Positions 1-64,000 of a DNA stretch of 64,000 nucleotides are shown here, piece by piece. A model generated the notes under the pieces. That model was given only the letters and a program-made list of their open reading frames with translations, was not told the origin of the DNA and did no database searches. Made by a program: the position numbers and the translations under genes. Position 1 is the stretch's first letter. The number at the start of each line of letters is the position of its first letter. Source of the stretch: Flammula alnicola (lineage: Eukaryota > Basidiomycota > Agaricomycetes > Agaricales > Strophariaceae); NCBI GenBank assembly GCA_015499995.1, contig JADNRV010000024.1, positions 372,001 through 436,000 of the forward strand, written 5' to 3'.

Positions 1-1629
1 ACACTTCGATATTCAGGCGACTGAGGGCTCGGAGTATAAGGAGCGCGCAGAAGCGGCAGAACATGCTCTGGAGGCTATGAAAAAGAATTTCGAGGACGTC
101 AATTTTGAGAAGGAGTGTCTGAAAGTAATGTTGGCAGAGAACAAGACAGGAATAAAGAAGGTAAGAATCTGACCTTTACAAGTCGATTTACGGTCATGAA
201 TGATTATTTATCTTAGGAGAAAGACAAGGACGCAGAAGTAATCATCGACCCTTTGAGCGAGATGCCTCGAAGCGAAAAATCAATGGAAACAGATGAACAG
301 GTGAACCAGGCACGTCTAAAGGGAAGATGTACTCCGCCCGAATATATCTAACATGAAATTACAGGATAGCGAGTATATCAAAGTCCTCGAAGAGACATTC
401 CAGAAATACTATCGAAAGTACAGATCACTCAAAGAAGCTAAACATCAGCTGCAAGACGTGCGTAATCCATCTTCGAGCTTGGGCCTCTGCTTTAGTGATG
501 TGACCTTACGTAGACTTGCCGAACGCTGGAGGAAAAAATGTCAGACCTCGACACAAAAAATCAAGATCTCCAAAAGTCATTGTCGAGCTCCCTTTCCGCG
601 AAAGTGAGTAAAATGCTTGATTGACCTATCCATTGCCTCACTTTGACGCTGTTAGGCCTCCAGTACGCCACCTGTAGGCCCTGAAGGTACTCCATCGACA
701 ATGCCGTCAGTAAGTTGCATTGTCTCCTCGAAGGAGTTATGAATTCTAAATATAACTTGTGAAGACGCCTGTCCACAAAGATTTCAACAAATTCATGTCC
801 GAGTTTCCCAAAATTACGCATCGGCCTTCCTACCCCCAACTTCGTCCCGTATGCCAAAGAGGCGTAGATTTGAAGGGTTACCTCGCCTCTGTATGTTCGG
901 ATCCCGATCTTCTCAATCGTCTCCGATTCATGTTGTATTTCTATATATCACAGGATTCAGATTCTAAAATAAACAGGTTCCGATGTTTCCATTTCATTTC
1001 AGTCTTGGCTCTCATTCTTACTTCTTTAATTAATCCAGAGTAGCAACAAATTTCTTGTGCCTTCCCGGACGGTTGACGTGGTGCTCGCCGAACAAAGACC
1101 ATGCACTTGCTGTAGGCCCAATTCATCTCTTTGATCCTTCGCAAAATGCCTGGTCCAAAAAATCCATTTTTCGGGGTCTTTACGGACGAAGCTTCCACCT
1201 CTTTTATCCACACAAGCACTGGATATTCTACGCAGGATTTTACAAGGCCCTCAACCTCCGTTCGCGGGTTTCAGAAGGCTCGTCGATGCCTACGGGCGGC
1301 ATTGTGGTGAGCAGTCCATCCGCCTGTAGAAGTGCTTGGTCGTGATATATCCCAAGTCTGCTCAAGCTCTAGCCGAGGCCACTGTGATAACCTCCGGTCC
1401 TCTCACAGCTCAGGAGGAGACAACCGTGACGACCATGATTGCCAGCCTCTACTCTGATAAAATACTGAACGTTGAAACCCTTGGTCTTCAATGTGTTGGG
1501 TATGATCTCAAGCTGCACAACGCCATGAAGGAATGCTTCGAAGCACGCCGACGTGGTGAATGGGCAGGACATTACCCAGAGAGGGCGCAAGCCTCTGAAC
1601 CGCCAAAAAAGAAACAAAAGATTACGTAG
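1..1629 (+). CDS. Partial multi-exon gene for a coiled-coil protein (5' end outside the window)
   Basis: I do not recognise the family. Reading frame 2 is open from the window edge, and six exons join cleanly, all in phase 0: 2-160, 217-300, 365-457, 514-603, 656-709 and 765-890, with GT...AG introns of 46-64 nt. The product is rich in E, K, L and Q (for example the TLEEKMSDLDTKNQDLQKSL stretch near 520-580), as expected of a coiled coil, followed by a short S/T/P linker and a conserved-looking TPVHKDFNKFMSEF segment. Beyond about 1020 the model is less certain. Plausible exons continue to a C-terminal open stretch (1336-1629) that ends in a basic PPKKKQK tail resembling a nuclear localisation signal, but I could not join every exon in frame, so the 3' half may be damaged or wrongly modelled. 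The constant phase 0 is unusual. Confidence 0.5.
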
Positions 1630-3369
1630 TCAATTGGAATTGTCTTGCACGCTGAATTTCATTGAGGCATCGTTCGGAATATTTATCGTAACGTCGAAGC
1701 AGAAGTCATAAAATACTGCTTTCAAAGTTAGAAAAAGTCTGCTGCCTCGAGTCGTGAGTTGATTTACTACGGAGAAATTTTACAATCTTGGGATATGAGT
1801 TGGACACGACGCGCTGGCGCTGAGCCCATGGATCTAGCCTTAGCAGAGCCGTCGACGTTTGAATCCCCCAATCGCCGACAACAGACTCATAAGTCCTCAG
1901 GCCTCATGATTCACGAGGGCGCTCTCGTAAACCAAATCTCGGTCCGGATTTCAACTGTCAAACACCGGGGGGGATCATTTGGGTGTAGTGTGGATGATTA
2001 TGTCTGACACAGAATGCAACGTCAATCTGTAACATGAACTCGAGCATCTCTGAATGCTCGCCAATTTTAGCGTGGCTGTTTCATCAAGTCCCTCTCACAC
2101 GTATGCCGGGTCAGGCAATAAAATAAGAAACCTTACTATGCGACTCATACTTCCAGAGAAGAAGGAAGTGAACGGAATAGAATTATTCGCCACCTGTATT
2201 TCGGCCTCCTGGAGAAAGCTGAAATGGAATAACTCGGGCGAGGAATGAATTAGAACCTAGACGCAAAAATCTCACAAGAATCCGCCCAGGGTGAAAGAAA
2301 AACTTGGAAACTTTACGACCTTATCATGCAAATCTTAGGTACCATCCTTAAATCTTGACAGAAATTTCCGATAGTTATGGGAACGCCCGGAAATCTTGGA
2401 ACAGTTGAGACCAGTTGCTCTGACGTCAAGGATCGAATTTATCATTGAATCGTTTGCGAACCGTTGAGAACTGGCTCATGCTAGGATGGTCCATCGAGAT
2501 GCACAGTTGGCTAGGAACGAGCTTCACATGGTCAGGTCCGCGTAGTCCATTCCTTTGTAATGATCTAACTGAATGGCAAGTTGACATGAGCGCCCAAGGT
2601 CGCGACGATGAAGAGCACAGCCCATGTCTGGACCTAAAGAACGATGACGGGTCTTTACGGTCCCCGGGAAACAAAAACTTTGGTCGTAGAGTACATCAGC
2701 AGGACGACTTATGCTGGGAACAATGCGGAAGCAGATATATGATCGCAGCGCCATAGAAGGTTCGGAGATCGCATATAAATCCATTAAATCAATATCGGAC
2801 CTCTCATCCTTCGAAGCACTGCTCTAGCAAGAGAAAAGTTCGGAGCACAAGGCGAGTATTCGAGTCAGGTGTGAGTTGCACGAAATTGACTCTGACTTTT
2901 AAGCATACTGCACGCATCTGGATATACATTGGTGTAGCATCCTTGCGTGGCGCACGGAAAGGAAGAGAAGTTTGGCCGATAGCTGCAGCCTTCCTTGCCG
3001 GAGCCGACGAAAACCAGGCTATGGGTAGGTTGAAAGATTCGGATAAACACATGTGTGGGATGCGTAGTTGGAAGCACGTAACGGTAAGGTAATTTGATGA
3101 TAAGGCAGCCAGCAGCCTGCTTTTCCGCAATGCACGGTTGTTGACAGTACTGTTTATAGTTGTCGGATTTACTGCGTGCAGCCCTGCCGCCTGCGGCGCA
3201 TTCGAAGCTTGGGCAAATAAAGATAATCACCGGACCGTTGATACCAGGCGGTGCCGTAAATCAGAAAATGACTCGCACAAGACGATTTATGCTTGAGCCT
3301 CTTGCAATGGTTCCCTTGTTGGTTACTTTCCTTCGGCCTGTTCTGTTGTCAGTGCCAGGATACATTGCG
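1630..3369. other. Gene-free stretch
   Basis: Only short, overlapping open frames on both strands, with no recognisable motif and no joinable exons. It contains the presumed promoter of the kinase-like gene that starts at 3370. Confidence 0.5.
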
Positions 3370-4196
3370 ATGACCAGTGCGCGCACCTTTCCTCCTCTTC
3401 TCGGTGATGGACACGGCCGATACCGTGTTCATATCGTTGGGAACAGTGGTAGGTCGCAGGAACTAGTTGGCATGTAAGACCACGAGGCTAAAGGACGTTC
3501 CGTGCATTTCAGGATCTGGCAAGGTAAGTTGCTGCTGGTGCATCCGTAACCAAGGATATTTATGTCCTGCCTGTGCGCATAGAGCACAACTGGTGCTGCA
3601 CTGGCAGCGACGCTAGGTGTGCCCTTTATACCCCTGGACGCCATTATGTGGAAGCCAGGATGGGTGAAAACTTCGCGCGAAGAGTTCAGCGCGAAGCTGC
3701 GCGCGGCCCTAGACGAGGATGAGAGGGGCTGGGTTGTAGATGGAAATTACGACAAACGAGGGGGGTTGGTTGTTCTCGAAGAATCGACAGACGTTATCTG
3801 TTAGTTCGAAATCAGCTTGAGCTCGGTATACCTGACCGACGGCTGACCTTTTTCATTGCCAAAGGGTTGGATCCGCCTCTCGCTGTGTACTTTCCACGCA
3901 TCATGCTTCGCACCCTCCTGGGCCTCCTCCGGCTCACACCTCCTTGCAGTCCAGGGTGCCCTGAAAGATTGACCGAGGTTTTCTTCTCGAAAAAAAGCAT
4001 CCTGTGGTGGTGCCTAACTAATCATTGGGCGCTCCGCCAAAGAAATGAGACCCGAATGCAGTTGATAGGGTTGGGGGTGGGTAGCGACGTCGAGAGGCGC
4101 AGAATGAGGAGGTTCGGCGGCTGGGGTACTGACATAAAAGAGTGGCTGAAGGATGTCGCGGAGATGGTACAATCCAAAAGGCACAAACGTGATTAA
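3370..4196 (+). CDS. P-loop nucleoside-kinase-like protein (adenylate kinase / FlaR-type), 212 aa
   Basis: Four exons, 3370-3448, 3513-3523, 3583-3799 and 3865-4196, sum to 639 nt and give an uninterrupted 212-aa protein. The Walker A loop reads VGNSGSGKST at about residues 23-32. It is spread over three exons, and its GSGK core is supplied by an 11-nt micro-exon. A central VVDGNYDKR segment, then DVIWLDPP and YFPRIMLRT, match the layout of the fungal P-loop kinase group often annotated as adenylate kinase or DNA topology modulation protein FlaR. Such proteins are expected to bind ATP and phosphorylate a small substrate; the substrate is unknown. The start ATG is the nearest in-frame one upstream of the beta-1 strand. 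The third junction (ATC-T/GG) rebuilds a Trp codon, which supports the splice choice. Probably an intact cytosolic or nuclear protein. Confidence 0.8.
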
Positions 4197-4510
4197 GTAT
4201 CGACACCATGGAGGGGATAAAACTTCTCTTCTTTCCTGTGGATATTGCGTATTATGTACCGAGATCTTCACCGCGAAATATAGTTGACCGATTTGGATTG
4301 GAGTTTCCACGCTTAAAGACGCAGAACGAGGTTTGAAGTGTTGCACTGAAAGAGAGCAAGTCGGAGAAATGATGGGATCTCGAACTCTTGTGCCGCCTCT
4401 TCAACAAGTGATCGAAAATCTGATAACTCAAATAAAGCGTGCAATAAGAGCATCATGTTTAGAATAAAAGAGACTATCGTACACATTCAATTTTGACCTA
4501 TATTAAATAA

Positions 4511-5866
4511 TCACATCCAGTTCGAGGACCTTGGCTGCGGGGGCTTTTCTGGTGCGCGGCCTTCAGACGAATAATCTGAAACCTTGGGCGACGAGGCAAA
4601 ATACGGTCTTCGGGAGACGCTTCCGGTGGACGACATGCCTTCAGACGCTGGGGCGGTATAATAGCCCAGATCAGATTGCAACGACGCAGGAGAGTTGGCA
4701 AGAGATGCGTTCGTCTCCGCCATACGAGGAGTTGATTTTTCGGTGATAGTCGATAGCGTATACCCTGGCTGATAGCGATTGGGAGCGCGAGGTGCCATCG
4801 TCTGCGGATCCTGATCGTATGCATAGCCTCCATGATAGGCGCCGTTGTATGGCTGCGGCGGTATGGCAGGCGCTGGCATACCGACGTAGCCGTATCGTGA
4901 GTTTTGCCATGCCCCTTGCTGCGTTTGTTCCATAGGGTAGCCTTGAGGGTAGCTTTGCGCTGCATTCCAATGACTATTCGTTACATTCGTCATCGGGGGA
5001 GTATTAGCCGGGCCTCCACTCGTCGGAGAAGAGTAACGCATCCCAGCGACGGTCCATGCTTCGGAGACTGGTCTCTTCCGACGTCTGAAGTACAACAGCG
5101 CCAGCACGATGACAATGAGACCCAGGACCCCAAATAATGACCCCAGCACGATGGGAAGGATATGAATTTGTCTCACAGACGCGGCCGAACCGGTGTCTGA
5201 GGTCACTGGAGCCACAACAGGCTCCGACAGGGTTGGGGAAGGCGAAGAGGACGTGCTGGGTGAGGGCGGCGACGATGTTGTTGTCGAAGGTGACAGTGTC
5301 GGATCGGTATAACTGGAACACCAAGTCAAAGCCTGGAAGAAAGGTATATTTGGGGAATACATACATAAGACCATCGACAATGCCGAAAGATTGCCCAGGT
5401 CCAACTGATATTACAAGAGTGTGTTGGGTGTCGTTCAGACCCGTGGCATTCCAAACGACGGCGGACTGCACAGTTTCGGGCCCCTGGCCTGTGCTGGGAC
5501 TAGTATGATCCACCAAGTCGATGAGGAAGAGGGGCCCGGAATCCAGCGAAACCGCTGTGTTCACTTCGTACGGCCATTTGGGCGATAAGAAATAGATGGC
5601 GACTCCTGAGTTGCATTAGTAGATGCCGTAAAAGCTTAAGAGACTACAAACGCACCTGTAAATTTGAACGTCGCTGTTGCATTTGGGTTCTGGGTGAGCA
5701 TGTGCCCACCACCGAAGTCCAACGTGTCGTTTTGCGACTGAACCCATGCTCCTGCCGGTGCGTAGACGATGGAAGGATCCCGGTCGTCGAACGTGACATT
5801 CCGCTGTGCGTAGACGACATGGAACCAGGCTAGAATGAAAAGGCGGATGGCGAGATGGAAGATCAT
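4511..5866 (-). CDS. Single-pass type I membrane protein with S/T-rich stalk and P/G/Y-rich tail, 417 aa
   Basis: Three exons, 5866-5656, 5605-5365 and 5312-4511, sum to 1254 nt. An N-terminal hydrophobic signal peptide (IRLFILAWFHVVYA) is followed by an ectodomain of about 150 residues with several N-x-S/T sites. Next come an S/T/P stalk, one membrane segment (ILPIVLGSLFGVLGLIVIVL), a basic stop-transfer RRRKR, and a long cytosolic tail rich in Pro, Gly, Tyr and Gln. This layout is common among Agaricomycete surface proteins that look like sensors or wall-anchored receptors. The second intron is taken as the 52-nt GTATGT...TTCCAG version, which joins IVDGLIYTDP; a 28-nt alternative was rejected as too short. 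Function is unknown; a plasma-membrane location is inferred. Confidence 0.8.
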
Positions 5867-7119
5867 GTTGGTTTTGGTGAAGGCAGCATTACCCTGGATG
5901 ACCTCGAGGAGCCCAAGCCCAGCCGAAATCCATCCGAACGCGTGTTGGAAGCATTCAGGGCTTTATGTAAATTGGCCAACACGAGGCATCGATGTCGAGA
6001 TACGGTGGTTCCGGCGTGATTCGAATTTCTAACGGCCTTTCGGGGTGATGGTGAGAAGAGATGGAGCAACTTTAAAAGACTTTCCTCATACCTAGGACCT
6101 CTCTCTACTCATGACTAGCCCTACGATATCCCTCGTCGCTGGAAGACCTCCTCGAGGCATTCAATATTCCACTTTTGTGCCTCGGCGGAGTACATTTTCA
6201 ACATGCCACCTGTCGTGCCTGAATTCGAAATGTTCCAGAGGAAAAAAAGGGGGAAGTAGAGGCCGCAGATGAACTGTATGGCAGCGAAGAGGTATCTGGA
6301 GGGAGAGAGTGGTTGTTGCGCTGCTGAAAAAAAGGATTTTGATATGTTCCGGCCGTCTGCCTAGTGGCTGGGTTCTGGGTTTAAATTATTCACGGCAAAT
6401 ATCGGCCATAATAGTAATACGCGGTTGCGGGTAAGCAGAAAGGCAGACAGATGCTGACGAGATTTTTTATTATCGAAACTCACAAAGTCAGTACTTAATT
6501 GATTGGTAAATTTTACTGGTCAATGACGGCACCAGTTGAGGACGCGATGCTCAGGAACAAATTCTGAATCAGACTTCACCGGCACCTGGAGTGAGGGCCC
6601 CGGACTGCCAGGCTTGCTCCGAACTGGAACGACAGGAAGTATTTATCGCCCGGATATTCACCAGCACTATCTGATGGTATTCTGAGACCATTACTTACTA
6701 TAACTAGTAAACTGGCGTGCACAGATAAATTTCCCGCCGACATTGATGATTGGGTGGGATACAGGAGTTCAGTACAAGTTAAGTACCCAGGAATTGATGA
6801 ACACGGACATATCGTGAAAGGTAAGTGATAAGTAATAGGAGGCAATTTCTGAAACGTACCAAGCAGTTATTGGTCCGCGAACAATGAGATAAACAGTATT
6901 TTACAAATCATGCGCTGATGAAATGCAGTGGCTTTAATGCACAGGTACCAGCCGTTCAGAAAGTGTCCTCGATTTCATGTAAAATTGTTCAACCGTCAAC
7001 AATTTTGAGTCGATCGGCAACGAATGGATCCACATTGGGTTCGAGGGTTAGCACCTAGAAAGGGAGTAAGCATCGACTTGAAGGATGAATAAATTGTGTA
7101 CATATATTCCAACTCATAT
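5867..7119. other. Intergenic; right part is 3' flank of a duplicated F-box copy
   Basis: No supported gene. From about 6960 the sequence resembles the 3' flank of the intact F-box gene (about 42290-42420): both carry a TCGATTTCATGTAAAA motif and similar spacing, so the duplication included downstream DNA. Confidence 0.5.
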
Positions 7120-8355
7120 TAATGACAGTCAGCATCGTGATAGAACTCGTTGTATGAACGCCTCCTGGATGTACGGAAACGCATGGCCGATAATCTTCAA
7201 TACTTTGAGTTTGGGTAGTCGTACAAAATAATTTTTGGCCTGGGCAAAGTAATCTTCAGATCTTCAGTCTCGTCCGAGTCGTCCCTCTCGTCGTCCCCAT
7301 TAGACTGGTCCGCCTTTTTCTCGGGACCGCACCAGACGGTAAGATCTGACTGTGTGCTCGTCCATGTCATCGAACGACGAACGTAAGTTCTTTCAGCTCT
7401 CCTAGTTTCGGAATGAGTTCAGGCTCGACATCTTCACTTCCGAGTCCGCTCAACCAGAACGTTCGAGGGGTTGGGGTGCAGGTTTTGACATATTCATTGA
7501 GTGAGTTATCAGGATTCAAGTCCGAGCAGTCGCCATCAACGTCGATAACCAGGTCTTGGAGGATAGGTGTCACCAGTGCCTGGGTAATCTGGCTAGTGTC
7601 TGGCATAGAGGAGCGGAGGTGAAGTTTGCGAAGCCTTGTGAAAGAAATTTCATGGCTGGTTCCTTAGAAATATGAGACGTCGACCGTAAACACTTCAAGT
7701 TTTGAGCACTGACAAAGAATCCTAAGGATGATTCCTCGAGAAGTTGTCGTCACCTTGAGATATAGTTCTGTGAGCTGCGACCGAGGTGCTTGATTAAATG
7801 AGAGTCGATGGTCATCGAAATTTCTTTCCATTGACAGTCCTTCGCGACTTCGCGAACAACCCCAATCGGATTGTACGGACCACGACAATCATTATAAATA
7901 GGCGAGAGGGGACGGGAACGTGTGCGATGAATGTGGATTTGAACTTACTCTTTCAAGGAGAGTTCATGTGGAAACTATCGAGGCCCAGTTTCGTAGTTGA
8001 CCATAGTTCGGACGTGGCCAGAGATGCTTGTCGCCAGAGTTGTCAGACCGACTTCAGAGGAACATAGCCCGAACGACGTATCGTCTGCTGCGGCATAGAC
8101 GAATACGAGACCGAAGATTTCGAGCGAAAAGTATCGTAATGGAGAAAGATACTGACGTAGATTACTCGTCGCTCCGTAAGCTCTGCGTGTCGATTTTCGA
8201 ATCCGTGCAGCGTCTTTCGCAGTTCTGCAATGGTTAAGTCCACTTTTGAAATATCTTTGTCTAGCTCCGAGATCAACCCTCGCACTAAATTCCGTTCATG
8301 AAGTGAAGGAACGGCATTGGAATGAATCAGTGCGAAAAGTTATCGCCAACTGCTG
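7120..8355 (-). pseudogene. Decayed copy of the F-box gene at 42420-44039
   Basis: On the minus strand, fragments in different frames match the intact F-box protein in order: GLISELDKDISKVDLTIAEL (near 8280-8220), the acidic and basic region after it, SQLTELYLKVTTTSR (near 7760), and ITQALVTPILQDLVIDVDGD with FWLSGLGSEDVEPELIPKL (7600-7380). The start region reads MAAVGDNFSH and then hits a stop. Several frameshifts separate the blocks. An internal part is missing: the residues that lie between the CQWKVISL and IDSRILQ segments of the intact paralogue are absent, a loss of roughly 60-80 codons. It should not make a full-length protein. It is useful as a molecular clock for the duplication and for fixing the start codon of the live copy. 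Confidence 0.85.
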
Positions 8356-8938
8356 CCATGGTGTTTGTTGCCGGGAGGTTGGAGAACAGCAGGTATAAAC
8401 GCCGTGGGCCGTTCGGGACGACGTTTCGCAGCCTCGAGTTCTTGTACAGTTCATAGATAAGCCCAGGACTAAAAAGAAAATTAGAACGAGTTCACCTCCG
8501 ATGTTGGCGATAGATATAGTTGGAGGTCCGTTGAACCGATGAGGTGACAGTTTAACTTAGCACGGCGTCGGAGTCTTGACAAGCAAAGTCAAATAGAGTG
8601 CCTATGCGTGGGAGGTCGTACCTATTCAGGTTCTTCCCAAGTTCTCCCATCATGCACGATGCAGACTATTCTTAACGTTAACCCCTGTCCAAGGAGGAAA
8701 ATTGTCAAAATATATAGCCCTCGCCAAGCCATGACCTATCTTCCAGCCTGTCTAAATCAATTCCGCAGAGTTCGCCGTGACTCCGACATTGACAGAGATG
8801 AAGCAGCGTGTTAAGTACCTACTTTTAAGGGCAAGCAGGTGTGTATGTATGTCAATCACAAAAAGAATCTACTTCGCATCCATGAACGTAAGCTGTGCTT
8901 AACGTAAATTTCTACGTTCAGGTCAATCCAGAGCGCCA
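8356..8938. other. Intergenic, upstream of the membrane-protein gene
   Basis: Short open frames only. It holds the degraded 5' flank of the F-box copy and the presumed promoter of the gene starting at 8939. No clear element was seen. Confidence 0.45.
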
Positions 8939-10058
8939 ATGATGCTCTCTTGCTTCATGCACATCCTCCGCCACCTAGCCTTCGGTACCCTCGCGAGCAG
9001 TGGGTTTGCCATCCTACGGAGCGAGGCCAGCCCAATCGAAGGGTCATGGGACGACACTGACACCACCACAGTGCCTTTACCAACAGAGTTTCCACTATCG
9101 ATGCCTATCGCTGCGAGGTCGACGACAAGCGACGTGGTTCACGACAACCTATTCATTCCTGCAATAGTGACGATGGGCATTGTCTTTCTACTTGCGCTCG
9201 TCTGCTGGTACAATCTAGGGTGTTGTTGTGATCGAGAGAAAAGGGAGAGACGCGACGCGCCGCCGAATTGGCCTCCTCGAGGCTATAGGGTTCCAGACAG
9301 TACGCTTAGTATATCGATCCCCTGTGCAGTTCTAACGATCAAATGTCTTATCCTCTTTAGTGTCAGTGACGGGTTCGGACAATCTTCAACCTCGACCGCT
9401 TTCCTCGCAGATCAGCGGACAAGAACAACCCGGGAGTCCGAACACGTTAGGAAGACGCATATCAAAAGTGCAGCGAAAGCCTGCCCCTCCTTTTGTGCCA
9501 AGCGCGCCTGGTACACCTCCAACGACTCCCGGAATGATACAAACCTCCGGTATACCACAATATGGCTTCCAACCCGTCGATCCGCGGGTGCCAATGACTG
9601 TAACACCATCCAACATCGCCGCTTCGAACACCAACCAGGCGTACTGGACACGAGATGGGCTTCGCATGTCTTCATTGTCGCCTGGGCAGTCGTGGACGCA
9701 AGTCGGCTCCGGATCTGAGCAGCAATGGCCGTCACAATACCACTCCACCAATCCCTACGCAGCGACGGGTTACGCCGCTACGCCACCCTTGCATCCTCAG
9801 GCGCCGCCTCCAGAATTCGGCGCGCATTATCCAGCTGGAGTGCACGGATCGCAGGCGTCTGATCCGTACGGTGGGATTGACCGCCAATACGAGCGCGACC
9901 AACGATGGAGCGACGGAAGGGATGACGCCGCTGGAGATACTGGACGAAACGCAGTGGGAGCAAGTTCATCTAGCCCACCACCTCCTCTCTATCTCGATAA
10001 CAAAAATTATGCTGGAGCGCCGTTTCCGGAGAAGGCGCCGCGAAAGGTGGAACGATAG
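8939..10058 (+). CDS. Single-pass membrane protein with Pro-rich cytosolic tail, 352 aa
   Basis: Two exons, 8939-9299 and 9361-10058, separated by a 61-nt intron (GTACGC...TTTAG), sum to 1059 nt. The N-terminus is hydrophobic (signal peptide or anchor). A short T/P-rich outer segment follows, then one strong membrane helix (FIPAIVTMGIVFLLALVCWY) with a Cys-rich, basic border (LGCCCDREKRERR) that fixes the inside-positive orientation. The rest is a low-complexity tail rich in P, S, Q, G and Y with PPPP and PxxP stretches that could bind SH3 or WW domains. The layout resembles the gene at 4511-5866, but I see no sequence homology between them. No enzyme motif was found. Function unknown. Confidence 0.78.
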
Positions 10059-10541
10059 TAAATTCTGTTGTTACTTTGAAATGATGTGCGGCTATGAGAT
10101 TCTATTTTACACTACTGCCAGGATTACGCGACAAAGAGGAAGGATGGGTTTGATCATTTCCGGCCCTTGAATAATAAAATACATCGTAACGTATCGATCT
10201 GAGATTCATTACAATACACAAAACTAGGATCGTTGACGGGTGCCTCGCTTTTCTGATAATGACCAATGGATTCAGCGCTCCGTCAGTGATAGGAAGATGT
10301 GGAGAATAGTTAGACGGACAGTCAATATTCGGATTGACGCTCGCTTGCGCCTTGCATAGTTTCGGCGTCGGCATAAGGGACTCTGAGATTTACTGTTGAC
10401 GTTGTTGACAATCTTGAATGTGCTGGCACATACTACATACTGCAAAACTGGGAGGAAAAGAAGTATCTAGGTAGTACAGTATGTAAGTCTACAGCAACAT
10501 CTAGATCAGTAGCATGAAACATCTCGCCTTAGGGGAGAATT
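10059..10541. other. Intergenic between convergent genes
   Basis: Contains the likely 3' ends of the membrane-protein gene (plus strand) and the ULD gene (minus strand). AATAAA-like A/T-rich motifs occur near 10170-10180. No coding sequence was supported. Confidence 0.4.
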
Positions 10542-13411
10542 TCCTGAACTACATCAACATTGCCAGTATCAGAATGAAACGAGTATGGACTTCCAAAGTT
10601 CCAGAACACTCACATCGACTGGCTTCAGCAGCTGTTGCCCGATTCTGCACGAGTTCGATCTGGAAAATGTTATGAAAGTATCATAGTATGTAAGCGAACG
10701 GAAGTCACATTCAGCTTGAGAACATACCCAGAGGAGGAAGGAGATAGCCAGTATATATGAGTATTGTCAGCTATGCCTAAAATTAAATACCGACCCACTG
10801 CAATGTGTGAGACATGGTCAGTGAGCATAGAATGTCACTGGCAATGGTGTGGAGGCACATACTTGCTGGAGGTGCACAAAATCAGAGTGATTGCGACTGT
10901 CAGAGAGGCGATCGGTGCTCAACAACAAGTTCACTTACTTCCTGGAAATGCACAGGTGAGACGGAATCGTCAGAGGGTCAGTTGGTGCTCGATCAACAAG
11001 TTCACGTACAAGCTGGAAATGCGCAAGCAAGGCAGAATTGTCAGAGGGCTGGTCGGTGCTCAATCAATAAGTTCACGCACTCGCTGGAAATGTGCAAGTG
11101 AGATGGAATCGTTGGAGGGCCGGTCAGTGCGCAATCAACAAGTTCACGTACAACCTGGAAATGTGCAAGCAAGAAGAAATCATCAGAGAGCTGGTAGGTA
11201 CCCAATCAACAATTCACGTACAATCTGGAAATGCACAGATGAGATGGAATCGTCAGAGGGGCAGTTGGTGCTCAATCAATAAGTTCACATACATTCTGGA
11301 AATGCGCAAGGGAGACGGCATCATCAGAGAGCCGGTGGGTGCCCAATCAACAAGTTCACGCACAAGCTGGAAATGCACAAGCGAGACGGAATTGTCAGAG
11401 GGGCGGTCGGTGCTCAATCAACAAGTTGACTTACTTTCTGGAAACACACAAGTGAGATGGAATCGTCAGAAGGGTGGTCGGTGCCCAACAAGTTCACTTA
11501 CTTCCTGGAAATGCGCAAGTGAGATAAAATCGTCAGAGGGACGGTAGGTGGTCAATTGACAAGTTCACTTACTTCCTGGAAATGCATAAGGAATCGTCAG
11601 AGGGGCAGTTGATGCTTAATCAACAAGTTCACGTACATACTGGAAATGCACAAGGGAGAAGGAATCGTCAGAGAGCCAGTAGGTGCCCAATCAACAAGTT
11701 CACATACAATCTGGAAATGCACCGATGAGACGGAATCGTCAGAGGGCCGGTCGTTGCTCAATCAACAAGTTCACGTACATTCTGGAAATGCGCAAGCGAG
11801 AAGTAATTGTCAGAGAGCCGGTAGGCCCAATCAATAATTCACGTACAAGCTGGGAAAGAATGTCCAGTCCTCAATAAACAAGTTCACGTACATACTGGAA
11901 ATGTGCAAGCGAGACAGAATCGTCAGAGGGGCGGTCGGTACGCAATCAACAAGTTCACGTACAATCTGGAAATGCACGGATAAGACGGAATCGTCAAAGG
12001 GGGCATGCACAATCAACAAGTTCACGTACTCGCTGGAAATGGGCAAGCAAGACGAAGTCGTCAGAGGGCCAGTCGGTGCACAATCAACAAGTTCACGTAC
12101 TTTCTGAAAATGTGCCGGCGAGACGGAATCGTCAGAGGCGCGGTCAGTTGCGCAATCAACAAGTTCACGTACATCCTAGAAACGATCACAGGCGAGGAAA
12201 TTTGAGAATAGTGCAAATGCATCTCTACCAAATGCCTGTATTTACCTGCTCGACTGGCATAATCTGAATATTGCGAAAGTCCACGATGCTCAGGTCCCTC
12301 AAAGGTGGTTCATCTGTATGTATGGCCGTATTTTCCCAAATGAAGCGTCGTTCGCAACGCCGACTAGAATGCAGCCATCATGAAATGCAAGGAAGAATGG
12401 CAAATTACGCTTACCACTCTAACCATCCTTCGTCCGGCATCACACCAACATCTGTTTTATAACATCGTGGACATGTCGTCCTCTGAAGCGCAGCAGACTC
12501 CGGCGTCAGCTTTACCCTCCTCACCTTCATGCTCATGACAAGAACCGCCCCTTTCCTCACCACTGAAGCCCATTCAACTGGATCAGACTTTACGAACGAC
12601 TTGCCATCCTCGCTGGAAATGCTGTATTCGCGCTGCATAACATAGTCGTGACCGATCTTTCCCTTGAAGTGATACATCAGAATATCGTGAAGTTTCTGTA
12701 ACTGACATATGAGTGTATACTCGAGTAGAAGGAAATGCACATAAAAGACGCACGTCTGGTGAGTAGCAAAAGTCCATTGGCAACGTCATCGGTTTCCCGA
12801 ATGCATCTATCAGGATCACGGCGTTTTCACAACCGTACCCAAGGGATGGAGGTAGTTGCTTCTGTATTGTGACTATCTCTTTCCTTATTGAGGCCAAGGC
12901 CTCTCTGTTCACATCGGCGTAGTAGGAAGTTAAGGAACTGAGGTAGCATGGCATTAGTGACGATGAAGATGTTTAGTGCGAGATCCAACTTACATTCCAG
13001 TCCACTCAAAAACACTGTAATATTTTGTTTATGTTGCGAAAGCTTCTGTCTGAACTCTGCAACGTCGGTGGCCTTAAAAAGACCCCACCCGATTTTGCGC
13101 CAAGAGGAGCTCCGTCCCCCACCACCGAGAGCTTTCTGGTACGACTTGATACGATCCCAGAACTTCTCCAGCAACTTGAGACACGTTGCGGCTTCTTCCT
13201 TGATATCCTGTACCACAGTTTCATTGGTGGGAGTTGCACGAATTCGGTCGTTCACAAATAGCAAGGCGCGATGGAAAGAACGCAGTTCGCTGATCAAGCA
13301 TTGATACTCGTATGAGGCTCCCGTGCTGTCGTTGAGAGCTTTGTAAATTGAGAGAGCAAGGGTGGCGGCGGCGACGATGTCGCCAAAGGAGCTTGGAACG
13401 AAAGGAAGCAT
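10542..13411 (-). CDS. Fungal ubiquitin-like-domain (ULD) protein with C-terminal zinc ribbon; 3' part runs through a single-codon exon array
   Basis: The start MLPFVPSSFGDIVAAATLAL (13411) opens an alpha-helical region typical of the Agaricomycete ULD family (ISELRSFHRALL, SWRKIGWGLFKATDVAEFR). It is followed by the ULD itself (SLGYGCENAVILIDAFGKPM, then VMQREYSI and VVRKGAVLVMSM) and a CPRC...CRRC zinc ribbon. Main exons: 13411-12990, 12937-12754, 12701-12415 and 12363-12246, which sum to 1011 nt or 337 codons in frame. Exon 1 keeps frame only with a weak GTTGGA donor; the better GTAAGT four bases earlier would break it, so a frameshift is possible. After the VEQ codons the gene enters about 20 intron-like units separated by 3 nt each. 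A plausible last exon, 10659-10614, reads IELVQNRATAAEASR, then a stop at a splice junction. The family is uncharacterised; protein-protein interaction is a reasonable guess. Confidence 0.7.
10861..12175 (-). repeat. Tandem array of about 20 intron-like 71-bp units with 3-nt spacers
   Basis: Minus-strand units read GTACGTGAAC (variants GTATGT, GTAAGT, GTGCGT) ... CTCTGAC ... TTTCCAG, followed by a variable triplet and then the next GTACGTGAAC. Triplets lie at 12175-12173, 12103-12101, 12032-12030, 11965-11963, 11894-11892, 11849-11847, 11781-11779, 11710-11708, 11639-11637, 11575-11573, 11504-11502, 11437-11435, 11366-11364, 11295-11293, 11224-11222, 11154-11152, 11083-11081, 11012-11010, 10941-10939 and 10865-10863. 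Most units are 71 bp (range 45-76). Donor, branch-like CTGAC and acceptor are kept in most units; the triplet is the most variable part. Plus-strand open frames here (10764-12205) exist only because a 71-bp period rotates through the frames; they are not genes. Confidence 0.9.
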
Positions 13412-15014
13412 TTCAGGTAAGGTGGGGGCCGCCCATTCACATTGACCGAGGGCTTAAGTGTCACAGCATGGAAACCTTGTGCCGGAAATTTCCGAAATAC
13501 AAGGGTTTTCGAGGCGTGTTAATTTTCACCGCCTTTTCATTGCCTTGAGCTATCTTTATGTGATTGACATGGGCGAACAATCGAACGAGACAATAGGGCG
13601 ATGCTGCATGCCGTCGAGCGTTTAATTTGACAGATGAAAATCAGACAAGTGGTAACTTATTTGGATGTTCTTGAAGTTATATTGATACAAAAAAGGGTCA
13701 TCGTAACCGTCTCAAAATGCGTCAGTAGCAACTTCGAAACTAAAAGAAGTGACTTCATCGAAAGATTAGACAAAGAGGTCTCTTTGAAAATGAAGCTACT
13801 TGCCAAGAACGTGACTTTTCAGTGGGCGAAAAGGGGGCGGCGCCCTTGAAACGTGAGTTTCGGCATAGTGGGCCTAAGACTACTGCACGCCACGTAGGAG
13901 CAGCGCGTTGCGAGAGGCTGATGGAAATTGTTGACGCACAGTCTGATAGAGCGTAAACGCTGCGCACGGAGGCTGGCGGACGTTGGGTTGGCGTGAGGAC
14001 GACTGCAGGGTGAGAAATGATAATGAAAAGAAACAGGGATAAGACTTACTCATGTAGTCAATATCCATGCCATGTCGGCGCTGTACAAAGCCGCGAACCT
14101 ACAGATAGCCACGAATGACTTGATGGGCCCGGGGTTGGCCAAAAGAGTCGACGATGATGATGGTAAGAGACGAGGAGATCTGACATAAACGCAGCATCCG
14201 GAGGCTGGACGGCTAGTGGGCCAAGATGTGAAGATGGGCGGCAATAATAGAGGCTTTGTTGCGAGCGAAGCGAGCAATTTCTCTAGGGTTGGAACTAATA
14301 GCGAACAAACAAATACAAATTTTGCTTCGCAATGGACTCATTTCATCCTCTGTTGCTTGCGTTATATCTCAATCGTTAATGTCCTCTTTCCCATAAATTT
14401 TTGGGAATCGATAGTTTCGATCATATGAGGATCTTCAAACAAATCGAAGAAGTTTTGTCTTTCTTTCGTGTCTAGACATCTACAAAAGCACCTTCTTTGG
14501 CTGTGTCACACCACTAGGATGGCGAAGCGAACCTTTGCCCGCAGGTCTGTGGATACCTAGTACATCTCTTTCTGACTGTTGCATCAAACAGGCCGCCCTT
14601 TTCGACATCACGCTTCGGAGTATTCGCGCCTCCGGGTCCAATCGTTAGTATATCCGAGGCCTTCTACAATCCTGGATCGCAAAAGCAACGCGAAACAGGT
14701 GAGCCTTGTGAATTGAATATCTGCCCACCTTCAAGTAAATCAGTGAGCATAAGCATCCAGAAAACGATACCACATGCATCCCATCCCATCCCACCAAAAA
14801 GTAGCCAAAACAGAGCGGCAAACCGGGAATGTGGGTGTCTTGGACGCCGAGAGCGAGCTATTTTAGGTACATATGTGGTGCAGACTGCGGTACAGTTGAA
14901 AAAACAGAAGCCCCTGCGCCGCAGCAAGATCCGAGTCGCTGTCTGGTGCTGTACAAATGGCCCAAATATCCCTCTCTCATCTGTCATCGCGAGTTCTCAG
15001 AGATATTGCACAAT
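13412..15014. other. Gene-poor stretch
   Basis: Promoter side of the ULD gene and about 1.5 kb with only short unrelated open frames on both strands. No repeat or RNA gene was recognised. Confidence 0.45.
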
Positions 15015-16748
15015 ATGCTATTCTCCCTCCCAGTCGATTTACTTGTCGAACATATCCTGTCGCGTCTGTCTCTGATGACACTTATTGCGTGCCTTTCCGT
15101 CTGTCGCCAACTTCACACCATCGTCGCCTCCTCCACCACCTGAACTATATTATGGAGCTCGGAAAGAAGGCATGATCGATAACCCTTGCTGTTCATACGA
15201 GACATATCCCCGGAGTAAACGACTGGATATGCTCAGAGAACGTGCAATGCGGTGGAAAGATTTGGATGTGAAGTGGAGGGGCGAGTAAGGTGGCCGAAGT
15301 CGAAGAGGTCGAACTTCGATTCCTGCACGATCACTCCCGCCGCACAGATGCTCGCGCTTCCGACGCTACGTGGTGTAGAGGTAGAATAGTGGAGGAAGCA
15401 TACGTTGCTCGCTTACCTGTGACAGTCGCCGATACCACGGTAAAATGGGACAGGATAACTCTTGGAAAGCATATTCTCTCAGTAGGAATGGCGATAGAAG
15501 AACATGACTGATTGTCTTGCTACCTCGTAGGTAATTCCACTCGTTTGGGCTGGCATTTCCTCATAATTCATATTTAGGATGCCGTCGCAGTTAAACCTTC
15601 TGAAAAATTGGTCCAGATCCATCTTGTGTGTCGTTCCACACGCAAACCGCATCCTTTGGCTTCCTTGCCCGTCTTGGATATTTGCGCTGTTCGCTTCACG
15701 GGACTGACCGCCTCCTACATCCATATCTCAGGAGAAAACCTGACCTTCACCATCACGTATAAGGATAACACGGGCAACCCTTACACTTCCTCAATATTTG
15801 GAATTGGAAGGAAGGACGCATTAAGGCTAATATGAAGCGCTCCTTTCATGGCGGAGTGCTCTTTTTGAGAGACGACCTCTTGTTGGTCCCGAATGTGGGA
15901 TATCATGCTTCGCTCGACATTTTATATATCCTCCGTCCTCTGATGTCTCATCTCGTCACGGCGTCTCTACGGATTTTGACACTGTGAGTGTTCAATCTCT
16001 CCTCCTCCCCCAACTCGCACGAAGGGCTCATATTCAATACCTTTCAAGTATTACAACCTCAACTCCTATTTCCTCACCCTCCGTCTTCCCACCTCATACA
16101 GACCCACTACGGCCATTTGTCAATGATCCCCTCAGCGAAGTTCTAGTGTTCACCCTCGGTGTTTCCTTTCGACGCCTCGTCCAAAAGCGTTTCATTTGTG
16201 ACAAGCGTTTGATCCTTCTCAATCAGGCTCTAGCGCTCTTGCAAGTTTTTCTGAGCCAGGTCAAAGCATCGATCTCCGGCCAAGGGGGAGAACATGGATT
16301 ACTCTTTCCAAGCAGCAAAAGCACTCCCTGGGAATCATGGGGACCTCAGGCGACGTGGTGGTTACCATACGAGTTGTCTCGCAATTCAATGGACATCATT
16401 GCGACATCTAGTGGTACACGTTGCCTTTTAGACCGTGTTGAATTCGATTTTCAAACCCATTTCGAGGTGGCCCGGCTTCGGGTCCTCAATTTTGGGCTTC
16501 CCGCTCTTTTACAGTCGCCATCAGGTAATATAGAGGGCTCTTCCCTCACAAGCAAAGCCTTCACCAAGCCAGTGATTTCGTACTTGCCTTGTGCTGTCAC
16601 CAAACTACCCTGGAAAATGGGTGAAAGAAACGATGTGGATCAGGACGCTCCTTTGGATCTGAATGCAGCGAGACTAGACTGGAGTGCGGTGTGTATGGAT
16701 GATGAGCGTATCCTTTGCAATTTGGTGAGCTTGGCAGTTTTTCGATAG
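15015..16748 (+). pseudogene. Decayed F-box / beta-propeller-type protein gene
   Basis: The first codons, MLFSLPVDLLVEHILSRLSL then CLSVCRQLHTIVASST, form a clear basidiomycete F-box. Downstream blocks match the usual continuation of this family: YIMELGK, RSKRLDMLRERAMRWKDLDV, WDRITLGKHILSVGMAIEEHD, VQIHLVCRSTRKPHPLASLP, SGENLTFTITYKDN, and a long C-terminal frame from 15984. These blocks lie in at least four different frames, with stops right after the F-box (near 15140) and at 15175, 15288, 15511 and 15835, and no splice signals that would rescue them all. I therefore call it a pseudogene. Intact relatives are predicted substrate adaptors for SCF ubiquitin ligases. Individual exons could still be transcribed. 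Confidence 0.75.
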
Positions 16749-16986
16749 GACAAATATTTTGGACGCTAAAATCATTTACAGAAGGATAAATCAGGATTTG
16801 AGGTCCTTTATTTCGGATAACTAATTCATGGCGAGGCTTGTAAAGTAAAAGTTAGAAATTTAAAAAGCACGAATACGAGATGCGACGATGGAAGGGAAAC
16901 ATAAAAAATGCAAGAATTCTGGGGTTACTACTAGCGAGAAGTACTAGTGAGGCTCATCACCGTGTCCCTAATGATACCTCTCTGAA

Positions 16987-18470
16987 TTATCCGATGTACA
17001 TCTCGTCATCGTCTGCTCCTACAAATCGGATCCACTCGTCGGGTGCCTCTCTTGCTCTTGACAGAACTCGAGACGCGTTCCACTGTGCAAAGAGTGCGAA
17101 AAATCCTTGAAGGACCACCAAAGCGACATTATTCACATTCGATTGAAGCAGAGTTTGGAGTTCCCGTCGAACTGGGGCATCACTAAGCCTTCCAGGAACA
17201 CGATTCACCTCCTGAAATTCACCCAAAATGCGGATGAAACGGTCTCGAGATGTTGTGATAAATCTTCCGTGGTCGACTGGTCGACCCCGAAAGTGTTGGT
17301 GAGCTTCCTTTAAATCGCACGTGCTCAGAGTTGCAAACGTATGAAAAGCTACAAATTTTGCACTGGCATGTCAGTGGAGCACGACATTTATATAGACCCA
17401 AAGCTGAAAACGCACATTCAAAGGGAAGCTCGCCAATATTTTTACGAGAGAAAACACGGCAGAGATAAACGCACGATGCCAGTTTCTCCGCTGGAGTTGA
17501 TGGATGTGTAACAACTGCATGAGGGACACGATGATCAATGGGCGGAAGGTTATTTAAAGCAGCGACAAATGGCACGGGTTCTCCGAGTCCATCCACAACA
17601 GAGAGGACGGCATCTATCATGACATTTGCGAACTGTTTTATTCGCTTCCACCTCTGCAGCGTCGATGTCGTCATGTAACTGATCGCTTTCGGGACACCAA
17701 AGAAGTCCCCCACTGCAATGTCTTCAGGTACTTCGTCGGTGATTCGACGCCACTCAAATGTCATGCGTTGAGGGGAATTGTTGATCAAGTATTCTCCTCG
17801 GGCTATCCGAAGGATTTCCTCGAGATTCTGGTCTTTTATGAGGTCATTGTGAGAAGATCGAGTACCGCTGTCGAAGTGGATGAAAATGCGATCCTCGATT
17901 TCGTAGCATTTGAATCGACCGATGCTGGTAGAAAGGACGATACAAGTTCCACCTCCCGCTACCTCCGCCATGGCAGCGTGCTGGAAGTACTTGCTCACCA
18001 AGAAGACGAAGCCGTGTCGGGAAATACGCCCACAGTAGCAGCTACCGCGGCTGACCACGGCATCTAAAGGCACATCTGCATCATATTCCGCAAGCGCTTC
18101 ATTTGGCTGTCCCGGAAAGAGACCCAAACGGGCAAGAAGGTCGAAGGAGCAACTCCCTGCGCTGATGCGACCTGCATCAGGATCTACCGGTAGATCTTGC
18201 AGCAAGAGTGACTTTGAGAAATGCGGGATCGTCAGCGTGCCGTGTTGGGCAGAGTATTGATTCAACGAGGCATCCTTTTCGACTAGCTTGCGGACTGCTG
18301 AGGCTGAGGAGAGCACGCACATAAATATTTCATTACAAGGACAGGGAAGATAACTCACCTTGACTGGAATCTTCGTGTTGTCCTAAGTAGATGTTACCGA
18401 CTACGTTGTGAACCCCGTTGAATTGACCGCCATTAATTTCGAATTCGGAGGCTCTCTCGAAGAAAGTCAT
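16987..18470 (-). CDS. Orphan 453-aa protein with NLR-like N-terminal GGxF motif
   Basis: Three exons, 18470-18359, 18303-17416 and 17348-16987, sum to 1362 nt. The start MTFFERASEFEINGGQFNGV is followed by HNVVGNIYLGQ. This N-terminal pattern (F-x-I-x-G-G-x-F followed by V-x-G-N) is common at the start of Agaricomycete NACHT proteins and resembles the first exon of the two NACHT genes in this window. The rest shows no P-loop, repeat or enzyme motif that I recognise. It has a Cys-rich patch (CYCGRIS), a MTFEWRRITDEVPEDIAVG block and a C-terminal helix pair ending DDDEMYIG. Introns are 55 and 67 nt with good donors (GTGAGT, GTGCGT). I infer a signalling partner of NLR-like proteins from the motif alone. 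Confidence 0.72.
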
Positions 18471-19460
18471 GAAGCAAAAGAATATAGTGGGAACGGGCAA
18501 GCATTCACCTTACTTTCGTTGTTATATGGGCTTGACAAAGAACCTTAAAAGACAAAATAAATGGACACGAGTAACCGTGACATGCTATCTACCAATTGAA
18601 GAACAAGGAGTAAAACTCCGAAGTGGCGTACATATATACCGATAGTTGTCCCAGTCAATGTTGATTCGCACAGCCGCCGATCCTGTCAACTTCTCGCACT
18701 CTTGTCTTTGCTTCTCAATCACGAATGCCCTTCTTTTGCGTCTTAAGCTTCACCTTTCGTCAGTCACCCATGACTCAACTGGTAAGCTAATACGTTGGTC
18801 TTTAGAAGAGCAAAGGAGGAGATGAGGTCCATGGTGGAGGTTGAGGATGGGGTTGAAAGCGAAGGCAGCGGGGATGGGAAGAAGATATAAGCGAGTGGAA
18901 TACATGGCGGTCTTACAACGGATTCCATGTATAAATCTCGGCGTCGAACAGCATTAATAGATGGGGGTAAGAGCTCCTCCGATTCAGATGATTCACCGTT
19001 GCGAGGGTGATTGATCGCATATGTTATTTTTTCTCTCAAGGAACGGTGCCTAATCCCACTATCTATTTTCTCTTTCGCAGATAACCACACCCCCAAGATA
19101 GGATGGCTTAGACAGTGAATGCACGAGCGTGAAAGTGTGTTCGACATCCATGCCTCCGTAAATCCATCAATCGTCTAGATCTATGAAATCTCCAGCTCAC
19201 CAGGATCAACACACACTCTTTGTACCTTCTCACACCGACGGTCGACCTCGACTCCGCTGGTACCTCGACTCAACCACAACACCAGCGCCACTAGCAAGCG
19301 CCACGTCGTCTTCATCGTCATCGTCACCCCTCATCTCATTCACCAACCTCTCTCTTCTCTCGCGCCGCTCTTGCTGTGCTGTGCAGCCTCTAACCTAGTC
19401 TCTCGGTACGTATTCCTTTTAGGTACTATTCGTATGATTCTGATGTCTGGAAATTCGTAT
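18471..19460. other. Intergenic with S/T-rich open frames
   Basis: Contains the promoter of the 453-aa orphan gene and a plus-strand frame (19183-19398) with a Ser run encoded by TCGTCA-type microsatellite. The latter may be part of the relic that starts near 19460. Confidence 0.35.
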
Positions 19461-20700
19461 TTTAGAAACCTGTGAGACCTGGGATGACGATTTCGGATTT
19501 CAACCTGACAATCACGATCAAAGGAAGCGACTCGGCGAGATCCTTCGAGGGCGCCGCTCGCTGCAAAAGCACGCCTCTGCGCCGAATCGGCATGTGAGGA
19601 GGGCTGGGACAAGGAGGACGACGATGAAGATGAAGAAATTCTCAAGTTTGGAGTATTCGCGGATAAGGGGAGGAGGATAGGATGGTCACGGTGATATCCC
19701 GCCGCGCGGCTCTTCAAGCTTCCGCATCCACACCACTACCTCTGTAACCCGTCACACCTTCCTTGCTAATGTCTTTTCTGAGGCGCCCGAATCTGAATCC
19801 AAACCACCAACTTTTCCGTAATGAAGCTGCAGTCCTCTTTCGTCGGTCATTTCGGTTCCTAACACCATGTACACCTTACTCATCCACTACGACCTACGGT
19901 AGCGTTCGCGCTCCTCCCATCTTCTCTGCTGATAAACAAGGACCGCGAGCGGTGGCAGTTGAGGAAGAGGAGCTAGCCTCAGACTCAACGGATGTTCGAG
20001 CTAGATTCAATAGCTAAATCATCTAAAGATCTACTAGTACGGTTCTTGCGACATCCACGACATTATCCAGAGGCAAGTCCCATTCCATTCTTCCTGTCGA
20101 TGCACTGACCCTTATCAATTAACCACTAGCACGACAGCGAGAAAAACACTCAAGTCTCACAAGCAAGCTCGATGATATCGGCGATGGAGATGACTGCGAC
20201 GTGGACGGCATGCCCGCTAGGAACAAGAGGAGGTACGATGGGAAGCTAGCCACCGCCAGACATAGTGACGAGCAATGTACGTCGTGCCTTTCTTTCTCTC
20301 TTCTCACCATCTAAGTTGCGCACAGATGGAATATATGTATCCATACCACCGCAGCCTGTCTATACCCAACCTCCTCTGTCTGTCTTTGTATGCGTGGCAT
20401 CGGAGGTCAATCTGGTGGTGGTGCTAGGTCCACCCTGCCCATCTCGAGCGACCGCAGTCTCAGCATGTGCAACAGTAGCTCCAACAAGCGCAGTTCGCGG
20501 CTCAGCCTCTACCCAGCCCTAAGGCTCGCCGTCGTGGGACTTGAGCTGGTTTTAGGGACGAATTGGGTCCCTATATGCGCCGTAAGTGGTTGCTCTCTTC
20601 GCATAGCAATGGTGGAAGTGGCTTATATTCGTATTCTAGCTCTTCCCACATGGTAGTGGAGCTGCTAGCTGAATTGTCAGGAGGCACTTCGCCATCGTAC
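19461..20700 (+). pseudogene. Possible relic of a conserved WDDDF-motif protein gene
   Basis: In shifting frames on the plus strand one can read ETWDDDFGFQPDNHDQ followed by a basic region (about 19460-19680), then DKDRERWQLRK (about 19940), SIAKSSKDLLVRFLRH (about 20010-20060), REKHSSLTSKLDDIGDGDDC (about 20140-20200) and ARNKRRYDGKLATARHSDEQ (about 20220-20280). The order, composition and WDDDF motif look like a real ancestral protein, but stops and frame changes between blocks could not all be explained by introns. I cannot name the family with confidence. Confidence 0.4.
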
Positions 20701-21371
20701 CCCATCCGTTCGTAGACCCCACTACCGTCGACATCGGTGGCGTAAGAAATAGAGCTTTTCACGTTGGAATTGGCATCCCACTAACGTGGGTGCGCGTTGT
20801 CGGTTGTGGGTCAGGCTGTGGCTGGGGACGATTCGCTGGGAGAAGTCGAGAAGTCCCAAGGCCGAACGCAGGGGAAACCAGCTCGAACGAGAGATCTGAA
20901 GCGACGGTAAGTGGTCCATGCTCTATACGTTGTGGAAGAAGAGTCTTACGCTGTTTCAGGTGTTGTTCATCCTCTCCTTTGACGCATGCTATACTCATCA
21001 GCGATGTAGTTGGCATTGACTCGCATGATTGCGACCACTGTCCAAAGTGGTCCATTTGTTGTTCAAATCGGTAAAAATGTTGTTCAATCTCGTGGAACTG
21101 TTAAGCATGAAACGTAGAAGTAAGGCTATCGTACTAGAACTTTGGCCGTTGTAGTACTAGTACTAGTCCTTACGATGTAGACGCGTGTCGGCATCTGCCG
21201 AGTTATTTTCTGCATAATTAGGTCAAGCCGTGGTCTGTTAATTACTCTCATCAAATTCGACGACCTTGAGCAACCACGTACCATGGATTCACTATCTTCT
21301 GCCTTCTCAGGCCTCCCATAGTAAATACTTTTGGCTTCATGCTTCACTTGCGAATGGGCTGACCGCCGTGA
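20701..21371. other. Intergenic
   Basis: No supported gene. It includes the promoter region of the MYND gene starting at 21372. Confidence 0.4.
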
Positions 21372-22617
21372 ATGAACAGCTTCAATCCCATGATGATGGT
21401 CAACACCTCTGGGACCTGCGCGACGTCCAAGTTGACCCAGTGTCGCGACTTTGGTTGCTATGAAATCGACATCTCGAGGAAGTTTCTCCAGGACCCAGAC
21501 AATGTACCTGATCTTTCTCGTGACGAATTCATGGCGAGGAAGAATGTTTTGAATCAGGTTAAAAAATGGGTCGAGAAGAACGGAGCGAGAGGGTTGAAAG
21601 AGTGGGTGCCGATCGCGTATCAGTATGAGGTATGTCCTCTCCAAGTACTTATATACGGTTTGAATTGACTTTTGCTCTAGATCGTCAAAGCATCTGCGAA
21701 GCGTACGGTGAGCTTTGTTTCTGGGATTTCATGTTCGCTGCTGACTAGACCAAAGCGAGACTGGGGCCACCTGCTGTTCACTGATCTGACTACCACGCGA
21801 TTCTTGATTGTTATGGTATTCCCTTCAACCTGTGGTAAGTAACAGCCCTCCATCGTTCAACTATTGAATATTAACTATGCGAAAGACTGCGGAAACTTTT
21901 CCCACCACGACTACGACGCTATGACGAAATATCAAGCCGACCGCTTGATGTCCCTCCTTAAGTACCTCCACCATTCAGAAGGACAGCCAGACTGGTACGC
22001 ATGTCGCCATTCTTCCTCGTACGTATCGCTGATATTTATCTTCGTTTCCCAAAGGGTCCGTGCGACATACGTAACTCCGACTCAGAACTACCAACTCGAT
22101 CCGGAATTCCTCAACTCCGAGACGGCTCCCTCTCCAGCGGAAACGCGCGATCGACTGGTCAAGAAGCTGCTTCCGATCTTCCATGTCTCAGCGGACAACT
22201 TCATCCCGTCGCTCCTGCCAAGCGACATTGAGAAAATCGAGAACCTGCTGAACATGAAAGGGCGCAGGAAGGCCGTCCCCTCTGGTGTCAGGGAGAGCGT
22301 TATCGGGACGAAGGAATCGAGGCCGGAAGTTGGAGAGGCTTGGAAGCAGAAGAACGCGCGACAGTGCGCGTACTGCGAGGAGGTGAAGGAGAAGGATTTG
22401 ATGATCTGTTCCAGGTCCGTGTTATACACGGTTTTCTTTCCGTGACATTTATATCTAATATTCTCTTTACAGGTGCAAGCTCGCTTATTATTGTGGCCGC
22501 GAATGGTTGGTGTTCCAATTCGCACTGTATCTTTCGTGCTGCTACTAACAACTGGTTTGCTTTTCCAGTCAACGACTCGCGTGGCCTAGTCACAAACGGT
22601 ACTGCAAACAGGCGTGA
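21372..22617 (+). CDS. C-terminal MYND zinc-finger protein, 304 aa
   Basis: Seven exons (21372-21629, 21681-21707, 21756-21834, 21886-21994, 22055-22414, 22473-22505, 22569-22617) sum to 915 nt with no stop. The last three exons rebuild a complete MYND finger: CAYCEEVKEKDLMICSRC, KLAYYCGREC and QRLAWPSHKRYC, giving all eight zinc ligands in the CxxC...CxxC...YC..EC...HxxxC pattern. MYND fingers bind zinc and mediate protein-protein contacts. The body before it has no enzyme motif that I recognise; a WGHLLFTDLTTTRFLIVMVF segment and a DNFIPSLLPSDIEKIENLL helix stand out. The 27-nt second exon and the 48-nt second intron were chosen to keep frame. An extra upstream exon cannot be excluded. Confidence 0.75.
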
Positions 22618-22843
22618 ACTTTTGTTACTTTCCTGTGGCGGCATCTACAATCAATGGAAATTTATTCTCTCATGTCCAAGCAGCCGAACGTCTAAAACGT
22701 ATTCAGGATCCGATACGGACATCCTCCTGCGCTGTGACGCACATGGAGGCAGATACATGACCAGTGTCATGTCAACGTTTCAACAAGCGTCGGTTATGAA
22801 CTCGTACATACAAACGCATTTCACAGCCGTTTCCAGCGAAGTC

Positions 22844-22864
22844 GATAAGATAAGATGTGATAAG
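22844..22864 (+). promoter_or_regulatory. GATAAG cluster upstream of NACHT gene 1
   Basis: Three GATAAG motifs lie about 210-230 bp upstream of the conserved exon-1 ATG (23072). A CACGAGGCTGTGG box follows near 22900. Both recur in related form upstream of NACHT gene 2 and of the relic at 57.9 kb. GATAAG is the classical site of fungal GATA factors; function here is inferred. Confidence 0.45.
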
Positions 22865-23071
22865 ATGATTAGCTCACGGTCATGCGGAATTTAAGTACAA
22901 CACGAGGCTGTGGTGCACAGGTTGAATATTGAATCTTGAGCTGAGCGCTTGACCTTGAACGTTTGAACGTTTGAACCTTCGCAGCAGTCCCTTCAATCCC
23001 TTTCATATAGACGGTATATCTCATCTTATCTCGAACCCTGACTACCAAGTTCTACATGAAGCCCGACTGCC

Positions 23072-26000
23072 ATGTTCGCCAACTCCCGCAATATTCATAT
23101 TAGTGGTGGGATATTTACCGAACAAATTGACAATGCTGACAGCCGACGAGGTATGTGACTCTTCCGTCGATCGCGATTGGCGATGCTAATTCCATGCAAA
23201 CTATACTAGGCTGGGATATACTCAGGCAGAATGTCGCTTTTGGCGCTTTCCACAACTCGGCCGAGCAATACGATCTTCCAAAATGTCATCCCGGAACTCG
23301 AGAAGCTATCCTCATGAAAATCACGGAATGGATCGAGGACCCCGACAACCTGCGTTTGTTCTTGTGGATTCACGGCCCGGCTGGCTCAGGAAAAACCACC
23401 ATCGCATTGACCATCGCGGAGATGTGCTACAAGGCAGGCATTCTCGCCGCAGGCTTCTTCTTCTCCCGGGCGGCAGCAGGGCACTACAACGACAAACTCT
23501 TCATTTCCACCATTGCTTTTCAAGTCTGTATTTTGATCCCAGAAACTCGCGAGATCGTCGGGAAAACCGTCTTCAAGAACCCCTCGATCCTGTCTCAATC
23601 TCTTCCCATCCAACTACAGGAGCTCATCCTCGGCCCTCTCAACCACGCGTTGCAGGATGAGAATGTGATGACCCGCCTTCGACTACGACCAAAAGTGATT
23701 GTCATCGATGGGTTGGATGAATGTGGCGATGGGAAGTCCCAGCGACGAATCCTTGATACCCTGGCGGCAGCCGCACGCCAGTTTAATATCCCTTTACGCT
23801 TTCTCATTTCCAGCAGGCCAGACTTCGAAATTCGACAGGCATTCCAATTCACTCTGCTGAGCTCTCTGACGGAAGGACTACCCCTCGACGACACCTACCA
23901 TCCAGATCGCGATATCCACACGTTTCTCATTTCTAAGTTCGACGAGATAAAGCAGCAGCATCCGCTCGCGATCTATCTTCCTCTCATATGGCCGAGCGAG
24001 GGGGATATTTTCACGCTTGTCGACAAGGCCTCCGGGCAATTTATCTATGCTTCTACCATTGTGAAGTATATCGAGTCTCCCAGGCATCGGCCCGAAGACA
24101 GGTTGGGGTTCGTTCTGGGTCTAACACCTGCTACGGCCAGGGATAGTCCATTTGCTGACCTTGACGCCCTCTACCACCAAATTCTGTCTTCAGCCGCGGA
24201 CCCTGAACGACTGCTCGAGGTATTGGCTTGCATCATCCTTCCATCAACGGGAGATCATTTGACGATGTATCCTCATGAGACGGAAGATCTGAGGTCACCG
24301 GCTAGCATTGAAACAATACTTGCTTACCAACCCGGGGATGTGGATGTTATATTATGCGATATGCACGCAATCCTCAATGTGCCGCGAGATAGAACACGCG
24401 ACATCGCCTTGTACCACGCATCCCTGGCCGACTTCCTTCTTGACCAGTCACGATCTCGGGATTTCTTCGTCGATGTTGAGAAGTCGCACGCAAATCTCGC
24501 GAGGAAGTACATACAACTCATTTTTAGATCACCTGATGGTATGTAGCATCCATTTCTAGCATTGGGGAGAACGATAAGCACTTACCATATCTTCTCCGAA
24601 GATCGCGAGCGTGCACTGGTTACCAGTTTTCTTTTGAGCCATTGCCTACAATCGTGCCTTACCAGCGAGCTTTCAAATGATTTGCGTAACTTGGACCTCT
24701 TTTCGCTTGTGGTACATGCTGTGGATTTCGCTTACTATCAAAATTTCCGACTGTGGGTTCGCTTTTTGGATTGGCTACGGGAAAAGGTCTGATTTAAACA
24801 AAAACAATCGATCGAGGAACTGAATAGTTACTCATATCTTATAGGGTTCTTTGGATTCTACCAAAATTCTCCTTGAAACCCATCTCCGTTCTCAAGATGA
24901 TTGGGTACGACAGCAACTTACTGGCTATTCCCCCGAATATCAGTCTTTTTTGGCTGCAGCTCTAACTTTTGACTATTTCGACCTCATTAATCGAGCAACG
25001 TTATTTTACGTCCTGGCGTACAGTATCACCGCTGAACGAACAAATTTTCGGGAAGTCACGAGTTACCTTCACCAAAACCGTTTCTTTCTTGAGATCGTCG
25101 AGATCAAGAAGCAATCGCTTCAACCTCTTGCTCATAACTACACAAGAGTGTTGGGTCCTACAATACGTAACTTCCTCCTGGACCCACTACATGCAGGTCC
25201 GCTCTTCGTTGACGGTAACAAGTATGCTGTGCTCTGCAGCAAGCTCGCGGGGTTTCTCTATAAGAGGTGAGTCTGAAATCGCGAATGTCATCTGAGAATA
25301 GCAGGCCTTGAATGTGAATCCTTTTTCTCTTCGGGCAGGCAACACGACCTTCTTCCAGAGATAATATCCTTCCTAGCTTTTCAAATCTCCCAGTACGGCG
25401 GAGATAGGCCCTGGATACCTACCGAGGAAGATATATTGGGGGATGCCTTCGAATTTCTCAGATCGGCTCTGCCCAAAGCTACACCAATACCGCGTCTCGC
25501 AGAGCTCATGCGAGATCACGCACTTCAATACCCAAAATACAAACCCGCTCAGCCGTAAGCGCTTGCTCGAAATTTAGTGAGCAGGAAAGGATTGCTTATT
25601 GGGTGATTTGCCCCAGGCTGAAACCCAAGTTGCACCTAAGAAAAAAACGGAAGTTTCCCCAACAATTCAGACACCAATTTGCTGGACGACGACAAGGTGC
25701 AGCTCTTGCCGCCTTGGAATATATAAAAGTATGTATCATGTCCCACCCCCCCCAGCGCTCCTGAACACAACCCTGATCACTGATTTGTTCAAACTGTAAT
25801 CGTGCTACCATGTAGCGCTGCGAAACACCATATTTGGAGCATTCAACAGCGGACTCTAATCACGAAATTTGCTTGATTTGTTCTGAATATCCTTACAACT
25901 GGCTGAATGGTGCCGAGTTTTCGATACTCTTCGGGCCTAAATCTCAAGCCAGTGTTGACGACGCTGTCAATGGCGATGAGTTGGGGGATGTCCCACAGGC

Positions 26001-26272
26001 AGACTTCAATCCCGGGGTCATCGAAGACGTGTTGGACTCAACGCCGAGTCGTACGGTCGACGAAAGCCGCGTCGACGCTCGACCACAGGCAATGGGAAAA
26101 TCACAAGAACAAGTCTTGTCCAAGTATGGTACGTACAGTACAACTTATATCACCTTCACATGTCCATGTTCAAGTTCGACTAACGTCATATTCACCTCTA
26201 GGTCCAAAAAAGCCACTTTGGAAGCGGATATTTGGTGTGGGATCAACCCAGAGGAAAGGGAAGAAAGGGTAG
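23072..26272 (+). CDS. NACHT-domain (NLR-like) protein 1, conserved first exon broken by a 1-nt insertion
   Basis: Paralogue of the gene at 30240-33090. Exons: 23210-24538, 24602-24786, 24845-25266, 25339-25554, 25617-25728, 25816-26128 and 26202-26272. The NACHT core has a Walker A loop GPAGSGKTT, sensor-like FFFSRAAAG, and Walker B VIVIDGLDECG. A helical region with a LADFLLDQSRSRDFF signature follows, then a C-terminal tail with EICLICSEYPYNW. The homologous first exon (ATG 23072, MFANSRNIHI) has one extra T near 23101 compared with the paralogue and runs into TAG, so the GGxF motif is out of frame. An in-frame ATG at 23194, inside the former intron, would still give an 887-aa protein starting MQTILGWDILRQ. 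NACHT ATPases act as oligomerising sensors in non-self recognition and cell death; there are no terminal WD or ankyrin repeats here. Confidence 0.8.
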
Positions 26273-28703
26273 GTAAAATGGGATGCGTGCTGTGCCTCGG
26301 GACTATCTCTTCGTTCTCTCTGGCTCTGACAAAACCAAGATCATAGATTTTGTAGTGTAATTTTATACAACCAGCTGGATGAACAAGCTGGTGCACATTC
26401 ATACAGGACGCATACCCCTACTAAGAGATCAAATTGGCTACGGCCCACCAATAACACACCAACGCCAGGTGCATGATATCCGCGCACGCTCAGCAATCCG
26501 CGGAGACGTTGTGCGCAGGACAAGAGGAGGGCCGGAAGGCGAAAACACCGAAAGAACGAATAAATTGGTACACGTCCGTGACGTACACGGCTATGAACTT
26601 CAGTTGTCTATCCTAACGCCAGGCGCATGAGGAAGATAAGTTGATGAGTAGAAGTCGAAGATACATAGGGAGCATATGTACTCCAGACTGCAGATGATAC
26701 TACATATCCCCCGAGTGAAACGATTGCCAGCTTTCACAACCCACGCAGATAAATCGTTGGAAATTGTTATCACTAAAATAAGAATAAGTAAGTACTTATC
26801 GACAAACACCTGCACCCAAGCCTCATTTCTAGAACAACTTGAGGCTTTTAACGTCCTTCCCACCAGCTCTAAAGATCCCCCATTTCTTTCCTCCCATCTG
26901 CCTTATTCTCATGAAGTTCATAGCCAACCTGTCGACTACGAATGCACCTGACGCCGACGTCGATACACGCCGTTCAAAAATCATGCGGCAGCAGCCCAAA
27001 ACACAACCGGCAACGCACGCTCAGCGATCCGCGGAGACGTCATACGGAAGAAATAGTTGCTAAGCCTGTCTTGGAACTTATCAAGTTGCCCGGAGGACCA
27101 ATGTATCGGAAAGAAGAATAGGGTTGTTGGCATGTTGCTTCAACTTGGGGGTAAGACAACGAAGAGCAGAGAAAAAAAAATGGAAGAAAGAAAGCCTTGC
27201 AGGAATGGATAAAACAAGACAGAAACGGAAGGCGGTGACACAATGGCAAGCAGGAGCGCACTATGAGGGCTGACGGGGCCGATGCAACACGAGACAAGGA
27301 TCGAAACATCACAACAATGATACTTCGGTCTCAGAAGGCGCCATGAAAGAAAAGGAGAAAGACAAATCCCAACCCGCGCCACGGAAAACTGCTGTGGGAT
27401 AAACGAAGAATACCGCGAGGGATGAGACGAAGAATCCAAGATAGAGGCAGAACGGGGTCGGAGCACAACCCATCGTTCATCCTCAAAGCATCATTTCCAC
27501 ATCCCTCCTTCGCGCTGCGAGACTCCGTTTCCATCTCCACGCACGCATGGGTGCACATGAATCGACGCCAGGGAGATGATGGGAATATAAGTCAAAGCCC
27601 ATAAAACAGCAAAGCATATCCAATCAAAAAAGGAAGTATTAAGGAAAATCAACCAAGGAGTAGGGTGCGACCAAACTCAAGATGACACCAAGCACCATCA
27701 GACGGATCACAGCAAGCGAAAACGAGAAAAAAAGCTACACATCCTGCAGGGCTGAAGCTCCGCGAAAAACGCGTCGACGTCGACCTCAAAAAGTGTAGTT
27801 GATCACCTCCACGGCCACAGGGAAGGACTCAAGGGATGCGAGGAGGCACTTCAACGCCATCGAGCGCATGGTGGTCTCCATATCCGACGACGTCGGCATC
27901 GATACCTGCCGCTAAACCCGGGCAACCTTTCGTCCATTTATCGCACCCATCGAAGAACACGAAGGCGGAAGGAAAGAGACAGAAAGATGAAACATGAGGC
28001 CGAACATGCAAAAAAGAAATATACGTGGTACTGCGGGTACACCGTGTCGTCCGCTAGAGGAAATGCATAAGGAGGTGGTTGCGGGAGGAGGAGAGACGGG
28101 ACATTATGTAGATCTCCTCTGAGGACCGATTGCAGAGCTGGGTCTCAAGGAATGTGCGTATTGATGGTTGGGGTTCAGTACTGAGTAGTGGCCCAAGTAT
28201 ATACACCGCTTCGTGGCGAATTGGCAGAGGCGGTGCTCATAAAGCACCTATTTCTGATATTGGGGCGTTTGGCTAGATACTACATATGCGCATTAGCACA
28301 GAGAAACAGAGGAAGAAGAAAAGACAAAGGGACGAACTCGAAACCGTTCATGGAGCGAATTAAAAAATCCTCACTCCTCCCCAGTCCCCACCCTCTCCAA
28401 AGTGCCTACCAGCAGTTTTTTGTATCTCCATACCATAATCATCCCAGTCGGCCGGAAACGCGCATCGCGTCCTCAGTCCCTCCTGCGCAAAGAGGCGCAA
28501 AGACTTCGGCCAAAACGATGGAGTAGAGGTGGCCTATATCTGGGGTAGAATTGAGGTAAAAGATGGAAGTGGCAGTGTGGAATGGCTATAATGGTGAGAC
28601 ATGGCTGGAGACTCAGAGGGCCTCAATGAGAGGATTCAGAGGAGAGGTTGAAGAGAGGGATGCGACGGAGACACGTTTTGAAAACCCGTAGTCTGCTGTT
28701 CCG
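26273..28703. other. Gene-poor stretch downstream of NACHT 1, with internal repeats
   Basis: Two imperfect direct copies of a segment containing ACGCCAGG(T/C)GCATGA lie at about 26375-26500 and 26550-26640, and CGCTCAGC(A/G)ATCCGCGGAGACG occurs near 26490 and 27025. Parts of 26.8-27.4 kb resemble 33.5-34.5 kb, the corresponding place downstream of NACHT 2. A minus-strand frame ending at about 27797 (SMPTSSDMETTMRSMALKCL and on to INYTF) could be a terminal exon, but I found no exons to join to it. Confidence 0.4.
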
Positions 28704-29810
28704 ATGCCGGCCCTAGATCCATCCCGTGACCAACACTCGCGACTCATCGGACGCGAAACAAGTTCAACTCTAGCTCTTCAAGTTCGGGTTAAGTATCAGG
28801 ATTTCGCTCTGCTTGACCAGACCGGAGGACAAGTTGGTCGTTCGTTTTTTGGAGACGATAATTTGGACGCAAGGCCTGGATATTTTGCTGATGGCTTTGC
28901 GCTCTGCCCTCTAAGGCGAGTGCTTGTTAATAATCAGCTGCGATCGTCTCTCACCACCTTTCAGCCCACAAGGACCTGTGTGATCGAGGCATCCTTCACA
29001 GCGACATCCGTACGGGTGACGTCCTGCTAGCCGAGAATCAGAATGCTCCGCTTCGAGGCTTTATTGCTGACCTCGAGCTCGGTCGCATTGAAAGATCTCA
29101 AAGCCCCCAGTGACCGTCACAAGGACCATCAGCCCACAGAATGGATATGACGACCGGTGGCGTGTGCTTTCTAAAACACAGGCGACAACCCGCATGCACA
29201 CCACGTTCGAATCAACGGTGAAGGCTAAACGGGGCGCGGGTATGCCTGTAAGTTCCCTCAGATAAAAAGCTGCTTTTCATGGCACTGAAAGCATTTCATA
29301 GGGAACGGCTCAGTTCAGGCCTCGGCAAATCTTGATTATGGTGGGTTCCACTGGCTGCTACGGTGACTAGCACTGCCGGACGTGTCGTGCACGAAGCGAA
29401 GCATGACGTCGAATCCTTTATCTGGATATACTCTCGTACTCCGTCATGCCCAATCTCTACCATCGGGCTTGCAAACGATCCGCGCCGAAACAGGTCCAGG
29501 ACCAGTGCACCGCTTTTCGATCCCTATTTCACCTAATCTTCGGCCAACAGACAGCCAAGGCCACAGCTAATGTGAGGCAAAGTGGGCCTTTTGACCTGAT
29601 TTTTCCAACAGATACTGATGTCAACGCCATAATCGCAAATTTCGTGAGCGAAGGTCTCGTTGCTTTTATCGAAATTCTCGAGATCCTTGCACAGGGCCAG
29701 TGACCCTGGAGATCGAACCCCTTTGAGCCACGATGCCCTTCTTGCAGCGATTGACGATATGATCGCGTCGCTGTTACAGTCTGGAGTCCTCGACAGTTTT
29801 CTGCATAATT
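28704..29810 (+). pseudogene. Relic of a FunK1-type fungal protein kinase
   Basis: Ordered fragments match the second half of FunK1 kinases: ILHSDIRTGDVLLAENQ followed by GFIADLELGRIE (about 28995-29100; catalytic-loop and D-x-x-type motif, with the usual R of LHRD replaced by S), GTAQFRPRQIL (about 29300-29335), and VVHEAKHDVESFIWI (about 29390-29440), the FunK1 signature. They lie in several frames with stops between them and no kinase N-lobe that I can see. The kinase is therefore dead by both frame and catalytic-residue criteria. FunK1 kinases are expanded in multicellular basidiomycetes. Confidence 0.75.
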
Positions 29811-30063
29811 AACCTCTAGATTGTTGTACGGGTGCTACCGTGTTTAACTTGTGAATTTGTGTATTGACGTATGTTCTACCTGTAGTTTTGTAACTTTTGT
29901 TTCATGCCCCAGTTTTTCATGAGCCGCTCCAGGTCTGTTTTCCGATCTGCTATCATCGCATTCACCTCTTGTCTTGATAGGTGCAAATGAGAGAAATAGG
30001 TTGGAAATAGGTCCCCGGGAACATCTTAAGGTACATGTAGAGTATGCGCTTTTCTTCGGGTTA

Positions 30064-30079
30064 GATAAGATAAGATAAG
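30064..30079 (+). promoter_or_regulatory. Triple GATAAG tandem upstream of NACHT gene 2
   Basis: GATAAGATAAGATAAG lies about 160-175 bp upstream of the ATG at 30240, followed by a TTGAGGCTGTGG box. It matches the arrangement upstream of NACHT 1 and of the third, truncated copy. Confidence 0.45.
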
Positions 30080-30239
30080 AACATTGAGGCTGTGGTACTT
30101 GGACATCAAGCTATATCGCTGCTCGCGGTGGCTTGATCCCCTTCAATAGAGTTGTTTCAACTCCTTCCACATCGTCCCCATACTACCTCGTCCCCGCTCA
30201 TCTCGAATCGCAACCACCTTCCATTTGAAACCAACAGCC

Positions 30240-33090
30240 ATGTTCGCCAACTCTAACAACATTCTGATCAGTGGTGGGACATTTGTCGAACAGAATCAGA
30301 ATAAGGCTAGCCAACGAGGTACGTGAGCCTTCTATCCATGAACGAAACTGATTCCGAGCGATCTATGCTAGGATGGGATAAACTCACGCACAACATCGCT
30401 CCTGGCGCTTTCCACAACTCGGCGGAGCGATATGATCCTCCAAAATGTCATCCAGGAACGCGTGAGGCTGTCCTCAAGAAAATCATGGAGTGGATCGAGG
30501 ATCCCGACAATTTGCGGTTGTTCCTGTGGCTATACGGCCCAGCTGGGTCAGGCAAATCCGCCATCGCACAGACCATCGCGGAGATGTTGCAAAAAGCAGG
30601 CATTCTCGCTGCAAGCTTCTTTTTCTCTCGGACGGCGGCAGGGCGCAATAATGACAGACTCTTCATTCCCACCATCGCCTTTCAACTCTGTCTGTTGATC
30701 CCCGAAACTCGTGATATCGTTGGGCAAACCGTCGATCAGGACCCCTCGATCTTTTCTCGATCTCTTCCTACCCAACTGCAAGAACTTGTCCTCAACCCTC
30801 TGAACCGGACCATGCAGGACGAGCAGTTGATGACGCGCCTTCGACAGCGTCCAAATGTAATCGTAATTGATGGGCTGGATGAATGCGGCGATGGGAAATC
30901 CCAACGACGAATCCTCAACGCCCTCTCGGGAGCCGCACACCAGTTTAATATCCCGATATCCTTTCTTATTGCCAGCAGACCCGAACTCGAAATTCGACAG
31001 GCATTCAACTCCAACCCGCTGAGCTCGTTGATGCTAGGATTACCCCTCGATGATACCTACCTTGCGGATGACGATATCCGCAAGTTTCTCATATCCAAGT
31101 TCAGCCAGATAAAAGAGGAACATTCACTCGGAATTTATCTTCCTGCAATATGGCCGAGGGAGAGGGATCTTGAGAAGCTTGTCCAGAAAGCATCCGGACA
31201 GTTTATCTATGCGTCCGTCGTTGTGAAATATACTGAATCACTCAGGCATCGGCCCGAGGATAGGTTGAGAGTTATTCTGGGATTATCGCCTTCTCTTGGC
31301 AAGGATAGTCCTTTTGCTGTCCTTGACGCCCTCTATCATCAAATTTTGTCTTCAGCCCAGGACCGTGAACGGGTGCTCGAGATCCTTTCTTTCATCATTC
31401 TTCCTGTGCCAGTGGAAGATCCCTTGGAGTTTGGATTTGACGACCAACAGACGTCGCCAATTTACATTGAGAAAGTCCTGGGTTACCAACCTGGGGATTT
31501 AGACATTCTATTGTCTGATATGCATGCTGTACTAAATATACCACAAGATAGAAGACGCAAGATCAGTCTCTACCATGCATCATTGGGAGACTTCCTTCTG
31601 GACTTGTCACGATCTCAGACTTTCTTCATTGATGTCAAAAGGGGGCATACACATATCGCCAGAAAGTACATACAGTTCATTCGGCCACATCTACAAGGTA
31701 TGTAACTCTCATTTCCAGTATTGGCGACAATGCTTCATCCTTTTTTCGCAGAATATTGGGGCCACTCGTGCGTTGTTCCCGCCCTTATGCTCCATTGCAC
31801 GCAATCGTGCCTGACTCCGGAGCTTTCAAACGATTTGCGTGACATCGACTTCCTATCACTTGTTGTACATGTCAATCAGGTCGATGTTGTTGAAGCTTTT
31901 GAGTTATGGGATTCTTTTTTGGATTGGCTGCGGCGAGAAGTCTGAATTTTTTTCAATCCAATGAAAATTGACTAGTTGCTGACCGGCCTCTGCATATCTC
32001 TTCCTATAGAATGCCTCGGATCCCACAGACAATCTTTTGCAAAACCACCTCAACACCCAAGATAAATGGATAAGACGGCAATTCGCAGTCTATCCACCCG
32101 AAGCTCAGTGTTTTTTGGCTGCAGCTCTAACTTTCGAGTACTTCATGCACCGTCACGACAAGGCAGTAATCTGTCTTCTGGAGACAATTTTCCATGTGGA
32201 ACAACCAAATCTGCTGAAAGAGCGACAACCCCTCCACGGAGACACTGTGTTGGCAAAGTTCTATATCAACCTGTTTACGAACGCATGCGAGTTGACTCGT
32301 ACAGTATCGAATTTTCTCCTTGATCCACTTCGCGCAGGACCACTCTTTGTCGACGGGAACAAGTATGATATGCTTGCCGATGCACTGGCGGAGTTCCTCT
32401 TCCAAGTCCCAGGGTGAGTCTGAAATTGCTTGATTTCATCTGAGCATGTTGAGAATGATTGTTACTTCGCAATACTTACAATTTACTCCCTGGCAGTCAA
32501 TGCGACCTGCTGAATGCGAAACCACTCCCGAAAGTGGAACCGCCCCTAGCCGAAATGCTTTGGGAGATACCTACTAATAAGGAGATATTGCAAACCGCCT
32601 TCAAGTTGCTTGGACTTGCTCTACCCAAAGCGTCAGCAAAACCACGTCTCGCAGAGCTCCTGAGAGATCGCACACTCCAATGTCCAAAATTCGAGTCTGC
32701 AAGACGAGAAGGGGCAGCTCTTGCCGCCTTTGAATACATAAAAGTAAGTGTAATGTCCCACCCTCACTGCCACTGGACTGAAACTTGATCACCGACTTGT
32801 TTAATCCATAATTGTGCTTTATCTGGTAATCTTCCACCACATAGCGCTGCGAAATTCCATTTTTGGAGCATTCTAGAGAACACACCGATGACGAAGTCTG
32901 TGTGATTTGTTCTGAATATTCTCATATCCAGCTGTATGACGACAACGTCGGCGATGGTTCCGATCATGACAACTTGGAGGACGCCACACAGGCGCACTTG
33001 AAGTTTTTTTTCCGAAGCACATTCGCCGGTCCGAGATTATCACAGACATTTCCCACTCGATTGGTCCCGATTCCTATTCCTAATCTATAA
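30240..33090 (+). CDS. NACHT-domain (NLR-like) protein 2, 829 aa, intact
   Basis: Six exons, 30240-30318, 30372-31697, 31752-31939, 32010-32413, 32497-32743 and 32845-33090, sum to 2490 nt. The N-terminus MFANSNNILISGGTFVEQ carries the GGxF motif. A CHPGTREAVLKKIMEWI pre-P-loop segment leads to Walker A GPAGSGKS (residues 82-89) and Walker B VIVIDGLDECG (about 190-196). Then come an arginine-finger-like ASRPE and the helical C-terminal half (YHASLGDFLLDLSRSQTFF, LTFEYF, DPLRAGPLFVDGNKY). The tail has RCEIPFLEH and VCVICSEY, also seen in NACHT 1. No WD, ankyrin or TPR repeat follows, so any ligand-sensing part is the helical C-half. The expected role is ATP-driven oligomeric sensing in allorecognition or defence; this is inferred from the family, not shown. 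Confidence 0.88.
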
Positions 33091-36000
33091 GGACAAGTCG
33101 TGGCCAAGGCCGGTATGTATAGCCGATCTATTCGAGTTCGAGCTCAGCTGATGTCAAATTCACCTCTAGTAGGTTCGAAGTCACTTTGGCAGCGAATATT
33201 TGTTTTGGGCTAGTGGGCGATAAACAATTTCACTTCATATATAGTCGTGTGTCTAGCACAATTATGTACCACGATAGTTGTTCTTTCAGGTCATGTATGG
33301 TACCATATTAGTATGCACTCCACCTATTATATTTTCCTCCATCTCGAGCTTCGGAGGTGGGTTGGCGAGTAGAAGGCAATCACAACATTTCCAGACTAGA
33401 ACGCGGCATAGAAAATACACTATAATAGACAGATAGCATGCCTTTTAATACATCCGCCGGCGAAACGACGTCTACTAGTGGTATTTCGGTAGCTTACACA
33501 CCTTTCACGCAGATAAATTAGCCACAAGAATACGCTGGGCAAGAACTGTACCGCAACCATCTACAATTTTAGAATGACTTGATGCCCTTAACACCCGTCC
33601 CGTTCCAGCGCTTCCCTCTCTGCTTCCCGTCTGTCTTCCTGTAACAGCACATGCATTTCGACAGGTTTCAAATACCCCGGTGCTGAAACCCATAGCCAAC
33701 AAAACCCACAATCGCCCCACCATCCCAGGCATAAACGGCACTACGCATTTCCCAACAAAAGACAGCGTCCCCAAACGCGACGACGTGCGTCGTCCGCACG
33801 AGTGGAGATGGTGTACTAGGGCCCTGCAGCGCGGTATCCGTCAGCATCGTATGTGTCTACAGGTAAAAGTAAAAAGAAAAGTCGGTTAACCAAACGATTG
33901 AATAAGCGCAAAGGGCAAGCAGAATGAAGGAATAAAGAATGAAACGAACGGAAGCACGTACCACCTTCATGACACCTATAATCATGCCCAGCATCGTAAA
34001 TCTCCATCCGCTCGACCGCCTTACTCGGCAAGTAGAACATCATCTCCACCAGCTCTTAGTTCGGGTCTTGGAGCCTTCAACCCATCTCAGCTTCCACCTT
34101 CACTGCTGCCGCCGTCTCCGCCTTACCCTCGGGCAGTTCTCGCATCTCCAATCCATGTACAGCCCCTGCCATCATGGCCTTATAAAGCTCCAAAAGCGAG
34201 TCATAGAGCCACTACAGTCGCCCAGCAGCGACATCCATAGCAACGCATGCTCTGCGATCTGCAAAAACGTTATGTGCAGGAATTACTTCCTGAGCTGGGT
34301 CGGTTTTTGTTGAGCTATTGAGCGGGCCAACCTATTGGAAAGAACAGGGATATTAGCATGGTAAAACTTCGATATAAGAAAGAAGAACCAGAGAAAAGAA
34401 CGAAGAAGGAAAGGAAGCAGGAAAACAGTGCACGAACGAACATGGACTGGAGTACGAGGGCTGGCGAACCAGACTTCACCTCAACAACAAGATCTTAACT
34501 TCTTCAAAAGACGCCATGACAGAAAAAAGATCGAAAAGAACAAAAATACAACTCCCAAGAACACCCCCTTGGCACCAACGAAGAGCAAGAGCAGAAGAAA
34601 TACAAATATCACAAAAACGCAAACGAGAACGAAGGACAAACGAAGATCCACCAAAAATCCAATATCAAATGAGAGCGAAAGGCCAACAAGGCGCAACCAC
34701 GGAGCATGCCAAGCCCACTGACCCACACACTCCACTGGGGCAGAAGATGCAAAAGAACGAAAGCTCGCGCTGAGGAGGAGGAGTCAGGACGGATTCAGTG
34801 AACGCAACTCGACGCCATGCATCAAACGCACACGACCGACCAACAAAACCGAGGTGGGAAAACAACCTATACGCATCCTGTCGAGCGCATAGAAGTGCAG
34901 GCTCACGCCATAGTGATAGCGCGGCTGTCGACCCACCCATGTATGCATGCGTCCAACCCATCAAAGCAAAGATAGGCATGAACACAAGGAGGCGACGAAA
35001 AACACAACCACCAAAAACCTCCAGAAACTTGAAAAGCAAACCCAAACCCCCTGCTCAAACACTAAAAAAGACGGGTATTCACCCACATCGCCCTCTACTG
35101 CCCCCAAACTCCAAGGAGATCGAACAGCACCATATCCGCACCCTACTGCTCCATTGCGTCCACTAGGTCAGTCGCGTTTCCAAGGCTCTCGGACATCGCC
35201 TTTTGCGCGGAGGTCCTGCGGGCGTGCGCCAGAAGTGCGTGTGACCGAGGCATGCGTTACGCCTGAGGCGTGGTGTTTAAGGAGAAGTTTGAACGCGAAC
35301 TTTGAGGCGAGGGTTGCGTATAATGGCTGAGGACAGATTTTCGTCTGAGGGGGAGGTTGGGATGTGAAGAACGGTTATGTGCTGACATTTGAAGCTGACG
35401 GCGTGCGGAGGGATAGCAACAAGGTCGCTCGCTGGCAGATAAACCCCAAAGCAACGATCGCCTTTATGGCCTGAATATCCGTCGGCCAGGGCCACGTCGC
35501 GCAGTCCCAACTGATTCCAACCCAGTCATACTCCCATTGGGGCTAACAGGCGACGAAGAAGACGGTCAGGGGGAAGAGGAAGAGGGACTCCAAGGATAGC
35601 GGGCACCAGTGAGGTACACCAAAGTGCATCCACCGTCATTTGCGTCGGTCGTCGGGCAGCTGGGCAGCTGGGCACCGTGCGCGAGGTGTGCACGGGGAAA
35701 GAGGAGATACATAGGTGGATGTAGTATATCCGCGAGGATACAACGTTTCTCCTCCTGGTTCCCTTGCACACGTGGCCCCGAGCGTACGCAGCGACGATTC
35801 AACTGAGGGATGTTGGGTGTATGTGCTTCAGGGGGCGGTTCCGAGGATAGAATGGGAGGAGGTAGGAGGGAGGGAGGGTGTGGAAGTTGAAGCAAAGTTT
35901 GCGGAAGCGGAAGTGGAAGAGGAAGGGAAAAGCAATGTCTTGGGAGTCTGTGTAGAATCACTAGCCATTCATCGGCGACGGAGGGGCTGCCCGAGTAGGG

Positions 36001-36720
36001 ATTTTGAACCCTTTCACACTGAGCAGTGAGTTTACGCTGTACACGTTGCGTCGTTAGCACAGTTTAATTATATATGAGAGAAAATCCTCGCCTTTATGCC
36101 AATCCTTCCACATAGCCGAATTTCAAGCAGCAAACAGACACGACACTATGAGCGTGCACGGGGTGAATATATCTGTGAAATCGGTCCAAAATGCTCATGA
36201 ATGGCGCACCTTTGAATCTAAGCTACATCGAAATGAAATTGTCCTGTAAAGTAGTCGGTGACCCGTTGAGTGGAGCAAACATGACTAGAATCACATCTCA
36301 CTGACCTTAAATCTCGTGGAACCGCGACACTTTGCGTCATGGGCTGTCCAACCCGTCGGCTCCAGCAAGCATGAACGCGAAAGTAGATCCCACTTAGTGA
36401 ATAGTCATGAAGGGCGGCGAACTCCAAGTCTCCAACCGAGAAGCGTCCGAGGAAGGAGGAGTGGGGGAAGGTGGAGGTACATAGGAACTTCAACACAAGG
36501 GCTGGGAATTTGATCTCCATGAATTCATGCCGCTCGGCAAACATTTTACAACCGTGCGAGAACCGAAATTATTGCTCTTCGCGTGCAAGGCCATACATAA
36601 TAGTATTTACTGTCACAGATTCACTCCGTACATTACAATTAGATTTATACGGAAATCAAACTCTTTCCTCATTCTAATACCCCTCGGTGACGTCGAGTGG
36701 TTTATATACATAATTATGAT
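33091..36720. other. Gene-poor, purine-biased stretch downstream of NACHT 2
   Basis: Long open frames here (for example minus 36060-35566, plus 34428-34721, minus 34735-34481) are low-complexity K/R/T or L/F/V runs without motifs. An element like CGGTATTTGAAACC and several blocks at 33.5-34.5 kb resemble the DNA downstream of NACHT 1, which suggests the gene duplication carried some 3' flank. No gene was supported. Confidence 0.4.
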
Positions 36721-37318
36721 CTATTCTGCTGTTATTCTCTCCACCATTCTCTCCACCTTGTCGTCCAAAACCTCCAACACCGCTTGCAGCTTAGGGTCCT
36801 CCTCGCCATTAGGCAGTCCCATGATCGTGGAAGGAAGATGGTACGACACCGAGCATCCACTGCCACCGGGATGCTCGACGATCAAAATGCGCGGGGGGAT
36901 ATCGTACGCCGCGAGCGGATTGCACTTCAGGATCTCTTGTGCGAGCAGCGGGTTACCGATGGTGTAGGAGATGATGCCGCGCTGGTTGAAGCCTTCTGCG
37001 AAGCGCAGCATCTTGGAGTGCGGGAATTCCATGAAGTATCTAAAAGCAAAAGTGTTGGCGTTAAATTAGTTCGAACTTCGAACAAGGAAAGACAAAAAAG
37101 TCGTCAACGTACAAAAAGTCCTTCTTAGCGGTCCTGTCTACGACAGATGTGTACTCTTTGTGGGTTTTGGCACTCCTGAGGGCCGTCGTGACATCGGTAG
37201 ACCCAGCTTTGTTGACCTCGATGTCAAGCCGTGCAATGACTTCTGCGAAGGGGACAGCTGTGTCGAACTGGACGAGGTGCGCGGTAAATGGGGTAACGAT
37301 CTTGTTGGATTTGGACAT
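36721..37318 (-). CDS. DUF302-family protein, 174 aa
   Basis: Two exons, 37318-37113 and 37039-36721, sum to 525 nt; the 73-nt intron (GTACGT...TTTTAG) joins KKDF to LYFMEFPHSKM. The start is MSKSNKIVTPFTAHLVQF; an upstream in-frame ATG at 37489 is rejected because the extra 57 residues are unlike the family. Hallmarks of fungal DUF302 proteins are the FMEFPHSKML segment, ISYTIGNPLLAQEIL, and the RILIVEHPGGSGCSVSYHLP strand with the ST(I/L)M motif, ending in a helix (VLDDKVERMVERI). Length is normal for the family. DUF302 folds as a small alpha-beta domain; the biochemical role is unknown. A degraded copy lies 1.2 kb away at 38575-38735. Confidence 0.82.
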
Positions 37319-38574
37319 CTGGATCTTCTGAATTCTGAATTCTGAGTTCTGGGTTGTGTTGTTCTTTTCTGGGGCTCTGGGTTTCTGTAAAAAAGGCGAA
37401 GGAAAGCGGGATTTTAAGCAAGTGGCGGATCCCACAGGGGTTGGGTCAAGTGGTTTCTGAATCGGCCAGAACACCGAATACTCACTCATCTTTGGAGGTT
37501 GAAGTTAGGACGTCATGAGGTTGAAAGGAGAATTCTCTGTGTTTCCATGTTTTCTGTTAGGATTCATGATCGGATCGAGCTTAGCGCTCGGTCAGCCGTG
37601 CCCGAGTTTAAATTTCCAGCGTTAAGCTTCATGTACTACCATCCTCGGGTTGCGAGTCGTTCTCTCCAGGCTAGCGGTGTACGTCCTCCCCGTTATTATT
37701 TCGCAGTCCAGTCTCAGGCGAGCGGGATACAATGAAAGCAATTCAATCGAACTGGAATAGTGGGGCGCTAGTGTTACGCGGAGTCGGTTGATGTTATTTC
37801 GAACGCTTCACATCGCATACGCGGTCTACATCGAAACTGGAATGCCCCCGAAAAAGAAGAGAGAGTCAACTTCTCTGATAAGAGAAAGCTGGACCAAGGC
37901 GTAAATTTGAAGCCGGGAAGCGGGACATACCACAGAAGCATTGATTGGTTGGTCGTCATTCTATAATAATATAGTAAGTACACGCCCGGAACTTGAATAC
38001 GTCATGCCGGAAAGTTTCGCGATAGCCCTAGGGAACCATTTGCTAAAGACGTTCAACGGTCTGGATCATAGGCGCTTCTTGATACATGGCGTAAAGTGTT
38101 GTGTGGTGTTCTGTCACCGACATACAAGTTTATCCCTTATCAACCGGCAATGGCGGCCTTTTTCCCATAGGGGCAGCACTATCGGGGTCTAGAACAGGAA
38201 CAGTGAAATAGCAGTACCCCAACGAATTGTCGAAAAAAATACAGACCATAACTATTAACTGCTATAGCCCAACCTCTCGGTCCTCGGAATTCGTTATCCC
38301 TGACGTCGGCTGATCAACAATTAGCATTTAGAATGTTAACAAATCGCCGGGTCTATCAGCAGCAAACAAGAAACGCCAGAAATCACACTCAACGCACGCT
38401 TTGCACGACCTAAATTGAAGGTGAGGGGAAGAACAGACACGAGAATCCGGCCCAGGACGGAGCGTTTCTGCTCCTTTTCACGCGCGTAAAATAGTGAGCT
38501 CAGGACAGAAGAGCACGCGTCCGTTGTGCAAGGACCGCGAACAATAAGGACTTAAAGTTCGTTGTACGTTTACG
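37319..38574. other. Intergenic, upstream of the DUF302 gene
   Basis: No coding sequence was supported. A segment at about 38265-38430 (CTCTCGGTCCTCGGAA core) is repeated in direct orientation at about 38765-38925, flanking the DUF302 relic. Confidence 0.4.
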
Positions 38575-38735
38575 ACTTACGTGTTCCTAGGTTTTTGCGC
38601 TCCTGAGGACTCAGCTGTCGTGAGATCGCTAAACCCCGTTTGTTGTCAATGTTGACCTCTACACCAACTTGAAGGTGCGCGACCGCACCTGCGAATAGGA
38701 CAGCCATGTGAAATTGGCGAGCTGCTGTGACGTCA
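38575..38735 (-). pseudogene. Fragment of a DUF302 gene (first exon only)
   Basis: About 160 bp resembles the interior of exon 1 of the DUF302 gene (about 37155-37290): shared tracts include GCTCCTGAGG.., a TTTGTTG...TGTTGACCTC block, and GGGACAGC-like followed by a GAACTGG / GAAATTGG tract. Indels destroy the frame and no second exon is present. It is a tandem, partial, decayed duplicate. Confidence 0.6.
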
Positions 38736-41700
38736 AGCATACATGCACCATCGCTGCTACAACCACAAACTCTCGGTCCTCGGAAGTCATCATCCCCAGG
38801 GCTGACTGATGAGTGGTACCTGATCAGTTATAAGTAGTATCAGCAATCGTCGGTTCTATTTACCAAAAAACAAATAAGACAGGAAATAGCACTTACCGCA
38901 CGCTTCTCAGAAGGACCGTCGACCATCTAGAGTAACTCAAGAATGACTTCGAGACCGAAGGAGAGAAAGAATGGGCAACGCGCCAGGATGAGATGTTTCC
39001 CCCCCCCCTGAATATTTCAATCCTCAACCTGAGGAGGTGTTAAATGTGTATGTACCAAAGGGCGAGCTCAAGAGTTGGAGTGCACAGTGTAGTTCGCGTC
39101 AAGGGGCTGCACCCGGAAGATCCCGAGACATCGACTCCCCCCTTACCGTTCCTCTGATGCAAGGCGCTATCAGCTGGGGTCCTAGTCCGAAATTTCCATA
39201 TCAGGAAGGGAACGCTCGCTTAGATCACAGATGGTACCGTCGTCGACTGTGGCAGCTGCACTAGTACTAGATTACATGTTTCTACCTGTCTCTAATATCC
39301 ATTTTGCTAGGTCTCTTAAGCTTCAGTAATCTTTACTACTTAAATCTCAAGATGCCTGTCGAAATTGTCATTCTCACCAGCATTCTGTTATGTGATGCCT
39401 CGCACAGACATGGAGTATGTTGCCATTGCCAGAGACCCAGTCGAGTATGTTACCTCCAAGACAAGGATACTGGTGCTTCATTGCCACTCAAAGGTCCACC
39501 TCGAAGTAGGGTCCGGCAAAGAACTTGTACAGTACTCATATGACCTCTGTGGTCGATACCTTTCCCTCCAGGCTCCGATTGAGCTTGTCGATCAGCCTGG
39601 CTACATTCAGCTTCACCAAGTTGTAAGCAGTGCTCCCAGTATTTTAGACCTTACTAGTGCTTAATATAAGACAATTTATTGCAATGAAGCTTTCACTGGT
39701 GGCTCCTCCAATGCCACAGCCATTTCCCCACTAAGCGACGGTTCCGTACTTATGCGAGTGTTCCCTTCCTGATATGGAAGTTTCTGACTAGGACCCCAGC
39801 TGATAGCGCCTCGCATCAGAGGTACGGTAAGGGGGGAGTCGATGTCTCGGGATCTTCCGGGTGCAGCCCCTTGGTTCGCGTCAAGAGTTGGATACACAAA
39901 AACTGGTCACGAGCTATATCTAGGGCCGGCAACCGAACACCACCCCCGATTTGCCCGACGGTGTTCCGTCGCGTCTGTGACGCGTTGACGGTCTGTCCCG
40001 GCACACCATCTAAGCTATTCTACATACATCACTATTTCACAACCCACACATGGGCCACGTCGATTTTCTCGTCTGAGTTGACACGTTGCGCTTCCTGGCG
40101 CGACGAACTTGGGATGAAGATACAAAAGGCTGCTAGGAAGCGATTTAAGCAGGGAGGTCGTGAGGGTAGCGGGAGTCTGAGAGATTCCGTGTTCGTCCCC
40201 TTTCTTCATCTCTTCTCTTCTTCCCGTGGCTGATGCTCGTTCGTATTACCTACACCACCAACCCTGCCTGAGTTCCGTATGACCTCTGGCAAATATGTTT
40301 CCGAGAGAGAATGTAGAAATGTCCAATAGATATTAGTGTGATGTTTAAATGAGATTTTGGCCAACGACATCAGCGTGACAGCGTGATGAGATTCAATTGA
40401 GGTGCCGCGCTGATATCAACCTGACCTCGACGGCAAATATCCGTCTGATCTATTTCACGACGTCTTTAGACTCTAAATGTCAACATCTCCAGCTAGTTCA
40501 ACATCCTCTGGGGTCTATGGAATCTCTGCCTGGACATCCTCTCTGTGCGGAGTTCGAATCGACTTGTGTCCATCATCACCATCGTCTCCATCCCTCCTCT
40601 GTCCTTCGTCGTCGTATTTCCTCTGCCGCCTCCACCACACCCCCTCGTTTATTTACTTTCTCTGTTGAGATGCCCTGCTATTCTGCGTAATAGCGCCACA
40701 GAACTTGAACAGTTCATGTACTGTGTCCTGTGGCGGGGACATCTTTCGCGGCCTGTCGCGTTGCGTATTTCTAGGACGCCTGTGTCCATTTATCATGTTG
40801 CTTGTGCCATTGTCTTTCTGTCATTTCTTTTATCTCTTCCTTGCATTCCTAACTTGCTCTTCTCTTTAGGTTCCGGCATGGATTCGGATGGACATCAGAT
40901 TAACTTGGAGTTTCGGCTGTGGGCTCTGTTAGATTTCGGTATGCTCTCTCACCCTTCACATTCTCTGCATTCGCTAATGCCTAAGGCCTTTATATTCATC
41001 TTGTTTAGCACCTTTGTACTAGCAAACCCGTAGTATACATACTCCTGTAGTATTCCTTCGTCAAATGAATACATTTTTCTGTTCATTCTAAACTTTGTGA
41101 TATTCGGAAATTTTTAAGAAGAATCATCTCATAATGTGAACTGAAAAGAGCCCTGCAAGATACCAATGATAAATGTCATCATGACCTTGGTTTGATCTCT
41201 CATTCACGTTACAAGGGAATATCATGAAATTGGATTGAGGATGTCGTGTTGACATCCAGCGGAATATCCCCCGGATATAGCAATCAGGAAATGATTTAAA
41301 ATTCCCAGATGACTACATCCTCACGAGCTCCTGTGGGGCTCATTTTGACTCCGGACTCGCATCATCTTAATCAGCTCGACCTGATATCACACGGACATCA
41401 GGCAGGTTTGGTGGTGGCGAAACCCGCCAATATCTGGAATACATGCATGGAGCACATTGTGCACCACCTTACTCAAGCGCGTATCGCGCGGTCGTTCATG
41501 TCTAGGTTCATTCATTGGTTTCCTTTTATCAAATCTAGATAAACTTATACACAGAGCCAGCTCAACGCGAATGGGCGCAACCACCAAGGTTACTAGGTCG
41601 TCTCCAACGACTGCTTTAGTGCAGACTTGATGGTCATCACCGCCCTATCCTCCACTGGCTCTCCTCGATACCTCGAACGAAGTCGCTTAGTAATGCATCC

Positions 41701-42419
41701 TCCCCTTCTTGAGCTGTCCCCACTTTCCAGGACTTTCAGAACATGCTCGCAGTCTCTATCTACCTTATCTCATACTCATCGTTCCATGCGTCCACGGAAG
41801 TGGATGTGGCGTATACCCGAAGTGAAGCTGCGGCCGCTGCCGAGATAAAGACAGATGGATTCTATTAAGAACAATTTGGGAATAATAGCGCGTTAAAGAT
41901 GCAGCGGTGCTACCCGTGCTTCCCCCCCTCACGTTCGGCAAGCTCGAGCCCAAGGCGAGTAAAAAATGGCTCGGCGCATGTTGGGACATACTTATTATTT
42001 CGCCTCTTTCTCCTTGTCCAGTGCCTTTCGTCCGTCCCATCCCGACAACCAGAGCCTGGGTATTTTTACTCGTACAATCTTATAGTATTTGCTCGCGCTC
42101 ACTAATACATTCATGTGCCAGGTAGATTTCACAAGGGATGGACTATCGCCCTTGAAGTAAGCAGTTACTATTCCGTGAACAATGACACAAACGGTATCAA
42201 TAAACGAAGGACGACTACGTTAGACACGGGATATATTAAAAAGCATGCACTGAGGAAGTACACAGTTCTAGCCTGTGTTGTCGATTTCATGTAAAAACGT
42301 TCAATCTGCAATGAGTCGGTCGGCAATTGATAGATATATTCCATGGGGTTCTAACGTTAATGACTAGGATATGAGCCCAAGGGTGAATGAATTGCGTATA
42401 TTTCAACTCACAATAAGAA
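38736..42419. other. Repeat-rich, gene-poor stretch
   Basis: Holds an inverted repeat (39100-39872, listed separately). A segment near 40060-40160 resembles 45440-45560, and blocks near 41540-41810 reappear at 44920-45010 and 45815-45900. Open frames (for example plus 40545-41033) are hydrophobic or Ser/Pro-rich without a family match. They look like eroded, locally duplicated DNA rather than genes. Confidence 0.4.
39100..39872. repeat. Inverted repeat, two arms of about 115 bp around a 540-bp centre
   Basis: The left arm (39100-39214, plus) and right arm (39752-39872, read on minus) share GGGGCTGCACCCGGAAGATC, CGACTCCCCCCTTACCGT, CGCTATCAGCTGGGGTCCTA and TTCCATATCAGGAAGGGAA with few differences. 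The loop contains an open frame (39365-39664) ending HQVVSSAPSILDLTSA. This could be a fold-back element or a local inverted duplication. No target-site duplication was recognised. Confidence 0.7.
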
Positions 42420-44039
42420 TCAGGCATCAGAAGTTTGAAAACAAGGCACAAATTCGCCTTCACGAGGCATAAGAACGTTGATATCCAGACCTTCCTTGCT
42501 GAGTGCTTCAACTTGATCTGCAACTGCGGCTCTGTGGTCTTCATTCCTATTCTGAAAAGATGCAGAGCGGAGTCGCGCAAAGGGCCGCGGATTCACGTCC
42601 TCTTCGTCAGGCCACCATCGCGATTGAACTAGTCGGATGAAGGCCTTCTGGTGATGCGGGAGAACCTGGCCGATGATCTTCAAGACTTTGAGTTTGGGTA
42701 GTGGTACGGAGTAGTCTTCAGTCTCAGAGTAATATTCAATGTCGTCGTCGCTCTTGTCGCTCTCCTCGCTCCAATCATCAACCTTTTTCTTGGGACCGTA
42801 ACGGACGGTAAGAGGTAACAGCATATCCTCGTCCACTTCCTCGAGTGTAACCAATGTAAGTTCTTCCAGCTCTTCCAGTATCGGAACTAGTGCCTCGACA
42901 TCTTCACTTCCGACTCCACTCAACCACAGCCTTCGAAGTGGTGGTGCGCACTTTTTGAGATATTTCTTGAGGCGTGAGTTCTCGTTACTAAAGTCCGGGG
43001 GTTCGTCACGCGCGTCAACGATCAGGTCTTCGAGGTTAGGCGTCACGAGTGCATCGGTAATCCGGCTAATGAGCAGTGAGTGAGAGTGGAAGTGTAGTTT
43101 GCGAAGTCTTTTGAGATGGATACGGTTTGCAACTACATCGTCGAGGTTTTCGAAGACTTCGGCATTGAGAGTAAATATTTCGAGCTTTGGGGACTGGCGA
43201 AGAATATCAAGGATTTTTCGTCGAGAAGCGCTCGTCATCTTGAGATATAATTCGGTGAGCTGCGACCAAGGTGCTTGGAGGATACGAGAATCAATTGGAG
43301 AGTAAATGGCGATGCGTAATTTTTTCAAGCGAGATGCTGCTATCAGGCGGAGGTCCGCCTTCGATTCTCTAAAGCACGATTCCACTGTCGAAAATCCATC
43401 TTTGCACCCATCCAGTGTCAGACTCTCGAGTACGTCCCACGAGGTGGCCATGAGGGATTTAATGATTGGCGGAAAAGACATTTTCGTAGAAGTCAATGAA
43501 ATGACTTTCCATTGACAGTCCTTCGCGACCTTGCGAATAACCCCAGTCGGATCGTATGGAACGCGGTGGTGCTTGTAGATCAGCGAGAGGGGACGGGAAC
43601 GTGCGCGATGAATGTAGGTTTCGATGTACTTTTCCAAGGAGAGTTCTGATGGAAACGATACGAAGCCTACTTTGATAGTCGACCACAGTTCGGACATGGC
43701 CAAAGATGCTTGTCGCCAGAGTCGACAGACATGAGAAGCGCGCAGCGCAAAAGACGTGTCATCTGCTGAGGCATATATGAATATGTGACCCAAGATTTCG
43801 AGCGGGATGTATCGTAGTGGAGAAACGATGCTGGCGTAGGTTGCGCGGCGCTCCGTGAGCCCTGTGCGTTGATTCTCGAACCCGTTCAACCTCTTTCGCA
43901 GTTCCGCGATGGTTAAGTCCACTTTCGAAATGTCTTTGTCCAGGTCTGAGATTAACCCTCGCACTAAATTCCTTTCATGAAGTGAAGGAACAGAATTGGA
44001 ACGAATGAGGTGCGAAAAGTTATCGCCACCAGTGGACAT
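42420..44039 (-). CDS. F-box protein with leucine-rich-like C-terminus, 539 aa
   Basis: A single intronless frame. The start is set at 44039 (MSTGGDNFSHLIRSNSVPSL) rather than the upstream ATG at 44150, because the decayed paralogue at 7.1-8.4 kb has its own ATG at the same place. An N-terminal helix (LISDLDKDISKVDLTIAELR) precedes the F-box: YIPLEILGHIFIYA then ASHVCRLWRQASLAMSELW. The rest is a degenerate leucine-rich-repeat pattern (SQLTELYLKM, SPKLEIFTL, LKRLRKLHF, LEDLIVD, LEELEELTLVT) with an acidic insertion (SEESDKSDDDIEYYSETEDY). F-box proteins of this kind are predicted SCF ubiquitin-ligase adaptors. The frame is complete and probably live. Confidence 0.85.
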   Translation of the reverse strand: MSTGGDNFSHLIRSNSVPSLHERNLVRGLISDLDKDISKVDLTIAELRKRLNGFENQRTGLTERRATYASIVSPLRYIPLEILGHIFIYASADDTSFALRASHVCRLWRQASLAMSELWSTIKVGFVSFPSELSLEKYIETYIHRARSRPLSLIYKHHRVPYDPTGVIRKVAKDCQWKVISLTSTKMSFPPIIKSLMATSWDVLESLTLDGCKDGFSTVESCFRESKADLRLIAASRLKKLRIAIYSPIDSRILQAPWSQLTELYLKMTSASRRKILDILRQSPKLEIFTLNAEVFENLDDVVANRIHLKRLRKLHFHSHSLLISRITDALVTPNLEDLIVDARDEPPDFSNENSRLKKYLKKCAPPLRRLWLSGVGSEDVEALVPILEELEELTLVTLEEVDEDMLLPLTVRYGPKKKVDDWSEESDKSDDDIEYYSETEDYSVPLPKLKVLKIIGQVLPHHQKAFIRLVQSRWWPDEEDVNPRPFARLRSASFQNRNEDHRAAVADQVEALSKEGLDINVLMPREGEFVPCFQTSDA

Positions 44040-44507
44040 AGTATAGTGCGATGAGTCTGTTTGTTGATCGGAATTTGGGGGGTGGAGATGTTTATCGAGG
44101 CTGGGCCACGACCAGTCAGCATTCGAAGGTTCAGTTTCTTTCGATATCACGCTCGACTGATATACAAGGGGGCTTCTGGGATGGCAACCACTTTCTCCTC
44201 TTCTCGCTGAGCGCTGGGAGGTGTATTGGAGAACACTAGCGATAAGTCTTCAAAGCTTCAAGTTGCACGCCGTTCAGGACCGATCTTTAGAAGCCGTTTT
44301 GCAGCCTCAGGTTCTCGCAAGATTCTTGGATATAACTCAGTCAATGACCAATGTCCGGGGAGCTAGCTCACCTCAAAGTTCCGATAAGAATTTGCAGTTG
44401 GAAGTCGATAGGTCTTGGTGTGAAGCGTCGAGGGCGTCGTGCAAGGGTGTCAGGTAAGTGAGAATGGTTGAATGACTTGAATCCAGGATTCGCGGTGGCA
44501 TGAGCCG

Positions 44508-44812
44508 TAGGGTTGGGTAAAAAACCTCCAGGGGGTGTAATTTACCAGTAATTTACCTCGAAAATTTTTTCTGTGAGAGGGACAGGTAATTTACCAGTAT
44601 TTTACCGGTAATTTACCATCACGTGATTTGATTTTCGTAAGGCTTTTAAAAAAAAATTTCGCCACCTGCGTGGCTCATATATATCACGTGGCCATGCAGT
44701 AAAAAACCTCACAGACCTGCCGCCAGGGGGGGTAATTTACCTGGTAATTTACCGGTAATTTACCGGTAAAAAACGTTTTGGTAAAAAACCCTAGGTTTTT
44801 TACCCAACCCTA
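44508..44812. mobile_element. hAT-like MITE, 305 bp, with 20-bp perfect TIRs and 8-bp target-site duplication
   Basis: The ends are exact inverted copies: TAGGGTTGGGTAAAAAACCT at 44508-44527 and its complement at 44793-44812. Both flanks carry ATGAGCCG (44500-44507 and 44813-44820), an 8-bp target-site duplication as made by hAT transposases. The body has no coding capacity and is built from many GGTAATTTACC-type near-palindromes, with two CACGTG boxes and a further palindrome next to the right end. Perfect ends and TSD imply a recent insertion. It must be moved by a transposase encoded elsewhere. Confidence 0.93.
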
Positions 44813-44820
44813 ATGAGCCG

Positions 44821-47318
44821 GAGAAGGCCGGAGAACTCGGACAAATCAGGTGTTCGGATTGCCGGCCCTAACTCTTCCACGACTCCATCTCGTCCTCCTA
44901 AGCACCTGAACCAACTTCTCCTCACGTCCCTACCTTCCAGACCTTTCAGAGCATGCGCACAGTCCATCTATCTCATACTCATCGTCCCGTGCATCCACGA
45001 TTCAACGCTCCGAGAGTGCAGTTCCAAGGACTATCATCACTGCTGCAGACGTCAGGACTGATTAACACTAGAAGAAATATAGTTGTACGAACCTCCACTC
45101 ACAGAATAAACTCGTTGGAAGTCTACCTTGCTCAAGTCCTTCCCAAGTTGATCTAGAGCGATCTGAGAATTTGGCGGACGAAGGAAACATATCTGACTCA
45201 CAGTATAGCACGAATGGCATGTAGCGCTGACAAAGGTAGAGGACCTTCATGAAATTCCATTTGGATGTCCAGACAAAAGAGCGACATCTGTTCTCGCATC
45301 CCCGTCTCTCCAGATATCGCCTCTCTCGTCACTTATGTCTCGCCATCCAAGCCATTCTATATCCCCATCCCCATATTCTAATCCAACGCCAACCCACGCA
45401 TGGATACCTCTGCTTCATCGTCTCCGACGGACGTATTTGTGCGCTAACAGAGGCTGCGATTACGCGACGTGCACTTTCTCGCTGGCACGGACGAGCATAG
45501 GATGAAGATGCAGAAGACCACTAGCAAGCATCCTTGGGCGGTGGTGGGAGGCTAAAGGAATTTTTTGATTCCTTCAGCGAGATTCCATGTTTGTCTTCCT
45601 CTCTATTTCGTGTGCTAATGCACGACCTTGGCTTGCCTCTTGCCATTGCGACGCCGCACGGCCTGCTCGACGCGTATCCACGCCCTCGCTACCCACAGTC
45701 TGGTCTGATTGGATTGATCCAACATGACAACATGCACCACCTCGCCCGAGCACCTACTGCAGTCGAGCATGTCTGAGTTCTTGCCTTCCTTCTCTTTTGT
45801 CATCTAAAGGCACGCATATACATACAGCTCCAGCTCAACGCGAAAGGTTACATCTGCAAAGGCCACTACGCGGGGGGTGGCACTCCGTCACCGATGACTG
45901 CTTCTACACCGATTCCCAGGTCGCCGCTGTCCCTTCTTCTTCTTCCACCACTGCTTTCACTTCCACCACCATTTCCGCTTCCTCGCCCTCCATCCCTCCA
46001 TCCCATTCCCAACCACATTCCACACCCCAAATATACGTATCCCTCAAGACTGGCTCCGGAGTCGAGTGATCTTCGGAGGAGGACTGCATGTTCCGACTTA
46101 CCGCATTCCGCGATGCCCTCCTCGCGCACTTCCTCTCGCGCAGCCCCACGGTATGCCCGTCGCAGTACCGTGACCAGGTTGAGGGTACCCCGGGGCTCCC
46201 GAAGAGTCATCAGCAGGAGGAACGGAGAACAGAGAGGATGCTGACTTTGTCTTAGCAAATATATCCGTATTCCGCCCGCCCGCGCAGCTCGAGTGGGGTA
46301 AGTGCCCAACGACCCTATGCAGACGGTATATTCGTGGTTGATCACGATGCACTTTTGATATACCTCACAAGTATAGGCATGGAATTCTCTCTCGCCTTTG
46401 GCTCCTGCGCCCACTCCTCGGACTGAGACTGCAATGTGGCTCTGGTCGGCGGATATGCTACTCAAGTTCTATTTCATCTACCCGCCAGCGATCTTATTGG
46501 TCTTGTCGGCGAGTCCTTATCCTGCCTCTTCCCACCTGCTTCGGTACCCCAGGCTCAACGCTCTCCTCAGGTTTTAACCCCCTAAGTTCAACGGAAGGAA
46601 GAATCGAAGGCAACCGGTAAAGGTCTGACGACGCGCGTGTGGCGTGGAAGAGTAATAAGTACACGTGACTGCGTGTCAGCCCTGAGCTCGTAAGTATGTA
46701 TTCCCATTTCAAGTTCTCATCGTTTGCTTCTCGCAAAGAAAGTCGGAAATGGGAACTCCGCCTCTCCGCCTCAGGCCGGACTCCGGCACGCTGTCCGGAC
46801 CTCTCAGAGGCGAATTCTCCCTGGCTGCGAGCATTCTGTACAGATCCTCATAATATTTAAACATATCTACGATATATTCAGCTCTCGTAGGGCCAATTTA
46901 CACGATGTTCGTATGAAAAAGCCCAAAGCGGCTAATGATCTCTTCTCATCCAAACGTAGACAACCTTTTTCCACACGTGACCTTGTGGCGAAAGCGTGTT
47001 TGCTGTCATTGTCAACGTCGTTCTCTCCCTTCATCTCTTCTCGCGCCACCTCACCTCGCTCTACAACATCGCCCTTGCCTTTAGACTGTAAGCTGGATAC
47101 CGCCTACTTTATTGTGAGTATTATTTCCTATTGCATTGGCTTTCACTGACAAGTATACATATTTCAGATGTAACCATCAACTAACACCCTCGTGAGCATC
47201 GTTTTCCATTGCTATCGCAGACGCTTGAGCTAATTTATATGGATTTAGATCTCGCCCTTTATTTTTACATCGCTATCAACCTATCTCTACCCGCTGGCGC
47301 AATGTAGCCCTCGCCGCT
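44821..47318. other. Repeat-rich intergenic stretch
   Basis: Segments at 44920-45010 and 45815-45900 resemble 41690-41800 and 41545-41650, so the F-box gene is flanked by related blocks. Long frames at 45866-46465 are Ser/Pro or Gly/Glu low complexity (TTCTTCTTCC-type DNA). At 46756-46790 a CTCCGCCTC...GGCCGGACTCCG tract is the reverse complement of the 18-bp repeat found at about 52063-52125. No gene was supported. Confidence 0.4.
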
Positions 47319-49385
47319 ATGTCAGGATCTCCTGCGAGATTCAAATGCCAAGATTGTGCTATTCTCCTCACGCCAAAGGTCGCAGTAAGCGATAAGAATG
47401 GTAACAAAGGGAGATTCTTCATCTCTGTATGTGTTATTTTTCCTCTCGAGACGGCTTTGCGTTAACAAACTATGGTTTACAGTGTTCGGGTACCTTGGAA
47501 ATTCCCCACACCCACTTCTTTCGCTTCGTCGAGGATCCGCAGCCATCTCCACCACTGCAAGCCCAGCCATCCTATGATACCCCATGGCCAGCCCTCACGA
47601 ATAGAACGGGTTTTCAGCCTCCTGTGGAACCAGGCCGATGCGCGGTATCGCAGTGCACGAAACGCCGTGTTAATATCAAATGCGCTCGTGGAGCCTGTGC
47701 AACTCATTGCCGGGCCATGGGTGGATGTTCAGTGAATCTACATCAGTCTGAAGGGACCGCGTCGACTCCGTCAAACTCCCAGTCCTTTGAGACTCCTTAT
47801 ATGTTGTCTTGGAGTCAACCCCCTCTCCCAACCTTCCCTATGGCCACACCTACCTTTGCACCCCTCCAGCTCAGTCCTCCTTCGCCTCCAGCATCACTCT
47901 CTCCAGTTCAGACAGCTAGCCCTTCAGTTATCGAAGCACAACAACCACCGGCGCCTCCAGCAGCATCACCATCCGCCGTACACTCTAGCCAAGCACGTCC
48001 CCTTCCTGTGGTTTCTTCCCGCGTGCCTTCGCGAATCGTAGCCGAGCCGCCTTTGTCCATGAACCCTCTTCCCGATCCTCGATTCGCCTCGCAAATGCGG
48101 CCGATCTTCACGACCCAGGCATCACGTGAACAGGAGATGCGTGAAGGCGTTCGTGCTACGGATGAACAGCGTCTCAATGGAACCAAGAAGGTCAAACACA
48201 CTGTTACCGTGTGCGCCTGGCTCTCGGTATGTCTTCAAGTTTACCTCGTCTTACCGATCATTTATTTTTTTCAAGGACAATGATGGGCCCGAGGAATCAG
48301 TTCATCAGGGCGGGTTTGTCTGGCCCAACTTCTGCCTGTCATCCGCGGTTCTCACCGATGCCGGCTTTCAAAATACCGATGAAAATACCTGGTACCATAT
48401 GTACAACCATTCACGCCGGTCGTGGCAACGGGTCAGGGCCAACCATTTCCTCTCCGTGGATGCCACGACGGAGATCCTCATCAAGGGTGTCGGTGTGAAG
48501 AATTGCGCTCGACTTGACGAGTACCTCACAAATGGGATAAAGGCCGCTGACCCACCACACTTTCGAACCAACCTTCGCGGCGAGCGAGCAAGCATTAAGG
48601 CCAAGCTCGACCGTGAGTTTCTGGAATTGAACCTGTCCACGCATCACCATTCAAGCGCCTCCAAACACAAGTCCAAACGAGGTCGCAAGGTAGTGCCAAC
48701 CTCCAAGCAACCGTCATCTTCAAGAGCTCCCATGAACATACAAACTTCCTCTATCCGTCACTCTGCCTTGTCTAGCAAAGCGATATCGGTATCTTCATCA
48801 TCACCTTCGCCTGTCCCAGCCGTTCCGCATCCTCAAGGTGATATCATCAACATCACGGACAGCGACTCATCCGATATGTACTGGAAACCTCCCAAACGTC
48901 GAAAGGCTGAGCCCTCCATTGATAACTACTCTAGGATGACTGTCCGGACAGTGGTAAAGCAAGAACGACACACGTCAGCGCTTACTTCCACCGCCATCCC
49001 ACAAGGAGAAAAGCAGTGGCCCTCTGACTACCCTGTTCTTGATGTCATGCGCGTTCTCCACAGCTGTAGACCTGCTCCACCACAAACCACTGTCGCCCGA
49101 CACTTCTATTCCTTGACTGGCATTCCGTTCAAGAGCTCGACCTATTACGATGCGTGGTCTAAGTGGGACGCTGCCACCCAAGAGCAGCGTGATGATGCCG
49201 AAGGGTGCGGTGATGATGATCTGTGGAAAGACTTCGCGGTTCAGGTTCCACTCAAGAAAACAAAGCTCAAAGTGGCTCGCCAACGCCTTCGTCGGCGCCA
49301 ACATACTGCAGAAGCTGAAGAGAGTGATGGTAGCACCAACAGCGACATTTCCTCGGACAGTTTCAATACAGCTTCATCCAATTAA
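47319..49385 (+). CDS. Accessory protein A of the KDZ block: GRF-like finger, Cys cluster, SIM-like and basic motifs, 653 aa
   Basis: Three exons, 47319-47426, 47483-48226 and 48276-49385, sum to 1962 nt. The N-terminus carries CQDC...GNKGRFFISC...HTHFFRF, close to a GRF-type zinc finger (nucleic-acid binding). A second cluster, CAVSQC then KCARGACATHCRAMGGC, follows. Then come a long P/S-rich linker, a conserved segment of about 130 aa (TVTVCAWLSDNDGPEE, VWPNFCLSSAVL, FLSVD, EILIKGVGV), a basic region, a DIINITDSDSSD stretch resembling a SUMO-interaction motif, and a C-terminal domain (QWPSDYPVLDVMRVL). The same architecture is found in the gene at 54706-56415. It is convergent with the KDZ gene at 49615. 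It probably acts in the nucleus with the transposase, by inference from repeated linkage. Confidence 0.7.
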
Positions 49386-49614
49386 GGTATCCTCCTTTTG
49401 TCCCGCTCTCGACCGCTCTCCTCCTTACACGCCAGAGTTCGTCATTATGTTTCTTTTTCTTTCCTGCCCCTGGGAGCCTTTCTTCTTATTACTACAATGT
49501 ATTCTCGTTATGTTTATCTCTTTGTATTGTAAGATTGTTTTGTACACCACACTCTGTAGCAACTAGTTATCAATATGTTTGAATTATTATGGTTTTGTCG
49601 GCGGAATGCTATAG

Positions 49615-51963
49615 CTACCACCATCGAGGGTCGAGGTTTTGGCTTGCAAGCCTTGCCTTCGCCGCTCTGTTCCTCATCATGATCATTTCATCGAGGAAGA
49701 AATTATACATATCAACTGACATCTCTCGGCAGATCGAATGGAACCCACCCAACCAAACATTTGTCTGCTCTGCTATTGATGTGTTGAAGAACCAGCCCTT
49801 GCCGTTCTCGCCTAGAAGTTCTGGAAAGAGAGCTGGGTTGCAGTTGTTTTGACAGAAAGTGTCCGTCTCTGCGTGTTTGTTGGCGAAATGGAACACGTCG
49901 ACGGCAAGCCCAACATTCTTGAAATCGGGGTCATTTTTAACGTGCTTTGCGACACTGCAGTTGTTGTCGAATATGATGTGGTTGGGCATGGATCCGTCCC
50001 GATACGTGCGCTTGATCATTTCCTACAAAGCCAATTCTAAATCAACTAATGACGTTCAACAGTAATAATAAATGATTGCACAAACCACAACTGCAGTGAT
50101 CGACTCTGCATGATAAAATGTTTCCCTCGCTATAATCATCCCACAAGGTGCGACGATGATCTGCTCATTGTGGGTCCGTGAACGGCCAAACTTTGCACGG
50201 ATCTTCTTTTTTGCAGATGGGGCTGTAGGAACTGTGGGCTGTATGACTGGGATTGCATCATTATTACTGATGGTTGCATTCAACGAAGCACGAGCGAGTG
50301 CAGTATGTGTGACTGCGTCCTCCTCGGAAGGGATGACTCGATCTCCGATGATTTCGTATGTCTCGTCGAGGTCGTCGTCATCGAGGTCATCGTCGAGGTC
50401 ATCATCTTGTTCGATAATGTGAGCAATAGGAAGGTCGAGAGCTTCACCATTTTTTGGATGGGCAACCCTCGCTCTCTTCAGTTTGTCCTTCAGTTGAAAC
50501 GTCGCTTGTCCACGTTCGAGATGGACGGCCTCGACTCGTTGATGAACGGGGTCGTTACATGTCCGTTTGTCAGGTGCCGATATCCTTTCATTGCAGCCTA
50601 CAATTGCGCATTTTTGATTAAAGTTGACATGCATAGGACAGAAGCGATGACGTTTATTGGCAAGAGGAATGGTGCAATGAGGTACACCACATGTCGTGCA
50701 GCCCATTGCATTCCCATCCATGACAACTGCATGAACTGTAAGTGGCGCTAAAAGTTATACGTGAAAAGCTTGTTATTACGATGGGTGTCGATTACTTACG
50801 TTGTCCATCTTTAGCCGGGTATTCACGCACGCACTTCTTACATCGGTGACGAAGCTCTGCTTGGCCATATAGACGGATGCGATCATTTCTCTCACGCATT
50901 GCTGCCTTGTACCGTTCAGACTGCAAGCCGCTATGGGGGACTTGAAGGACAGTGTTTCGCTTTTGGTGATCCTCAAGCAAGGCTAAGAGGATAAAGGCAT
51001 GAGCCACATTCTTTCCGTCGAGTTTGCCTTTGAATTTCCACGATTCAGGGATTTTCTTTGTTGTCGTTTTCTCGTGCGTGTTCAAGTAGATCGCGGCGCA
51101 ATTGGCAAAGGAAACCCACGCAACATTGGTGCTTGTACGCCACATATCGATAAGACAACGTTCTACAAATTGATGATCCGCAATTTGGAGGATGTCAGGT
51201 GGATTGTCATAATAAAACCTTCTCTCGTTCTTCATGTAGAAATCTAGGTGATAGTCAGTATTGCAGTCTGCCAAAGTAAATGAGCATAAACCATTAGTGA
51301 ATTAGTAGCCCTCACAACATACCTTTACATGTCAAAAAGCAGGAATGAACCGGAATTGGTCCTTCATCGAGAGTATAGAGGATTCCCTCGCGCTGGGTTG
51401 CAACCTGAAGTTTTCTTCCACGATCCGTCCGTGTACAGTCGGGATTGTTGCAGAGCTGTGATGGAGGCCAAAGATTACGAGCTGAGGCTATGTAGTAATG
51501 AATTTAGGGCTCGAAATTTCAGAGGGTAGAAACAACGAACCGAATCCTTTATCCGTGCCATGATCCTTGAATGCAGCTGACACAGCCTTGTCATCGAGGA
51601 TATATGCTGACCAAACAAGCTCTTTGACAACTGTCCAGCACTCCTCGACCTCCTTTTTGCTTATAGCACAGCTTGAAGCAAGAAAATCGATGACGCTGAC
51701 AGGAAGGAACCGGGGAACAATGTTGGGAAGATGGGAAGACTGTTGGGCAAGCAGTATCTCATTTTTCAGCCTTGAAGCGTATTGAATAAAGCACGAGAGC
51801 TTGAAAATGTCGCGTGAACCCTGCTCCTTGTTGATAGCGTCAAGTAGGCCTTGCATGGAGGAAGATATGAGATCGTGATAGAATTCTGGATCAATGTCGC
51901 GTCGCTCCTACTGATCTCGTGACCGTGAACCGTCAATACTAAACTCTTGATGATTTCAAACAT
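49615..51963 (-). CDS. KDZ-type transposase-like protein A with CxC5/CxC6-like cysteine clusters
   Basis: Exons 51856-51541, 51487-51323, 51267-50800, 50735-50086 and 50022-49615 join in frame (668 aa from the ATG at 51856). A short upstream exon (51963-51940, MFEIIKSL) joined by a 40-nt intron would extend the N-terminus. The first Cys cluster is LCNNPDC...CFLTCKDCNTDYH (CxC5-like). The second is CTTCGVPHC...FCPMH...CAIVGC...CNDPVH (CxC6-like). The C-terminal core has IIFDNNCSVAKH, VDVFHFANKH and AEQTNVWLGGFH, giving a D...D...E set expected of an RNase-H-fold DDE-type transposase. CGMIIARETFY marks the start of the core. Compared with KDZ B, all three acidic residues are kept, so activity is possible. 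Transcribed away from KDZ B through a shared promoter. Confidence 0.75.
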
Positions 51964-52355
51964 TTCTACACCGTTAAAGAATTATTATAAAGGTCAGAGA
52001 TGTATTTGGCATGTATATAGGGTCTAGGTAGGGTAAACGAGCAGAATTGTATGAGGCGGAGGATGAGGCGGAGTCCGGCCATGAGGCGGAGTCCGGCCAT
52101 GAGGCGGAGTCCGGCCATGAGGCGGTGAGGCGGATTTCTCATATCCGACTTGTCCTCGCTTCTCGAGAGCATTCGTGATTTGCAAAGTCCATGATCGAAA
52201 TCCATTGGAGTTCATGGAGTTGGTGGAGTCACGGGATGTCACAGCTAAGGGGCACGTGACTGCCAACGCGTCGAACGCGCCGTCGTTCCCTCTGTAAAAT
52301 AGCAGCGATACCCATCCACAATCTCTACTACTACAGCTACCAAGTCTACCCTAAA
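51964..52355. promoter_or_regulatory. Bidirectional promoter region between the two KDZ genes
   Basis: The 392 bp between two divergent start codons. It contains tandem ATGAGGCGGAGTCCGGCC units, a CACGTGAC box near 52254, and a TGTAAAATAGC stretch about 55 bp before the KDZ B start that could serve as a TATA-like element. On the KDZ A side an A/T-rich TATAATAATTC lies close to the start. Confidence 0.55.
52063..52125. repeat. Three 18-bp tandem units in the KDZ promoter
   Basis: ATGAGGCGGAGTCCGGCC is repeated about three times in exact register with partial units on either side (ATGAGGCGGAGG before, ATGAGGCGGTGAGGCGG after). A related tract in inverted orientation lies at 46756-46790, upstream of accessory gene A. 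Confidence 0.85.
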
Positions 52356-54600
52356 ATGGAGGATCTCAATATGCAACGTATCCATGAGCTTTTATCGAGG
52401 CACCCAGGTCTTCCGCAAGCAATCGGGATGGATAAGGCTATTCGATTCATACGGCTAACCGCTTCTCTTAAGCGCAGCATTATCCACGCGCAGAAGCCGG
52501 GATACAACCAGGAAGATGCCCCCGAATTACTTCCTGACTGCGTTCATGAATTCCTTGGAAGCGCTTTGGATCTGAGTGATGAATTTGTGCAGGGATGTTG
52601 GGACACTTTCAAGCGGACAATATGGCTATATGACCCTGCGCTTCACTCTTCAGCTGCCGACGCGAAGGTGTTCCATAAACATGCCAAAGGGCATAATCTA
52701 GGTGAGTCATTTAAGCACTATAACCACGGACTTCAACTGACATCAGTTAAACTTTAGCCTCACGGTCGCTCTACCCACCTTGTGTGACATGCACAAACCC
52801 TCTTTGTGCAAAGGACACTGAACTCCTTCGCAAAACGACGAAGGCTGGTCGAAAAGTTGTCCTTTATACACTGGAGGATGGCGCATGTGCGGCATACCAT
52901 TATAAACTTGTCTGTCCTGGTAGGCAGCCTTGTCAATTCAAACACAATTTCACGCAAGATTCTGACCGGGGTTTCTTCTAAAAGCTTGTAAAACAACTTT
53001 TCACAATAACTATTCGGTCTACAATCGTATCCGAACCTATTATCCCGGCGTTCCCGATGCGATCGAAGTCGGAAAACATCAATTTGTGGCACGAGACGTC
53101 CTCAATATGTTTCTGAACTTGATGCTTATTTCATGGTCAGTTTTCATATTACTTTCCTATTTGAAGGATACATTGCTCACGCTAAATGAACAACAGGACG
53201 TCTGCTACCAATTGCGCGGAGGTGTACAATAGGTCTCTGTCTAAATCAGAAAATCAGCCGAAAGAGTGGAGCTTTAGCTTTGATCTTCGTTCCGAACACA
53301 TCTGGAATGGGATAAGTCATCTGGCCATTTTGGAACATTACGAACGGGAAGGCGAAATACTCACGGTACCACATGGATTCGACCAGAAGGACCGATTATC
53401 CGAGCCTATTCGAAAGCGCAATAAGTTGTTCGAGGACGAGGGCCAGCCAGAATGGGCACATTACTGTGAAAAATGTGTCCGCTTTACCCTAAACGACAAG
53501 GGCGAAGCGACTGGTAAGTGGCTTCTGTGATGTCCTACTAGTAACTGAATGAGAACATCTTTAGAAATGGTGCGTGCAATTGTCAGTGATGGGATAACCA
53601 TCGGGCATCCCTGCTGTGGTGTTGCACACTGTACGGAGCCATTGGCAAATGTCAAGAGAGATCGATTCTGTCCTGGCCACCAATATGTTCTAAAAATCTG
53701 CGCGGTCGAACGGTGTGAACGTGAGGTCGAAACTGGGTACCTTACTTGCGACGACCCAATACATCGTAAACTTGAAGAGACGCGAAAGCGTCGCAATGCG
53801 GCAAATTTTCAGCTACTACCTCAGCTTCAACGGACGACCGTATCTGCTCCACCTGACGAGGATGTCACTCAGTCTCTTCAAGCTGAAGGAGAAGCAGTTG
53901 ACGAAGGACTTGAAGAAGCTGATCTCCCTGCAGATCTGTCGACGGATGCGGGCCCGGTTTCAGATGCGTGTCCACAGAAGCCTGACTCTGGAATTCATCG
54001 GGTTAGTGCTCGCTTCGGTCGCCGTCAAACACATAATGAGCAACTCCTGGTCCGTCCTTGTGGAATGATTATTGCACGCACCACGTTCTATGGCTCCGAA
54101 ACAGTCCCTCAAACTGTGGTATGTTTTTCTTTGCTGCCCGTCCAACAAGTATCTGAAAACCGTAGGCCTTTCTCAAGAAGGTATTCAAAACACCGGGTTC
54201 CATGCCTGAATTTTTCATCTATGACAACTGTTGTGGGGTATATAATCACCTTCTCGCCCAAAAGGATCCCCTTCTCAAGACTGTCGGCTTTCCCGTTGAC
54301 GCTTTCCACTATGATTGCAAGCACAGCCGAACGGATATTGTGTGCCGCGAACATTGCAACCCTCGACTCTTTCCGGAACTCCTCTTCAAAGACGGTACCT
54401 GGTACTTCAATTCCTCAAAATGCGAACAGATTAATGTCTGGTTAGGTGGATACCACGCAATTCTTCGTGAAATGAAGGCCGAGCGGTATGAATTTTTGCT
54501 TGATGAGTTGATCATGAGAAAAAATCGGGCGCTCAAGGCCAAGCTCGAGAAAGAGGACGTCCTTCCAAGCTATATTCCAGGACTGCGATACAATAGCTAA
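52356..54600 (+). CDS. KDZ-type transposase-like protein B with CxC5/CxC6-like cysteine clusters, 654 aa
   Basis: Six exons, 52356-52701, 52758-52919, 52985-53135, 53197-53513, 53565-54118 and 54166-54600, sum to 1965 nt without a stop. The N-terminal helical part (LTASLKRSIIHAQKPGY) precedes a CxC5-like cluster (CVTCTNPLC...YKLVCPAC), an NCAEVYNRSL block, a YCEKCV pair, and a CxC6-like cluster (CCGVAHC, RFCPGH, CAVERC, CDDPIH). The core has RPCGMIIARTTFY, FIYDNCCGVYNH (D530), VDAFHYDCKHS (D555) and CEQINVWLGGYH (E597), a plausible D-D-E triad. A LLDELIMRKNRALKAKL helix ends the protein. Related KDZ elements are known in basidiomycetes. This copy shows no frameshift. Convergent with accessory gene B. 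Confidence 0.78.
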
Positions 54601-54705
54601 TTGAATTCATATACAAATGTAATGGATGTAATACAACATGAAAACATACATCGTACAAAACAAGAGTGTTGCAAATCTACTTAGGTTGGACACCTATCTC
54701 GTCAC

Positions 54706-56415
54706 TTACTTCGAATTCCACCCAGGTTTACCCTTCCTCCAAACAGTCCAAATGCCTTCTGGTGTACGCGGAAGAAGACGAGCTTCTTGTTTGATATGCT
54801 CAGGAAGAGCGAACCAGAAACTCCGATTGGAATGATAGGTCGATGGTTTCCATCGCATGCCGTTAAAGACCCTCGAGAAGCGTGCTGGTAGGTCATCGGT
54901 AGCAGTCACATCAGCCAGAAAAGCAAAGGCTTGAGCCATGTCACGGGCGTACAGCTTTTGAGGCCAGATAACTCCCATCTGGGGCGGTGTGAGAACGGAA
55001 CCAGACAACCAGAGTTGATCGGAATCACTCTCCATGCTGTTGAGACTGCCGGAACAAGCATAAGAGGCTGTAGCAGATGGCGGTGAATGCGAAGGGCTTG
55101 ACAAAGGGCAGGGGGATGATGGAACAGCTACAGGGGAGCTTAAAGGGGACTCATCGCTCGTAAGATCAATACAGCTAATCTTTAACGGACGCGCAAGGGG
55201 CGGTGAGCTATTACGAGCACGTTTGCGCGGTGTCTGCGGCCCTAGATCCAGAGCACCAGTTGGTTCCTTGCTCGAAAACATGAACGGATCCATGACAGTT
55301 GAAGGATGCTGCACAGTGACAACACCTTGCCGTCGAATAAAGACCTGCTGCTCAGTCTTCACAGTCATGGAATGGTCGAGGGTAGGGATCCAGAACTTGC
55401 CATACGCGCTAGAGACATAGAGTTCCAGAACATCAGCACTATCAAGCCCGAGTTGACCATAGAGATGCGGAAGGCGCCTAAGATTCAGAGTAGGCCAAGT
55501 TTTGATGTCTTGGAGGGGAAAGAAAGTTGGCGGGGATGCGTCCTTCAGGTATGCAACAAGAAGCACGGCGTGCTTGATGCGCCGTTCATTTTCCACGCGG
55601 GAAGCTTCGGATTCCTGTCGAAGCTCTCGGTCTTGTCGACGCCGATTATGGTCAGCAGCCAGTAGAGGTGGGACCCGCTTTGCGAAGTAGAAGGGGTTAT
55701 TTGCCATCTCCGAGTCTTGTGTTGCCTACAAGAGATGCGCGAGACACAGGAAGAGCCAGCGAGCTCGAAGGGTCGATAGTCATCGTAGAAAGCAAAGGCA
55801 AGGCAGGAAGCGGTCTCGGCATGTGGAAAGGATCATTAGACGTAGAAACGGGGCGACGGCCCTTGTTGTGACCCTTGTACATGCACACGCTGCTATTTTT
55901 CATGCAACAGGTCTTGCACATGCCATTGGTACATGAAGCTGTCAGCAGTCGAGTGCACGGAGAGCTCGAGCAGACCGCTTTTCCAGGTCTGTGGCCCTGC
56001 CGCCCTGTAATGAAAGGTTGAGTTGGAGCAGACAGCGTTTGAACATCCATCGTCGAACACGCAAGGACGGGGTCAATCTGGGGTGTAGAAGGTCGATGTG
56101 GAAGGCTCGTAGATTGATTGTAACCAATGTTCCTCACGGGCGAGTATGCTGGACGTGGAAAATCACCGAGCGGGTGGGTTGTTACAGCGCTGGGCGAAGT
56201 GGAGGCAGCAGCATCTTCGAATGGCCACCAAGCGAAGTAAGAACAGCGGGTACACTGTTTAAAAGGTCTTTTAAGCTGTTGATTACTTGCAGCTGAGCAA
56301 AAAATTTACCCTGCGATAGCGCTTGTCGCGATTGACACCTGTGCAGGTGATGTCCTTCGGAATAACCGCCATGCACTGCCCAGTTGCAATGCCGCCAACG
56401 ATGGGTCCAGGACAT
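54706..56415 (-). CDS. Accessory protein B of the KDZ block: GRF-like finger, Cys cluster, SIM-like motif
   Basis: Homologue of accessory A. Exon 1 (56415-56287) and exon 2 (from 56254) join SQGKFFAQLQ to CTRCSYFAWWPFED, rebuilding a GRF-like finger. The second cluster reads VCSSSPC then SCTNGMCKTCC, in the same spacing class as in A. The last exon (55725-54706) reads ATQDSEMANNPFYFAKRV and carries the RIKHAVLLVAYLKD segment, a KISCIDLTSDES SUMO-interaction-like motif, and the C-terminal domain (QLWLSGSVL, WPQKLYARDMAQAFAFL). Between exon 2 and the last exon the frame changes. An intron starting GTTTCT and ending CTTGTAG (about 126 nt) would fix it, but its donor is weak, so a 1-nt frameshift is an alternative. 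Role inferred from linkage with the KDZ gene. Confidence 0.65.
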
Positions 56416-56678
56416 AGCATGTAAATCTCGGGATCGAAGTCTAGAAGTTCGGCCATCGAGCTATGGGCTAGCGTGGACCAACTAGCAGAGCGCGGCGGGA
56501 GGTAGTGGTTGGGGTAAGGAATCGACGCGGCGTGGGACGCGTTGTTTGGCAGCGACGGGAGGTAACAAACCTGGGCATGTGACTCCAGCAAGTCCATGGA
56601 CTCTACGAAAAAAATCTATGAATCTGGAGTTGGCTATACCTGAATGTTCTGTGCTTCTCCACTATCTGTGAAATCGCG

Positions 56679-57630
56679 ATGATTCTTACTTGCTACTACT
56701 GCAACAAAGACCTGCCCAGCAATCAGATGAAACGTTGCTCGCGATGCCTGTAAGTACCTTCCTTTATCGCCGAGGCCAAGTTCACGAGCCGGAATCGCTC
56801 CCATATGCAGCCTAGTAACATATTGTGTGAGTTTCCTGGGATTTGGACACTTTGAACCGCTTGCTTATATCAGAAAAATTAGTCTAAAGAGTGCCAAGCT
56901 ATCTCGTGGAAAGCCAGTCACAAGCAAAACTGCAAAATTCATCCCTCCATTGCATCTCCGACCGACCCAGACAAACCCGTTTCCAAGGCTGAGCGACCAA
57001 AAAAATCGACTCCCGAGTGGGTTGATCTCGAAATGGATCGGGCTCTTTCTCGCTGGTTGCAGCTTTGGCGCTCTTGTTTTCGGTCCTGGACAATAATCGC
57101 CCTGGATCTAGCGAACCACCCGCCTGAGAGAGTCATGACGCATTGGTAATTGGCTGCTCCTTTGAGATTAATTACAGTCGCAGAAAACTCATGGGATTCT
57201 TAGCATGCAACTCATCGTTCAGCCCCACAACATCGAAGGCGATCCTGCCAAACGATATCACGTTGGCAAACGTCTTTGAGCGTCTTGTTCATACGCAGCT
57301 CATTTATCTCATCCACAGGTCGTTCAGGCCTCGGTCGTCTCGATATCCGATGTCCAGGCTGTGTGGCCTGAGCTCCATGTTTCTATTGACCCGACAGACT
57401 TCAGATGCCTGCGATTTGTGGTGATTCTGCAGGACGACAACGGAGAGGCGAGGAGGCTGCGCCTCGTCCACTGGAACGACCTCAATGTCGATCAATGGCG
57501 GAAGATAGACAAGGCGAGCAGTGCCTCGCTGGGAGGGCCAGAGTCTGGGTGGGCGCAGGCTTTGATGGACGCTGTAGCTTCGAGGAGTCCCAAAGAGGTC
57601 GAAGAGATGCTTGGCAAGAACCGAGCATAG
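56679..57630 (+). CDS. N-terminal MYND zinc-finger protein
   Basis: Exon 1 (56679-56749) gives MILTCYYCNKDLPSNQMKRC followed by SRC. A 16-nt micro-exon (56811-56826) adds LLVTYC across the junction, and exon 3 (from 56883) continues SKECQAISWKASHKQNC. Together they form a complete MYND finger at the N-terminus. The following helix-rich part (WVDLEMDRALSRWLQLWRSC) is usual in basidiomycete MYND proteins. The last exons, 57178-57261 (SQKTHGILSMQLIVQPHNIE) and 57319-57630 (ending EEMLGKNRA), join through a GTTGGC donor. The junction from exon 3 to 57178 keeps frame only with a poor GTCATG donor at 57132; the stronger GTAATT at 57146 shifts frame. So either the splice is unusual or the gene has a recent lesion. 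Protein-interaction role inferred. Confidence 0.68.
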
Positions 57631-57769
57631 GTGGTTGTGGGATGGGTGAAGATGTTTGTACGATAGTATGTGGCTTCCAATATCTCCAAATGCACTCCTC
57701 TCTGGAGCTGCTTCCTTTAGGATACCATGCGTTTCGTTCTTTGGTGGTGATTCAATATTCAGCACCTGT

Positions 57770-57940
57770 TCATCGACACCGCGTGTGCGACTTTATTCGA
57801 CAGCCTAGCATGGATCGCCTCGAATCAGCGTCATCCATGAATGGAAGAGTGACATAAATACCTCGCTGGCCAACAGCGTTATCAATCTGTTCGTTAAACG
57901 TCCCATCAGTAATCAGAACGTTGCGCGGATTGGTGAACAT
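57770..57940 (-). pseudogene. 5' fragment of a third NACHT paralogue
   Basis: The ATG at 57940 opens MFTNPRNVLITDGTFNEQID, then NAVGQR and a splice-like G/GTATTT at 57862, exactly as exon 1 of the NACHT genes. The intron resembles theirs, including SRRSMLG just before the acceptor (CTATG/CATGCTAG). Just after the acceptor (GGCTG) homology stops and the NACHT core is absent. Upstream, a TTAGATAAGATG motif and a CACGAGGCCGTGG box match the NACHT promoters. Only promoter, exon 1 and intron 1 were duplicated or survive. Confidence 0.8.
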
Positions 57941-58122
57941 GACTGTTGGTTCGAATAGAAGGTGGTTAAAACAAAACTGTTGATGCGACAAGTTACGAGG
58001 CCAATCGGGACAGGGTAGAAGGGCGAGTGGAACGCGACTGCTACCGTCGGAGGCTAAGATGCTCATGCCCACCTGTCAAAATTGCCACGGCCTCGTGTTC
58101 ACTGTTAAACACGACATCCGCT

Positions 58123-58131
58123 CATCTTATC
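58123..58131 (-). promoter_or_regulatory. GATA motif upstream of the truncated NACHT copy
   Basis: AGATAAGATG on the minus strand, about 190 bp upstream of the ATG at 57940, corresponds in position to the GATAAG clusters of the two larger NACHT genes. Confidence 0.4.
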
Positions 58132-58294
58132 TAACGGGGAAGAACGACGAATGTTCCGAGATATCCGAAATCTCGGAATGGTGTAGAGCATATGTATTGC
58201 TGGGCTGGACGACCAACGCTAAGAAGTCTACAAGGAGGATAACACCTAATAAGGATTATCGTGATCACCTCTGACCTCCGTGGTGGTGTTCATT

Positions 58295-59832
58295 TCAATA
58301 GATATTGGGTTGTGTTGCTGCACGTATCAGGTCACGAAGATTGATTATCGACATTGGAATTCTACGACTCACTGTGCCAGATGAAAAGCCTGTGGAGGAA
58401 CCTGCCTTACGATGCCCAAGTCGGGATGGGAGTTCCACTGAAGCAGTCGTGGAATCCATTTTTCTCAAAGAGATCCGGGCGTTGAGCCTACAATAAATAG
58501 ACCGCGTGAGTGCGGGTGCGGATGAGGGGCGGGTAAAGTAGCCATACGCAGAAAGGAGAGAGTTGGAATAAACTGTCAGTGAAAAAAATATGAGCTTCAA
58601 ATCGACTTGAAGGTTAATAATAATAGGAAATTACTTTTTGCAAGGGACGCGTATGTGGCCAAGGATAGGACTTTGTTATATGAGATCAATGAAATATCTG
58701 TAGATAAGTGGAAGATAATCGGCGGTGCTTACAACTCAGGGGCATAGTTCGATACTGCGAACCAAGTAATAAATTGGCCGCTGTAAGTCGGGAATTGAAT
58801 AGACTCACAACAACAAGGACAAGAACGGAGCCAATGCTGCGACTCGGGCGTTGGCGATGAAGAAAAGTAGGAATATTGCATAGCGGCAAACCTTGTACAC
58901 AGGCCGGTCGCTAATCCATTACAGATTGGTGAGAAGGGAAACATAGACATGTAGGTGATGGAACCCACCCATGGAGTACACAATTAAACGATCAATAAGC
59001 CTCGTCGTCCTAAAAACGCGATGGACATAAACAGGAGATCTAAAGGGAAATAAACACCAAGAAAGTGATCCCCACCTTCGCAGGGACTGTTCCCGCTTTC
59101 GAATCAAAAAGTAAACCATGGCTGTGGCGATAATAATATCAATTATAGCCGCCATCGCGAAGATTGCGTTGAGGATTGAGCGGTATTCAGAAGAATATGC
59201 AATCGCAGTCGGCTCTTGGAACACTCCTATCGCAGCATATAGGCTCAAGCCAGCCCTCGTGATCGCGGCTACCGCACACACCAATCCTATGATGCACCAT
59301 GGGCTGAGAAGAAGGCTCCATACACGATAGGTGAAGAATAACTGTTAGCCCAAAAAAGCGAGAGGTGAAGTCGAGGAGGTAACGAAGAACCAGAACTTGG
59401 AAACTCACTTGAACGAGCATAGTGATAAACGTCCCCATAATCATCGCTCCGCCAAAACCCGGAAATTTGAGCAACTCTTCCGGCCGTCCGTACAATAAAA
59501 TCGTCGTCCTGTAGATATCATACGATATCGCAATCGTATGTCCCAGTTCTAGAAGCCTGGGATCATGTCAGTTGGAGTATGTATGCAAGGATACAAATAG
59601 AACTTACCAAACGCTAGCAACCTTGCCAACCCAGAAAGGAATTAGGTTCGTTACACGCTTTCGACCACGGTGAAAAATCAAGACTTACGAGTGCTTTCAA
59701 TATCAGCCGATCGTCACCGAAACGCGAAAAATAGACGTGGCATTGCATCGTCACGATGCCAAAGAGGAATACCGCGACGGTAGATCCGATTTCTAGGGCA
59801 CCGAAGGTGTTTTGGATAGTGACCCTGGGCAT
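58295..59832 (-). CDS. DUF6534-type seven-helix membrane protein
   Basis: About n=9 short exons; the first ones are 59832-59689, a 14-nt exon 59621-59608, 59556-59409, 59341-59076 and 59009-58969. Hydrophobic helices: GSTVAVFLFGIVTMQCHVYF, GAMIMGTFITMLVQLFFTYRV, IIGLVCAVAAITRAGLSLYA, AIFAMAAIIDIIIATAMVYF, and a region near 58900-58740 whose splicing is less certain (PFLSLLFGQFITWFAV). The family signature TTRLIDRLIVYSM follows helix six, and YSNSLLSALNARISL lies before the cytosolic tail, which ends RAATQPNIY. DUF6534 proteins are numerous in Agaricomycetes and have the topology of a seven-transmembrane receptor; ligand and signalling are unknown. Exon 2 is a micro-exon and the donors are mostly GTAAGT or GTGAGT. 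Confidence 0.75.
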
Positions 59833-60905
59833 GTGGTAATGGGGGCGCGATGCCTGCAGAAGAAGGTGTTAGGAGCAGCGGGAACCTTCAACCCATGGTT
59901 GGAGTTATTTAAGTACGAGGGTAGAGCGCCGGCCCAGACAGATGGAGAAGATTTGGGGCTCACGGGATTGCCACAGGAAGGTTCCGAGACACTAGCTGCT
60001 TCAGATCGGTCCATTTCAGGTCTGAGAAGAGCCCCGTCTAGCCTCCGTCACTATATCAGGAAAGTATTCCTTGTTTAGGAACATAGAATACAATTTTTAC
60101 GGCAATACTTTTCGTATTTGGTCGCCCAAGTCTAAAAGGTTCCTTGGGAGATTTTATAGTCCTCCATCGGCTTGCCGCGATGAGCCAACATTTGGCAACA
60201 TGCAAACAATCAATAGGTCGCGCCACTGTGGCTTGGTCGTGGCGGACGCGTCCAATGCACCAGGCTCATCTGACAGAAAAATATGACTCACAGTATGGTC
60301 CGACAGTAACCTCGGGCTGCAAAACACAAGCGAGTCCTAGTGAAGAGACCTGCACCATGGATGTTAGAGGAGAGCGTTGTCAGGTTCGATTTGTGGCTGG
60401 TGTTGAGAACAGTGCAGAAATCGCGCCTCTCAAGGCGATTGCGGCTGGGAAGACCACGTCTGACGCTAAGCTGTTCTGCGAGAGCAGCACGGCGCTCGAT
60501 GGCTCTGGCCTCAAGTCACCCAGGAAATAAGTTCTACCTGGCAATTCTCAGTGGACCGTTTGGCGTCAATCAAGAACTCGCACCCAGCCAAAGTGTCGTG
60601 CGCTACGGGGCGAGCGCTGCGGTGATGATCAGGAGGAAGGAGAAAGTAGGCAATAACTGCGTGGCGGAGACAACGAAAATTAGTAGATTCAAGTCAAAGA
60701 TCCCATTCCTTGTGCCTTGGATGCCATTGTCAAGCCAACGGAAATGCGGCCCGTTCCCTTTCCTCGTATTTCCGAATGTTTCAGACTCCGCACTTCGTCC
60801 TTTCACTTTTTCCTTCGACGACTGTGTGGGCACGAATATATATTCGACGATCAGGTAAACATCTCCATATAATTTTTATGATCTGAAACTCATGCGAAGT
60901 TTAAG
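59833..60905. other. Intergenic
   Basis: Promoter side of the DUF6534 gene and of the F-box gene at 60906. Several overlapping frames (plus 60144-60530, plus 60340-60858) have no motif. An Ala/Val/Leu-rich minus frame near 60530-60390 might be a relic but was not identifiable. Confidence 0.4.
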
Positions 60906-62581
60906 ATGATTCTTTCAGAAATACCCATCTCAACGTCTCTTGCAGAGGGAAACCGCATTGACATTTCTGACCCAAAAGTTCGCGCAGGGACCGATATCTT
61001 TGGCAATAGTACTGCTACTAGGCCTCCAATCTCGAACTTGGATGCCGATTTACTCTGGAGTATTCTCTCCTTCACCACAGACATAGAAGACGAAGAAGAT
61101 TTCGACTTTCCCGCTCTCCACACCCTCCGACGCGCGTCACAAGTCTGCGTCGCTTGGCGCAATCTCATTATCGCCTCTCCATCTTTGTGGGGCCGTGTTA
61201 TCAACTTTAATTTTCTCCGGCAGCAGGATTGGAGGAACGAAGTCATGCGCCGGACAGCTGGATCGTGGCTTTTCGTGCGAGGCAGCCGCGCTGGGGTTGA
61301 TGGTATCGTGGATGTTATCATATGCCTCCTGGCGGAAAATTGGTCTAGAGTGCGCTGCCTGACCCTGGATCTCTTCCATATAGGGTCCCTCTTCAACCAC
61401 GACTCATGTTTTTGGCGTCTATTAAAGCGTCCAGCGGACGTCTTGGTGTCATTTCAATTGACCTTCCACTCCTTTTACGAGAACACCCCCAACACCGAGA
61501 GCCTTTCTCCTCCCGATTTCATGATTTTCGATAATATCGCGCCTGCATTGCGCTCCTTCTGTGCACCTAACATCAAGTTTGACATACGTGCTCCTTGGAC
61601 ACAGCATATTCGTCGCTTGGGACTGAGTAATCTGTTACCTATCTCCCAGCTGCTGGAGGCGCTCAAACACATGCCTCTCCTTGAAGTGCTGGAGGACCAG
61701 CATTCAAGCGCTCTTACGTATGAAGATGCGACAGTCCCGCTACCCCACGTCACGTTGCCTGGGCTCAAAGAAATTATTTTTCGCACTGAGTTCGATATAC
61801 ACCCTTATATGACTTTCCTCGCTCATCTCACGCCAGCTCAAGGTGTCTGCTTGTCCTTCTCCGCCACTCCTTTCACCGAACAATATATTCCTCACAACCA
61901 AGCAGAGTTAGCAACGGCCGGGCGAATTCTGTCCACATATTCAAGGTCCTTTGGATTATCCGCTAGCGATACCATTCATTTGGTCCTGCTGGGGTATCAA
62001 TTTAAATTGACGGCTTCACTTCCGACTGGGCGTTCATTTTCATTCAATCTGGATTGCACCTCCGCCCATGTAGATTGGGAGCACCCTGAAGATATGCTCG
62101 AGGGCCTTATCGAAGAAATGACCTTCCCTTCTTTTCCCAGTGCTCGGACGTTGACTTTGCTCATCGCCGATTACTATCTCCTACCCTCCAGTCCTAAATT
62201 CATAGAATTTATTCTATCTATCACCTCCGTCCGATATTGGCGACCACGGCCGAAACTCTTCGCTTCCTCCTCGATCTTCCAAATGAAATCCTCAAAATCG
62301 CACTTCCCTTAGTTAAAGGCATATTGGTTGACTGCCCTCGGACTGTTGCAGACGTTTTGGCCATTCAAGCATTCCTCGCATCGAGAATCGAAGTCGGAAG
62401 AGCGGTGTCTTTCCTGGCTCTTGAAATGCGAAATGTTTACGGCTCTGTAAATATGAGATTTCTCGAAGCGAATACGGGTCTGGAGGTCATGATATGCTTT
62501 GACGGAGAAACAATGAGGGATTATGTTTGTGGGAGCGGCAATCCCGACGAATTGATTATCAAACGTCCTGATACGGTCTAG
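60906..62581 (+). CDS. F-box protein gene with a C-terminal frameshift
   Basis: One long frame, 60906-62312 (468 aa), starts MILSEIPISTSLAEGNRIDI. The F-box is split by an acidic loop: PISNLDADLLWSILSFTTDIEDEEDFDF, then LRRASQVCVAWRNLIIASPSLWGR. The middle shows the usual leucine-rich pattern (SRVRCLTLDLFHIGSL, HIRRLGLSNLLPISQLLEAL, LPGLKEIIF). Near 62225-62235 the frame changes: the family-like continuation ILATTAETLRFLL, then DLPNEILKIALPLV and on to KRPDTV, lies in the other frame (62237-62581), with no GT...AG pair that would join it. I read this as a 1- or 2-nt indel that replaces the last 110 or so residues with an unrelated tail of about 28. The F-box itself is intact, so a truncated adaptor may still be made. 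Confidence 0.75.
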
Positions 62582-64000
62582 CAAAGGAGATTCTAAATCA
62601 TTAAACTATGTTTATACATTTCTGAGGATTGCAATTTTCTAGAAACCTTCTCTCTACATTGAGAACATCCTTTTAGAGCATAATTTGCCGAGATGAAAAA
62701 CCATGTTTCAAGGTCCCTTCGTATTCTTCAGGTTCTTTAAAAATTTCAACGACAATTATGTAGGATTGGTCATCGAATTAACCCACCATTTCATTCTGAC
62801 CGCGTCTATTAGTGAGGGTTTGGTACCGGAGGTTTTCCGCCTTACCACTTGCACACTCATACCATTTAGAGTTGAGGGATCTGTCGCGAGGAACCTTCAA
62901 ACCTGACGTCCGTTCGAGGAATTTGAGGCAGTGCAGATAATCATAATCCACTCGCACGAAGTCATGGTCAAAGACGGAAATTCCACAGGTATTCACCACC
63001 TCAAGTCGGGCGTAATTCTCTTCAGTTATCAAGAAATTGATTTATAGCAGGTGGAGGATGGGAAAGGTGTTCACAGAGATTTCATGGTTAAAGATGAGTT
63101 CAGACTCGTCTATTTTGATTGTTGTTAGAAGGTAAAGCAACCAAAGTAGGCCAGCTGCCAGCTGGGGAACAAGAGTTTCTTGAGGGCCGGAAATATCCAA
63201 TTTTGCTTTCATGACATGAGAATCGAAGAGGAGACTAATCCTGCAATAAGCTGGACCCTTGATAGAGGAGCATCCCCAGGATAACTTTGTATCACCAATT
63301 GGAGTCCACGAGTTGTAGTGACTTGGTGCTCAGTAGGTATAAAATATGCTTGTAATGCATATAGTAGAGTAGGCAATCTACCCCACAGTTGATGCTTTAA
63401 AACCAGTGAAAACACTTAAGGGAAAGATTTAATCTTGTCGCACCAGACTAAATTTAATAAAGACCAACATTTGATGCTTCAAAATGGCTTTGTGATCACT
63501 GCAAGTTTGAGGAGTAGTTAACTAAGAGTTTGACACGTGTTTCTGTAAGAGTGTAGTGTTGTTATGGTCCAATACATTATCATAATATCTCTCTTTCAGT
63601 GCATCTTGAAAGTAATGTGCACGCACACATCAAACACATGTGTATGCATCAAACACATATGTAAGCATCAAACGTGCATGAACACATCACACGCGCATAA
63701 GCATCAAACGTGCATGAACACATCACACGCGCGTGTATGCATCATGCACTTAAGTCTCAAATATAGATTAGGACTGTTTGGCGAGAGCCTTGGTCGTAAA
63801 GTGCATCGCCACTCACAATGCGTGAAACTCACATGTTCATGGCTAAGATAGAGGACACTAGGAACCAGCACCCTTATGTAAGTCAATTACATAAGTGCCA
63901 AGAGTGGCAAAATGTTCAGTTCGAAAAATTTCAAAAGTTTTCGCATGCTGGAAGGCTCAAAAAAAATACTATAGAGAACTAAAATATTATACTACAGTCT
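62582..64000. other. Intergenic to the window end, with a minisatellite
   Basis: A/T-rich DNA without supported genes. A short tandem repeat lies at 63620-63745. Confidence 0.45.
63620..63745. repeat. Minisatellite with CATCAAAC / ACATCACACGCG units
   Basis: Units of about 36 bp built from CATCAAACGTGCATGAACA and CATCACACGCGCATAAG, about two full and several partial copies, with alternating purine-pyrimidine ACGCGCGTGTATGC tracts. The plus-strand frame over it (63564-63851) is a by-product. Confidence 0.75.

Follow-up and report, generated by a model that had tools for sequence, protein, structure and literature searches.

Background

The closest described system is the NACHT-ANK gene family of the truffle Tuber melanosporum, in which, according to passages in PMC4986451, PMC10197012, PMC3689799 and PMC9815663 that cite Iotti et al. 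2012, codon-sized or 3-bp microexons occur in numbers given as 'multiple', 'tens' or 'dozens' and are diversified by alternative splicing. A preliminary description of the locus studied here had stated that no array of this kind was known; the truffle reports show that this was wrong and that the kind is already known. Excerpts from PMC10526429 describe the micro-exon genes (MEGs) of Schistosoma mansoni, with exons of 3–81 bp (mostly 15 bp) and introns of 0.1–5 kb. Isolated ultra-small exons are on record, in the corresponding excerpts, from Arabidopsis APC11 (1 nt, PMC4674806), Fusarium CYP621A (1 nt, PMC12940212) and Drosophila homothorax (3 bp, PMC7392893), indicating that spliceosomes, fungal ones included, can include exons of 1–3 nt. 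Among the best-ranked papers of our literature search, which covered few subscription journals, neither such an array outside the truffle NACHT-ANK genes nor an analysis of repeated introns with single-codon exons was found, and the excerpt of PMC3778014 contains nothing on microexons.

Here we analysed a stretch of 64,000 nt from the agaricomycete Flammula alnicola (contig JADNRV010000024.1, positions 372,001 to 436,000), referred to below as the window, and compared the intron array in it with its relatives across the genome assembly (74.4 Mb, 861 contigs).

Results

The array in the window

On the minus strand of the window, 20 consecutive GT..AG segments of 42–73 nt run from 12245 to 10862, with exactly 3 nt after each of them (Table 1). 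The chain of about 20 introns with 3-nt spacers claimed in the preliminary description is thus present, refined to 19 segments of the repeated type plus one ordinary intron, since the segment leading into the array is not a copy of the repeat; the exon borders proposed for the two sides (12363–12246 and 10659–10614) likewise agree with the sequence. The repeated intron is mostly 68 nt long and reads GTACGTGAACTTGTTGATTG...CCTCTGACGATTC...GCATTTCCAG, the last segment of this type differing in its 3′ half. Tandem Repeats Finder found the array independently, with a period of 71. When the window was scanned for YAG-N(k)-GTRNG junctions, the minus strand gave a chain of 20 at k = 3; no other k between 0 and 12 produced a chain longer than 2 on either strand, nor did k = 3 in 20 first-order Markov controls.

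Given this geometry, any skip of single-codon exons leaves the frame intact. The codon CTT beside the 42-nt intron 6 may, judging from the sequence, be skipped. The further single-codon exon TGG, which lies outside the repeats, was present in all ten fully parsed copies of the gene, and its donor is GTCGGT in the window copy, weaker than the GTAAGT of several sisters.

Table 1. Exons, introns and single-codon spacers of the array gene in the window, in the direction of the gene
Feature	Position	Strand	Remark
Exon 1 of the ULD_2 gene, ATG at 13411	12994..13411	-	one base shorter than in sister copies
Exon 2	12754..12937	-	
Exon 3, most of the ULD_2 domain and first half of the CxxC zinc ribbon	12415..12695	-	
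Exon 4, second half of the zinc ribbon	12246..12363	-	phase 0 end (..ATG CCA GTC GAG CAG)
Ordinary intron leading into the array	12176..12245	-	70 nt
19 repeated-type introns with single-codon spacers between	10866..12172	-	42–73 nt, mostly 68
20 single-codon spacers (putative exons)	10863..12175	-	would encode DKRIYLNIYEEKLNIVRLEQ
Spacers 1–5	GAT 12175-12173, AAA 12103-12101, CGA 12032-12030, ATT 11965-11963, TAT 11894-11892	-	
Array intron 6	11850..11891	-	only 42 nt, without CTGAC
Spacers 6–10	CTT 11849-11847, AAT 11781-11779, ATT 11710-11708, TAT 11639-11637, GAA 11575-11573	-	
Spacers 11–15	GAA 11504-11502, AAA 11437-11435, CTT 11366-11364, AAT 11295-11293, ATT 11224-11222	-	
Spacers 16–20	GTT 11154-11152, CGA 11083-11081, CTT 11012-11010, GAA 10941-10939, CAA 10865-10863	-	
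Non-repeat intron 3′ of the array	10798..10862	-	
TGG, further single-codon exon outside the repeats	10795..10797	-	between two non-repeat introns
Exon IELVQNRATAAEASR	10614..10659	-	starts in phase 0
Last exon, ..FQEILP then stop TAA	10529..10548	-	

The host gene and its surroundings

The gene carrying the array encodes a ULD_2 domain (Pfam PF22893), which scored 63.7 bits in the sister copy L012 against a cut-off of 24.5, and 42 bits in the window copy. A zinc ribbon (CxxC..CxxC) upstream of the array was recognized by reading the sequence. The Pfam profile search of the product gave no match to NACHT or ANK, and a PigL_N-like N-terminus stayed below the cut-off. The frame of the window copy is shifted because its exon 1 is one base short, which may mean that it is a pseudogene or that the assembly has an error here; intact sisters exist.

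Eight copies were assembled, a set that leaves aside the parsed copies L014 and L021. Seven of the eight, all but the window copy, have an uninterrupted frame through the four upstream exons and enter the array in phase 0, and the downstream exons run in frame via IEL/NEL...ASR to ..F[EQ]EI[LV][PS]-stop in seven of the eight; the usual C-terminal exons were not found in L013. Upstream exons gave dN/dS of 0.23–0.52 in all 15 pairs among six copies, and the family is therefore under constraint. The putative microexons are placed in the C-terminal part of the gene in the window, in its paralogues and in the second intron family described below.

Several other features of the window lie around this gene. 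Two NPHP3_N/NACHT (NLR-type) open frames, at 23140-24546 (+) and 30311-31705 (+), are 11–18 kb away from it. The open frames at 50059-50754 (-) and 53549-54442 (+) contain a CxC6 cysteine cluster, a feature linked to KDZ transposases. The genome has 66 matches to DUF6533, against none in 14 control genomes; this domain and the CxC6 cluster both point to an agaricomycete. The segment 40250-40800 has seven further near-identical copies (99–100%) elsewhere in the genome and is thus probably a recently active mobile element.

Paralogous arrays

The repeated intron of the window (family A) gave at least 201 matches in the genome, which, among the matches listed, lie on contigs C53, C157, C239, C323, C479, C560 and C643. 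Thirteen loci were retrieved, and ten were parsed in full. These ten copies contain 11 to 33 units and together 214 spacers without a single stop codon. The one AAG among the 214 is the end of an in-frame 33-nt exon within the array of L009 (3701–3733, plus orientation), which duplicates the end of the zinc-ribbon exon; behind it, the lead-in intron of the array occurs a second time. Acceptor and donor anchors were placed separately in all 13 loci, near-duplicates included: of 203 array junctions that had both, 202 show a 3-nt spacer, the single exception being a 2-nt spacer at the end of contig C239 (L017). Five further anchor matches (14 nt) sit in exon 1, outside the arrays. Outside these 203 junctions, one acceptor AG in L013/L014 is shifted by a base to give a 2-nt exon. 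One array intron of L012 has 35 nt, and array introns of both families span 30–76 nt overall; L018 is a fragment.

Near-copies among the loci are L013/L014, L019/L020/L021 and window/L012, leaving six non-redundant copies (L009, L010, L013, L015, window and L019), with some relatedness left between L010 and L019. The array family lies in clusters. C53 and C157 each hold four array genes, arranged alike in order and orientation (+,+,+,-), and the two contigs, which are 97% alike over 0.8 kb and, among the matches listed, only about 82% alike in two of the four gene pairs, are perhaps two haplotypes. L011, on C53, is a copy of the L015 array; the aligned parts of the two are 99.6% alike, and two insertions of about 1.4–1.5 kb interrupt L011.

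A second, unrelated intron family

Searching the genome with the Pfam profile of ULD_2 gave 14 matches, of which 11 fall in family A loci and three in other places. Among these three are L023 and L024 on contig C108, both with an array of single-codon spacers behind the zinc-ribbon exon: L023 has 22 of them (LDEEFEFELDIEEFSRPEDIEL) and L024 nine (EEWETWLER), and each array continues into an in-frame QGQSPP..-stop exon. The intron repeated in these arrays (family B) is mostly 68 nt long, as in family A, and it showed no similarity to the family A intron beyond that of shuffled controls (P = 0.23). The 30 matches found for it in the genome all lie in L023 and L024, and 25 of the 26 measurable gaps between neighboring matches are 3 nt, the remaining one being 36 nt. 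One intron of L024 has 30 nt and is probably too short for splicing. Within L023, introns that follow identical codons resemble one another more than other introns do (P = 0.011), and CTT-GAT occurs as a repeated block; both observations point to unit duplication. No chain was found in the third ULD_2 gene, L022 (C13), or in L025 (C423), a locus resembling the N-terminal part only.

Arrays may have arisen twice, or one ancestral array may have been homogenized to two different introns. The paralogous arrays, together with this unrelated intron family, back the earlier proposal of phase-0 single-codon exons between conserved ULD_2/zinc-ribbon exons.

Conservation of introns and spacers

Across the 115 array introns of the six non-redundant copies, GT and the G at +5 were invariant (115/115), the two AG columns were kept in 115 and 114 of 115, T at +6 in 98% and a branch-like CTCTGA motif in 91–98%. 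The remaining intron columns stood at 47–98%, many non-signal columns also being well conserved, and the highest entropy of all columns fell on the first two spacer positions. Eight arrays (six of family A and two of family B, units with introns of 55–80 nt) were compared for unit-to-unit divergence within arrays, which amounted to 8.3–23.0% in introns versus 49.7–81.0% in spacers; transition:transversion counts were 10431:5711 in introns versus 421:1623 in spacers. Intron pairs of the same array that were at least 95% identical (n = 33) had the same codon upstream in 21% and downstream in 27% of cases, and in L009 the spacers AAA and CTT occur despite 60 identical flanking bases.

Between sister arrays, 13 of 17 codons agree at matching positions in L010/L019, and 18 of 18 codons with 60 of 60 spacer bases agree in L012/window, where the introns differ by 3.6%. 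Codons that differ within an array yet agree between sisters indicate that the spacers are position-specific and not simply fast-mutating; on this comparison of sequences, spacers appear to differ by position as residues of a peptide would, and introns to be kept alike across positions. The fractions of differing bases in spacers versus introns of sister arrays were 7/57 vs 154/1289, 0/60 vs 47/1308 and 0/99 vs 14/2285. Spacer divergence between sister arrays is no higher than that of introns, nor is it significantly lower (P = 0.12 for 0/60 vs 47/1308), and purifying selection on the spacers in these comparisons, 7/57 vs 154/1289 included, gave no significant signal. Within family A arrays, the tendency of same-codon units to have more alike introns was weak in permutation tests on whole introns (P = 0.009 with introns grouped by the preceding codon, 0.39 by the following one) and less clear than in family B, and codon-to-flank linkage gave a low P value in one 8-nt bin (0.032) and not in the other seven of the eight bins around the spacer. 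This weak linkage suggests that unit duplication in family A was followed by much recombination.

Stop codons were absent from 153 spacers (122 of family A and 31 of family B), with 4.0 expected by column shuffling (P = 0.009), and AG occurred inside one of them, with 6.4 expected (P = 0.003), P values that are optimistic since several arrays are related and independence is overstated. By family, stop depletion reached P = 0.06 in A and 0.10 in B, and AG depletion P = 0.004 in A and 0.38 in B, so that stop depletion in family A taken alone is weak. The spacers of family A end in A or T in 120 of 123 cases and use nearly one codon per amino acid, unlike the ordinary exons of the same genes, in which third bases are even. 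A rule that the last exon base is A or T was rejected, since family B includes the spacers TTC, CTC, GAG and TGG, and the TGG exon outside the repeats also ends in G.

Discussion

Tandem repeats are common in introns, and the array might be a non-coding minisatellite within a single long intron (12245-10660) excised as a whole, its intron-like look being inherited from one duplicated intron. Both flanking exons are in phase 0, so that such an intron would preserve the frame, and a few units are degenerate. A neutral repeat should vary equally, yet spacers diverge by 50–81% and introns by 8–23%, a split on which a neutral minisatellite was rejected. Furthermore, the transition:transversion ratios of the two parts are opposite, the 115 copies retain GT, +5 G and AG almost unchanged, the spacers are depleted in stops and AG, and a second array has an unrelated intron with the same 3-nt spacing, all of which makes the minisatellite unlikely. 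The arrays could also have originated by insertion, an introner (intron-like mobile element) having entered a pre-existing exon behind every codon; an excerpt of PMC4457414 reports introner-like elements from fungi, and the spacers do look mutually unrelated though the introns are alike. Insertion should, however, be indifferent to phase and yield exons of varying size, whereas nearly every junction has 3 nt, and the matches listed for the two introns all fall in array loci or in a fragment on C323. The A/T-ending family A spacers are unlike the ordinary exons of these genes with their even third bases, and the block duplications in L009 and L023 carry intron and codon together, leaving insertion an unlikely origin.

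Another question, raised in the preliminary description with a C-terminus that could vary one residue at a time, is whether the array could work chiefly by alternative splicing, turning one gene into many C-terminal variants. Any skip would hold the frame, the array introns are much alike in sequence, and reviews, in the passages concerned, report alternative splicing for the 3-bp microexons of the truffle NACHT-ANK genes. Nevertheless, sister arrays keep position-specific codons, a hint that residue order is important, and random skipping would obscure that order. From sequence comparison, alternative splicing as the chief mode of action is possible, if somewhat less likely than not; as an addition, it is compatible with the explanation that we prefer.

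That explanation, which we consider probable, is that the spacers are real one-codon exons, predicted to be spliced serially into a variable C-terminal segment and spread by duplication of a 71-nt unit. A unit of a 68-nt intron and a 3-nt exon would have been duplicated head to tail in the 3′ part of the gene, each unit adding one residue without being able to break the frame. The spliceosome, acting by intron definition on short introns, would take out the array introns one by one, so that 11–33 (family A) or 9–22 (family B) single codons would come to lie between the zinc-ribbon exon and the conserved C-terminal exons. Recombination among near-identical introns, by unequal crossing-over and gene conversion, could add, delete and shuffle residues and at the same time homogenize the introns, and diversifying selection would hold the codons different between positions. 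The predicted product is a ULD_2 protein whose C-terminal segment differs strongly in sequence and charge between paralogues, and this segment plausibly serves as a recognition or binding surface; the clustering of the array genes and the two NACHT-type open frames 11–18 kb away fit, without proving, such a role. Against serial splicing, the frame across the flanking exons would likewise hold with the array leaving as a single 1.6-kb intron, and some units look unspliceable by their length (42 nt in the window, 35 nt in L012 and 30 nt in L024). Further points against this explanation are the 2-nt spacers of L013/L014 and L017, the frameshift in the window copy, the missing C-terminal exons of L013, the insertions in L011, the lack of significantly stronger conservation of spacers between sister arrays, and the weak stop tests of each family alone together with the AG test of family B.

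Our results also raise the tentative possibility that fungi have repeatedly used such arrays to edit a recognition surface residue by residue, with the introns serving as recombination handles and perhaps as interchangeable splice units, so that single residues of a protein segment could be gained, lost or swapped with no shift of frame; the two unrelated intron families, both in ULD_2 genes of one genome, and the truffle NACHT-ANK genes would then represent at least two, perhaps three, inventions. If spliced as read, one-codon exons would be repeated up to 33 times in a row, and the evolution of intron and exon would be cleanly separated, the introns being homogenized spacer DNA and the codon the variable letter. 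It would also allow a direct study of how spliceosomes deal with micro-exons in series. The arrays also suggest a route for residue-by-residue change in fungal recognition proteins, and suggest that gene prediction will miss such tails.

Comparison with known systems

Introner-like elements are near-identical introns in many unrelated genes, whereas the introns described here were found, among the matches listed, in the array loci and one fragment. The single ultra-small exons of APC11, CYP621A and homothorax, as excerpted, stand alone, and those of Flammula alnicola form arrays. Podospora HNWD-type repeats, according to a passage in PMC4986451, resemble the present arrays in that recombination keeps the units alike and a few codons per unit diversify; the variable codons there lie within a coding repeat, whereas here the conserved part is the intron and the variable part is the whole exon. 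MEGs, in the excerpts at hand, share many tiny exons, mostly multiples of three, variable products and clustered gene families with the arrays described here, and they differ in having long introns where these arrays have 3-nt exons and near-identical introns of about 68 nt. Iotti et al. are said to have likened, in 2012, the truffle microexon genes to schistosome micro-exon genes.

The truffle NACHT-ANK genes are closest: both are fungal multigene families with tens or dozens of 3-bp exons of which any skip stays in frame, and in both, as far as the truffle passages go, the microexons are tied to a C-terminal recognition region, a role that is plausible here. At the DNA level, tens of exactly 3-bp exons between GT..AG introns are present in Flammula alnicola as well. 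The truffle genes, as these passages describe them, encode NACHT-ANK immune-type receptors of an ascomycete with reported alternative splicing, whereas the genes described here encode ULD_2/zinc-ribbon proteins without NACHT or ANK in an agaricomycete, with predicted splicing, and thus belong to another protein family and apparently to another phylum.
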